From positions 372,001 through 436,000 of the forward strand of contig LODT01000025.1 of the NCBI GenBank assembly GCA_001606155.1: 64,000 nt of DNA, in the 5' to 3' direction. This DNA is from Tieghemostelium lacteum. Lineage: Eukaryota; Evosea; Eumycetozoa; Dictyosteliales; Raperosteliaceae. Position 1 is the first letter of the stretch; every line of letters starts with the position of its first letter. The notes below the pieces were generated by a model, which saw nothing but the letters and a program-made list of their open reading frames with translations, was not told the origin of the DNA and ran no database searches. The position numbers and the translations under genes were made by a program. Positions 1 to 64,000 of this stretch are shown here, in pieces.

Positions 1-175
1 TTCATCGCCAGAGCTCCAATCTTCCATCAACTTATTAATTTGACCATAGTCCATCTGAATTGGAATCTTGTTTAACCAATTGTTTATTCAAATGTTGCAA
101 TGTCTCTAATCATTTGGATTGTTCTTGTCTCCAGAACTCTTTGATTTCTTCTAAACCATATGCAAATTTGACATT
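1..175 (-). pseudogene. decayed coding stretch running off the left end
   Basis: Read on the minus strand, this stretch gives protein-like sequence in two frames. One part contains the words YGLEEIKEFW and LQHLNKQLVKQD, and another contains MDYGQINKLMEDWSSG. No single frame stays open across it, and no GT..AG intron explains the change of frame. It therefore looks like the end of a decayed gene that continues outside the window. I do not recognise the family. It could instead be a poorly conserved exon border of a real gene lying to the left. Confidence 0.4.
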
Positions 176-421
176 TTGAGCAATTTTAATTTTAATGTGA
201 AATTTTGTTTTACAAATACTTACTTTATAAAGCTGGTTCAATATGACACTAGTTTTGATATATTTACAGCATTCTCAACAAATACCACTAACAGCCAACA
301 ACCAAAATCAAATAACCCATTTGGTGATAAATTTGATTTTTCAAATTCCTTTGATTCTTTGCTGGATAACCACTACAACAACAACAATAAACATTCTTCA
401 ACACAAATTGTAAATTTATGA

Positions 422-637
422 TATCTTTATTGTAATATAAATCAGCCATTTATTAATTAAAAGAGAAAATAAAAGTATAAATAAATACAATTTTATCTAC
501 ATGACCTATTTGTATAATTAATATGAAGTGGGAAACAAATGTTTATATTTTACTTACATTTTAAACATTTGTTTCTCACTGTCTATTAAATTTGAATCAT
601 TTTTAGTTGAATTTTGAACCTAAATATCATCAGTTAG
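422..637. other. intergenic, holds one hairpin
   Basis: This is AT-rich spacer between coding relics. The only structure I see is a near-perfect inverted repeat with arms at 527-545 and 562-580, listed separately. The preceding 250 bases on the plus strand contain an Asn-rich reading frame ending at 421, which has no ATG and no recognisable domain. Confidence 0.5.
527..580. repeat. 19-bp inverted repeat (hairpin)
   Basis: The arms are 527-545 and 562-580. They are 19 bases each with one mismatch, around a 16-base loop. The arm core is GAAACAAATGTTTA, so the inner part is itself nearly palindromic. It could be a stem of a small RNA, a remnant of a small inverted-repeat element, or a protein-binding site. 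Nothing in the sequence decides between these. Confidence 0.6.
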
Positions 638-913
638 GATTTTGGCCCATATTTATCTTATATAGATCATCTTGATTATTTTTATGCACTCTATGGTGTT
701 GAGGCTATGGTAGAGAATGGTGGTATCCATAAATCTAGATTTGTGCGCCATCCAAAATTAATTTGACTTGATTACCTGCAGACTAAAGAAAGAACAGTTT
801 TAAATCCACTGGAATCCTCTCTGGATTCAGTGAATATAACTTTAAAAGTTTTACTCTGTGCATGGGAATATGAGAACGTTCTCATATTTACTTTACTATT
901 ACAAAATAACTAA
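638..913 (+). pseudogene. coding-like relic, family unknown
   Basis: After a possible splice acceptor (TTAG at 634-637), one frame reads as protein for about 90 codons but is interrupted. Its composition is protein-like, with words such as GPYLSYIDHLDYFYALYGVE, HKSRFVRHPKLI and LNPLESSLDSVNITL. I do not recognise the family. Together with the stretches at 1-175 and 1151-1381 it suggests decayed coding material over the first 1.4 kb. It is not known whether these are one gene, several genes or a mobile element. Confidence 0.4.
867..888. promoter_or_regulatory. 22-bp perfect palindrome
   Basis: Positions 867-888 are perfectly self-complementary around the centre AGAACGTTCT. A second imperfect inverted repeat (807-817 with 823-832) lies just upstream. 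A dimeric DNA-binding protein could use such a site, but both lie inside a decayed coding-like stretch, so function is speculative. Confidence 0.45.
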
Positions 914-1150
914 TAATATGTATTTTCTACCCAATTAAATAAACAAAACCAAAAGAAATTATCAGAAATTTTAATTATTTTAAAGAATGAAATATATATT
1001 CAAATAATAATTCAAATTAACAGAATATTAAAAGTTATCCTATGATTATTCTAGAATTTTGAATCTATATCAATTTCCTTATGAATTAGAAAAAACTTAT
1101 TTTAAAATGTCGCCACTACTTTGACTTTGAGATATTCAATAGGTTTTTAA

Positions 1151-1381
1151 ATAATCGACAATGTGACCAATGAACAGTTACTGTTATTAAGACTTGCATT
1201 TTCAATGAAATTTAATATTATGTAAAAGAGATATGCCTTTTATGGACCAGAGACAGAATTCTCTAGTTACAAAGTCACAGTCAATGTCAGTTTGAAAAGT
1301 AAAGTCACCACACAAATAGAGTTGAATTATTTTTTTATAAAAAAGAATTCCCTAATGAAGATAATGAAACGTGAAAATTAA
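1151..1381 (+). pseudogene. coding-like relic, family unknown
   Basis: One plus-strand frame reads as protein-like sequence over about 76 codons, with an interruption. Recognisable words are NVTNEQLLLLRLAFSMKF and YGPETEFSSYKVTVNVSLKS. No start codon and no conserved domain can be named. The region from here to 1721 is AT-rich spacer and presumably holds the promoter of the cyclin gene at 1722. Confidence 0.35.
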
Positions 1382-1721
1382 AATTTTTTTTCTATTTTTG
1401 GAAATTCTTTAAAAAAATATAATATAGATATAAAGAGAATTGATTAGTTTTAAGATTTATAAATTAGATAGATGAATAAAAAAACGAAGAAACTATGAAT
1501 GAAATTTGAGATTTCTTTATCATTTATTTAATTAAAAACTTAAAGTTTCAAAAAATATATTATCAATTCCAATAGACATTCTTTTACCTAATATACTCAC
1601 CTATTCTCAACTAAAGATAGAATTATTTTAATATCAAACAGTCATTAATTTCAAGGATTTATATATATTTTTTAATTAAATTTAAAATATTGATTCTTTT
1701 AATTCTTTAACAAACAACAAA

Positions 1722-2663
1722 ATGAATCAATCTTATAATTATGGTATAAAGAATTCTTATAATATATTTCAGAATAATTCAGTAATGAGCTATAGTCATC
1801 ACCAGAATAATATTATTTCCTATTCTCACAATCAACAGCAACAACAGCAACAACAAACTTTGTCAAATTATAATCAAGTGCCACAAATTTCACAAGAGAA
1901 TCCAACATCTCATATTACACAACAACAAATTATAAATCAACAACAAATCATTAATAACCAGTACCACTACCATCAACAACAGCAGACAATAAATAACAAT
2001 CAAGGCGAGAAGTCACTAAATAATGTACCTGCTCAACTTCAACAACCACAACAACAGCAACAACAACAACAACCACAACAACAACTGCAACATAAGATTC
2101 ACCATATAAAAGATATCAATCCCAAAGTTCATTCATTGGAAATTTGGAATTTCTCTGGGGAGACCACTACAAAAATCTATCATACTTTAAATCAACGGGC
2201 TGAATTTCATAAGACCAGTGCACATTCTCGGGTGGTTTTTGTGAAGAAAGTCTATAGTTGGCTGGCATCCCATGACAGAGAATATTTGAAATCACATAAT
2301 ACAGTGGACTTGATATGCGCAATTTCTGATATACTAAATATGATAATGTCACTAATTGAACTACACCGTGCACCTTCTTTTATACTACAACTGATAATCT
2401 ATAGTTCTGATAGATTCGTTGAGAGAACTGGTATCAATCATCACCAGATATTCAATCTCCTATTGACAAGTTCCATTGTCAATCTGAAATTCTGGAATGA
2501 GACACTATACATTCAAAACAAAACCATTGCTGATATCTTTAGTTTCTCAGTGAAGGATCTAAATACAATGGAAAGAAGATTTCTCTATGGTCTCGACTAT
2601 AACCTGTGTGTCAGTCAGGAAGAACTAAACTATTTTTTAGAAAAAATTAAATATCTAAAATAG
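1722..2663 (+). CDS. PHO80-like cyclin, Gln-rich N terminus
   Basis: This is an intronless 313-residue protein. The ATG at 1722 has a typical A-rich dictyostelid context. Residues about 36-125 are low-complexity Gln/Asn. Residues about 160-305 form a cyclin box of the PHO80/cyclin-U type. The segment PSFILQLIIYSSDRFVERTG is followed by a helix with LLLTSSIVNLKFWNE and then MERRFLYGLDYNLCVS, which match the usual helix pattern of that family. PHO80-type cyclins bind and activate a cyclin-dependent kinase in phosphate, stress or cell-cycle control; which kinase applies here cannot be read from the sequence. The final residues (LNYFLEKIKYLK) complete the fold, so the gene looks whole. The Gln tract is usual for dictyostelids and says little about function. 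Confidence 0.85.
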   Translation: MNQSYNYGIKNSYNIFQNNSVMSYSHHQNNIISYSHNQQQQQQQQTLSNYNQVPQISQENPTSHITQQQIINQQQIINNQYHYHQQQQTINNNQGEKSLNNVPAQLQQPQQQQQQQQPQQQLQHKIHHIKDINPKVHSLEIWNFSGETTTKIYHTLNQRAEFHKTSAHSRVVFVKKVYSWLASHDREYLKSHNTVDLICAISDILNMIMSLIELHRAPSFILQLIIYSSDRFVERTGINHHQIFNLLLTSSIVNLKFWNETLYIQNKTIADIFSFSVKDLNTMERRFLYGLDYNLCVSQEELNYFLEKIKYLK

Positions 2664-3329
2664 ATTTTATTTTTTTTACTGTCCGAATGTGTCACCACCT
2701 CACTTTTATCAGAGGTGCGGGTTTGTACAAAAAAACAAATCGAAAAAAAAAAACAACTTCCGTTCAAGTTAATGTTTTAAATTATAACAATTAAAAATAT
2801 ATACCAGTTATAATAAATAATTATATCAAGGTGTCTTTTATTATTGTTATTTGTATTATAATAATTAAATCAAATCTTTTTCGGGTGGAGACCTCAAATC
2901 TTTAAAAATTAAAAAAAAATTTTAAATTTTTTTTTTTTTTTTTTTTGTGATTTTTTTTTTGATTCTTATTGTCAAAATATATTTTATCGATAAATACAAG
3001 GGGAAATCATAAAACTGTCTACAGATCACCCATTTATCTAGTATTGGACATGTTAATCAAACTAATAACTTGTTTTTCAATCAAAAGCAACTAGAGTAGA
3101 GAGCAACATACAATAGTGATCACAAACTTGTATAACTTTTTTAAATAATTTTTTTTTCCTTGGTACTCAAAACCACACACACCCACACACACAAACACAT
3201 TGATAGATATTTTAAAATAGTGTTTTTACCAATCACTACACTGTTTTAAAAAACAATCTTTTTTCTTTTATTATTTTTTTTGTATACAACAACACCACAC
3301 ACCAACCATCCATCATCACATAGAAAGAA
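2664..3329. other. intergenic spacer, one small hairpin
   Basis: This separates the cyclin gene from the receptor kinase. A 6-bp stem with a 10-base loop (2696-2701 with 2712-2717) lies 32 bases after the cyclin stop and could sit in its 3' end. The rest is long T and A runs and a CA-rich stretch at 3173-3200, probably the kinase promoter. I see no gene. Confidence 0.5.
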
Positions 3330-5836
3330 ATGATACTTGTACATTCTAGGTATCAGTTTCTTACCATTATCATTTATATATTTATTTTATTGTATTGTAA
3401 TAATTTCATTTTAGCATTTAGTAGTAGTAGCAGTAGTAGTAGCAGTAGTAGTAATAGTAACAATATAGATTCAACGATACCAATAGATAAAGAATATGTA
3501 AATGAACAACAAACAAATAGTAATAGTAATAGTAATAACAATAATAATGATAATGATAAATTTATAGATCTGATATTAGATAGAATAGAAATAGGTGGAG
3601 ACACAGGAGGAGATACATCAAGTGGTGACAATGTGAATCACTATTCATTGACACTACAAAACTCATCAATATCTATAAATATCAGCGGTGGAGATTCAAC
3701 ATGTACCGCTACTAACTGTACAGCCAAAAACAGTCAATTTTTCACAAACTTTGCATGCAGTGATTGTAATGGTAACTGGAGTCAAGGTGCATTCACATTT
3801 CATGATCCAGTTCCATTAAATAGCTTGATGGTCATAAAAAAAGTAACCATGATAGTCTATGGTAACTTTGTGCTGACAAATGCCTCTTATCCAATTCTGG
3901 TTACAATCGGCACTAATTTAGTCAGTTATTTCCAACCACCAATATATGCCGACCAATCCAGTTGTCCAAGCTGTGTGGTACCACTGGTGCCTTCTAGCTA
4001 TATAAGTTATTCAAATGGACTGCCAAACTATAACTATGGACAACCTAATACCATTTCATTTAATTCTCTAGCTCCTGCTAATAACACTGGTGTCATATGT
4101 CTCAGTGGATTGGAACTAATCTTTTACTATGGAGCTGTAAATTATAAAGTACTGTCACTGATGCCACCCAGTACCAGCGCACAGACACCACAGTTAATTA
4201 CAGTTGTTGGCAGTAATTTCTATCTGTATGATAATATCATTTGTAAATTTGGTAATAATAGTGTATCGGCAACTTATATCAATTCTTCTACACTAACTTG
4301 TACAACACCTACTATCGATATTAAAGTACCTCAATTGGTTGTTGATTTTCAAGTTTCTGAAGATGGTGGTACTACTTTTGCAGCCCCAATTAATTTTACA
4401 TTTTTTTGTAAGTATTCTAACAAATTTAGAATTCTAAGACATCTAAAATATATATATAGACAGAGATACTAATTCATAAATAACCAATAGTGCAATCTGA
4501 AACTACAACACAGACATCATCTTCACATGATACTACCAAAGAACCTAATAACAATAATTATAATGAGAATGCTAAAAGAAATACTAGAATTTTGATAATT
4601 CTAACGACAATAGGTGGCACCTCACTGATATTATCTATATTTGCATTTTATTATTGTTACAAGAGATATAAAAATGGTAGAAGTTTTATTCCAGTTGGTT
4701 CAAAATCTGAAATATCACCGTTATTAAAGACTGGTATGTAGTAATATGATTAGCAAACTAATGATTTAAATGAGATAAGAGTTACTGACTTTTGAGTATA
4801 AATAGATTATAAAACATTATTTGAAATTAAACCAATTGATATAGGAGAAATTGTTATTCAGAATAGAATAGGTAGAGGTAGTTGTGCAGAGGTATTCACA
4901 GGAACATGGAGAGGTATTACAGTGGCAATAAAGAAAGCTAAACTGTTGAATGACGATGATGAGGAATTTTTAAATGAACTCGCACAGGAGGCAACTATAA
5001 TGTCTCAATTAAGACATCCAAATATATGTCAATTTTTAGGAACCTGTAAAAATCCACCAGAAATTCTTATTGTTATGGAATATATGCCAATGGGTTCTCT
5101 GTACAGAATACTTCATGATAATGCCATTCTTCTGGATTGGAATAGAATGAAATCAATGGTTTTGGATATTGCCAAAGGTATGAACTATCTGCACTGTTGT
5201 GATCCAATTGTTATTCACAGAGATTTGAAATCACATAATCTTCTGGTTGACGAACATTTTAGAGTAAAGATCTCTGATTTTGGTCTGAGTACTCGTTTCA
5301 AAAAACATCTTGATCGTTCAACTACTATGACTCCTGTTGGTACTCCAGCTTGGTCTGCTCCAGAAGTCATTAGAAATCAAAACTATTCTGAGAAGGCTGA
5401 TGTTTACAGTTTTGGTATAGTACTTTGGGAGTGTGCAACTAGAATGGATCCCTATGCTGGTTTACCAACTTTCCAAGTCATTTGCGCAGTAGGTAAAGAA
5501 GGGTTGCGTCCACCAACTCCAAAATCAGCTCCGCCTGAATTCATTCGTCTCATTATTGATTGTTGGTCTGAGAACCCATCCCAAAGACCTTCATTCCAAG
5601 AGATTGTAAAAAGATTAGAATCTATAGATACCAAAGGTTGGGGTGATATTCCATTTGTAAAATTTAATCCTTTAAATAATATTAATATTTTACAAAATCA
5701 ACAACAACAACAATTTTTACAACAACAATTATTAAATAATAATAACAATAACAATAACAATAACAATATTAGTGGCTCAGCTAATAGTAATCCAAATATT
5801 ATAATTAATAATCTTATACCAACTACCAAAAAATAA
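3330..5836 (+). CDS. receptor-like TKL protein kinase with IPT/TIG ectodomain
   Basis: Three exons, 3330-4407, 4491-4733 and 4806-5836, join in frame through GT..AG introns to give 783 residues. An N-terminal signal peptide (hydrophobic residues about 8-30) and a Ser/Asn tract precede a Cys-containing ectodomain. Its last part (about 270-360) reads as an IPT/TIG beta-sandwich. One transmembrane helix follows (ILIILTTIGGTSLILSIFAF, about residue 390). The cytoplasmic kinase starts near residue 445 with glycine-loop GRGSCAEV. It has VAIKK lysine, HRDLKSHN catalytic loop, DFG, and GTPAWSAPE activation segment, all intact. These features are of the tyrosine-kinase-like group, as in the Dictyostelium Drk/VSK vesicle-associated receptor-like kinases. 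A poly-Asn tail ends the protein. The ligand is unknown. Confidence 0.9.
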
Positions 5837-6001
5837 AAACAAAAACAACATAATCAAAATCACAACAAAAAAAAAAGATTTAAAATAAAACTAATATTTT
5901 TTTTAATTTGTATTAATTTAAATTAACTAAAAGTGTATTTAATTAGATATTAATAATTATGTTATTTGTTGTGATTTTTAGATTTTTTTTTTAGTTTTTT
6001 T

Positions 6002-9000
6002 TTAAACTTTGACAATACCAAAATGACATTGATCAAAGTAATATCCACCTGCGGGTTGAACTTGAATAATTGATCCAATAATTTTGTTATTTAGAACAAA
6101 GGCATCTGAATTTAAATCTGGATTTAGTGATTTTAAGGATGGAGAAAGATTGAAACTACCAATATTCTCTACGATGTTATCAACGTAGGATACACAATAA
6201 TAGGATCTATTGGCTTCAAATTTGTAGGTGAAATAACCATTTTCATCAGTTTTAAGAATTCCCATGACTAAGTTCATGTTTTCTTTGGGTAGGATTAAAA
6301 CGGAGATATTGGAGAGACCACGTTCATTTGGATCTTGAATACCATTGGAATTGTTATCTAACCATACTCTTCCAACACGGTATTGTGAAACGTATGGTTG
6401 ATAGGTTGATGAGATATCTCCAAGACCATTTTGTTTACCAAAGGTGTGGGCAAAGAGTGTTCCTCTGGTGGTAACGTATAATCCAAAACCTTTGATAACT
6501 TTTCCATTGGTAGTGTTGTACCAACGAATTGCACCTTCATAGAGTTGACTATAATCAAAACCTGTTCCTACAATGATACCAGGACCACCTCTGACAGCTC
6601 CAAATGTTGATGTATAATCGTGTACTTTACTAGCTTCATTCTCGTAGAAATAACCACCGTGTGGACCTACACCAATACGGTCACCTTTCAATGATGTTGC
6701 TTGTAGATCTGCGCCTGTAAGACCTCCACATTTACCATCAGATTCCAATTGATAAACTCCATTTTTATCAAGACATGCCATCAATAGATCAGGTGCTGAA
6801 ACTTCATTACCCATATCACCAAGTCTGTCTTTAAGTGATAGTGTTAAATGATGATTATCATCAAATGCTATAGAAGATAACATTGCTTGTGATTGAACTT
6901 TGGTAGACCATGGAGACCATTTTGCAGGTTGACATACTGAGAATACATCAAGAATACGACACCCTTTAGTATAGTTGAGAGGTGAATGGAATATAGGTGT
7001 AAACAAACCACTCTTTGAATCTAATCTCAATACATGCATTGACAGATCAGTTGCATTAAATTCACCATTACAAACACCACCAACATTTGCAGTGTCTTGG
7101 TACATGTTGATGGAATGTATTCTCCAATTACCTTCAAACTGACATTGACTAGGAACTGGGTATCTACGAATATTGGATGGAGTTGGTACTTCATTAAGTT
7201 TAATTTCAATTAGCTCATTGTTTTTGAGGTTGGTTACATATAGTTTATGACCATCAATGGTTAATTGTCCAAATGAGTTCTTTCCGACTTCATTTGCAAC
7301 GGTACGTTCTTCACTGAAATCAAAAGGATGAACAACATTTCCACAGTAATTTTTACCAAAGAAATCTGCCAAATTTAAAAATACTGAAGTGTTCTTGGTT
7401 TCTTCGTCAATCTTATAGATTGCACAGTTTCCACCAGGACCATAATCAGAATTTGTTTTTAAATAGGCAGCAGCATAGATCTCTCTTCTGTAGGCATAGT
7501 AATCAACACCAAAAACAGCTCCAACTTGTGCATGAGTTGCTAGTTGGGTAACATACTTCATGCCATCACCTTCATAAGCTCTTCCAATTGCATCTGGACT
7601 GACTTTAACAATAGCAGTGTGATCTGCATTCTTTCCATTATTTCTACCTCTTACAAAACAAGTTGTCAAGAAAGCACTTGGAATATCCTGACCTTTGGCA
7701 TTATTGGTTTTGTCTTGTGGGAATAGACCTATTGGTTTCAAATCAGCGTTACCTTTAACAAATGCTGATGTTGCTTGACCTGTTGACACTGTACCTTTTG
7801 GTAATATGTGGTCAATACGAATAGGCATGTCACTAGGTAGACCTGGGACACTGTATTTACCATCCTGTCCAGTTTTAACATTGGCATATACATGTCCATT
7901 TGGAAGAGTGAAATGAACTGGAATTTCAGAAATTGGGTTCTCATCAGGTAATTGTTGTTCATCATCATAGTTCTTGTCAAAGTAAATCATACCAGAAGTC
8001 AAAGAATTTTGGTCATAAAGATAGAGTTGGGATTGAATATCAGCACCACCATGAGTAATCGATGATACTGGAGCTCCAGTTGCAATTAAACCTTTTGGAT
8101 AATTGAATTCAGCACGAACTGGTAGCCAACTTGGTAGACCTGGTACTGTCCATTTACCATCTTGACCAGTTACTTTATTAGCATACAACTGACCATTTGG
8201 TAAAAACAATATGACAGATGCTCCTGGTACACCTGGATCATTGGAATCCAAAATATTATTATAGTTTTTATCAATATAAACACTACCATGTGTATTTGAT
8301 GAAGGATCATATGGGTAGACTGGAGTTGGTGGTATTGTTGATCCTCCTAGTACATTAACCATTGTAGGTGCACCATTGCTAATGATAGTATCTGGATACT
8401 TTATTTGAACTTTAACTGACACAGTATTGGGAATTCCTGGAACTGACCAATTACCAGATGGATCTGTAGTTAAATTAGAGAATAATTGACCATTTGGTAG
8501 ATACATTAGAACTTGAACATCTTTAACACCTGGTTCACCTGGACTTGGAAGACCATTTACATCACGATCAATAAATATAGATCCTTGTGTAATTGAATCA
8601 GGATCATATTCATAGAGTGGAATTGATTCTATATCACCTCCAAAGACATCTTTAGAAGTTGGTGCTCCAGTAGTTATATAATCGGCAGGATATTTGTACT
8701 CAATGTGAATTGGCATATTCTTTGGTAACCCAGATACTGAATACTTACCATTTGGACCTGTGAATAAGTTTGCAAATACTTGACCATTTGGTAGATAAAT
8801 CTTGATATTTACAATTGGAACACCTCTATCACCAGCTGAGAAAATATTATTGAAATCTTTATCTTCAAATATTACACCTTGAGTTATAGAAGATGAATCT
8901 CTACTGTAAACTGGTATTAACAATGAAGATCCTCCCAATTGCACATTGGAATCAACTAGACCTATAACAGTATCTGGATATTCATAATCAATAGATAATG

Positions 9001-11521
9001 GTAAAGATTTTGGAACACCAGTAAATGACCATCCACCATTTTGAGTAGTAGTCAAATTTACATAATATTGTCCATTTGGTAACTTGACGTAAATATGAAC
9101 ACCTCCAACTCCCTCTTCACCTTGTTTATATTTTCCATCAAAATCTTTATCCAAATACACACCACCAGAAGTAGTCAAAGATTCATTCAAGGTGTAAACA
9201 TATACAATAATATTGTTTGTACCACCTGCAACTATCACTGAAGTTGGTGCACCTACAGTAATATATCCAGATGGATAGGTATATTCTAATCTAAGATTTA
9301 CAGAACTTGGAATACCTTCAACCGACCATTTTCCTTCTTTGTTAGTATGTAAATTCTTTATCATCTCATTACTTGGTAAATGAACTCTAACATTTACACC
9401 TTCTACACCCTTATCATTTAGATTTGGTTTACCATCAACATCAAGTAATACATAACCACCTGTTACTGAATCTTTGTCATATGGATACACCATAAATGGT
9501 GGAATTTCTTTACCACCTTTAGTAGTGAAACTATTTGGTACATAGGGAGCAATAGATTTACCGTCTGGATAGACAAAATCAACTCTAATTGGTATACTAC
9601 TTGGAACACCTATAATTGACCATTTACCATTTTCATCAGTTACAGCAGATCCATATTCTTGACCATTTGGTAAATAGATATGAGCAACAATTCCAGAAAT
9701 ACCTGTATCAGTTGGTGTAGGAGTACCACTATTATCACCATCATATAGAAAACTACCTGAGGTTGTAGAGCTGTGATCATCTTTATAAACTAAAATTGTA
9801 GGATAATCTTCTCCACCTTGAACATCAATGGATTTGGGTAGATATACACCTTTTGGTAGAGTGTCCAATAAATCCTTTGGATAGGTAAAATCAACATGAG
9901 CCATAATGGTGCTTGGAATATCTGGGAATAACCATTTACCATCTTCACCAGTGACAATTGGACCTTTCTTTTGACCATTTGGTAGAGTTATAGTTACTAG
10001 AACTCCAGGGATACCTTTGTCAGCTGGTGATGGTAGACCATCTTTATCAACATCATATAGGTACCCTCCAGTAGTATCTGAATTTGGGTCTGCCAAATAG
10101 ACTAAAATTGTGGGAATATTACTTCCACCTTTAGTGTCAATGGATTTTGGTAGATCAGGTGTATTCATAACCTCCTTGGGATAAGATAATTCAATACGAA
10201 TATTCTGATTGGAAGGTCTGATACCTGCAATAGACCATTTACCATCTTGTCCAGAATAAGTAGAATCAAATAAATTTCCATTGGATAGATAGAGACTAGC
10301 TTTTACACCTGGTACACCATGGTCACCTGGAGATACTTTACCATTAGAATCTGTATCATACACAATCTGACCAGTGTTAATGGATAGAGGATCAAATTGA
10401 AATAGTGGAATTGGTGGACTTTCAGTACCACCAACAACAGTCATGTTATTTGGTACAGCTCCAGAAATAATACTAGAAGGATAGTTGAAAACTAGATGTA
10501 ATGTAAATGGAGATTTTATACCAAGTATACTCCATTTACCGTCACTTCCTGTGGTTACATTTCCATATAAGTCACCATTTGACAGATATGCAAGAACATT
10601 GACTCCAGGTGTCCATGGTTCTCCTGGATTATATTTTCCATTACCATCACGATCATAAAAGAAGCTACCAGAGTTCCATGAATTATTATCTACCATTGGG
10701 AAAGAATATAATACTTTGACAGCACCATGATCCATTTTGGCAGTAATGTACTCTGGTGTCAAGTGTGGTGAATCTAAAATTCCAGGATGAACTACTTCAT
10801 TGTCAGATAATACAATGTAATAGCTACCACGTTGTGGAACATTGTTAAATATGAAACCTCCAGCTGGAAGAGTTGGTACGGTTTTATTATAGACATCATA
10901 AGCAGTTAGCTTGGTCAATGCATTCATTAGAATAACTGTACCTTTAGATAGAGTATCTGGAATACCATCACCATTGGTATCATGATAAACTGAACCTGTG
11001 ATATTAACAGCTGGAACAATTACCTTTGGAGTGAAATCAGCAGTGAACTGTAATGTCAAAACTGAACTATTAGCAGTTTCTTTATTAGTCACAATCAAAG
11101 GAATACTGAATGCATAGGTATCTTGAATCAACTTTGTAGCTACCAAAGGAGTGCTTCCAGGTTCCACATCAACAATACAATTCTTCTTTGGAAGACATTT
11201 TAATGACTTTACATGTTCTTCAAAACTATACCCTGCAGGATTATAAAACTTAAAGGTATATAAAGCCCTTTCTCTTAGACCATCATAGATGAATTCACCA
11301 TTATCTGGGGTAACCCTTGGATGAAATGTGTTCCCAAGATGATCAGTTGTATTAGAAACTTCAATAATTACACCAGGAAAACCAGGTTCACCATCATCAT
11401 ACAATGCATTGTTATTTAAATCTAAAAATGTCCTACCCTTCAATGCAATCACAAGGTTAGTTGAATCTACATTTTGAATAACAACTATTGAAATGATGAA
11501 CAGTAATATTAATAATTTCAT
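6002..11521 (-). CDS. colossin-like SdrD_B repeat protein, secreted
   Basis: This is an intronless 1839-residue protein with a signal peptide (residues 1-20) and no C-terminal membrane segment. About twelve SdrD_B-type modules of roughly 110 residues fill residues 25-1340. Most have a DxDxNG-like calcium loop near the start, then LPNGQ, then DGKWS and a GxP turn. A non-repeat region of about 400 residues follows (from near 1350, starting AFLTTCFVRGRN). It resembles the beta-propeller-like block that accompanies SdrD modules in some bacterial surface proteins. One last module (VGRVWLDNNSNGIQDPNERG) lies near the C terminus. SdrD_B domains are staphylococcal-type stalk modules, and in dictyostelids they build the colossins, probably extracellular matrix or adhesion proteins. 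The family arguably entered by ancient transfer from bacteria; that is inference. The calcium role is family knowledge. Confidence 0.9.
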   Translation of the reverse strand: MKLLILLFIISIVVIQNVDSTNLVIALKGRTFLDLNNNALYDDGEPGFPGVIIEVSNTTDHLGNTFHPRVTPDNGEFIYDGLRERALYTFKFYNPAGYSFEEHVKSLKCLPKKNCIVDVEPGSTPLVATKLIQDTYAFSIPLIVTNKETANSSVLTLQFTADFTPKVIVPAVNITGSVYHDTNGDGIPDTLSKGTVILMNALTKLTAYDVYNKTVPTLPAGGFIFNNVPQRGSYYIVLSDNEVVHPGILDSPHLTPEYITAKMDHGAVKVLYSFPMVDNNSWNSGSFFYDRDGNGKYNPGEPWTPGVNVLAYLSNGDLYGNVTTGSDGKWSILGIKSPFTLHLVFNYPSSIISGAVPNNMTVVGGTESPPIPLFQFDPLSINTGQIVYDTDSNGKVSPGDHGVPGVKASLYLSNGNLFDSTYSGQDGKWSIAGIRPSNQNIRIELSYPKEVMNTPDLPKSIDTKGGSNIPTILVYLADPNSDTTGGYLYDVDKDGLPSPADKGIPGVLVTITLPNGQKKGPIVTGEDGKWLFPDIPSTIMAHVDFTYPKDLLDTLPKGVYLPKSIDVQGGEDYPTILVYKDDHSSTTSGSFLYDGDNSGTPTPTDTGISGIVAHIYLPNGQEYGSAVTDENGKWSIIGVPSSIPIRVDFVYPDGKSIAPYVPNSFTTKGGKEIPPFMVYPYDKDSVTGGYVLLDVDGKPNLNDKGVEGVNVRVHLPSNEMIKNLHTNKEGKWSVEGIPSSVNLRLEYTYPSGYITVGAPTSVIVAGGTNNIIVYVYTLNESLTTSGGVYLDKDFDGKYKQGEEGVGGVHIYVKLPNGQYYVNLTTTQNGGWSFTGVPKSLPLSIDYEYPDTVIGLVDSNVQLGGSSLLIPVYSRDSSSITQGVIFEDKDFNNIFSAGDRGVPIVNIKIYLPNGQVFANLFTGPNGKYSVSGLPKNMPIHIEYKYPADYITTGAPTSKDVFGGDIESIPLYEYDPDSITQGSIFIDRDVNGLPSPGEPGVKDVQVLMYLPNGQLFSNLTTDPSGNWSVPGIPNTVSVKVQIKYPDTIISNGAPTMVNVLGGSTIPPTPVYPYDPSSNTHGSVYIDKNYNNILDSNDPGVPGASVILFLPNGQLYANKVTGQDGKWTVPGLPSWLPVRAEFNYPKGLIATGAPVSSITHGGADIQSQLYLYDQNSLTSGMIYFDKNYDDEQQLPDENPISEIPVHFTLPNGHVYANVKTGQDGKYSVPGLPSDMPIRIDHILPKGTVSTGQATSAFVKGNADLKPIGLFPQDKTNNAKGQDIPSAFLTTCFVRGRNNGKNADHTAIVKVSPDAIGRAYEGDGMKYVTQLATHAQVGAVFGVDYYAYRREIYAAAYLKTNSDYGPGGNCAIYKIDEETKNTSVFLNLADFFGKNYCGNVVHPFDFSEERTVANEVGKNSFGQLTIDGHKLYVTNLKNNELIEIKLNEVPTPSNIRRYPVPSQCQFEGNWRIHSINMYQDTANVGGVCNGEFNATDLSMHVLRLDSKSGLFTPIFHSPLNYTKGCRILDVFSVCQPAKWSPWSTKVQSQAMLSSIAFDDNHHLTLSLKDRLGDMGNEVSAPDLLMACLDKNGVYQLESDGKCGGLTGADLQATSLKGDRIGVGPHGGYFYENEASKVHDYTSTFGAVRGGPGIIVGTGFDYSQLYEGAIRWYNTTNGKVIKGFGLYVTTRGTLFAHTFGKQNGLGDISSTYQPYVSQYRVGRVWLDNNSNGIQDPNERGLSNISVLILPKENMNLVMGILKTDENGYFTYKFEANRSYYCVSYVDNIVENIGSFNLSPSLKSLNPDLNSDAFVLNNKIIGSIIQVQPAGGYYFDQCHFGIVKV

Positions 11522-12085
11522 TTCTTTTCCAAAATGGTAAAAAAAAATGATTAATATTTTTTTCTATTTATATATCTATAGATTAATTTAGAATATCTAC
11601 TTAGATCTATAAATAAAAAAATTAGTATAAATTAAAATATAAAATATTAAAATATTTATTTAAAACGTACAATAATAGTAAGTAGAAAGCAAATGTTCTT
11701 CTTCCCCCTCTCACCTTGTTATAGATTTATAAATAGAATCAAACTATTATTGACAATGTACAATTTATATTTTCATGGTGAATATCTACTTACAATGATA
11801 ATTCATTGAGTAGTATATTAAATGCTCTTTATTATTACAAAAACATTGTACACATTAACACTCACACTATTTACTCTATTTTTTTTTGTTTTAAATTAAA
11901 CACAGTCACAACTTATACATGGGTGTTGGTGGTTTTGTTATGTTTTAAAATCTATTTTTTATACATTTTGTGAAATCATTGACAATGAAACTATAAAATG
12001 AATATTTTTACTATTGTCACTACTTACCAACAGCCCAATAATATAGAGATAATATATAATATATAATGTATATTTTGTTTTTTAT
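11522..12085. other. intergenic, colossin promoter and LRR gene 3' end
   Basis: Both flanking genes are on the minus strand, so this gap must hold the colossin-like gene promoter and the 3' end of the LRR gene. It is AT-rich with two pyrimidine-rich patches (about 11697-11715). I see no reading frame with protein-like composition and no RNA gene. Confidence 0.5.
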
Positions 12086-14446
12086 TTAATAAGAATTTGA
12101 AAATCTTAAAGAATTTTCAATTAGTAATTGTAAATTTTCATCGCACAAGTAGTTGTTGGATATTAGTATTTTCTTTAGACATTGGTTTTGTTCGATTGCA
12201 TCTGTTATTATTTTAACACCAAGATCTTTAAGACGATTAGATGACAGACCTAGATTCTGAAGAGTATTATTTCTCTTTATAGAATCAGCAATGGTTTTTG
12301 AACAATTTTCATTAATCAAATTGGAGTCTAGAAGAAGTGTTGATAAATTGGAATTCTGTTTCAGTGAATCAAAAATGGCTAGACATCCTTGTTCACCAAT
12401 GTGATTGGAACACATTGACAGATATTCAATAGAGGGATTATAGGAAATTAATTGTGCAATATATACAGATCCTCTATCACCAATTCTATTACGATCCAAT
12501 TTTAATTCCTTTAAATTTGAAAGTGTTGATTCACCACTCTTGTATTGTTCTAAATTTGGTGAACTTATAGTCAATAGATTAGATTTCTTATTTCTAAGGT
12601 AAAGTGAATTTAAACTTGTGTGTGTTAATGATTCTGGTTGATTATTAAATAAATTATTATCATTTTTAACTTGTGTTGTTGTTGTTGTACTATTACTATT
12701 ATTATTATCTAATTTTGGTAGAGGAATAGTATTATAATTGGAAGTTGGATTATGAAATGTATTTGAAGTATTATAAAATTTATCTTGAAGTTGAGTTGAG
12801 GTATTAGATTGCGAAGTAAATGTTGATGCTGGATTATTAGTTGATGATGATTTTAAAGAGATGGAAAGACTTTTACAAGTTTCAACTCCCATAGAATTTG
12901 CAGAGAGATTGAGTTTGAGAAGTGATGAATTCTTACCTATTGATTCACCAATGAGTTTTCCTCCTTCATCACCAATGAGATTGTAACTAAGATCTAGTTC
13001 TAAAAGTGTATTGTTGAGTCCTAGTGAGATGGAGAATGATCTGGCACCTTTTAGACCCATTTGATTGTAACTTAGGTCCAAGTATCGCAAAGTTTTATTG
13101 TGAATCAAAGATTCACCTAGATATTTACAAGAATGTTCGTTAAATTGGTTCTTTTTCAGACATAGGCTTGTCAAAGAGATGTTATTACACAGTGCCTTGG
13201 CAATTGCCAATCCAGATTCATTACCCAATTGATTAGATGACAAATCTAGAATTTGTAATGTCTTATTAGTCGATAGAGATTCACCAATTGATTGAGCTCC
13301 TTCGTCGTCGATTAGAGTTCTGTCCAAATACAATTGTAACAATGTGTTATTCTTTAATAGTGATTTACCAATTTCTTCACCAGCTTGATTATCAATATCG
13401 TTACTGCCTATAATCAATGTCTTTAGAGATCTATTGACTTCCAAAGACTCAGCCAGTGATATACCACCAACTGAGTGAATTTGGTTAGCTGATAAATCCA
13501 GTTTCTCTAATTTACATTGTGAACTTTTTAGACATTTTGAAAACTCTACAACACCATGATCAGAAATCTGATTGGTACTTATATTAAGTGACTGTAAATT
13601 GGTATCATCCAATAGATATTGTGATAGAAGTTTTAATGTTTGATCCGTCAATTGATTATAACTGAGATTTAATTCTTTTAATGTTGATTTTATATTATTA
13701 TTATTATTATTACTATTGTTATTGTTGGTAGTAATTTCGAACAGTGATAGAATAAGTGGTTTGGCATGACTATCATCCAAATGACAATGCATTAGATTTA
13801 GTGAAGTGATATTACTATTTAAATATATATTCTGTAACTGACAATTATTTGCGCTCAAACAACAATCAGAAAGACTATTAAAACCCAAATCCAATTCTAG
13901 CAATGTTGAACCAAAACATTGCAATATCAATGCCAAACAACTTCCAGTCAGTTGTTTGCAAAATCTCAATTTCAACGATCGGAGATTTTTTAATTCTGGC
14001 AGAACCTTTATTAACTTTTCTATACTGAAATGTTTACATTTTGATAAATCCAATACTGCAATATCCATCTTGAATTCATTTACCAATATTTCTAAATTCT
14101 CATCGGTAATAATAGAATGAAATGGTATTAAATTGAAATTTATTAATTCTAAATATATATATATATAAGGAAAATAGGAAATATTAGATTAGATCATTTA
14201 TATTCTTCTTCAGGAATCCTCTATCCTATACAAATACATACTTGTCTTGTTTACTATTATGGATCTTTGTAAAAGTCTAGTTGTTTCATTGATTTTTGAT
14301 TTATCATAGTTTTTAAGTGATGATATCTTTGTTTTCTTTTCATTACTCTTTAAAAGTTCTTTGGTGAAGGTAACAAGTTGAGCTATATTATAATTATTAC
14401 TATTATTATTATGAGTGTAGTTGTCCTGTTCTATTACTTCTGTCAT
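12086..14446 (-). CDS. leucine-rich-repeat protein, ribonuclease-inhibitor type
   Basis: Two exons, 14242-14446 and 12086-14148 (intron 14149-14241), give 755 residues. The start at 14446 is preferred because the splice (ACAA/GTATGT with TTTAG/AATT) keeps frame, and the upstream exon begins MTEVIEQDN. From about residue 110 the protein is a run of about 28-residue repeats of the form LxxLDLSxNxxxxxGxxxLxxxL, the RNI-like subfamily. The run is broken near residue 500 by an Asn/Ser/Thr-rich loop and then resumes to the C terminus. Such solenoids bind proteins, as in RanGAP, NOD receptors and CARMIL. No catalytic or membrane segment is visible, and I cannot assign a specific partner. Confidence 0.85.
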
Positions 14447-15126
14447 TTTTATTCAAATAGGGGGGTAATTAATTTTTTTATTCAAAAATTGTTATTTATA
14501 TATATATGTATATATAAATTTGGGGTGGGTGAGTGTGTAGCTGTTTTCGTGTGAGATTGTGTTTTATATATAAAATTTAAAAATACTGAGTTGTTTATAT
14601 TATTATATTTATATTATTATAATTATTATTATTTTTACTATAATGATGTGTATATATAGGTGTTATAGAAATTAGGGTCTATTAAGGAATTAAAAAAAGA
14701 ATGTCTTGTTTTCACACTATGTGGTGAAAATTTTTTTTTAATGGTGGAAAAGGGGGCGAGTGATCAAAAAAAATCTTTGTTGTTATGGTTGGTGCAATAA
14801 ATAGGTTTTTAGTTTTTTGTAAATCCCGAAATGTGATTTGGTAGTTATTAATATTATTATTATTATTTTATCTATTTAATGTAATTGAAATATTTGTTGA
14901 AATTTATAAATTATCTAAAAGCATTGTATAATTCATCATTTGATTAGTTTACAAAACCTATAAATAATATATCTTAAGAAATCGTTGAAAAATGATGATC
15001 AGGAAATAAACAAAAAAATTTTTTAAAAAATAAAAAAATTTAAATCATTAACTTAACTTAAATTTTCAGACTTTTTGCCTGTGATCAAAGAAAATTTTAC
15101 CACTACAAAAACATAAATACACCAAA
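14447..15126. other. divergent promoter region
   Basis: The LRR gene (minus) and gatA (plus) diverge from this 680-base gap. It contains T-, A- and G-rich tracts, including a G-rich patch at 14520-14536, and TATA-like runs at 14500-14515. I see no gene here. Confidence 0.5.
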
Positions 15127-16904
15127 ATGACCAATACTTTAACACATACCCCCAAAATTTTCATAAACTATACCAGGTAATTTATGATATTACTTGTTTG
15201 TTTAATGGAATAATTATAAAACCCGATTTGAAATAAAATAAATAATAATTAGTTATCAATGACGAAAAACAAATGAAATAAAAATCTGATTCTTTCAAGG
15301 TTTGTTTCCTCAGAGGAACTTTTTTGTTTTTTTTTAAAATATTCTCAAGATCTGCTTCGGAGATGTTTCTTCAAAATATCAAACAGATCCAAAAGTCACT
15401 GAAAGGAGGTAACTTGAAGGTTAGGGATCTAGTTGATCAGTGTCTGAGAGCAATCGATTCTACCAAACATGGTAAACAAAACTATTTAAATACATTTGTT
15501 ACATTAGAGAATAGAGATAACCTCGATAGACTAGTATCAGAGTCTCAGAAACGGTTAGACTCAGGCAACGGTAGAAAACTTGAGGGTATACCTATAGCAA
15601 TAAAAGATAATTTCTCAAGCAACAGTTTGAAAACTACCTGTGCCTCTAAGATTCTTTGTAATTATATACCAACTTTTGATTCGACTGTGGTGAGATTACT
15701 GAAATCTGAAGGTGCAATTATACTGGGTAAAACGAATATGGATGAGTTTTCAATGGGTAGTAGTAGTAGTAGTGGATGTTGGGGTTCTGTTGTTAATCCT
15801 TGGTCTGAGGATATAGAAGATGCATTATCTGCTGGAGGTTCTTCAGGAGGTTCTGCAGCTGCTGTCTCATCAAGACAATGCATTGCAGCTATTGGATCTG
15901 ATACTGGTGGTTCAATTCGACAACCTGCATCATATTGTGGTGTTGTAGGTTTCAAACCATCCTATGGACTCATAAGTAGATATGGGTTGGTTTCATATGC
16001 AAGTTCTTTAGATACACCTGGTATATTAGCAAATTCTGTAGATGATGTAGTTCAGTTATTTGATGTTCTAATGCATAGAGATGAACATAAAGACTCAACT
16101 TCAATTAGCTTTGGTACCAATACAGATACCGAGACTACATCATTTATAGATAGATACAGGTTATTAAGTGGGATGGAGATTAAAGATTTGAAATTTGGTG
16201 TACCAATGGACTATTTAGTGAAAGAGATGGATAAGGATATAATTGATTTATGGAAAGAGGTAGTAGAGGAGATTGAGAATGCAGGTGGTAAGGTAGTACC
16301 AGTATCACTACCACATACTAAACATGCACTTTCAAGTTACTATATACTGGCAACTTCAGAAGCCAGTTCAAATCTATCGAGATATGATGGGATAAGGTAT
16401 GGCGACAGACTTTCAAATGAAGATTCACAAGCAAAGAATCTTAAAGAACTGTATACAGAGACTAGAACCAGAGGTTTTGGTGAAGAGGTTAAAAAGAGAA
16501 TACTCTTAGGAACTATGGCACTATCAAAAGGATCTTTTGATAATTTCTACACAAAAGCTCAGAAAATTCGTAGATTGGTATCTGAGGATTTTGTGAAGGC
16601 TTTTGAGAGTGTTGATGTCTTGGTGACTCCTACAGCACCTTCTACTGCATTTTCACTATCGCAAAAGACAGATCCAATACACATGTACATAAATGATATT
16701 ATGACTATACCTTCCAATTTAGCTGGTGTACCTTCTATATCTCTACCTTTGAAACTTTCAAAATCCACTCAATTACCTATATCCATCCAACTAATTTCCA
16801 AGAGACTTCAAGATGATAAACTATTACATGCTTCCAATTTACTTTTGAATTTGCCAAAATACAAAAACTATGCTCAAGAGATGATACCAACTTTAATAAA
16901 ATAA
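15127..16904 (+). CDS. gatA: glutamyl-tRNA(Gln) amidotransferase subunit A, mitochondrial
   Basis: I propose two exons, 15127-15176 and 15350-16904 (intron 15177-15349), giving 534 residues. The first exon (MTNTLTHTPKIFINYTR) is Arg/Lys-containing and free of acidic residues, as expected for a mitochondrial presequence. Without it the first ATG is at 15363. The body is an amidase-signature enzyme. The Lys of AIKDN, the glycine/serine run SAGGSSGGSAAAV and the nucleophile region GSDTGGSIRQPA form the Ser-Ser-Lys triad. GatA releases ammonia from glutamine for the GatCAB complex, which converts Glu-tRNA(Gln) to Gln-tRNA(Gln) in mitochondria (QRSL1 in animals). The function is well supported; the 5' exon is less sure. 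Confidence 0.88.
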
Positions 16905-16976
16905 TATAATATAAAAGTGGAGAGGTGATTATTTATATAAATATCTATTAAAATTATTATAAAAGTTTATTTTTGA

Positions 16977-18608
16977 TTATAGTTTTGAAGAACCAGCTAA
17001 TTGTTCCCTTTGGATTATACAATGATAGGCCATTGGAGTGAGGAAATCTATGAATTGAGGTGAAACAATAAGATCATGGAAAATGGAGATTGATTGATCA
17101 AGGGTTTTGGATTTACTGGTAGTTTTTAGTTTTTCAACTTCTTGGTTGAGTACTTTTTTAAAGAAACTTAAATCAATAAGTTCACCATTTGATAATTTAG
17201 CCTTATGTCTAATCCATTGCCAGAGTTGTGATCTTGAGATTTCAGCAGTTGCTGCATCTTCCATGAGATTATGAATAGGTACACACCCTAACCCATTTAA
17301 CCAACTATCTAGATATTCAATACCAACGACAATATTTGATCTCATACCCTCTTCTGTTATATCACCAGCTTGTAACTCAGGTACTGTTAATAACTGTTTC
17401 TCAATAGCCACTAAATTTGGAGTTGGTGGAATTAAATGAATCTGATTTGCAGTTTTCATATGTTGATTAAATTCACCCATGGCAACTGGAATCAATGCTG
17501 GATGTGCAACCCAAGTACCATCATGACCAGCTTTAACTTCTCTCAGTTTATCTAATCTAACTTTTTCAAATGCAGCATCATTTGCCTGTTTATTACCTTT
17601 GATTGGGATCTGAGCTGCCATACCACCCATTGCATGTACACCTCTTCTATGACAAGTGTAAATCAGTAGCTTAACATAAGACTCCATAAAAGGTGAGGTC
17701 ATAGTGACCTTTGCCCTATCAGGTAACACAAACTTTGGAAATTGTTGGAACTTTTTGATCATTGAAAATATGTAATCCCAACGACCACAATTCAAACCTG
17801 CAGAGTGGTCACGAAGTTCAAAGAGTATTTCATCCATTTCAAAACTTGCTAGAATAGTTTCAATGAGAACAGTTGCTTTTATAGTTCCATGAGGCATTTT
17901 GAAATACTGTTGAGAAAATACAAAAACATCATTCCATAAACGAGCCTCTAAATGAGATTCCATCTTTGGTAGATAGAAATAGGGAGCTGAGTTACGTTCT
18001 TTGAGGATTCTGTGGTTGTGGAAGAGGTAGACACCAAAATCAAAGAGAGAAGCTGACATTGCACGACCGTCTACATAGATGTGCTCTTCAAAGAGATGCC
18101 ATCCTCTAGGTCTGACAAATAATACTGCAGGTTCTGATTGCAGTTTATATACCTTACCTGTAGTGTCACCTGGTACTTGGTAGCTAATAGTTCTCTTATT
18201 AGCATCGATCATATTGATTTGTCCTTGAATACTGTTTTGCCAGTTTGGACAATTTGCATCTTCAAAATCAGCCATAAAAACCTTGGCACCGGAATTCAAT
18301 GCATTGATAACCATCTTTCTGTCAGGTGGACCAGTAATCTCCACACGACGATCTTGTATTTCTGCAGGTACTGGTAAACATTTCCAATTACCTTGTCTAA
18401 CCTGTACAGTACTCTGAAGAAACTGTGGGAATTTACCACTGTTGATCTCCAATTGTCTCTCCTGTCTCTTTTGTAATAGGTTTCTATTAACCAATCCAAA
18501 TCTTCTCTCTAATTCCACTATATAACTTAAACATTCTACTGATAGAATGTAATTGACTGATTTATCAATTACACCTCTAATTTCAACACCACTTCTACTT
18601 TGTGACAT
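16977..18608 (-). CDS. malate synthase, peroxisomal (PTS1)
   Basis: This is an intronless protein of 543 residues starting at the ATG at 18608 (MSQSRSG). Upstream in-frame codons exist but no ATG. It is a malate synthase A type enzyme (acetyl-CoA + glyoxylate to malate) of the glyoxylate cycle. Family blocks are intact: FEDANCPNW, RPRGWHL with the catalytic Arg, ETILASFEMDEILFELRDHSAGLNCGRWDYIFS in the barrel, and AHPALIP. The last three residues are SKL, a canonical type 1 peroxisomal targeting signal, so the enzyme should lie in peroxisomes. The length matches plant and fungal peroxisomal forms. It converges with gatA: only about 70 bases separate the two stop codons. Confidence 0.95.
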   Translation of the reverse strand: MSQSRSGVEIRGVIDKSVNYILSVECLSYIVELERRFGLVNRNLLQKRQERQLEINSGKFPQFLQSTVQVRQGNWKCLPVPAEIQDRRVEITGPPDRKMVINALNSGAKVFMADFEDANCPNWQNSIQGQINMIDANKRTISYQVPGDTTGKVYKLQSEPAVLFVRPRGWHLFEEHIYVDGRAMSASLFDFGVYLFHNHRILKERNSAPYFYLPKMESHLEARLWNDVFVFSQQYFKMPHGTIKATVLIETILASFEMDEILFELRDHSAGLNCGRWDYIFSMIKKFQQFPKFVLPDRAKVTMTSPFMESYVKLLIYTCHRRGVHAMGGMAAQIPIKGNKQANDAAFEKVRLDKLREVKAGHDGTWVAHPALIPVAMGEFNQHMKTANQIHLIPPTPNLVAIEKQLLTVPELQAGDITEEGMRSNIVVGIEYLDSWLNGLGCVPIHNLMEDAATAEISRSQLWQWIRHKAKLSNGELIDLSFFKKVLNQEVEKLKTTSKSKTLDQSISIFHDLIVSPQFIDFLTPMAYHCIIQREQLAGSSKL

Positions 18609-19052
18609 GTCTCTATCCAAACGCTTTTTTTTTAATTTGATACAAAGTGAAAAAATATGAACAAACAAAAAAAAAAACTAAAAAACTATTATTTAATATC
18701 TTTAAATATCTGTCTATCTATCAATTAATTTAAAAAAAAATTATAACACATAAAAATTGAAAAAAATACTAAATCAGTCAAATTTCCACCACAAAAATCA
18801 ATTTATAGAATTTCATCTCATTAATTTTTTCCAACAAAAACCCACACATCTATTTGTGAAAATGGGGGTTGGATATTTAAATAAAACAATATTCAAAATA
18901 TTTTTTATTATTGTTATCACAATATATATTATTAAATAAAATCATTATGATGGTGTAATAATTAATTTCATTAAACAACTGGTTGATTATAAATTTTGTA
19001 TATTGGTATTAGTATAAATTATATATATATATATATATTAATGAATTTATAA
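18609..19052. other. intergenic, malate synthase promoter
   Basis: This gap holds the malate synthase promoter and the PSMD9 3' end, both genes being on the minus strand. It contains a TA repeat at 19020-19040 and a very short plus-strand reading frame at 18862-18939, listed separately. Confidence 0.45.
18862..18939 (+). CDS. possible 25-residue membrane micropeptide
   Basis: An ATG in the favourable context GAAAATG opens a 25-codon frame ending at TAA 18937-18939. The peptide starts MGVGYLNKT and its last 15 residues are a single hydrophobic helix (FKIFFIIVITIYIIK). It is short enough to occur by chance in AT-rich DNA, where Ile/Phe codons abound, so it is offered only as a candidate. Confidence 0.2.
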   Translation: MGVGYLNKTIFKIFFIIVITIYIIK

Positions 19053-19793
19053 TTACCCTATTAATCCTTGACCACTCCATTTTCTTGGTGTAAGATATAC
19101 TATTTGTCTTTGAGAATTTCTAATGAGGTGAATTTGTATTGGTTTATTCTCTGAATTCTTTACCAGATTAGACATTGTAAATAGATGGTTAACAGAGGTA
19201 TCCAATTGCCTAAATGGACCAATACTGCCAAACTGATAAATTTCATCACCCTTTTTCAAACCAGCTTTATCAGAAGGTGATCCCTCTGATACCAAATCTA
19301 TATATACAAATGCCAGATAATCCTTTTCACTTTCATTTAATGAAATTTCTTCTTTTTTAGTTGTAGTTGTATTCTTATTTGTTGATGTATTAAATGTTAA
19401 AGGTGTATTATTATTATTATCAGAAGTGGTTTTTGGTGAAGATTTTGATTTTGAATGTAAAATATACATGGATTCTTCAATTAATTTCATTAAGAGTTTA
19501 TAGTCATTTTGTATACATGATATTCTATTTCTTGCTTTTTTAACCTCTATTATAACCTCTATATGAGGTGATGGAAACCCATCTGCATCAACAAAAGAAC
19601 CACTCATTCCAAATACTTTTCCTCCACCTTCACTCAAAAACTTTTGGTGTTGTTCCAATTCCTTTTCTAACATGACTCTCTTTTTTAGTAAATTTTGTAT
19701 ATATTCCATTGTAATTGAATCATCACTGACTCTAAGACTCTCAATATCTAGAGTTTCCTCTACCTGTTCATTATTATTGTTATTACTCATCAT
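19053..19793 (-). CDS. psmD9: 26S proteasome assembly chaperone PSMD9 (p27)
   Basis: This is an intronless 246-residue protein. The ATG at 19793 is immediately followed by a second ATG. Residues about 25-120 are the N-terminal helical coiled region typical of p27/Nas2, including the stretch SGSFVDADGFPSPHIEVIIEVKKARNRI. An Asn/Thr-rich linker follows, then a PDZ domain (about 160-240) with the family block DLVSEGSPSDKAGLKKGDEI. The protein is a chaperone in assembly of the proteasome base, binding the C-terminal tail of an ATPase subunit through its PDZ. All parts are present and the gene looks whole. Confidence 0.93.
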   Translation of the reverse strand: MMSNNNNNEQVEETLDIESLRVSDDSITMEYIQNLLKKRVMLEKELEQHQKFLSEGGGKVFGMSGSFVDADGFPSPHIEVIIEVKKARNRISCIQNDYKLLMKLIEESMYILHSKSKSSPKTTSDNNNNTPLTFNTSTNKNTTTTKKEEISLNESEKDYLAFVYIDLVSEGSPSDKAGLKKGDEIYQFGSIGPFRQLDTSVNHLFTMSNLVKNSENKPIQIHLIRNSQRQIVYLTPRKWSGQGLIG

Positions 19794-19939
19794 TGTAATT
19801 TCAAGCTAAAAAAAATAAAAAAAAACTTAAGAAAAAAAAAATAAGAGAAGATAGTGGTGAAGTAATTGACTTAAACCACTTTTATGAATATAACAAATGT
19901 CTTTTTTTTTCAATATTATACTGACTACTATCTAGCTAT

Positions 19940-20912
19940 TTATTTAGAGAGTGATTTGACGGCTTGGGCTCTGTAGGCTTTCAATAAGGCAGCTTTACGG
20001 TAATAAATGGATGATTTTCTAACTCTTTGAATTTCCAAACGTTGGACAACATCTTTGTATTTCCAACCTACTTCAGAGGCGAGTTGACCAAGGACGGTGA
20101 ATTTACGAGTAACGTTAAGTTTGGTGGCTCTGAGGGCAGATGGGACAACCATTCTCTTAACTTTGTCGTATGGAGTTGGGACACCTTCAAATACTTTCAT
20201 TGAATCGAGAGCTTTTTGACCACGAGCGGTTTTGTGTGGCAACATACCTCTGACGGCTCTCCAGAAGATCTTGGATGGAGATCTGTGGTGTTGTTGACCT
20301 CTTCCGTGATTTGTGTTACAAGTTAGTTTTAAAAATCTGGCGAACTTTAATTTGTTACGGGATAATGGACCAGAGATGTTGATTTCTTCACATCTAACAA
20401 CAACGATTTTTTGACCACATAAGAGTTCTTTGGCAACTTTGGCGGCTAAACGACCAAGGAGATGACCTTTGGCGTCGATAACGATTCTCTATAAGTGGGG
20501 AATAGGTGATATTATGTATTAATATAAATTTCTTTTTTTTTTAATATAAAATAGAATTATAATAATTTGACAAGTTAAGTGGTGTAATGAAATGACAATG
20601 AATCACATATAGAGGATATTCGGTTGTTTAAATAGAAATTGGTGAAAGTGGGTGAGTGATCTATAGTAATCTATATCCAATTATTATTATAGGTTATTAC
20701 CCAAAAATCTTTTTCTTTGCTGAATATGTATATAATTTTCATTTTTTCGTAAAAAACGAAAGTAGTGTGGTGTGAAGTAATAATGTATTGTTCCAATAAA
20801 TATGTGATCCTGTTAATTTCCATTGTGTGATTCTTTTATATTGTCATTTTAAACTGTATTGTCAATTATTAAAAAAAAAATTGAAAAAATAGAGATATAC
20901 CTTCTCAAACAT
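19940..20912 (-). CDS. rpl13a: 60S ribosomal protein L13a (uL13)
   Basis: A tiny first exon (20901-20912, encoding MFEK) is spliced over a 412-base intron (20489-20900) to exon 2 (19940-20488), giving 186 residues. The joined N terminus [20 protein letters not shown] matches the uL13 family start, and [29 protein letters not shown] and the basic C terminus follow as expected. The protein is a structural component of the large cytosolic ribosomal subunit. The intron is among the longest in the window, placed right after the fourth codon. I searched it by eye for C/D-box snoRNA signals, since the human orthologue hosts several, and saw none on the coding strand. Confidence 0.95.
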
Positions 20913-22522
20913 TATGATCTTTTGGAGCTCTGATGAAAAAAAAAAAAAGAAACAAAAAAAAAACGCCAAATTCGAATGAAAAAAAAAAAAAATCATATTT
21001 TTACACTCGTGCGTAAAAAATATGTAAATCAAATTTTTATTTTTTATATTGAAATTTCAAAAAGAAATCTATAAAATTAATTATATGAACAAAAGAGTCA
21101 CTTACTTTATCTGTGATACATTTTTAACATGAACACTGATATTTCTCATCTTATGTTATTTGATTGTTAGTAATTTCTAGAATTACAATAATGCATAAGA
21201 TCTTCATATATTTTTTTTTTTTATTGATAAAAGTAATTCAAAATCAAATAAATATGATTTCAAGTAGATACGATAAATTAACATCATTTGTAGAAAGAGA
21301 AAATCAAAAATAAAAATTTAAAAAAATGTGATCAATTTTTGTCATTTTACATCAAGTGTACACTGTATTGAAATGATGAAAAAATTAATAACTACCAGTT
21401 TGGGCTTTTTTTTGTATAAATGAAATGTTTTTTGAATTCCGATAAATACACTATCGATTGATATCTACAGCTGAAAGAGATAGACTTTTTAGTAGTACCA
21501 AACAACACACATATTTTACACCCTACCACCCCCTTATCCACTACACACTAAGAGCATGTGTAATAAAATCTAATGAAAAAAAGATAAATATCATACTTTT
21601 GAGTGATTTGATATAAAAAAGTAAGATATCCTATTTGGTATCAATAACAATTATACACATTTTTGTTTGTTAGTAGTGTTTTCTTCCTCCAAACAACAAC
21701 AAAAAGAAAGAATTTCTTTTTTGATCATCATTATCAATATTAAATAGTAATAATAATAAGAAAAGGAATAAATTGGTGTTGTTATTTTCAATAGGGTGTT
21801 TATTTTTAAAAACTTTAAAATACACATTACCACACATTGTTTAAATATTTATTTATTTATTTATTTATATTTTTTTTTTAAAATAATATCGAAAGACAAA
21901 CTAACATTTCACCCACACTTCACACTACCACACTTGTGATTATTGTTGTTCAAATCAATCTAATAAAAAAAAAACTAGTGAAAAACACACAGTGTATATC
22001 AAAAAGTTTTTGCAATTTTAATAGAAATAATCCTTGTCTTATCTACCAAGTAGATCTAGAATTTAAAAGCTACTTGTCAAAACAAAAAAACATTTATATT
22101 CTTTCTATTCACATATTTTCTGTTTTTTTTTAAAAGAATTGTAATAATAATTATCAACATCAATATATATTTGTACATCAATATATAAAAAGAGTCTGTA
22201 ATTTTAACAAAAAAAAAAAAAAAACAAATACACCAAACAAAAATCAAATATTATAATTTAATTACTTAAGTTCAATATTCGTATTGTTTGTGTGTGACTC
22301 TTTAAACTCAATTAATTTGTATTTTATTAATTATATTTATATATACAATATATTTATCATCAATTTTAAATTATTTGTGTTCAAATTATTTATCATTTTA
22401 AAAATATAAAAATTACCTATATCTATTTATAATAATTTCCCTAATATCTAATAAATATTATAAAAATCATATAATAACAATATTTATATTATAATTTATT
22501 TATTATAATTTTATCAAACACA
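20913..22522. other. long divergent intergenic region
   Basis: This 1.6 kb lies between divergent rpl13a and the P4-ATPase gene. It is mostly A/T runs with an ATTT repeat at about 21845-21872. C-rich patches occur at 21525-21545 and 21908-21932, on the plus strand. Several open frames exist but their composition is that of AT-rich spacer. It must contain both promoters; I see no further gene. Confidence 0.5.
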
Positions 22523-25500
22523 ATGTCTGATAAAGATGTAAGTCTATTTTACAATAATAATTTAATTTATCAAAATATTACAAAAATCTAATTTTAAATT
22601 GATGTTTCTAGGGAGCAATTAATAATTGTTACACATTATATTTTAATGATGAGAGATTAACTCATACTCAACAGGGAAAGAAATTTCCAAATAATTATAT
22701 TAGAACTACAAAATATACATTGTTGACATTTGTACCAAAGAATTTATTTGAACAATTTAGAAGACTTTCAAATTTTTATTTTTTGTGTGTATTGATTATT
22801 CAATTGGTACCACAAATATCACCATTATTACCATTGACTAGTATTTTACCTTTATCATTTGTATTAATAATTACTGCAACTAAAGAGGCTTTGGAAGATT
22901 ATGTAAGTTATAAATATAAAATTTTTATTAATTAAAATACAAGTTTTATTAATATTGGTTAATATTGTTGAAAATTTCAGAGAAGATATCAAAGTGATAA
23001 GAAAAGTAATAAGGAGATATATAGTGTTGTAAAAGAAGGTAGTTTACAATCTATATACAGTCAAGATATTAAAGTTGGTGATATTATAAAGATTCCAAAT
23101 GGTCAACAGATACCATCAGATTTGGTACTATTGTCATCATCACATGAAAATGGACTTTGTTATGTAGAGACTTCTAATCTGGATGGTGAAACTAATCTTA
23201 AAGTTAGAAAATCTCTAACAGAGACTAACCAATATCAAACACCTCAAGAGATATCTCAGTTGCGTGGTTCTATAGTTTATGAGTCCCCCAATGAGAGATT
23301 GTACCGTTTCAATGGAAGAATGGTATTACAAGGTAATGACAGTAACATCTTCTCTATCAACCACACAATGTTTCTTCAAAGAGGTTCTCAATTGAGAAAC
23401 ACCAAGTTTATCTATGGAGTTTGTGTATATGCAGGTATCGATACTAAATTATTCCTCAATCAACAACCACCTCCATCCAAGTTCTCAACAGTTGAAAAAC
23501 TTTTAAATCAACTGATTCTCTTTGTCTTTCTATTCCAGATTATCATTTGTCTATTATGTGCAGTTGCATCGTCATACTATGATGTCCATGTCGCCTCTCT
23601 TATCATGTATCTCGGTGAGAGTCAATATGAAACTGCAACTTATGCAGTCAGAAATTTCTTTACCTACTTTATCCTCTTCAATACCATGATTCCCATATCA
23701 CTTTGGGTGACTTTGGAGATGGTTAAAGTCGGTCAAGCTAAATTCATGGAATGGGATAAAGACATGACTTCTATAGTCCCAGTCTACAACCCAACTACCG
23801 GTATTGAAAATGAAGTTGAAAAAGGGTGTCGTGCAAAGACCTCAAATCTCAACGAAGATCTTGGTCGTATCCAACACATTTTCAGTGACAAGACTGGTAC
23901 ACTAACTGAAAATATAATGAAATTCTGTAAATGTTCTATAGGAATGGATATCTATGATGAAAAGGAAAATCCTGGAAGTCTTGCTACAGCATTAGACACC
24001 AAACTCAATACACTATCTACTAAATACCAAGGTATTCAGTCTTTTCTAAGAGTACTATGTCTCTGTCATACTGTAGTCTCTGAAATTGAGGAATCTTCTG
24101 GAAATATAACATACCAATCACAGTCACCTGATGAGTTGGCACTTGTAAATACAGCTTCTAATAATGGATATGTGTTCCTTGATAGAAAGACAGACGAGAT
24201 TCTCGTTCGTGAAGGTGGTGTAAATGTAAGTTATCAGTTACTTGCTGTATTAGAGTTCTCAAGTGCACGTCGTAGAATGTCAGTTATAGTACGTACACCT
24301 GAAGGTACTATCAAGCTTCTTACCAAAGGTGCTGATATGGCAATTACATGTCGTCTAGCTCAAACGGAGACATCCAGAGACCGTAACTCTGTAAGAAACG
24401 AGACATTTAATTTCCTAAAAACATTCTCAAGAGATGGTCTAAGAACTTTAATGTTGGCAGAACGTGATCTCTCTCAAGAGGAATATGACGAATGGAAAGA
24501 ATCATTCTTCCAAGCTAATACCTCCATTGAGAATCGTGAGGAAAAAGTAGAAGCTGTATGTGAACTCATTGAAAAAGACCTAAATCTCATTGGTACCACT
24601 GCTATTGAAGATAAACTGCAAAATCAGGTACCAGAGACTATAAACTATTTCTTGAATGCTGGATTGCACATCTGGGTTCTAACAGGAGATAAACAAGAGA
24701 CTGCTGTAAATATTGGATACAGTTGTAGATTGTTTGATCCTAGTATGGAGTTGATCTTCCTCAATACAGAAACCTCTGAGGAATGTGGTCAGATTCTTGA
24801 TAGATATATTGCACTTTTACCACCCGAGACTGATATTCAAGATTTCTCTGGTGTACACAACGAGGGTATTAAAGGTGGACACGGTTTCCAGTCTAATCGA
24901 TCTGCTAATCCACTGGAATCTTTTAATCCTGCAACTTTGGTTTCAGGTTCAGCTGTAAAGGCACAAATCATTCAAGTACCTGAGATTATCATTCCAACAC
25001 TTTCCAATGAGTATGGTTTGGTTGTGGATGGCCATACACTTTCATTTGCATTACAAGATCATAAAGATAAGTTCCTTCGTTTGGGTAGAGCTTGTAAATC
25101 AGTTATATGCTGTAGAGTAACTCCATTGCAGAAAGCTTTGGTAGTACGTGTTGTAAAGGAAGCTGAAAAGAAGATTTCACTGGCTATTGGTGATGGTGCT
25201 AATGATGTGTCTATGATTCAAGAGTCTCATGTAGGAGTTGGTATCATTGGTAAAGAAGGTACTCAAGCTGCTAGAGCATCAGATTACTCTATACACCAAT
25301 TTGCACATCTCAAGAGACTACTTTGTGTACATGGTCGGTACAGTTATATACGTGTATCAGGACTTATTCAATACAGTTTCTACAAAAACATGTCATTTAC
25401 ACTATGTCTCTTATGGTACAGTTTCACCAACTGTTTCACAGGTCAAACCCTATTTGATTCATGGATTATCACATTTTACAATATTCTATTCACCAGTTTA

Positions 25501-26222
25501 CCACCATTCTTTTACGGTCTATTTGAGAAGGATGTAGATGAAGAATCTATCCTTGAGAACCCAATGCTCTACAAGAATCTACAAAAACGTGAAGTACTCT
25601 CAAAAAGATCATTCCTAATTTGGAATCTAGCAGGTCTATGGCACAGTTTAGTCATATTCTTTGGAACCAAATTCCTATTTTCCAATGATGTAATGGATGC
25701 ATCAGGACATACAGCAGGTATCTGGACACTTGGTACCATTGTAGCAACCACCTCCATCCTAACTGTAAATTTCCGTATGAGTATTGAAATCAAAACTTGG
25801 AATATTTTCAATCTATTTGGTATTTTAATATCCTTACTGGCATATTTCATAATGGTCATGTTGTACGCTTTCTTTTTACCATTAAATGCCAATATGTATG
25901 ATATATTTAGTAAGTATATTCACCCCACACTATTTAAATTAAAAAAAAAATCAAAAAAAAAAATAACAAATACTAATAATCAAATTTCTTGTATAATAAT
26001 ATAGCAATGGAATTACAAATAATTTCCTATCACTTGTTAATTTTAATATTGGTATTTGTTGCATTGATTCCAGATTTTATTGTAAAATACTACTCCAGAC
26101 AATATTATCCAAAAGATGTACAAATATTTAGAGAAAGAAAGAATATTAAAGAAATTCCAATGAAAGAATTTATAACAAGTGAAAATAGCACAAACTATCA
26201 AAGATCAATCCATCAAGCATAG
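22523..26222 (+). CDS. P4-type phospholipid-transporting ATPase (flippase)
   Basis: Four exons, 22523-22537, 22612-22902, 22981-25909 and 26005-26222, join in frame to 1150 residues. The order is P4-typical. The N-terminal block ([20 protein letters not shown]) is followed by membrane helices 1-2 and the actuator motif DGETNLK near residue 170. The PISLWVTLE helix 4 signature precedes the phosphorylation motif DKTGT with Asp405. Then come the nucleotide-binding region (KGADMAI), the hinge [12 protein letters not shown], and the C-terminal helices to about residue 1110. Such enzymes move aminophospholipids to the cytosolic leaflet of Golgi, endosomal or plasma membranes, usually with a CDC50 partner. 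All catalytic residues are present. The last short exon supplies the final membrane helix and a basic tail. Confidence 0.95.
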
Positions 26223-27264
26223 GAGGATATTTTGATCTAATTTTAAAATATCAAAATTAACCAATAAAAAAAATTTTATAAAAAAAAAACCTTGAAAATT
26301 TGATTTATTATTATTTTTCTATAAGACAACTGTTTGGACTTATAAGATAGCTCATTTCATTGTGACCTTTTACATGATTTCATTGTAAGTATCCTTTTAT
26401 TCTTGCTTAAATTCCACGTTTTAGAAAGCAAAGGTTTTCACTTGTATTTTAAATTTTTACACAAAAAAACATAAAATATCTCCAAATCAAAAGAGCAATG
26501 ATTTTCATAAAAAACTAAAATATCTTGTTGAATTGAAATGTTGTTATGAGTGTTCTCATCCAATATTATTAGTTTTTTTAGTAAATTATTTGTAGAATCA
26601 CGATATTTTTTTGAATAAAAGAGAGAAATGGTGGAGTGCACACAGCTTTGATTGGTGAATCAATTAAATTTGATTAAATCTTCTTACTCTTTGTGATCAA
26701 TTTACAAAGGAGAATTTATTTTTTAAATTATGTGGATGATATATCAATCAGCGGGTAGATTATACATTGTTGATCCCACCACTAATGCTCTCTCTCTCCC
26801 CCTCACTTTGGATGTTTAATATCTTTTATCATCATCAGCTGATTTTCAATTCTGAATTACTGTTATTATTGTTAATAGTTATTTTTAATAAGTTTATTTA
26901 AATTAAAAAAAAAAGGTCTCTCACTCTCTATTACTACCACACATAGTAACTTCACTCTTAAACTATATCTACACTTTTGTAAAACACAAAAAAAACACAA
27001 AAAACACTCCCACAATTATCCCTAAGTGTTTGTTGTTCCTTTTTACAAGTTCTAACTTTACACTTCTATTTATATCCCAAAATAAACATAAAAGAATAGT
27101 TTGGGAATTATAAAAAAAAAAATTTAACAAAAAGAATCAATTAGATTTTAACAATAACAAAAATAATTAAATTATATCTGTAGTCTCATCTATTAGATCA
27201 TAACCATCATTAATCTCCTTCCTTTACACCTATCAATCACTAATTGTAAAAAAATATTAGAACA
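26223..27264. other. intergenic, P450 promoter side
   Basis: This separates the flippase stop from the P450 start. It contains a CT-rich patch at about 26791-26807. A motif TCCCACAA at 27008-27015 is followed 60 bases later by a 7-bp hairpin (27075-27106); see the findings. A short minus-strand frame at 26438-26641 has no ATG and no protein-like features. I see no protein gene. Confidence 0.45.
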
Positions 27265-28991
27265 ATGTTTTTATTTACAATTTTATTAATTTTATTATCA
27301 ATTGTAATTTATCAAAAAGTAAGTAATATTGATTCATCCACTGTACCACATTAAGATATCTAACTTTATCGACTGTTTTTTAATTAATTTTTTGATTTTT
27401 GTAATTTTTTTTTGCAGGTATTTAGAGGATCAGTCAGATATCCAAATGGACCAATAAATTTACCAATAATTGGTGGTTTATATTTACTTGATAAAAAACT
27501 TCTACATGAATCTATCCATGGTCTCTATAAAAAGTATGGAAGAGTTTTTGGAATAAATTTTGGTCATGTTTATACAGTTTTCTTATCTGAACATGAAGTT
27601 ATCCATCAAGCTTTCACAACTCATGCATTTGCATTTACAAATCGTTATATTTTACCATCAATGAAAATTGTTGGAAATAACAAAAATATGTATGTACTCC
27701 CTCCCATCCACTATTCCAACAAATCACCATTTTTATATATATTAATATTGATAATAATTTTTAAACAATAGTGGAATGGTAAATGGTCAATATTGGAAAA
27801 CAGTAAGAGCTATAGCCACAACATCATTAACAAAATCAAAAACTAGAAGACAAGAATACAATATAAATGAACAATATTTTAAATTTGAAGTAGCTTTAAT
27901 TGAACTTATAAAAAATAATAATGGATTGGTATGTTTTTTTCATTTATAAAATTGATAATATGTATTCTAATATTTTATTTGTGAAATAGGTTAATATTAG
28001 ACCATTCCTAAAACATCTATCATTTAATATTATATTTAATTTTGTATTTTCACAATATGTTCCATATAATTCTGAAGAAATACCAGAAAGTGTTAAACTA
28101 TTCTTAAAAGATTCTAATGATCTTCTCCATGCTTTAGCTGCTGGATCACCAGGTGATTATATTAAAGTTATGGAATATTTTGATGATATGGCTGAAATTA
28201 GAAAAATTACTTCAAATATTGTTAATTTCGCTAAACCACACATTCAACAACATCTTGATACTATAGATATAGAAAAGTAAGTAAATATATTCAAATTTAA
28301 AGAAATTAATTCTAATTCATCATTTTAAAATAGTCCAAGAGATTTTATTGATTTATTAATTATTGAAATTCAAAAAGATGAAGGAAAACAAATTGGAATT
28401 GATGCCATTGGTCACATTTGTATTGATTTATTGGTAGGTGGTACTGATACATCTAGTACTACTATAGAATGGATTATTCTTTTCTTATGTAATTATCCAG
28501 AAATTCAAGAAAAACTATTGGATGAACTTAACCAAATTCCAGGACACCCATCTTGTAATGACAAGAACTCTTATCCATTCTACCAAGCCATTCTTAAAGA
28601 GACTTGGAGAATATCACCACCAGTTCCATTCTATCTTCCCCACCAGTGTACTGAAAATGTAGAGATTGATGGTAAATACATTCCAGCAGGTGCACAAATA
28701 TTTGCAAATGTCTACAGTGCTGGTAGAAATGAAAATCTATTCCCAAATCCAACAGTATTCAATCCATTGAGATTTATCAATAGCACTAATAATGTCTATC
28801 CATTCTCAATGGGTCCTAGAAAATGTCCAGGTCAATCATTAGCCGAAGATGAATTGTTTCTAATTGCCACCAAACTCTTTAAAAACTTTAAATTTGAAAG
28901 ACCAACTGATAATATGTTTTCTGAAGAAGGTATCACTTCTGTTACTTACGATCCAGTTGAATACAAATTCAAAGTTGAAAAGAGAATTTAG
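27265..28991 (+). CDS. cytochrome P450 monooxygenase
   Basis: Five exons, 27265-27318, 27418-27689, 27772-27928, 27990-28276 and 28334-28991, give 475 residues. The first exon is the N-terminal membrane anchor (MFLFTILLILLSIVIYQK), followed by the proline-rich hinge PNGPINLPIIGG. The I-helix oxygen-binding motif is GGTDTSSTT. The K-helix ExxR lies in KETWR. The haem loop FSMGPRKCPG has its ligand at Cys421. All are intact, and the intron pattern is usual for dictyostelids. The protein should be an ER-anchored haem monooxygenase acting with a P450 reductase. The substrate cannot be predicted, and I do not assign a CYP family number. Confidence 0.93.
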
Positions 28992-29116
28992 TAGTATACT
29001 TTATAAATATTTTACATTTTATACTCAACTTTTAAATAAACATTTTACACTTTTCTTTACTCCCCCCTTTTTATTTTAATTACAAATTATAAAAAAAGAT
29101 TTTATTTTATTTAAAT

Positions 29117-29868
29117 GTGAAGATTTATTCCCTTACCATGTTGACTGATATACCCAATAACCCAATAATGCAGCACTGTTTTGAAATTGTTGTTCAATCA
29201 GTAGAAATGAGATTCTTTGCTGAAAATCAAGAGTCAAAGACCACTTGGTTATATCAATTACAAAAGGTGTTCAGTGAGATTGAAAAGAATCAAGCTAAAG
29301 ATGAATTACATATCAATGAAGAGAAAGCCAAAGATTTTTAAGCTTATGTTGGCTACCAATACGCAGCACTTAAATATAAAGGTACTAGAGGTGCAACACT
29401 AACTGCATCTTCTAAATGAATCTATACAACAACAACAAAATGTAAATAATATCAGTCCTGAAATGAATGGAAACTTTGTATATCTAAATAGTAGTAATAA
29501 TAATAATAATAATAATAATGGTACTCAAAATAGTGGATCATTATCATCACAATCATCACTTAATCTAAGTCAATCATCAAACAATTCGTTATCCAGTAGC
29601 ACATCATCCGATCTATCTAATAGTGGTACTGGCTCACCAAATACATCGTCACCTGGTTCATTTAATCCACCTAGTCTCTGTCATCTCCCTCTACCAACAA
29701 GGACAAAGAAAAAGACAAGGACAAGGATAAAAAGAAATCTTCTTCTACTGGTTCCATTCCAACTGGTGCTTCTAAATTAGCTCCCCCCAAAAATCAGCTA
29801 CCAATTTGAAAGCTCTAAATAGTGAATTGTCAGCTTCTAAACAATTTAATCAACATCAAAATTCTTAA
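29117..29868 (+). pseudogene. decayed PH-domain protein gene
   Basis: Only 125 bases after the P450 gene, the plus strand carries a decayed host gene. The first part reads as the end of a PH domain: HCFEIVVQSVEMRFFAENQE, then KTTWLYQLQKVF with the conserved Trp. Later parts lie in other frames: a Gln/Asn linker, the Ser-rich run in 29463-29680, a Lys/Asp-rich stretch with words such as STGSIPTGASKLAPP, and a last piece NLKALNSELSASKQFNQHQN ending at 29868. The frame changes at several points without GT..AG borders, and no start is visible. I infer a pseudogene, probably of a signalling protein. Sequencing error is the main alternative. Confidence 0.65.
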
Positions 29869-30147
29869 TTTAAATGTATATCATTATAAAAAATAAATAT
29901 TCAATATTCCTATTTATAAATCAAGTCATATTTGTTATCAAATCTTAATTTCTAGAGTTTATTATTTGTGTAGTTTGTCAAGGTTACTTCTCTCTCTAAC
30001 ATAATAGCTACAAACAATTCCATTTTAGGTAAAATTTTAAATTTTTTTATTAAATACTATATAATATTATCCAACATTTAAAAAATAAAAATTTTGAATG
30101 AATTGATTCCAAATTTAGAAATAAACATTCTAACACATGATGGTTAA

Positions 30148-32145
30148 TTAGTGAAAAAGGTCTTCGCCATTTGCAATTACTCTAAACTGATACAATTCTT
30201 TTGAATAAAGAGTAAAGTACTTATAATCACTGGCAACAATAAGAATATAATTTTCAGGGAGTTGTTCTTGCAAAGGAATATTTCCTGCTGATAATCTAAA
30301 ATCCAATACTACCCATTGTTTAATTGGAAGATCAGCACCATATATACCTGTAGGTAAAAATCTTAACATATGCTCCTCGATTTGGATTCCATCACCTATA
30401 ATCTCTATGGCCCATTGGAGATCTGAGTTGATATAGAGATCAACCTCTCCAGTAGAACCAAAAAACTTTCCTACATTAGAAGAGATGTGTGGTAAGTTGA
30501 AATAATTTGATAAAGAGACGTAGAGTTCATTGTGCCAAAAGACTTCTAAAATTCTATTATTATTACCAACAGAAAGAGTGTGTTCAGCTCTAAAGAGACG
30601 AAAACGTTTGAGAGCTTCTATAAGTAATTTAGTAATTCCTTCCTTGTTTTCAGGTAGTCTACCCCAGAATGGTTCATAGATTTTTGTTTTCCTTTGGAAA
30701 AGATATATTTTATAATACCAAGGAGAAGGAAATTTGTATATATCTTTATCCCCTATTTTAATCAAGTATCCTCTTTTTATTAGTTTTGAGAGTGCTAAAT
30801 CATCTGAATTGACCGAATGAAAGTATTTGTAATCTATTACATGGTCAAGTATTCCTAATTCCTCTTTACTCAAGAGAAGATCACCATTAGAGTCGTGGAT
30901 TTTTGGACAAGAACGTGTATCCTTTATGGTATTAAAAAAATCTTGAGATTGAAGATATGCTACCAAATTCTTTTCATTTACACCAGAATCTTTATATTTA
31001 TGCTTAATTCTGTGCAATGTTTCATATATAATTCCAATATGGCCACCACTTCCTGCCCATATAATAGAGATAGCATACTCTGGTAATGGGAAATGCTTCA
31101 TTGCATACGCCTTACAGAGCCCATTGTACTCTGATAATTTTAAAAATAGGATTTGTGGGTCTTCATAGTGCAACGAAATAGGGGTGGCTAGTTGGCTTCC
31201 TGGTCTTTCACCATAACCAGCTAACATTAAAAAAGTAATTCTATGAGGAGCTGATTTGATTTTTGACCAAAAGAGATCGTAGATTGCTAGTGAAGGGTTA
31301 TAAAACGTCTGAACATTATCCAAAATAAAATGTACATCATTCGATTCAGCAAAATTAAACCATTCAGTGAATGTTCTACCAGTGTAGAATTTCCAAGAAT
31401 TTTGAAAATTTTCCACTCTGTCATATTGAAGCCAGATTAAACATACCCTTCTAATATATACCTTCTGCTTCGTGTTCTTTAGGTATTCATGGAAAATCTG
31501 TCCAAATGATGTCTTTCCGGTGAATGGTGGTGATCTAATTAGGGTGACTTTGTTAGTTTCGAGATGTTTTGAAACTTTCATGCAAAGTTCTTGTCTGAAA
31601 AGAGTAAGGGGTGATAGTAGATTATGAATGCCCTCATCTGTTATTGCTCTTGGAGAGATTTCACCATAAAAATCCTGAGGATTAATCAAACAATCTATTT
31701 ATATACATAAGTCAATTAGTACCATAATCCAATCCTTTATAAACACTGCCCTAGCAATTAATCTACATACCTATTGTGTGGTTGAGCAGGTGTTTAAATT
31801 TTATAAAGTTAATGTAAAAAATATATTAGTATAAATGAACAAAAGGTGTTTAGATTAGTAATAGGTGTTTAGTTACATACCAGTTCTAGTGGTTGGGTTG
31901 AACATTAAATATATTTCAAAAGCTGAATTAGCAGAAACTTGAATTTTTTTTAACTCTTTCTCTAAATTGTCTTTTTTTAGAACTAACCATCTCCCTTTAA
32001 TATTATTATCACGAATATGTTTAATATCAGATTCAGGTATTCCTATTACCTTACACCATTTTTGAACTGATTCATTGTTCCAATGTTCTTTTGGTATATC
32101 AATATCATTAAAACTTGTTGGTTGTGTATTATTATCTTTATTCAT
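30148..32145 (-). CDS. SAM domain + P-loop NTPase + REase nuclease, Crinkler/RHS type
   Basis: Two exons, 31881-32145 and 30148-31694 (intron 31695-31880), join in frame to 603 residues. Exon 1 encodes a SAM-like domain (about 17-80: WNNESVQKWCKVIG ... GRWLVLKKDNLEKELKK). Exon 2 carries a P-loop NTPase with Walker A RSPPFTGKTS (Lys149) and a Walker-B-like strand VHFILDNVQ near residue 210. A linker that looks like a winged helix follows. The C-terminal PD-(D/E)xK-type nuclease contains GEVDLYI, then WAIEIIGDG, EEHMLRF and WVVLDFR. The NTPase + nuclease pair is the core of Crinkler effectors and trypanosome RHS proteins. A usual Crinkler header is absent and SAM takes its place. The gene looks whole. 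Cellular role and targets are unknown. SAM suggests oligomerisation or docking. Confidence 0.8.
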
Positions 32146-32208
32146 GTTTGAAAAAACTAAAAAAAGTGTTATATGATAGTACTGATCTAATTTCAGTAGA
32201 AAAAATGA

Positions 32209-32364
32209 TGTGGATGGTTGAAAAAAAATATATTATCACCATTTCCATTACTTAATTGGAAAGACGGCACCAACAAAGCATTGAATGATTTATTGATAGT
32301 TAAACTTGAAGATTCACTTGAATATCAACAAAGACAGAGAGAACCAATTCTGTTAAATGAATGA
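32209..32364 (+). pseudogene. short coding-like fragment
   Basis: One plus-strand frame with no ATG reads SPFPLLNWKDGTNKALNDLL, continues IVKLEDSLEYQQRQREPILL and stops at 32362-32364, one base before the helicase stop codon on the other strand. The composition is clearly protein-like and unlike the spacer around it. No upstream exon with a compatible frame is visible in the 60 bases before it. It may be the 3' remnant of a lost gene lying in the promoter of the SAM-NTPase-nuclease gene. I do not recognise the family. Confidence 0.35.
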
Positions 32365-32365
32365 T

Positions 32366-34552
32366 TTAATCTGAATCATTTTCATTTTGTAGATATTCTT
32401 CTTCATCTGAAGTTTCTTCACCTTGTAAATAATCTTCATCATCCTCTTTCTCTTCTTTTATATCATTTAGCTCTTCATCTTGGTCATCATCTTCTAATGT
32501 ACCAGAAGATTCAAAGAGATTTGGTGTTTCCATAGATTCTCCATGATAGGAATCAGAAAGTTCTTGTAATTCTTTAGAGACTTGTTGATTACATTCTTGT
32601 AGAATTTTAATTAAACCTTTTGACATGGCCTTATTGGAGATTGAATCTGAGAAATAGGTAAGTGAATGACCTTTGTTACCTTGTCTACCAGTTCTACCAA
32701 CCCTATGAATATACTGTTCTAATGATGTTGGAAAATCATAATTCACAACAAACCGCAGATTATTAATATGTATACCTCTACCAAGAATATCAGTGGCTAC
32801 CAATATAGAAATTTTACCAGACTTGAATTCATTAACCATCTGATCTCTCTCAAACTGTTTCATATCACCATGAATTGAACCAGCTCTGATTTTAATCTTT
32901 TTCTCTGAATGGAGTAGTTTTTCAATTTGGTTCAATAGCGGTTTAACAAATTTAATTTGATTTACAAAAATCAAAATCAATGACTTGTTTCTCATGGCAG
33001 CTTCTTTTTCCATAATTGATTTTAAGAATGAAGAAAGATGTTTGAATCTCTCTGAATCCTTAATTACCTTTATAACCTGTTTAACATTTTTACTGACAAT
33101 TGCAGTGGATTCCTGGTTTACTGTACTGGATTTCACCCTAATTTTCATATGATCACTCTGATTTAACCATTTTTTGGCAGCTTCTTGCATTGGTTGTGGA
33201 AAAGTAGCACTAAACATGAGAGTTTGTCTATCAGGTCGAATTTGTTGAGAGATTTTGTGTAGTTGATCGCCGAAACCTAATTGTAACATTCTATCAGCTT
33301 CATCAAAAATCAACATAGTTACACTTCCCAAGAGACCAATAACTTCTTTAGAGTTATTAATCAAGTCAACTAATCTACCAGGAGTTGCAATGACAATTTC
33401 ATTGTGTTCCTGACCGAGAATTTCTTTTTGTTCCTGTGCATCTACACCACCGTAGACAGCCAATGAGTGTATATTGAATTTAGATCTCAATGGTTTACAA
33501 CTAGATTCAACTTGTTTAGCAAGTTCTCTAGTTGGAACTATAATTAAAACAACAGGACCTTGTTTTGAAATCTGACTGGTTGATTTCTTTTTTTTTAAAA
33601 GTTGTGTTTGACGATACTTTTGTTGTGCTAGAATATGTGGAATGGATGGAAGAAGATAACCCAGTGTCTTACCACTACCAGTTTGTGCAATAGTTAATAC
33701 GTCACTTCCAGTCATAATACAAGACCATGCCTGCGATTGTACTGGTGTTGGAGTGGTTATATCCGGATTCTTATTTTGGATAAATTGCAGATAATCTCTC
33801 ATGGATTCTGGTAAATCGTCATCTTCAAAATCCAATACAGGCCTTGGAACTTTTCTATTTGAACCAACACACAATTCAACTTTTGCCTTCAACTTTATTC
33901 TCATATTTCTATGATCGTCTTCAGTCAACTTTTGTAAACTATCTTTCCAAAATGACTTTTTAAAAGGCTGTAATAGTGCAAACTGAATTTTTCTAGCCTC
34001 CAATAACTTCTTTTCAATTGCCAATCTCTCTTTCTCTTTCTTACTCATTTTAGTTTTATTCTGTTGTTCTTGTTTCGATTTCTCATCTTCTTCATCTTCT
34101 TCATTTACTTGAGTGTTATCAATAAAATCATCTTTTGGAATTATATTAGAGCTCTTGTGTTTCTTCCTTAGTTGATATATTTGTTCATCATTTAAAATCT
34201 CTGTACTTGCTATATCAGATTGAGTGAATTCAAATACAGGTTCTTCTTCAAAATCACCATTTTCACCAAGAATATCAAAATTATCAAATTCATCACCACC
34301 TTCAAATACATGATCTCTTACACGTTTCAATGTATTTATCTCTGACTGTTTATACTCTTCCAATGTGATATCATCTACATCTTCCAATCTATTCTCATTA
34401 ATTTGTACTTTTCTCTTTTTAATCACTACTTTTCTTTCTTTTTTAGCATTCTGTAATTCTTTTAGTGGATCTACTGGTGTCCTTGCTACAATTGTTTTCT
34501 TTTTATTATTTCCTTTCCCACTCTTCCCAATTACTTTTTTTTTACTACTCAT
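32366..34552 (-). CDS. DEAD-box ATP-dependent RNA helicase
   Basis: This is an intronless 728-residue protein. The first 230 residues are Lys-rich then acidic, with a coiled stretch. The helicase core runs about 250-650: Q-motif region TPTPVQSQAW, motif I AQTGSGKT, Ia PTRELA, Ib TPGR, II DEAD, III SAT, then a second RecA domain with GDMKQFERD, motif V ATDILGRGIH and VI HRVGRTGRQG. The C terminus is acidic (EEKEDDEDYLQGEETSDEEE). Such proteins remodel RNA or RNPs using ATP. The basic N terminus and acidic tail are common in nucleolar ribosome-assembly helicases, but I cannot assign an orthologue confidently. Confidence 0.92.
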   Translation of the reverse strand: MSSKKKVIGKSGKGNNKKKTIVARTPVDPLKELQNAKKERKVVIKKRKVQINENRLEDVDDITLEEYKQSEINTLKRVRDHVFEGGDEFDNFDILGENGDFEEEPVFEFTQSDIASTEILNDEQIYQLRKKHKSSNIIPKDDFIDNTQVNEEDEEDEKSKQEQQNKTKMSKKEKERLAIEKKLLEARKIQFALLQPFKKSFWKDSLQKLTEDDHRNMRIKLKAKVELCVGSNRKVPRPVLDFEDDDLPESMRDYLQFIQNKNPDITTPTPVQSQAWSCIMTGSDVLTIAQTGSGKTLGYLLPSIPHILAQQKYRQTQLLKKKKSTSQISKQGPVVLIIVPTRELAKQVESSCKPLRSKFNIHSLAVYGGVDAQEQKEILGQEHNEIVIATPGRLVDLINNSKEVIGLLGSVTMLIFDEADRMLQLGFGDQLHKISQQIRPDRQTLMFSATFPQPMQEAAKKWLNQSDHMKIRVKSSTVNQESTAIVSKNVKQVIKVIKDSERFKHLSSFLKSIMEKEAAMRNKSLILIFVNQIKFVKPLLNQIEKLLHSEKKIKIRAGSIHGDMKQFERDQMVNEFKSGKISILVATDILGRGIHINNLRFVVNYDFPTSLEQYIHRVGRTGRQGNKGHSLTYFSDSISNKAMSKGLIKILQECNQQVSKELQELSDSYHGESMETPNLFESSGTLEDDDQDEELNDIKEEKEDDEDYLQGEETSDEEEYLQNENDSD

Positions 34553-34847
34553 ATTTACAAATGTTTCGGGAATATTTAAAAAAAATTAAATAAATAAAAA
34601 TAATTTTCACACAAAAAAGACAAATTCTAAAACTGGAATTAAAGTAAACAGTAACAATGCTAAGAAGTTACAAATCTGACCAAATAAAAGCAGATTGAGT
34701 GTGTAGGTTATAGTTCATTAACAAAAACCACTTTATTGTTGATATTAATGTATAACCAAGGAATTTCCAGTTATTATCAAATCAATATATTATCTTGATA
34801 TTGTACAACCCAATAAAATAGTTGGTTTTTGTACAAATATATTTGAA

Positions 34848-35699
34848 TCAAGATACCTCTTCTTGAATTTTATTAATATTATTTAAAAGATTTTGAATTT
34901 CAAATTGAAGATAATCATTGTGATCTTTTTTGTTTTCAGGTTTAATTTGTTGTTGTAATAATAGAATTTGACTATTTAGCTTATAAATTTGTTTATCTTT
35001 TTGAAGTTTAAAGGATGTTGTAGTAAACTGATCTGTAACTCCATTTAAAAGTGATATTGCTATCATTGGGTCTATTCTATAGGTATTAGATTCATCACCC
35101 TCATAGAAACCCAATTCCTTAATATAAATTAATATTCCTTTATCATGACTACCAGACACTGTAATTTCAATTTGATTTTGTAGGTTCTTAATTTTATAAT
35201 CCCAAGACCATTTTTGATTCCATATATCATTCTCAGAAATTGCGGTATTGTAAAACAATGAATACTGAAAACCATTATAAATATTCTTATTGATTTCTAA
35301 TTGTACCTCTCTAAGTTTTTCACCTTTATCCATTGTGTATGTTACCAAAGTTTCAGGTATTTGATAATTTAATCTAATAGGTGTCATTGGTCCTAGACTC
35401 TTTTGTAATCTCTCATTTTCACATTGTCTAATTACATCTGATAAATAACCTGATAACTCTTGATGGCTTAGTGATTTGTTATAAAATTTATTCCACTCTT
35501 TTATAAGTTGCCAATCTTTATGTAATCTTTCTTTAAATTTCTCATTGTCACCTAAAAAACCATCAAATGATCTATATCTATAGGTATCCTTATACTCTGT
35601 GTTATCATCAATCTTTTTAGATCTATCTTCAATTTCCTCTATTGGTATACCATTTATTTCATTTATACTATCAATTTCATTTTCATTATTTATTCTCAT
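34848..35699 (-). CDS. unrecognised 283-residue protein
   Basis: Start at the ATG at 35699 (MRINNENEIDS); the frame extends seven codons further up without an ATG. The sequence is protein-like throughout. It has an acidic N terminus, a stretch RSFDGFLGDNEKFKERLHKD that looks helical, a central part with predicted beta strands (QIEITVSGSHDKGILIYIKE), and a C-terminal coiled coil rich in Gln, Leu and Lys (about 230-280). There is no signal peptide or membrane segment. I do not recognise a family. It lies between the helicase and the Pmp-like gene, all on the minus strand, with about 295 and 107 bases of spacer. Confidence 0.7.
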   Translation of the reverse strand: MRINNENEIDSINEINGIPIEEIEDRSKKIDDNTEYKDTYRYRSFDGFLGDNEKFKERLHKDWQLIKEWNKFYNKSLSHQELSGYLSDVIRQCENERLQKSLGPMTPIRLNYQIPETLVTYTMDKGEKLREVQLEINKNIYNGFQYSLFYNTAISENDIWNQKWSWDYKIKNLQNQIEITVSGSHDKGILIYIKELGFYEGDESNTYRIDPMIAISLLNGVTDQFTTTSFKLQKDKQIYKLNSQILLLQQQIKPENKKDHNDYLQFEIQNLLNNINKIQEEVS

Positions 35700-35806
35700 T
35701 TTATATATAACACTTTCCAAACTTGTAAAATAATGTGAAAAAAAAATAATTTATTATGAATAAATTAATTAAATTTGAGTTGTATTGATAATGTAGTATA
35801 AAATGA

Positions 35807-37459
35807 TTAATCACTACCTGATAATAATGTGTAACCATTATATTTCTTCTTTCTGATAATGAAAAATATGATAATAACAATAATACAGACACCTGCTGGA
35901 GCTACAGTGCAGGCAATGATAATCTTATCTTTTTGAGATAGACCTTTAGATGATGTGTTGGTATTTGGTGTTGGAATACATGTTAAATCGGACTGTGAGG
36001 AGATTAAACATTTACTGCTGTTGGAACAGAATTGACTGGTAAGTGCTTCATCAGTGGTACTGAGGAAATGTGGTGTAATAAACTCAAATACACTCTGATT
36101 ACAATAGATATTGTCCATTGAATTGATGGTAGTTGAATTGAAATCTACTGTACTGTTAAAGAAATACAATGTACTTAGGTTACTGGTGCTCTTGAATTGG
36201 AAGTTATACAAAATCAAGATCAATTGCATACAATAGATTGAAGAACCTTCGAGATTTGACGTAATGGCTGTATTTTGAATTAATGAAATACCAGGTCCTA
36301 AAGTAGTGTTTACAGATGGTACCATGTAAATGTCATTACCTAGAGTTGTATTGGCTTGGTTGCTTTCTAGAGTACTTGAATAGATACCTAGAGTAGCAGT
36401 AGAGGCAAAGAATATAGCCCCACCTTTTGATGCCTTATTTTGTGATAATTGACATTGTCTTAATGTAAGTACACCATTCATGTACAATGCACCACCTTCA
36501 AATTGTGCTTGATTTCCAATGAATTGTGATTTATAGGCTTGTACCTGACTGTGATATGCTTGAATTACAGTACCCAATAGACCTTTATTATTATTAAACT
36601 CCGATGATTTAATATTAACATAACCATAATTTACAGAGATTAGAGATGTTATCTGACTATTATCCAAAAACTGACAATTAAAGAGATTTAATTGAGTTAT
36701 TTGGTTTCCTGGACTTGGCAATTGGCTGTTAATCTCAATGAATGGTCTAGTAAGTTGTTGATTACTATTTACAATACAATAATTGAAAGTCACATCAGTA
36801 ACAGATGCAGAGGAATTGATAAACAATAGAGATGTCATATTGTCATTGGTCACTGATAAGCCTGTGAATTGAATATTGTTGAATTCAATCTCTGTATTAT
36901 ACTGCATGGCGTCTAATTGGCCTGGTTGAATATCATTTTGATTTACACTGAATAGACCATTATTTGATAAACCATCAATTACAACTGTAGAGATGTTATT
37001 ATACATTGGTTGTAAACTGATATTAAATCTTAGTAGATTTATACTATCAAATCCAATATATGGACCTTTATCCATTAGAACTACTAGTCTAGGGAAAGCA
37101 TCAGTGTTATTTGGACCATTTCCAAAGTAGTTTTGAGAGACATTAAATTGTTGGAAATTGCTCAAAAGTTCAGTTATATTACTACAAGGATGTGATAATG
37201 AATATCCACATGGTATTATAATTTCATGACTATCACTACCACTACTTGTGCTATTACCTTTATCACTACTACTGGCACTATCAGTTCCGCTACTACTGCT
37301 ATTAGTGTTGGTAGAATTACTAAGTGATGATGATTGTAAATCTTGATAAATTAATTGTTCACCACCATTACTAACTAAATACATGGTAATTTCTTGATTT
37401 TGAATTTTATCAACACATAATATAATACATAGACATAATATTAATAATATTGATTTCAT
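35807..37459 (-). CDS. type I membrane protein with Pmp-like beta-helix repeats
   Basis: This is an intronless 550-residue protein. A signal peptide (MKSILLILCLCIILCVDK) and a Ser-rich spacer are followed by a right-handed beta-helix region (about 120-440) with repeated strands and Pmp-type words: NQAQFEGGALYM and NKASKGGAIFF, matching the GGAI/FxxN pattern. Many NxS/T sites suggest glycosylation. A cysteine-containing stalk leads to one transmembrane helix (IIIACTVAPAGVCIIVIIIF, about 510-535) and a short basic tail. Dictyostelids have a large family of such predicted surface or endosomal proteins. The repeat type was first known from chlamydial outer-membrane proteins. The ligand is unknown. 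Confidence 0.82.
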   Translation of the reverse strand: MKSILLILCLCIILCVDKIQNQEITMYLVSNGGEQLIYQDLQSSSLSNSTNTNSSSSGTDSASSSDKGNSTSSGSDSHEIIIPCGYSLSHPCSNITELLSNFQQFNVSQNYFGNGPNNTDAFPRLVVLMDKGPYIGFDSINLLRFNISLQPMYNNISTVVIDGLSNNGLFSVNQNDIQPGQLDAMQYNTEIEFNNIQFTGLSVTNDNMTSLLFINSSASVTDVTFNYCIVNSNQQLTRPFIEINSQLPSPGNQITQLNLFNCQFLDNSQITSLISVNYGYVNIKSSEFNNNKGLLGTVIQAYHSQVQAYKSQFIGNQAQFEGGALYMNGVLTLRQCQLSQNKASKGGAIFFASTATLGIYSSTLESNQANTTLGNDIYMVPSVNTTLGPGISLIQNTAITSNLEGSSIYCMQLILILYNFQFKSTSNLSTLYFFNSTVDFNSTTINSMDNIYCNQSVFEFITPHFLSTTDEALTSQFCSNSSKCLISSQSDLTCIPTPNTNTSSKGLSQKDKIIIACTVAPAGVCIIVIIIFFIIRKKKYNGYTLLSGSD

Positions 37460-37557
37460 GTCTGTATAAGTTTCGAAAATTTGAGAAATATCTCTTTTTA
37501 AAAAAAAAAAAAATCAATCAATTATAAATTAATTTTGATTTTATTAAATTAAGATTG

Positions 37558-40500
37558 TTAGTTATTATAGTGACCCCACTTTGATAAGGCTTCTTTTAAT
37601 GTTGGTAAAGTTATTGGTTTTGATACAAAATCATCCATACCAGCGTCTAGACAATCTTGAATAAATGAAGAACCAGCAGATAAGGCAACTATATTCATAC
37701 GCTTCCAACCATTTTCTCGTTCTTTACTACGTATACAACGTGTAGTTTGGAAACCATCAAGTATTGGCATTTGACAATCCATTAATACAATGTGGAAGCA
37801 TCGTTCACCTGTAATCTCTTTCAAAGCCTCTTTTCCATTTTCAGCAATAATCACTTGCCAAGAAAGTTTCTTTAGTAGTTGAATAAGAACTTTTCTATTG
37901 ATTTCATTGTCTTCAACTAACAATGCTCTTCTTGGTATATTTGATGGTGTTGTTATTGGTGTTAGATTATTATTATTATTACTCTGTAAAGATGATGACA
38001 ATGGAGGTGGTGTTTGATCTGATTTCTGTTGATGACTTATAAATGGTGGTGATTGTAATAGTGAAAATTGTGAAATGTTATTTATACCTGAGTTACTTGA
38101 AGTTGTTGTAGTCGTTGTTGTAGTATGTTGATCATGTTGTAACTGCTGTGGAGTATTTGGTTGTGCTGTATCTTTTAGCATTGGTGTCATTGTAGATGGG
38201 GTGTTATATGGACATTCTCCAAATGTAGATGCCAATTCCAAAGGTGGAATTATATTAGGAATTGGAGATGATATAGTTAAATATGTTGGTGTAATTATAC
38301 CTCCTCCACCAGTACCACTATTACTACTATGTAAATTCGGAGTCATACGATTGCTACTAGATCTTCCACCAGTTGGTGGGTTCTGAAGTAGTTCTTGTTC
38401 TAGTTTATACTGTTGGTCTTTATGAATTGATCTAATGAGTATTGGGATTAGTTTATCAGTGAGAGCAGGTCTTCTCATCCATTCTACTTGTGAATAGTTT
38501 GAAGGGTTAAATGCACTGTTAATCTGTTTGGATAAATTGAATTTTGTAGGTGTCATTATAATCAATGGGAACTGAAGACACTGACAGTTGTTTGCCAGTT
38601 TGATATCAGAGAGAATCTCGTAATCTACTAGAATAATGTCAATATCAATATCATTATTCATACGTTGTATATTGACTAAACTTGGGTTATTTGGATCTTG
38701 TAAATCATTGTTTCTTTTGGGTAATTTAATAACTAATCCTAACCATTCAAATTGTTCTTTTAGTACTTTTTCAGTTACCTTATCACGAACGATAATCAAA
38801 CAACGTTTTTGAATAAGAATCTCAGGACCAATATTTCCAATGACCAAACTATTCTTTCTCTCACCTGGTAGTGACTGAGTTGATTTTGTAACTGGTGATC
38901 TTGTTAACATTGTCTTTGGTAGACTTGATGGTGATATCAAATTCAATTGAGATGGTGAACTGGAAGGTAATAAAAATGGTATATAACATTTAAAAGAAGA
39001 TCCTTTTCCAACTATAGAACTAACATGAATAGTTCCACCCATAACATCTTCAATAAGTCTTTTGGTGATACTCAATCCCAAACCAGTTCCACCGTATTTT
39101 CTAGTAGTGCTATTATCAGCTTGAGAGAATGGTTCGAAAATAGCTTCAAACAGACTTTGTGGTATACCAATACCAGTGTCCTCTACTGTAATGCAAAGAT
39201 TGATTGTTTCAGTATGATGATCAGGTGGATTACCATCAACTAATGAAATATCAACAAGTACATGTCCACTACTTGTAAACTTTATAGCATTACTAACCAA
39301 ATTCAATAGAACCTGACGACATCTCATAGCATCACCAATGACAATCTTTGGAACATTTGGACTTACACGTAGCAACAAATCTACATCTTCATTAGCAGCA
39401 ACTGAAAGCATATGAATTACAGCTTGAACAGTTTCAACAATACTAAATGGCAAAGACTCCATTTTAAGTTGTTTAGATTCCAGTTTACTGTAATCCAGAA
39501 TATCATTGATAATAGTCAACAATGCCTGTGAGGATTTCTGGATAGTCTGCACATAATCCTTTTGCTCTTCATTGAGATTGGTCTCTAATAACAAATCACT
39601 AACACCAATGACACCAGATAGAGGTGTTCTAACTTCATGACTTACAGTAGCCACAAATGCTGATTTTGCCTTATTAGCCTCTTCAGCAGCCTCCTTTTCC
39701 AAAATTAGTCTCTGAATGTCTTTTCGAGATGTTACATCTCTCAGTGTACCAGCCATACGTAAACTATGATCTTTACTGTTATTTTCATTACTAACTACTT
39801 TACCTCTCATTATAATGTACAAATAGCCACCCAGTTTCTTTCTGATTCTACATTCAACTTCGAGAATCGATGTCTCTCTTGAAATGGTTTTCTTAATCTC
39901 CGAAACAAACCGTTCTTTATCCTCGGGATGAATGAGTTCAGAGAGATACTTCATATTCCAAACAGCCAGCTGATGTGTATTATTCGATGCCGAAGGTGAA
40001 GACAATATCTCTTCTAGAATAATAGGACTATACAAGTCCTCACTATTTTCCAAAGTCAGGTTAGTCTGTGACGATGATTTAAGTTCCTCACAAAGTGATC
40101 TAGATTGGTAATGGTTCTCTTTAGACTTCAAAATCTGGAACCAACGACTTGAGATATGCAACTCACCAGTATTCACTTTCCAATCCCACACCGCATCTTC
40201 AGAGCCCTCCATTGCCAGTTCCAAACGTTCTTGAGACTCTGCAAGAGCACGTTCGGCAAGTTTTCTATTAAATATCTCTTTATGCAAATCAGCGTTTGTT
40301 AGAGACAATTTTAGATTATGTTTAGTATTGATAGCAAACCAAATAGCTACAAGACCAGAGAGTAACAAACATACACCACCAATGGCATACGGATAAAATG
40401 TGTAATGCTTACTGACAAATTCAGGTGAAGGCGTCAGAACAACCATCCAATTACGTCCACCTACATTCATTGTATTGTAATAGATAATCTCAGAGACCTT

Positions 40501-42612
40501 TTCCAATTGTGGTCCATTTTTGATATCGGTAGGGAACGAAGACTCCTTCATGTCATCGGGTACATGTGAAGGACGGTAATATATAAGTTCACCCAATGCC
40601 TGTGAATCCAAATCAAAGACATACAAATCCAAAGCATCTTCCTCAGTCAGACGATTAAGAGATGCAGCTACCATACGACTAATAAAAAAACGACAACTTG
40701 CATAGCCAATGATATTCTTTCGTCGATCTTCGACAGTCGACAATACACTACCATAGGTATAGACAGCTTGAAAAATAAACAAGAGTCCAGCATGTGAGGT
40801 GTTCTTTGGAACATTTGCATTCTTGTTGATATAGGGTGATGGATATGAAACCTTCTCACCTGTGTCCCTCGTCTTATTAAGACTTGCTATTCTCCATTCA
40901 TCCGATATGATATTGTAACCTCTGAAATGGTCGTTTGAAATCTCAGGTTCTGAGAATAGTAAAGGGTAGTACTCTGCAGCAGGTTTAGCAGGTCTTTTGA
41001 CAACTTTTGTAGGGTCATTAGGGTCAACTTCATTCTCACGTATATCTACATTATAAAGGTCTTCCCAACCTTTTCTACCAGAATCCAAGACCCTCGGTGC
41101 CCACATTATACCTTCCAAACCCTCACTATTCGTAGACCACAAATTAGAAAACGGTAGAAATTGATCTTCAGAAGTCGTTGGAAACACACTAAGTAGCAAT
41201 GCAAGTGTCTGAGAGACATAGAGACGATTGTTAAATTCAATTCTCAACATTGTAAAACGGTCTCTTGCAACTCTTGCAAAATCACCACTCACTGAATTTC
41301 CTTCAGCGTATCTAAGTACCAGTATAGCCAACACCGAAACCGAAGCGCCAACAATAAATAAACCAATAATAATAGCCCATGCTCTTCTACCCATTCCCAA
41401 TAGAGAACAGTACTCTGAGAATGGATCTAAATTTCTTTTAGATGGTAAATCAGGTGACTTAAAACTAACCATTGCATTACTATTATAATTGTACTGTGGA
41501 AATTTCTTTTTCTTCTTTCTGTGATGGTAGTGGTGTTTGTCATTGTATCTTCCATGAGGATGATGAAGTGTTGTCAATGACTTTATATATTCCATACCAT
41601 TAAGTCCACCTCCACCATATGAACCATGTTCCATTTTATCTTGATTTTCATTCTGTATACCACCTCCACCAGTAGCATCCATACCATTACCATTACCACC
41701 ATTTGACAAACTATCAAAAGAGCCAATATTATTAATTCTATGATCCTCCAATAACTTTGATGAATAAATTCTTCTCTGAAATGATTGATTCTTTTTAATT
41801 TTATTCTCTTTTATAATCTCTTCACTTATTGCCTGTATACCATTATTATGATGTCCTTGTTGATGTTGTTTATTATGTAATTGATTTTTTTGACTATTAC
41901 TCAAATTAGTTTCATAAATAGATAATCTTTTTCTAAAAGAATCATTATAATCATTAGTGGTATTTCCAATTAATGTACCACTGCTACTATTACCAACACT
42001 AATACTTGTAGTGGCGTCATTATTATTATTATTATCTAAATTATTATTACTATTCTCAGAAGAGTTATTAAGTGCATTTAATCTCTCTTGTTGATTTTTT
42101 TGTTGTTGAATAATTTCATTTATACTTGGCGATAGTATACTATTTTCACCACCAGTAGTTAATGAATTATTATGATTAGTATTACTATTACCTATATTCT
42201 TTATACATGGTATTGAAGGTTGTTGTAGTTGCTGTTGCTGGTCATCTTCTGCTATTTTATTAATACTCATATTATTACTACTACTGCTTTTTGTAATAGT
42301 ATTACTACTACTACTATTATTATTATTACTGATGTTATTATTATTATCGAGAGAAGATGAAAGTGATGAAGATGATGCAGTTGTTGAACTACTACTGCTA
42401 CTATTTGAAGATGATGAACTGGTATCACCTACAACTATACTCTTTGATCTTTTTAAATTTAAACTTTCATCATTCTTTTCAAGTTTAGGTTCACCCTATA
42501 TATGGATAAATGTTAGTGGTCCATAGTTGACAAGTTGTAAAAAAAAAAAATTAAATGAAAAAATAAATGAACATACAAATAAGAATTCTATTGGTATACT
42601 GGTAGTTGTCAT
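37558..42612 (-). CDS. hybrid histidine kinase with CHASE sensor domain
   Basis: A 12-codon first exon (42577-42612, MTTTSIPIEFLF) joins exon 2 (37558-42495) across an 81-base intron, giving 1657 residues. After a 370-residue low-complexity N terminus come membrane helix 1 (about 375-400) and an extracellular CHASE domain (about 405-660, with EGIMWAPRV near its start). Helix 2 (about 715-740), a PAS/PAC region and HisKA with phospho-acceptor His965 (FVATVSHEVRTPLSG) follow. Then come HATPase_c with NLVSNAIKF and GTGLGL, a weak receiver-like region (about 1235-1365) and a C-terminal receiver with Asp1585 (LMDCQMP). CHASE domains sense small ligands such as cytokinins in plants. In Dictyostelium such kinases feed the RdeA-RegA phosphorelay controlling cAMP. 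I cannot say which Dhk orthologue this is. Confidence 0.93.
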
Positions 42613-43519
42613 TTCATGTAATTATTTTTGTTTTTAATTACAATAAGAATATTATTAATATTATTCATAAAGAATAAACTTAATAAGAGACTGTTTTTTT
42701 AGAGATATTAAAAAAAAAATTTATAAATTAATCACACAATAAAATTTTTTGTATTTATATTAAAAAAAAATTGATTGTGGTGGTCTATCACACTAAATTT
42801 CAAATTGTTTTGGTTAATTAATTATTTTATTTTTTCCATATAAATATATTTTATTCTGTTAAAAAATTTAACACTATGATTAGTATTATAACAGTAAAAA
42901 CAGTAAAAAAAAATATTTTGTTTTAATTTTTATAATTATAGAGATGAACATAATAAATATTTCTTGTGTTGGTCCTCCAGTACATTGTAACACAATATTG
43001 ATAATATTAGAAATAAATATATACCATTTATTTAAATATTTTATTTTTTGTTTAGATAATTGTTAAAACTTTTAAAATTTAGAGTTTTTTTTATAAAACA
43101 TTAGGGGAGAGTAGAAATTGTGATATATTTATAATCAAAAATATCAATTTGCAAATTCCCAAAGGGAGTAATATGTAACATATATTCTAACAAAATTTTT
43201 TTTTTGTAGGGGTGGTTGGATAACATATCAAATTCTATTTTTACTTACCCCTTAAAACGATTGAAAATTCAAATTATTGAAGTTTATATCCTTTTTGTAG
43301 ATATCCATAGATATGTAGTGATATGATATACTAACTTATTTGGATCTATTATTTTTTTTAATTATAAAATAAAATTTTGTTTTTCCAATCAATAATCCTC
43401 TAATATTTTTTATTTCTGTGTATCATTAACCTTTTATTTATTTATAATATATTATATAATATTTTAAATCTTTGGATATTTATTATTTATAATCTATGTA
43501 TCGTTCATAATTTAAAAAA
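42613..43519. other. divergent intergenic region
   Basis: This holds the promoters of the histidine kinase (minus) and the C2 protein (plus). It is mostly A/T runs. A 7-bp inverted repeat (42964-42970 with 42989-42995) flanks a GC-richer loop. I see no gene. Confidence 0.45.
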
Positions 43520-46500
43520 ATGGCATCTCTTAGAAATAAAAAAGGTGAAATTGAAATTCATTGTATGTATATATAAGTTTCTAGATTTGGTAATATCATT
43601 TGAAAATTCTTTTTAATGGAATCAAAATGAAAAACAAATATGTTTTTTAATTTTTTTTATTTGAATAATGGTTTTTTAACATATAACTATATTTACAAGT
43701 ATTAGAGACTAAAAATATTAAAAGTGGAGACATATTTGTGATTATTGATCTTCCACCAAATAAGCCTTTTAAAACAAAACTGTTTAAAGGGCCAGATCCA
43801 AAGTTTAATGAAAAGTTTAGATTGGATTTAATGACATTTCAAGATGATGAATTACTTTTGACTGTAAAAGAACAAAAACAAGGTGGATCAAAGTTTATAG
43901 GACAAGTTCAGATACCTATTAAAGCATATGATCTACCTCAAGGTCCTAATTGGTATTTCCTAACTGATAGACCTATTAAAGGGCCTGGTCAGAAACCAAA
44001 GGTTGTAACTGGTCAGATTCAAATTCAGTTCACTTTTGTTCATAGATTGTTGAAATCAAAATCAAGACATTCTATACCCTTTAAGGAATTTGAACAATTT
44101 GAGAATGAACATAAAGTGAATCAGCCACCTATTCAAGTACATCAACAGTCACATTCATCACATCATTTACCTCCTATACAGAATAAATTGATGAGTAAGT
44201 CACCTTCAAACTCATCACTGTCATCTTCGTCTAGTGGTTGCTCATCACCAGAAGTTGATGGAGCTAGTCTATTGTCTTCATCAAATAGTGAGGTGTTAGA
44301 GGTTAGAGGGGGTGAAAAAAGTGGTGTAAATAATTCTCAACAACAACCATTTATTGGTAGAGCTTTGATGAATGAAACTATAAATTCTCAGTCTCCTATT
44401 GATTACACTAGAGAAGAGGCTGTAATCATTGAAGAGACTTTAAAAACTAAGGAAAATCAAGTAAAGAAACAAATTCAGCAACAAAAGAATATCATACAGA
44501 AACTAAATGAAACTATTAAAGTTCATGAAAAAGAAGGTAAACCATTAGCATCGATTCAACATGAGAAGCAAAAAGTGAAAAAAATGCAAGATGATATGGA
44601 GGAACTTGAGAAATTGTTAAGTACAACACAACAACAACATCCAGTTCAACCATTACCACCTAGTTCACCTTTGATTAACTCATCTTCCAGTACACCAACA
44701 CCAAGTCACTCTACAATCTCCAAGCGTTCTTCAATGTATAATACATTGAATAAGATTGAAGGTACTACTAATAAATCTAAAATTGATATTAGTAAATTCA
44801 ATTTTCAAGGATCTTCATCAGGTTCTGCATCTGTAGTATCTGATGACCATCAAGTACAGATGTTGCTTTTGGAATTGGAGAATGAAAAGAAACTAAAAGA
44901 AACCCTAACTGAGAAGAACCGTATATTGATAAAGGATAATGAAAAGTTTGAAAAGCTGTTGGATAGTTCTCAGAGAGATCTGAATAAGATGCATAAGGAA
45001 AATGATGAATTGTCTATAAAAGTAAAGTTAGTGGAAGCAGATAACCAATCACTCGTCAAAGAAAAAGAAATACTAAATGAAAAGTTTAAATTGTTTCAGA
45101 GGGAATCTGATAAACTGGAGAAGGAACTTGACTATGAACTATCACTAAAGAGAAAACAATCTGAGAAAAAGGATAAACAAAAAGAGGAATCCAAACGTCT
45201 AATGAAAGAATTGGACCAGAGTCAGAATAAATTGAAAATTCTCCAAATTGAATTGGATAATCAAAGAGAACTTAATGATATGATTAAAGATAAGAAATTG
45301 TCTTTGGAGAAAGAGATTCAGAGATTAGATTCCACAGTGAAAGGTACAACCACCACCCAAATCATTAACAATAATGATACGATAAAATTGAAGAATTTGG
45401 AGATTGATTATGAAAGTATAAAGAGATCAAATCAATTGTCTCTGGATAAAATCAAATTGGTAGAAGGTGAAAATGATAAATTATTAAAGAATATTTCAAG
45501 ATTGGAGACTGAAATTAAGAGATTGGAGGCTCTCTTACATACTAGTGAGAAAACCAATGATAAACTTATCCAACAACAAGATAAGATTCAGTTGGATAAT
45601 AAGTCAAATCAGTCATTATTAAAACTCACTGAAGATAAATTCAATGAGATGATAAAGATTCTTTTAAATTTCACCTCTAATAACAATACCCAACCTCTAG
45701 TTATTAAAGATTCAGCACTCAGTAAATCTATCCAGGATATCACCCAAAAAATTCAGTCACAGAATTTGAAGAACAAAGAGATGGAATTATCACTAGCTGA
45801 GATTAAATCAAAGAAAATTCAGAGTTTCATTCAACGTCAACAACAGAATCCAAATATGATATCTGATGACTCTGATGACGAACCATTGGATCAACAGGAC
45901 CACATTCATTCATCAACATCATCTATGATGGCTAGTGGTCTACTCCAACAACAAAATGATCAAATCTCCATTTTAGTAAATAAATTGGAGAAATTAGATA
46001 AACTAGAGGATCTAATGAGAAGACTGGAGAATATGAAATTAAATTCTTCAATGGATGGTACCTCATCAGTTAATGGAAAGAGATCCTATCAGGATATTAA
46101 ATCAGAATTGGAGTCCATTCAAAAAGTGATTATGAATGATTCCGAGTCTGAGAAAGTTCGTGAGGATGCCAATATCAAATTTGAAAAGATCTATCAAGAG
46201 TTGATTCAAACTGATGAATACAAGAAAGAGATTCAACAGATTGATGAAGAGAAGAGAAAAGTAAATGAGCCACTCAACCAAAAGGCACTTCAGAAACTTT
46301 TGAGTGTCTACACTACTGCCAATATTGAAAAGAGTCAAGAACTAAAGGATAAGATAAAAGAGAATCCTGAGTTACTTTTAATTGGAATGGATCCAAAATT
46401 GATTAGTTCTAAACACCAAAATGACTTCCAACAGTATTACCTACGTTCATGTAACATTGAAGAGTTGAGAGCCATTCGTGCAAGTCTTCCAAAATGGAGA

Positions 46501-46749
46501 CCAGACCAAAAGAAACAACAAGATTGGACACAAACTTTAGAAGACAAGATTGAACAGTTATCCAAGAAACCCCAAATTCAAAAACCAAAATCAACACTCA
46601 ATCTAAAGAAACCACCATCCAACCCAAATTCCAAATATAAACCATCACAAACTCTACCACTTAAAAAGCAATTACCAACCTCTTCCAACAATAATGGCGG
46701 AAATCCTTTATTTTCAGAACTATTAAAAAAGAGATCTATAGTCACTTAA
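43520..46749 (+). CDS. C2 domain + long coiled-coil protein
   Basis: Exon 1 (43520-43562) and exon 2 (43700-46749), intron 43563-43699, give 1030 residues. The joined N terminus MASLRNKKGEIEIHLLETKN forms the first strand of a C2 domain (to about residue 120), which continues with NEKFRLDL, ELLLTVKEQ and FIGQVQIPI. A Ser/Gln-rich linker follows. A long coiled coil (about 240-300 and 380-780) has Leu heptads and Lys/Glu-rich sequence, with a further helical segment to about 960 and a basic Lys/Pro tail. C2 domains bind lipids, often with calcium, though the acidic loop residues here look incomplete. The likely role is membrane-linked scaffolding or vesicle tethering; that is inference. Its last 8 bases overlap the TANGO2 stop on the other strand. 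Confidence 0.85.
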
Positions 46750-47664
46750 TTTCAAATTCAAATAGTTTGGAATCACCACCTATGTGATTCACCTCTAAAA
46801 ACTTACATTTAAAATCTTTATCTACTACTATAATTGATGATGTTCTATAAATTCCCCCAATATATATATATAAAAACAAAAATATAAAAAATATAATAAA
46901 ATAATAAATATTTTTGAAACTACATTATATCATGATGTGTAATATGTGTCCTCATTGTCTTACCTAGTACCATGTATTAGATTATCATGAGTGTTTAGGA
47001 ATTTCTCAACAAATATAGAAGATACATTTTGATGTTCACTTGTTGGTAATGGACCAGTTTGATTATTTTTCAAAATTCTATTTAAAAGCATATCGATATT
47101 CAAGTTTTGTAAATCCAAAAGCTCTTTACTAAACAGTGATTTACCAAACTCCACTTTATGACATTTAGAATCTAATGGATAGTTTGAGATACCAAATACC
47201 TCTGAAGGTTTAATATCTATAATCTTTTCATCGATACTATTGTAATAGTAATGTTGTGATGATTTACAATCTCCAATCACCAATATAAAACCTCTATTTG
47301 CCTCATTATAGGCTTTTATATTGTCCAATGACTCTATATATTCTTTTGCTTTCATAGGACCTCTAAGATAATTAGATATAAATACACCTCTAGTCATAGA
47401 AACTGGTGAATTAGTACCTTGTTTCCAAGGTAATATATCCAATTTATCTTCTTGATACAAATTCAATAATACACAATATTTTCCATATTCATTAACACCT
47501 AACCATGTGCCACCATAGATAGCATCCTTTCCTGAAAATATCTTAATTCCATTTTCACTCACCCACTCTGACAATGCCAATGTAGGTCTATCTATAGCTT
47601 CATCTCTGTTATTCAATAATATCAATGGATAATTTTCATTAAAATAATGAAATGTGATACACAT
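46742..47664 (-). CDS. tango2: TANGO2-like NRDE-family protein
   Basis: Exon 1 (46964-47664) continues across a 119-base intron (46845-46963) into exon 2 (46742-46844), giving 267 residues. Without the splice the protein would stop right after GTR. The spliced form reads GTRTSSIIVVDKDFKCKFLE, the conserved C-terminal end of the family. The start MCITFHYFNENYPLILLNNRDE carries Cys2 and the NRDE motif. GGTWLGVNEYGKYCVLLN follows. TANGO2 proteins are implicated in Golgi organisation, mitochondrial metabolism and haem handling. The biochemical activity is unsettled. Convergent with the C2 protein gene, the two coding ends overlapping by 8 bases. Confidence 0.93.
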
Positions 47665-47879
47665 TTCTATGTCCCAAATATCTAATCTAGAAAAAACGGA
47701 AAAAAAAAAAAAAAAAACAAAAAATCAACACAATGTTGCAATTGCCCACCGTATCTGTCCAGTTTTCTGAGCTCGAGCTACCTTATCTGAAAACTGCTTT
47801 GGGTCATATAATTTTAAAAAATTTTTAAATTCGAACCCGATATTTTTTTTGTTATAGATTACTCGAACACATTATAGAA
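47665..47879. promoter_or_regulatory. short bidirectional promoter with GC-rich block
   Basis: These 215 bases separate divergent tango2 and the small surface-protein gene. The block 47735-47800 is much richer in G and C than the rest. It contains an 8-bp inverted repeat (47760-47767 with 47789-47796) around a perfect 10-bp palindrome AGCTCGAGCT (47770-47779). It probably contains control sites for both genes; that is inference. Confidence 0.45.
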
Positions 47880-48568
47880 ATGAATAAATTATTAATTGTT
47901 TTACTCTCTACCTTATTAATTGTATCTTTAGTCAATGCTGATGCCACACGTAAATATAACATCACATATTAAAAGTATACACTACAAATATTAATATGTA
48001 AGGAATTAAAAATATAGAATATGGATTAAGTGGTAATTTAGATGTAAATACATTACCAGACCCATCATCAGGTATGGCAACTTTAACTGGTACCTGTAAG
48101 GCAACAGCTACATTAAATGGTACTACAGGTTCACTGGATTTTGATATTGATGTTGCAGGATTTACAAGTGCAATGAAATTTGGAATTGCAGTTTGGGGAT
48201 TAGCTGCCTCAGGTGCAACACCAAATGGTGCTACAATGAAAGAACCAATGACATTACCATGTTCAACTGCAGATGCCCCAACATCACCATACGAATGTAA
48301 AGGTTCCATCCCAATTAGCACCAGTGCAGAAGTACAACAAATGGATCTTCTATTGACTTTAGCTAATGGAAAGAAATCTGGTGATTTGATTTGTTTAGTC
48401 AATGATGTTACAGATCCTGCTAATATCCTACCATTGACTCGTGCTCAATTGGCTGTTACCAAAACCACCATTCCAAATCCAACTGAAACACCATCATTTG
48501 GTACTCAATTACAAATCTCTGCTATATTATTAATTTCAATGATTTTATTGTCCATATTCATTTTATAA
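47880..48568 (+). CDS. small secreted, probably GPI-anchored protein
   Basis: Exons 47880-47949 and 48003-48568 (53-base intron) give 211 residues. A clear signal peptide (MNKLLIVLLSTLLIVSLVNA) is followed by a compact domain of beta character with four or more cysteines (GTCKATATLNG, LPCSTADA, YECKGSIPIS, DLICLVNDV). It ends in a Thr/Pro stretch and a hydrophobic tail (LQISAILLISMILLSIFIL) with no basic residues after it, the pattern of a GPI-attachment signal. I do not recognise the domain. It may be a cell-surface protein of the kind common in dictyostelids. Divergent from tango2 over a 215-base promoter. Confidence 0.75.
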
Positions 48569-48859
48569 AATAAATAAAAAAGGTATAATATATTTCAAAA
48601 TCTAAAGATAATTATTAATAATTTCTAAACAGTTCTAGAAAAAGCATGCTTAGAAACCATTAGTTGGTAAAATATCTTTGAGAAATCTTCATTTCCCAAA
48701 CAAAAATATAAATTTTAAAATTTTAAAATTTTTAACAACTATTTTTGCATGTTGACTTTTTAAAATTTTTTTTTAAATATTCTTTTTTTTCGTTTTAACA
48801 CTTTAAAAAAAAGTTAACACTATTATTATCTGTACCACTATTAATAATAGATCTTAAAA

Positions 48860-50521
48860 ATGTCTGTGAAAGGAAAACAATACAGTTATACAGAGATTAG
48901 CAAACATAACACTGAAAATGATTGTTGGGTTGCTGTTGATGGTAAAGTCTATGATATTACCAAGTAAGTTTTTATATATTCCCTCCGCTCTCGTTGCAAT
49001 ATATATCCCTATTTTCTATAGATTTCTTTACAATATCAACAATAGTTATCAATTGTAAAATCTATATTTTAAAATTACTACTTTATTTTATATATCTACT
49101 TCACACACAATTTTAAGATCTGTGTTCTAATTTTATAATTTTTTTTATTTTTATTTTTATCTGTTTAGATGGATCGGAAGTCACCCAGGTGGAAAGGAAA
49201 TTCTTTTACTCTCTGCTGGTCGTGATGTTACTAACTTATTTGAAAGTTATCATCCAATGACTGATAAACCAGTTGAAATTATTAAAAAATACGAAATTGG
49301 TTATCTCTCATCTTATGAATTACCAAGGTATGTTTGTTAACAATCAACAATTAACAATCAACAAATCAACAATCAACAATAGTATACTAAAACTATTTTT
49401 AAATTATTAGATATGTTCAAAAATCTAAATTCTATGCAACATTAAAAGAGAAAGTTAGAGCTCACTTCAAGGCCACTGACCAAGACCCACAAATGGCAGT
49501 TGGTATCTTTGCAAGATTGGCATTAGTTTATATTTTAATTGGATTGGGATACTATCTCTCACATTTCCTCACTAGAAATCTATTTTTTAATATGATTTTG
49601 GCAGTTGTCTATGGTATGTGTCAATCATTGTTTGCTTTGCACATGATGCACGATACTTGTCATGCAGCTATTTCCCACTCTCCAACTGTTTGGAAATGGT
49701 TAGGTGCCTCTTTTGATTTCTTTACTGGTGCTTCATTGTATGCCTGGAACCACCAACATGTCATTGGTCACCATCTCTACACTAACATTAGAAATGCTGA
49801 TCCAGATTTGGGTGCTGGTGAAATTGATTTCCGTATTGTAACTCCATTCCAACCACGTAGCTGGTACCACAAATACCAACACATTTATGCTCCAATTCTC
49901 TATGGTCTCTACACTATGAAATACCGTTTACAAGACAATGAAACTTTCTTCAAGAGAGTCAATGGATCCATCCGTGTTACCAATCCATCAACCTTTGACT
50001 GGGCTGCTTACATTATTGGTAAAATCTCATTCTTGTTCTTCCGTTTCTTTGTTCCTTTGGTCATCTTAAAATGGAATGTCTTGGATCTCATTGTATGTTT
50101 CCTCATCACTGAGTTATACTTTGGTTACTATTTGACCATTAACTTCCAAGTCTCTCACGTTGCTGAAGATTTGAAATTCTATGGTACCTCAACCAGACCA
50201 GATGAACCAGCTCAAATCAATGAAGATTGGGCTATTCTCCAAGTTAAAACCACTCAAGATTATGGTCATGGTTCTTTGATTTGTAACTTCTTCTCTGGTG
50301 GTCTAAATCATCAAGTTGTTCACCATCTCTTCCCAAGTATTGATCAGGAATTCTACCATCAATTGGTTCCAATCGTTAAATCAGTTTGTCAAGAATTTGG
50401 TGTAACCTATCATCACAAGAAAACATTTTATGAGGCAATCATGTCACACATTAATTACCTCTACAAAATGGGTAATGATCCAGATTACGTTAGAAAACCA
50501 TTAAATTCAAAACAAGAATAA
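48860..50521 (+). CDS. delta-5-type fatty acid desaturase with cytochrome b5 domain
   Basis: Exons 48860-48963, 49169-49327 and 49411-50521 give 457 residues. The N-terminal cytochrome b5 domain (1-90) has the haem motif HPGG and a second haem histidine in YHPM. The desaturase body contains the three histidine boxes of front-end desaturases: HDTCH (168-172), HVIGHH (204-209) and the third box with Gln in place of His, QVVHH (near 398). Membrane helices lie around residues 125-165 and 285-320. The enzyme inserts a double bond near the carboxyl end of fatty acids in the ER. Delta-5 is inferred from the resemblance to the two known Dictyostelium desaturases. Intron 2 contains short repeated units (see findings). 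Confidence 0.93.
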
Positions 50522-50820
50522 GAGGATTATAATACTTTCAAATATTTACAACAAAATAATACAAAATTAGGATCTATTATATTGGCGAAATAAACCAAAA
50601 TAATAATAAAAATAATATTGGTTTTTATTTTACCATTATCACTTAAATTCAAACAGTGTTCATAAAAATTTAATCAATGTTGAGTTATTTTAATATAAAA
50701 AAAAAAAGAAATATATTTTATTTGTAGTGTGTGTAATTTGAGATGTTCAAAGTGTATTTTATATTTGAGATATATTTGTATTTAATTAATGTTAGGTTTT
50801 TTTTAATGAATTGCTTGTTT

Positions 50821-51842
50821 TTATCCTCGTAATGATAAAATAGATCTAACATCATTTACATATCTTAAAACTTCTAAAAATGGAAGTAAATTTAATAGGG
50901 AACGATCATTTGGATCCTCTCCAATGAATGTATCGATTGGGATGGCATTTTCTATATTATTTGAATAGGCGATTGGTGAATTATCAATGATGATAGTTGA
51001 GGTGAGGTCTTGATTGATCATTGTGAGATCTTTTACAAAATTTCCATCCTTTTCCAAACAACTGTCTCTGAATAATCTCTTCTTTAGAGTTTTTCCAGTA
51101 TCTAATTGATCGAGTAGAGGATCGGCATACTGTTGCATACTAGCTGTGAAAACTACCAAATCATACCATTCACAAACCTTTTCGAGGAAGGTGTCAACAT
51201 GGGGTCTCTTAATGACATAGAATGTGCAATCAACGTCTTCAATGACCACATTTACAGTAAGATGATGGTGTGTAATTGGTTTTAAGGTAGAATGTACAAG
51301 AGTTTCATCAAGATCTAAAATTAATGTTTTTTTACTGGATGGTTTGGATAATAAAAAGTTTGGATTGAATATTGAATAATTACTATTTAATTGTTGTTCG
51401 TTAGTGATTTTTGGTGATGATGTTTTTTTACTTGTTGTTGTTGTTATTTGTTTGTTATTTTGTTTTGTTTGTTTACTTGTTGATTTTTGAATATTTTGAT
51501 TTATATTTTCTTTATCTTCTTGGTTTTCTTCCTTATTTACACTTAATGTTATATTTTTTAAAGTATTATTATTATTTTCGCTAAATACATCTTTTTTCTT
51601 ATCTTTATCATTATTATTTATACTTAAAAACTATTTAAACATTTATATTAATATCTAAGCACTAAATTGTTGTTTTTGTTTTTTTTTTTAAAATTACATA
51701 CTGATGTCATAACAGAAAGCATCCAATGATATACAAAATTCATTGAAGGGTCAACAGGTTTTGTTGAAACTATAGTTGGAGATACTTTTTCAATTGACTC
51801 TACTTGATCGCATTGAGCGGCTATTGATGGGCATTCTTCCAT
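50821..51842 (-). CDS. Dullard/CTD-type protein phosphatase
   Basis: Exons 51702-51842 and 50821-51630 (71-base intron) give 316 residues. The first 120 residues are low-complexity (Asn, Lys, Thr). The FCP/SCP HAD-type phosphatase domain starts near 145 with LILDLDETLVHST, giving the DxDxT nucleophile motif at Asp153, Asp155 and Thr157. It continues with FTASMQQYADPLLDQLD and the second-Asp motif IIIDNSP. The C-terminal words NAIPIDTF and LLNLLPFLEVLRYVNDVRS match the Dullard (CTDNEP1/Nem1) subgroup, which dephosphorylates lipin at the nuclear envelope/ER in other eukaryotes. A clear N-terminal membrane helix of that subgroup is not seen; FVYHWMLSVMTS is short. Function is therefore inferred at subgroup level. 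Confidence 0.88.
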
Positions 51843-53874
51843 TTTTGTTTTTTAGTTTTATTATATTTATATAAATACTTTTATATATGGTGTGATTGAT
51901 TCAAATACTATTTTTAAATTATAAATACTATTATTATTATTATATTATTATTATATTAATATTTAAATGAAATTATTAATATAATTTTTGTACTAAAATG
52001 TTAAAGGGTAATAAATAAAAAAAATAACTATATTGGCTTTTAAGAAGTTTAAACAAATAAATCTTCTTTTTTTGTTGGTTGTGTTGTAAGAAAAATAATT
52101 CAATTGAAAATATATATATAAATATATAAATGAATGAAAAATCTCTAGATTTAAAATTTAATATAAGATCAGTTAGTTATAAAAGCAAAATTATTTTAGA
52201 ATGGTTAAATTAAACAATAAAAAAAAACAAAGTATTGTGTCATTAAAATATTAAATCTCTTTTAAACAGTGTGTTTTTGGTGTTGTTATTTTAGGTAAAC
52301 ATATTGAAAAAAAAAAAAAAAAAACAAGATGTTTTGTGATTAACTCACTTTAATTGGAGTGTGTGAAATATGTAATGTGTTAAAGTAGAAGCTTGAAATT
52401 TAATTGGTGTTTTTAAATAATTATATTTAAGTGAATTATAATATTGAAAAGAATAAAAAAAAAAAAGTTAGATTTTATACAAGAATATCACAAACCACTA
52501 GTTCTGTTCATTTTCAAGAAGTTGTTGAAAACTTTGTAAACAGATTGTTAGAGATTGTTTTAAAGGGTAAATAAACAACAATACCAAGAGAACAATAGAA
52601 AAAAGAAAAAAGAAAAGTGACGTTGGGGGAGATAATCACAAATTATAACAATTTCATTACAATTGTTATTGATTGTGATGACGTTGATTCAGTTTGATGA
52701 TGAAATCGATTTTCCTACTATAACAATTATCAATAGGGACTGAGATCTCTATCTTTTTTTATAATTTATATGGAGATGTGTCTTTATCTTTTTCTGCTCT
52801 TGTTTTATTAAATGTCTCTTGATATTGTGGGTATAGTTATCACTGATCAGTTAATTATTTATCAATTAAATACCCTCTAAATTTCTTATATCTCTCCTTT
52901 TTTTAATGTTATCCAATATTGTGGGTTTATAAATACACTTATACATATATAGATGTGTGTTTAAGTTTTTTTTTTTTTCCCAATCATTTTTTATTTCTCA
53001 TTTATATGTGATTTGTGTACAAAAGAGATTGATAATCTCCTTTTTCAAACAAATAAATAAATGTTATACATACACAAATAAATTAATGTAAAAAAAAAAA
53101 AAAATGATGAAAATTTTAATAAAAAAAAAAAAACTTTTTTTATTTTAAATTAAATTCAATTCAATTTCGCGATTGGCGGTTCACTCGAAATATTAGGACT
53201 TTTGTAAATTTTGAAACATTATACAAATTTAATCTTACTAAAGTGTTAGAGTTATAGAAACTAAATTTCAAGATCAAACTTAAGTAGTTTTAGATATTCA
53301 GTTTTTAAAATCCTATTAGTAGATTTATAATGCCATCGTATTCACATTTATCTTAAAAGATATTTAGATTTACAAAAACATATATCTTCAGATAAATTCA
53401 TATATTAATTCTACTTAGTCAATGAATAACAAAATTTCAATCTTTTAAAAGTTATTTATTCAAGATAATAAGAGAGAATCGACTACTTTTTTTCATGTAT
53501 ATTATATTAATTAAGAATTTAAGATCATTTTAATTCCTTTTTTTCTTCATTTCATATTAGGATTGAGGATACTAAATAAAACATATTATCAATTTTATTT
53601 TTATTTTATTTTTGGTAGAATTCTTTAAAAAAGTGTTTCAATAGGAATTATTTGAATGTAAAGATATCTCCTTAAAACGTATCTATAAAGATTAATATAC
53701 AATTTGGTATTACAAAGTCAATGAAACATATTTTTCAAACTTTTTAAAAGTGGGGTGGATGTGTGTTTAATTTACTTATTTTTCATTATTAGAAAAATAA
53801 TAAGATTATCTAATAAGTAATGTGAATGAACTTTGTTTCACTTAAACACAAATTTACCTTCATTATACACTAAT
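51843..53874. other. long intergenic region with possible small-RNA signals
   Basis: A 2-kb gap of A/T runs containing several non-coding features. These are a hairpin (52635-52653 with 52661-52679), C-box-like GTGATGA at 52675-52681 with a D-box-like CTGA at 52740-52743, and two copies of ATATTGTGGGT about 93 bases apart (near 52824 and 52917). A GC-richer patch lies at 53167-53190. I see no convincing protein gene. Confidence 0.4.
52635..52679. repeat. imperfect 19-bp hairpin
   Basis: Arms 52635-52653 and 52661-52679 match at 16 of 19 positions around a 7-base loop (TCATTAC). It lies next to C-box-like sequences on the plus strand, so it may be part of a non-coding RNA. No expression evidence is available from sequence alone. 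Confidence 0.45.
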
Positions 53875-55069
53875 ATGGGAATAAGGTTTCGAATGAAAAC
53901 ACTATATTTATTAGTAATACTACTTTTAAATAGGATTCATATAATAACTTCTAAACAAACCAATAATAGTAGTTTTTATAATAACAATAGTAATTGCACA
54001 ATAGGTGGAATAGAGGCAGACAGCTGCGATGATTTACAATATTTATTTTTAAAGGATAAAGAATATCATTTTGATAATACCTTTTTGGATTTACCACTAG
54101 GATCCTCATTAACGTTTTCAAGACATAGTAAAGTGTATTTTTCAAATAGTGTTTTGGTGAGATTTAATTGTAGGTTAGGAACTGACCATCGAACTAGTTT
54201 GTCTTTGAACGACTTAAATTGCCACCAAATTAAAGGTGGTAAAATATTGTACAACAACTCACCCTCATTTCAATTGAATCTCGATGTCGGACTATTACTA
54301 AACGATACTGAAAATCAATGGATTCTCAATGATTTTATATTACCCCTCTCTACAACACCGCTACCGTTATTAAATAATAGCTTTTATGTACCACCATTAT
54401 TCTATGTCAATGTAACTACTGGAAATCCACTTTTTAATTGCGTTTATGGAAATGCAATGTATGGGTTGAATATTTATATTTCATGTAAGAAATCTAGAGT
54501 ATCACTACCATTTGATATCAATGTGACACATAGTGACATAGGAGATGAAAGAGAGTCTATAAGTAAACAATTGGTAGACTATCTATCTGAAACTATACCA
54601 ATTTCAACTCTAGTGGAAAGACATCATACCATATACACTAATGATTATTATTATACGAATGATAAGCGTAGAAGTACACTAGGATTCTATTTAAGAGTTT
54701 ATCCAATGTTTCTACCAAACTCTTTCGACTCGACTAAACTGATTAAACATTTTTTACAATTAAAAAATACAAAGTATGTATATAATGACCACTACCCCAC
54801 CCCACCACCACACAACCCCTAAACCCATTCAATATTTACTTAAATATATTAATTAAAATCTAACCTAATTTGATGTTTCATTCATTTTGATAATCTCTAG
54901 TAATATTATGGTTAATTATAAAATTATTTATCCTTTCCCAAAAAGTAATTGGGAGGATGATAAACTTCACGCCCTAGAAAATGATTTTGTTTTAGGTTCA
55001 ATAGGTAGTTATTTAATTAGCCCAATATTATTTTGGTGGACTACTATATTCATTTTACTAATAATGTAA
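53875..55069 (+). CDS. unrecognised membrane protein, lumenal domain
   Basis: Exons 53875-54773 and 54901-55069 (127-base intron) give 355 residues. The start is the ATG at 53875; another in-frame ATG six codons later is possible. A signal peptide or anchor (MKTLYLLVILLLNRIHIITS) is followed by about 290 residues with many NxS/T sites and paired cysteines (NCTIGGIEADSCDD, RFNCRLG, LNCHQIKGG, FNCVYGN, YISCKK), suggesting an extracellular or ER-lumenal fold. The C terminus is a single membrane helix (SPILFWWTTIFILLIM) ending at the last residue. The topology recalls subunits of ER enzymes such as PIG-X, but I cannot find the defining residues, so no function is claimed. Confidence 0.75.
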
Positions 55070-55646
55070 AATAAATAAAATTTTAAATTTTTAATGATGT
55101 TGTATAATAATTGTAATTTTACATACCGGAGAAATCAATTAAAATTATTTGAATATAAAAAAAAAATCATATTATCATCATATATCTAACACACCCCAAC
55201 AAATTATTTTATATGATTTTATTTTTTATTACCATTAACAAAGACTCACTCATTATTGTTCATTTGAATGTGGTGTGTTAAAAAAATATATATATAAATT
55301 AATCTATTTTTTAATAATAATTGTATTAAATTTTGTTATTTTATTTTTATATTTTTATTTTAATTATTGTTGGTTCATTTATAAATTTGTGATAGTTAGC
55401 TAACACACCATAAATGAAATCAAACTCGAAAGTTACTATTTATTTTTAAAATTTAAGTTTAATGTAATGATTGATTTAACAAAAAAAAAAAAATAGAGAT
55501 TGTTTGGTAAATCTAACAAAAAATATAGATCAGATTTTTTTTTTAATATTTTAAATTGGGTCATTATACAAAAAGAAACATTAAATTTGTGTGGATATAT
55601 CAGATAGATATCCAGTGATTAGAAAAAGAGTTATTGGAGTTGTTAA
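55070..55646. other. intergenic, repeated TAACACACC motif
   Basis: The gap before the Asn-rich protein gene contains TAACACACC at 55187-55195 and 55401-55409, with the reverse complement at 55272-55280. A palindrome GTTAGCTAAC (55395-55404) overlaps the last copy. The motif may be a binding site (see findings). I see no gene. Confidence 0.4.
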
Positions 55647-56486
55647 ATGTTAGAGTGGAGAATCAAAAGAATGGACCTACCACCAACCTATTCACCAACT
55701 ATAAGACCTCTATTGAGACAACATGTTCAAACTGTACCCCCATTTTTAAATCCACATGACTACTCATCAAGTTCACCATTATCATCACCTTCCATTATAT
55801 CATTACCTAACCATGTACAGAATGCAATCATACCACCACCAATGTTATTAAATAATCATCCTATAATAGCAAATGTAAATAATCAAAATAATCAAAATAT
55901 AGCTCAAGCACCACAACCCCTTGTAAATAATCAAACTTTATTAAATACCAATAATAACAACATAGCTCAACCTCAACTATTAGGTCATGAACTAAATTCA
56001 AATACACCAAATTCATGGAGTGTACCATCCACGCCATTAGTAACCCCATCTAACAATAATAATAATGCTGGTTCAATATCATTTCCATTACTAAATACTC
56101 CTGTTCAAAATGGTATTGGTACTACTTATACCGCTCCCAATTTAAATAATAATAACCATAATCCATTACCTCCAACTAATATACCTTTTATGAATCTAAA
56201 TTTACTGAACCTAAATAACCTAAATAATAATAACAATAACAATAATAATAATGTACCTATAATAACATCACCAACTACACCAACATCAAACGAACAAAGA
56301 GATGTTCTTAGGCGATTAGCTGTTAGTAATCATCAAAGAACTACTACAACTACTACAACTACAACTACAACTAGTTCATCTTCATCAGCCAATAATCAAT
56401 CTGAAACTGATGAACAAGTAGTTCCAAAAGGGTCAACATCACCTGTAATTTCATTTAGTAATAAAAAGAAAATGAAATATAGGTAG
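55647..56486 (+). CDS. Asn/Pro/Thr-rich low-complexity protein
   Basis: This is an intronless 279-residue frame; a stop codon directly precedes the ATG, which fixes the start unless an upstream exon is spliced in. Near the N terminus is a PPTYSP motif, a PPxY-type WW-domain ligand. The rest is Asn-, Pro-, Ser- and Thr-rich with poly-Asn and poly-Thr runs. A conserved-looking helix EQRDVLRRLAVSNHQR (about 220-236) and a basic C terminus (FSNKKKMKYR) follow. No catalytic domain, membrane segment or signal peptide is visible. It could be a regulatory or nuclear protein. I do not recognise it. Confidence 0.6.
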   Translation: MLEWRIKRMDLPPTYSPTIRPLLRQHVQTVPPFLNPHDYSSSSPLSSPSIISLPNHVQNAIIPPPMLLNNHPIIANVNNQNNQNIAQAPQPLVNNQTLLNTNNNNIAQPQLLGHELNSNTPNSWSVPSTPLVTPSNNNNNAGSISFPLLNTPVQNGIGTTYTAPNLNNNNHNPLPPTNIPFMNLNLLNLNNLNNNNNNNNNNVPIITSPTTPTSNEQRDVLRRLAVSNHQRTTTTTTTTTTTSSSSSANNQSETDEQVVPKGSTSPVISFSNKKKMKYR

Positions 56487-56771
56487 TCTTTTTTTATATA
56501 TTTTAAAAATAATTATATATTTTAAATAAATTGATCATCATAATGTATGATTACTTTTTTTATACAATAAATTTAAAAAAAATAACAAATTTGTATATAT
56601 GGCGTGTCCTAAAATAGTTTGGGTTTTAACTGTTGAATCACTGTGTGTATCTTCATAAAAATAAATTAAAAAAATTTTTTTATTTTTTTTCATTGTGATT
56701 TTCTACACAACACTTCTACAACAAAACTTTTAAATAATATTTAATTATTTTATAATTACTTAATCAACAGA

Positions 56772-57209
56772 ATGATTGCTTCAATTTTAATAGCTATTTG
56801 CTATGCATTTCCACTAACTTTAATTTCATGTTTCTCATTGACACTGATTGAAATGTTCTTCCAAAAACTACCAGAGGTATGTTACATTTTTCACCAATGT
56901 TGGTGCTCAAAGATATTAAAATTTATATATATTCAAAACAAATTACTCATTTTGTATAAATTTCCTTCTTTGTTTTGACATTTTACAATTTTTCATTTTT
57001 TATGACATCTACAACAATAGTTGATAAAGTTAGGAGGACTACCATTAAATGATTTTGCCAAAGCTTATATGGCATCTTTAGTTTCATTTAAAGGATTTAA
57101 CTTGACCCATGTCATATTGTTTGCTTTGTTAATTGGTATTTTAACATTGAAGACTGAAGTTACCCGTAACAATCAAATTGTCAAAACTCCTAAAAAAGAG
57201 AATTTCTAA
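56772..57209 (+). CDS. 97-residue two-helix membrane protein, unrecognised
   Basis: Exons 56772-56876 and 57021-57209 (144-base intron) give 97 residues with an exact in-frame splice (CCAGAG/GTATGT, CAATAG/TTGATA). The first helix (about 2-27, ILIAICYAFPLTLISCFSL) starts almost at the N terminus. A short linker (KLPELIKLGGLPLNDFAK) leads to a second hydrophobic stretch (about 65-82, HVILFALLIGILTL) and a Lys-rich tail (KTPKKENF) that resembles a KKxx-like ER-retrieval signal, though it is not in the strict position. The size and layout suit a small subunit of an ER membrane complex. That is inference, and no family is recognised. Confidence 0.7.
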
Positions 57210-57374
57210 ATTACAATTTTTTTAAATTCTCCCCTCTTCACTCATAAAACCTAACCATTAGATTCAAATTATTATGAACATTTAGAAATTATAATAATAT
57301 CACCAATATATAAATAAAATAAATAAAATCTAATACTTTGTATATATTTTTAAAAGTATTTCTAAAAGAACTCT

Positions 57375-59559
57375 TTAAAAAGTCTCTTGTTCATACTCAT
57401 TTACTTTTTTCTTTAGACTATCATTCTCTGATAAAAGTTCTTTACATTTTGCCAAAACATCGCGCAGTTTGGACTCCAGATTATTAATATTCTCCTCTTT
57501 TTGAGACAGTTGATTTTGAAGTCTTGTTGACTCTCTTTGGTATAATGACAAATCCATTTCCTTCTGAACCAATTGTGATTCAAGTGACTTGATTTTCTCC
57601 AACCCTGTATACTCTGAAATTGAACTTAGGAACTCAATCTTTTTATCACGTTCCTCCAACTCTAATTGAAGTTTAGTCAGTTTACTCTGGTACTGTAGAA
57701 TCTCTTTTTCCTTAAGTTGCTGTAGTTGCTGCAGTGACAATACAGAAGGTGACTCAAACATCAAGTCACTGGTAGACGCTGATATAGGTGTCAAAGGAGT
57801 TGTAGAACCTCCATCTCCTAGAACACCAGGTTTTGTCAAATGTTGCGTCAAATCAGTTGAGCTTATACTTGCTAATAAATTTGAATTTAAAGGGTTTTGA
57901 GATGGTGAATGAAACCCTATAGTTTTATGTTTCTGACCTGACGAATTCAAAGGTACTGAAGTAGAATTCAAAATCAATTTTGTCAAATGCTGAATCTTTG
58001 ATTCTAAAGTCATTCTCTGTTTTTCAGCTTCTTGTAACTTTCCAGTTAATTCCTCATTGTTTAACTGTACTTTTTCTTTCTCACTCTGAATAGTGTGTAG
58101 TTCTTTCTCTTGAACCATAGCATCATTTAATTTTGACTTCAACTCAGCAATCTCATTCCTGTACTGTTTTATCAGAGCCTTATCATCGAGAATCTCATTG
58201 ACTTTGGCTACATTTTGAATCTTCTTTGCACGTGCTGCAAATTTCAAACTATTATGTGTCTCTTCAAAGTTTCCTAGAGTCAATGTGATCGTACATATGA
58301 TTGCAATTCTACTGTTTCCCGAGAGTGCAGTTTGGAGTATTCTAGTTAACTTTGAGTCACGGAATGGTATATGTTCAGCAGACCCTTTCTTTTCAGAGAG
58401 TTTACCAATAACAGTACCCAAAGTCAATAATGACTTGTTAATATATGCACCCTCTTTGTTTCTAGCTGCATTTGCACCATCAGATGCTTTTTCACTACCT
58501 GCCAAATCAATTAGATTTAATTGACTGTATCTAACAGCTGATGTTTTAGAAGATAGATTACCTCCCAATTCCTTAGACTCTACTATCATTCTAAGTATAG
58601 TATGCGATCTTGATGATTGGTCATTGTAGTTTGTCGTACCTACATGTCGATAAGCTTCACCAGCACTTATCAGTGACATTACATGGTCAAGTGACAGTAC
58701 AATCTCTTCTTTTAGGTTACCAACATAGATTCCAGTTGTGGGGTGCTCATGAACTTTCAAATTTATGTTTTCAGGTGCCAATAAATCATTTATAATCTCA
58801 TTATAAATCTCCATATAACTAACACGTAAAAGAAATTCTCTGTCTTTTGTTTGCTGTATAAAATTAAAAACATCTTGAATTGCTAATGGAATTATACCTG
58901 GATTCTAATATATAAATGTGTGGGTGGGTGGGTGGAGGTGTTTACAATATTAATAAAAAGAAAAAATATCGATATGGATATAGGGTAATTACCTTTTTAC
59001 CTGTACCTTTCATTGTAAAGGTTTTACCAGAACTTGTAATACCATATGCAAATATGGTCGAATTGTAACCTTCCATTGTACTGTGAACTAATTGTCTTGC
59101 AACTGTATCATAGATGATAAGGTTTTCATCTTCAGTACCAAATAAATGGTCAAATGTATAGGAATTGGATGTGAATTTCGAAGGTGTTAAAGGTATTATA
59201 GAGGTACTTGGTGAAGGTGGTACTATACTATGTTGCTGTTGTTTTAATGGAGTTTTCATTGGTGTTGATATTGATGTTGTAGTTTTATTAAGTGATGCAT
59301 TGGATTTAATGACACTTGAGCTACCAGTACCTACACTGCTATTGAAAGGTGGTGATGTTTTTGTTGGTGTTTTTAATGTCGATGCTAATGAGGAAGTGCT
59401 TTTACTTGAAGTTGTACTGTTACTTATAAGTACTGGAATTGGAGGTGGCAGTGATGTTATAGTATTACCACTCAATGACCATGAACAATGTTCATTCATT
59501 TTAATTTCATCTTGACTAAAAGGTCTAGCCCTAACAGATACAATTACATTTTCATTCAT
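57375..59559 (-). CDS. kinesin, CENP-E (kinesin-7) type, with motor insertion
   Basis: Exons 58993-59559 and 57375-58904 (88-base intron) give 698 residues, starting MNENVIVSVRARPF at 59559. The N-terminal motor domain has P-loop GITSSGKTFTM (near 174-184), switch I NDQSSRSH and switch II DLAGSEK, all intact. The splice gives KGTGKKNPGIIPLAIQDVF, with NPGIIPLAI the usual sequence after the P-loop. A Ser/Thr/Pro-rich insertion of about 100 residues (about 33-130) splits the early strands from SYTFDHLFG. The neck and stalk (from about 400) form a coiled coil with a Ser-rich break. Kinesin-7 motors are plus-end directed and act in mitosis. The subgroup call rests on general resemblance to Dictyostelium Kif11 and is tentative. 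Confidence 0.9.
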
Positions 59560-59672
59560 TTTATACAACTATTCTGCCAAACTAATTAAATGAAAAATGG
59601 AGGTGTGCTTGACTAATTCAAAAAATTTAATTTTGAATTTTTATTTCTCAGTGACTAACTTCAACAGGGAAG

Positions 59673-61033
59673 ATGTCAGAACTCAAAAAAAAGAAATCGC
59701 AAAAAGAGAATGATTCCTCTAAATCACTAGGAGATAAAAAACAATCAAAAGAAACTGAAAAGACATTACAAAACAGTAGTAATAGTTCAACATCAAATGT
59801 AGATATTACAACTGAATTAGTTTCTTGTAAATATCCAGTCTATTGTTGTTCCTCAAATAATAATTTAATTGCAGTTGGTGGTGGAGGTGGTAAAGCTTCT
59901 ACTGGTGTACCAAATGGTATCAATCTATTTCAATGGAGTAAACAAGATAAAATTCATAGATTCAAAGAACTTGAGTTACTAGTGACCCCTGATTGTGTAT
60001 CAAACATGTCTTTTCAAAATGATGTAAGTATATTGATATTATAGAATATATTGGTTATATCTAATATATATTATAATTGTAGAAAGATACATTAGCCTAT
60101 GGTATAGATTATACAGTACATGTTGTTGAGTATCTTAATGGTAAATTTAGAAATCAAAAAGAGATTGATATTCGTGATGCTACTAGTGGAAATAGTGGAC
60201 TGAATAAACAGGGTGAGAAATATGAAATTCAATCTATGCGATTCAACCAAACCAATGATCGACTATTGGTTTTGGATAATGATAAAATCATAAAGATATT
60301 CAATACTGAAAATTACAAGTTGCTGAAAGTTATCAATTCAACACATTTGAAAGAGATTAATAGTTTTGATATACATCCAACTTCGACATACTTGGCAACT
60401 ACTAGTAAAGATCAGAGTTGTAAGATTATTAATCTTCTTTCTGGAAAAGTTGAACATACACTACAATACAAACACAGAAAGCAGACATTGGCATTCCGTG
60501 GGTGCAGATTCTCACCAGATTCAGTGTACTTGTACACTTGTCAATCTATTCCAAAATCCAAACAACATCCCGGATGTTCAGTTGTCAGTAAATGGGAGTT
60601 TCTCAATGGAATATGTAAAGAAATTCAATCTAAAGAATTTCAAAATTCACATAATACCTCCTTTGAATTGTCACCAAATGGAAAGTATCTAGCTATTGGT
60701 ACTGCAGATTCAATGATAACAGTCCTATCAGCTGAAACCTTATCCAAAGTTGACAAATGGGAACCACATGGATTCATTATTACCGATCTTAAATTTTCAC
60801 CAGATTCCTCATCTGTATTTTCAGTCTCTGTTGATTACACCTGTAGATCACACTTAATAGGTCAAAATTCATCTTCTGAAAGTATGTATTCAAAAATCTA
60901 ACCCTTTTGACCTTACCCACACTTTATACTAATTTATAAAAAAACCCTCAAAATAGGTAATCACATGAAAATAATTTTAATTTTAATCTCATTAATTGTA
61001 TTAATTTTAGCATATGTCTATAATAAAAATTAA
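59673..61033 (+). CDS. sec12: Sec12/PREB-like Sar1 exchange factor
   Basis: Exons 59673-60023, 60083-60881 and 60957-61033 give 408 residues. A Lys/Ser-rich N terminus is followed by WD40-type blades making a beta-propeller (about 50-375). The blade words include NLIAVGGGGGKAS, RFNQTNDRLLVLDNDKIIKI, FDIHPTSTYLATTSKD and FELSPNGKYLAIGTADS. The glycine-rich early loop GGGGGKAS is in the place of the loop that Sec12 uses to bind potassium and Sar1. The last exon supplies one transmembrane helix (MKIILILISLIVLILAY) with a short tail (VYNKN), giving a tail-anchored ER protein. Sec12 loads Sar1 with GTP to start COPII vesicle formation at ER exit sites. Confidence 0.9.
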
Positions 61034-62499
61034 ATCAACTTTTATATAAAGTTCTTTTTTGTTATCATTATGATGATCAGGAATGATAATCATTATTGAT
61101 TTTAAATCTTGTTATCATAGTCACACCCCTCCTACCCCCTATCTCACTTTCAGTTCCAATTTAGATGGTTAATCACATCAACAACAACAAGTTGATAAAA
61201 TCAAAATGGAATTTCTTAGCTGTTGTGAATAGTGTCTGGGGTATGATATTTGGTGTCTATTGTGTTTTGTGTATATATCCTAGATATTAAAATTAAAACA
61301 ATCATACTTATATAACAGTTATTATTCAGTGTGTGTATAATGGCAATACCACCGTCTCTACAACTTTGTTATTACGGTAATGTTTAATATGTGTAGTGTT
61401 TAGGGTGAAAAAATGGGGGAGGATGGGAGAAAGGGGGTATTTAAATAAAAAGGGGTGAGGAATACACATACAACACCACATTATAAAATAAAAAGAACAT
61501 TGAGATAGAAAGTGTTTTATTGTTGCTATTTTTATAGAAGAATTGGTTATTGGTTATAAAAGGTTAATCATCTGACTACCACCCTTTGACTTTTAAAATC
61601 TATATCACATATTTTTTTAAAATCATATTGTATATACACAAAAATAGGAAGGAAGAACAAAAACTATTTTTTATAATTTACAGTACAGAAATTCTCTCAC
61701 TCTATTTCTCTGTTAACATTTTTTATATAATATAATATTAAAAATATATATTTTTAAAGCTCATTTAGAAAAATTATCTATCAAAAATTCCAAAGATCTA
61801 GAATTATTTTTGTGGTGTCAATATTGAAATATCTCAAAACAAAAACTAAAATTAAAGTTGAAGAAAAGGTTTTTATAAATAGTTCAGAGAGGGGGGTCCT
61901 AATTCTTTGATAATGATTTTAAAATCCAAGGTATATATAAGCAGACTTTCTTTCATCTGTAAAATGATTTTCCGTCAAGCAAACATCTTTAATTTTTAAA
62001 AGATTCATAAAACAAATTGATGCAAACATCCTATATTTTTTTAAAAGAAATTTGAAATATCTTCTCTGTAAACAAACTTCGTTTTTTTTACTCCCTTTTT
62101 GTGATCCTCTCATTTTCTTTTTATCCACCCACACACATTAATACTTTGTTTCTATTTTGTGTATCTTTATCTACTTGATGACCAAATTACACTGTTTTTA
62201 GAACCTATTTATTTATTTATTACGACATTAATACCAAACACAAATTATTCAAACAACACTTGCTTTTTTCTATTTTCTCAAACAAACCTTCTTTATCATC
62301 AAAAAGAATTACCCCATATGCAATTTAATACTAATAAACAGTCAATTACTCAAGATAAAAAATTCAATAAAAACAAGTATATAAGATATAAATAGGGTTG
62401 GAGTGAACTTCAATACTTAATATATATAATCAACATAGTAAATCATTTTCAAAAATCACACACAATACACACAGCACATACAATATAAAGAATCAGTAA
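61034..62499. other. intergenic with a micropeptide candidate and G-rich runs
   Basis: Apart from the 41-codon frame at 61165-61290, this gap holds a hairpin (about 61066-61095) and four G-runs at 61415-61455. It also contains long A/T tracts and the likely promoter of the DEP-domain gene. Other open frames here have no ATG or no protein-like composition. Confidence 0.45.
61165..61290 (+). CDS. candidate 41-residue membrane micropeptide
   Basis: The ATG at 61165 is preceded in frame by TAG, and the frame ends at TAA 61288-61290. The peptide starts MVNHINNNKLIKSKWNFLAV and has one hydrophobic helix (NFLAVVNSVWGMIFGVYCVL) and the tail CIYPRY. Two Trp, two Cys and a basic N terminus give a composition very unlike the A/T spacer around it, and an AG acceptor-like site (TTTCAG) lies 13 bases upstream. 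It could be a small subunit of a membrane complex. I know no named family that fits. Confidence 0.45.
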   Translation: MVNHINNNKLIKSKWNFLAVVNSVWGMIFGVYCVLCIYPRY

Positions 62500-64000
62500 A
62501 TGGATAGTTCAATTTTATGCGAAGAGGATGTAAGTCATATATACAGGGATGATCATTATTCTCAACTACAAGAACATATCTTTAGAATGTGGATTATTAA
62601 CTAATAACTGTGGAATATTATAGATTGAACAATTAAAAGTTAAAATTCAATCAAAAGATGGATTTCTAGTTAAAGATAGAAGATATTTATTTAAGACATA
62701 CAAAAACAGCTTTGTGGGATATGAAGCTGTAGATTGGATTTATACCAATATATCAGGTATGAAATCCAGGGAAGACTCTGTGAAATTAGGTCAGAAATTA
62801 TTGGATACAGTATGTATAGTTTTTAAACTCAACTTGTGTAATTACATTCCCACAAAACACATACACACATTCAAAACCTTAAAAAAAAAAAAGAAATACT
62901 CATAATCAAGGTTAGAACAAAGAGATCAGTAGTTTTATTTGTTTGTGGCCCATTATTTTTTTATTTTTTTTATTTTCAAATTATTTCCTCTGCTAAATGG
63001 GGATTTAGGGTGGGTTTATCCTTCATTTACGCTTTTTTTTTATGTTTTTTTTGATCTCGCAATCAATCACAAAAATTTTTGGTTTTGGAAAGATCAAAAA
63101 ATTTATTAACATAAATATGCAAATTTTTCAAAAACTAATATATATTTTTTAAAATTTTATTAAATATCTAACTTCCTCTAGGGAATCTTTTCAATTGTCT
63201 CTGGACAAGGAACTGATATGACTTTCAAAGATGACTATGTATTTTTTGAATTTAAAAAACCTTCTACTACCTCTCCCAAATCAACTAAAGAAAAGGATAG
63301 TAATATAACTAAATCCGATAAAAAAGTGGTACAACCATCCCTGACATCTAGTCAGGTTAAAACTAAAAGTTTAGAGGATTTCAATTTGGCAAAAGATGAA
63401 GTATGTACCACCAATTACATATATTTTATAAAAAACATATTTTATTTACATTTTTCTTTTTTAAAAAGTTAATACAATTAGGTTTAGATTTAATAAATAA
63501 TGAAAGAGGACTAAAAACACAGAAAAAGAAAAAGAATCCATTAGGAGCTACAATGACTACTATATTTACAGGACAACAGATGGTTGATTGGTTGGTAAAG
63601 AAATTAGAGATCTCTAGAAAGGAGGCAACCAATATAGCAAATAGTTTAATGAATTTAAATATATTTATGGAATCACCTACAAATAATAATAATAATAGTA
63701 GTAAAGATAATCAAAAAGAAATGAGTTTTACACAATTTCTTCAGTCTTTAAGTAGTGGAAGTGCATCTACTACACCAAATCTAACTACATCTACACATAC
63801 AAGTCCAAATGTATTTTCACAGGGATCATCTCCATTGTCACTATCGACATCTTCTCTACCTTCATTTTATAATCCTTCTACACCTAAACCATTGGAGGAC
63901 AATAGTGATGTATACTATGAGTTTCTTGTGAAACCAGAGTCAATCATCAACCATGTATCAATTAAGAAACTTGATGAATTGTGTCTGGCACACAAGAGCC
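62500..64000 (+). CDS. double DEP-domain protein, 5' part (runs off the window)
   Basis: Exons 62500-62529, 62624-62809, 63182-63400 and 63469 to the window end join in frame; about 336 residues are visible. The first DEP domain (about 18-95) contains LVKDRRYLFKTYKNSFVGYE, AVDWI and GIFSIVSGQGTDMTFKDDYV. A Lys/Ser linker precedes a second DEP-like region (about 175-230, MVDWLVKKLEISRKEATNIA). DEP domains bind membranes or GPCR tails and occur in RGS, DEPDC and PLEKHM/P-Rex-like proteins. The rest of the protein, and so its identity, lies to the right. The third intron-flanked gap (62810-63181, 372 bases) is long for this window. Confidence 0.8.

Follow-up and report, generated by a model that had tools for sequence, protein, structure and literature searches.

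A probable SAM head shared by many effector bodies in a Crinkler/RHS-like gene family of Tieghemostelium lacteum

Crinkler-like proteins have mostly been studied as weapons of pathogens. According to the available text of PMC5289972, the headers of CR proteins are mostly ubiquitin-like and unrelated alpha-helical headers occur, bodies made of an NTPase and a restriction endonuclease are common, the motif HVLVXXP marks the junction between header and body, and members are reported in free-living eukaryotes. In Phytophthora sojae, the accessible part of PMC3726527 describes a 250-base N-terminal fragment common to otherwise different CRN genes. The free-living amoeba Tieghemostelium lacteum, in which we found about 40 loci with a common head and visible junctions, offers a place to ask what the home role of Crinkler-like proteins is.

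The predicted design of the T. lacteum family is of the Crinkler/RHS type, with a different head and a different junction. It shares with CR effectors (Zhang et al. 2016, via the available text of PMC5289972) a conserved header, variable C-termini and a body that combines an NTPase with a putative nuclease region; on the other hand, its head is probably a SAM domain, its junction is an intron whereas the CR junction is a coding motif, and no Crinkler or RHS model matches the T. lacteum protein. As in the oomycete CRN proteins (PMC5289972, PMC3726527, in the parts available), a common N-terminal part is followed by differing remainders, with recombination at a fixed junction; unlike in those proteins, neither the LXLFLAK/ubiquitin-like header nor HVLVXXP was found in T. 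lacteum, and there is no evidence of secretion. Among fungal NLRs, SAM_Ste50p and Crinkler domains likewise stand as N-terminal modules of NTPase proteins; the accessible text of that study (PMC9815663) describes the N-termini, with no mention there of a nuclease-like C-terminus or of intron shuffling. Bacterial polymorphic toxins, as described in the available part of PMC3482391, also have a constant front and many exchangeable C-terminal effectors, but they are prokaryotic and exported, whereas the T. lacteum genes form a eukaryotic family with introns. A conserved header with variable C-terminal effector regions and a P-loop NTPase in the body, as in CR proteins in the wide sense, are both found here; strictly defined Crinklers (CRN) carry the PF20147 header, to which no match was obtained, so the family falls outside them.

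The gene from which the analysis started lies in a window of 64,000 nucleotides of contig LODT01000025.1 (positions 372,001 to 436,000), where 30148-32145 is one gene on the minus strand, with its ATG at 32145. Exon 1 (31881..32145) encodes the head, residues 1-88; a phase-1 GT..AG intron (31695..31880) occupies the zone where head and body appear to recombine in the family; exon 2 (30148..31694, including the stop) encodes the body, residues 89-603. The spliced product of 603 amino acids has no internal stops and is identical over its whole length to the NCBI model DLAC_05111 (hypothetical protein, Tieghemostelium lacteum), in agreement with the single, open and normally spliced gene of the initial annotation, the splice being a predicted one. 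The motifs quoted there are all present, with the Walker lysine at residue 149, and they are more than chance matches, since paralogues of about 30% identity and the metagenomic protein P0013 also show Walker A, Walker B and, at the C-terminus, the pattern E..W..E / GxxDxY / E / G / H. No Pfam model matched the window protein above its cut-off, searches of NCBIfam and PADLOC found nothing, and a hydrophobic N-terminus is absent.

The constant head of about 88 residues is probably a SAM domain, with its core at about residues 20-83 (31897-32088). SAM domains are usually intracellular interaction modules. The window head scored 17.7 bits against Pfam SAM_Ste50p, below the curated cut-off of 21, and the same model matched 8 of the 28 heads, at best with an E value of 7.1e-4; non-SAM models gave weak matches to fewer heads (Ish1 to 3/28, DUF995 to 2/28). 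A low-confidence structure model of the head (pLDDT 56) retrieved SAM entries as the top Foldseek matches, none with E < 0.5, and the head profile, set against eight T. lacteum SAM domains, scored 15.5, the best of 200 column shuffles reaching 15.4. The SAM assignment first proposed is thus probable, with no match above cut-off. The accompanying idea that SAM takes the place of a ubiquitin-like header fits the CR design, and relatives of the body lie behind other candidate heads, described below, for which Pfam gave no useful match, ubiquitin-like or otherwise.

In the body, Walker A spans residues 143-151 (SPPFTGKTS, 31507..31533, minus strand), with Ser143 in place of the first glycine in the window copy, and Walker B spans residues 209-215 (VHFILDN, 31315..31335, minus strand). 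Both Lys149 of Walker A and the Walker B aspartate are kept in all ten aligned rows. Moreover, P0013, which the body profile matches at 3.7e-32, passes Pfam AAA at 1.3e-6, and among solved structures the body profile finds Pch2 at 5.4e-5; the P-loop NTPase of the initial annotation is supported by these observations. The window copy reads DN (D214-N215) in Walker B, where 8/10 rows have DE, Asn215 thus standing in place of Glu; DN is otherwise present only in P0003. This replacement may impair its ATPase: the window copy may bind ATP yet hydrolyse it poorly, and its ATPase activity is doubtful.

The nuclease-like C-terminal region, on the minus strand, has as its first acidic motif E472..W475..E478 (30520..30546), followed by the stretch from G504 to G524 (30388..30450), which contains GEVDLYI with Asp507 and WAIEIIGDG with Glu519, and by EEHMLRF at residues 528-534 (30358..30378). 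This pattern presumably resembles the motifs published for CR proteins. The E..W..E, GxxDxY, E, G and H positions are kept in nearly all rows that reach the C-terminus (L051 is cut short), with Glu519 replaced by Asp in P0002 and P0003. Profile comparison aligned this body, kind A, with body kind F at 80% probability; the alignment covers 417 columns and brings the C-terminal motifs of the two into line. The body F NTPase passes Pfam AAA_35 (P0012, 1.1e-10). The C-terminus may have the restriction-endonuclease fold of CR proteins, as had been suggested: the motif pattern and the match between A and F, two bodies of the same genome, argue for it, whereas Pfam gave no nuclease match to the window protein and the body profile found no nuclease among solved structures. 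The full-length structure model (pLDDT 40, from 4 sequences) was uninformative on the fold. Neither PF20147, the ubiquitin-like Crinkler header, nor PF07999, the RHSP model of trypanosome RHS proteins, matched the window protein at E up to 10, and both found nothing across the genome, in searches run without a positive control.

Beyond what the initial annotation noted, the head of the window gene appears to be a portable cassette, common to about 40 loci of T. lacteum with differing effector bodies. Head sequence was found at 41 places in the genome, and a body could be seen behind 36 of them (34 loci, plus L036's second head and the P0002 gene); at the other five, only short pieces of the head were matched. 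At least 11 kinds of body (A to K), a RING finger and some unassigned bodies follow the head, the kinds having been assigned by hand from tblastn and translations, two of them with a single member. This number counts the labels A to K, since profile comparison merges some of them into wider groups (B-E at 99.6, I-J at 94.9, F-H at 93.3, E-G at 92.4 and A-F at 80.0% probability). A P-loop is visible by eye in 9 of the 11 kinds, and several end with a nuclease-like motif. In L032 the place of the NTPase behind the head is taken, in the predicted product, by a RING-H2 finger (positions 1350-1709 in head orientation; PF13639, E 2.9e-13), so the head could be an adaptor of general use. Broken or shortened copies exist (L026, L034, L036 and L058), a sign that some members may be in decay.

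Several comparisons indicate that heads and bodies are close to unlinked. Among the 25 loci with a partner of the same body kind, the nearest head belonged to another kind in 22; with ties counted, it was of the same kind in 3/25, against 1.69 +/- 1.39 for shuffled labels, a value of 3 being reached in 25% of 5000 label shuffles. Head DNA identity was nearly equal within kinds (0.824, 24 pairs) and between kinds (0.810, 537 pairs). Between copies with different bodies, similarity stops in the intron region 3' of the head: 377 of the 537 different-kind pairs match across the head end, and these matches reach a median of 69 bases beyond it, 235 at the most, while 20 of the 24 same-kind pairs do so, 13 of these for at least 549 bases. 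The window copy itself and L025, which has body B, are 93.9% identical from -16 to +355, with no other match in 6 kb; with L060 it shares the body, at 86.4% from +407 on, and a head match of 111 bases at that sensitivity. The sequence comparison thus indicates that pairs of head and body have been remade many times, by recombination in the intron zone downstream of exon 1, where a new pair stays in frame.

The intron behind exon 1 can be recognised in loci with different kinds of body. Of 34 loci, 23 show its core, 16 the beginning of a second intron and 10 a micro-exon; none of these elements turned up in 34 control stretches taken downstream. The single intron of the window gene holds the end of intron 1 and the start of intron 2; it corresponds to both introns of the other copies, with the micro-exon missing between them. 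At mid-intron (31695-31880), the old intron 1 end abuts the start of intron 2, as AG followed by GTATGTAGATT, and this zero-length exon might be used for recursive splicing. In the intron zone of L063, one intron start appears to follow directly on another, as though a second copy of the intron had been added behind the first.

One such junction can be located at L027. Compared in 30-base windows, and indels aside, L027 equals L028 (body B) between +200 and about +305; from about +305 on it equals L063 (body I), which bears a different head, so that the switch point falls inside intron 1. Over longer stretches, L027 and L028 are 91-93% identical upstream, from -436 and through the head at 91%, and the L027 body matches L063 at 95.3% downstream. 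These identities count aligned L027 bases only: intron 1 of L028 is longer by 11 bases, and L063 is missing 6 bases close to the micro-exon and further ones beyond about +440, a stretch in which the L027 windows drop to 0.17-0.73. Mis-assembly is a possible source of this junction.

The bodies appear to be under constraint, albeit a loose one. In all eight pairs computed, dN/dS was below 1: it was 0.42-0.68 among close A bodies (0.57-0.68 for the window copy against its relatives), while two older pairs gave 0.33-0.35 and another two 0.84 and 0.90. Taking these data together, we put at about 0.7 the probability that T. lacteum has a family in which a probable SAM head is set on at least 11 kinds of effector body and re-paired with them in the intron zone, the proposed product being an intracellular, NTP-gated nuclease. 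New pairs would arise by crossing over or gene conversion behind the head exon. The protein would work inside the cell. Its head could form polymers or dock on a single shared partner, and the nuclease, gated by the NTP that the body binds, would once triggered cut the nucleic acid of an intruder or the cell's own. The initial annotation had suggested a possible role in defence, competition or genome surveillance. CRISPR editing has been reported across dictyostelids, according to the available text of PMC13046832, so knock-outs may be feasible. A more ambitious reading, which we consider rather improbable, is that of a combinatorial arsenal, in which the SAM head would address a common activating scaffold and be dealt to nuclease and other bodies by continuing recombination in the intron zone; if this were true, strains would carry different sets, and could recognise or kill one another or parasites. 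The family could also help to tell whether headers serve for docking or for delivery, and how quickly bodies are exchanged.

The main rival to an intracellular, docked nuclease is that the protein is exported as a weapon and passed to other amoebae, bacteria or fungi, the head being a delivery signal, as proposed for oomycete Crinkler headers. The lack of a hydrophobic N-terminus and the usually intracellular role of SAM domains speak against it, and we know of no host for the free-living T. lacteum. The modular layout is nevertheless the same as in CRN effectors, and in the accessible text of PMC5289972 the CR header regions are re-read as devoid of a true signal peptide, so that its absence here is compatible with export; on balance, we regard export as unlikely.

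The history of the pairs could also be read differently from the repeated re-pairing favoured here. Heads might have been joined to their bodies long ago and later homogenised between genes by ectopic gene conversion, since matches between copies often begin just before the ATG and end in the intron zone, like conversion tracts. This is possible, and we hold it only tentatively: L027, which is L028-like from -436 and has an L063-like body, is better explained by a crossover or a long tract, and body kinds that are unrelated by profile comparison would still require separate fusions. A spread of the head cassette, or of whole genes, as transposable units with no function for the cell would explain why copies lie on many contigs with little common flank, and the available part of PMC5289972 ties CR bodies to transposons; however, head and introns travel together, which argues against retrocopies, dN/dS is below 1 in every pair, and a flank comparison, a general one rather than a search for terminal repeats, found no shared element ends, so that we consider mobile-element parts very unlikely. 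As for the window gene alone, the DN of its Walker B, shared with P0003 against DE in 8/10 rows, and the existence of broken siblings could mean that it is a decaying copy on its way to a pseudogene. Its frame, open across 603 codons, the retained nuclease-like residues and a dN/dS of 0.57-0.68 against its relatives make this improbable.

Relatives of body A, at about 30% identity, also sit behind other candidate heads in the same genome. At least six other candidate first exons, at L045-L049 and L054, were chosen by eye from reading frames, and L044 and L050-L053 are body relatives with no named candidate head. Three of the other heads had initially been read as ubiquitin-like; this reading was dropped, and the Pfam search of the six gave no useful match. 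Upstream of the body-A relative at L047, a frame at 1-561 resembles, by eye, the terminal RNase H part of a retrotransposon polyprotein.

In protein searches, all 12 matches to the full-length protein and all 11 to the head were T. lacteum proteins, and the body profile found four proteins, three of T. lacteum and one metagenomic. The metagenomic one, P0013, is 559 amino acids long, carries the NTPase and the C-terminal motifs described above and has only a short N-terminal stretch ahead of the NTPase. Since a hit in these searches requires 5-residue words in common, and the body profile missed the paralogues of about 30% identity that formed part of its own query, relatives may exist in other dictyostelids even though the family was seen only in T. 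lacteum. No relative was found by the body profile in viral contigs or prokaryote genome contigs, each scanned with two short patterns. In the accessible text of the Crinkler literature that touches on Dictyostelium or the sterile alpha motif, we found no report of this T. lacteum family, and the accessible parts of PMC4931340, PMC8535579 and PMC5282741 do not mention Crinkler.

The gene with the probable SAM head is surrounded by apparently ordinary genes, as judged by eye: a P4-ATPase (22972-26004) and a cytochrome P450 (27388-28991) on one side, and a DEAD-box helicase (32366-34585) and a hybrid histidine kinase (37558-42495) on the other.
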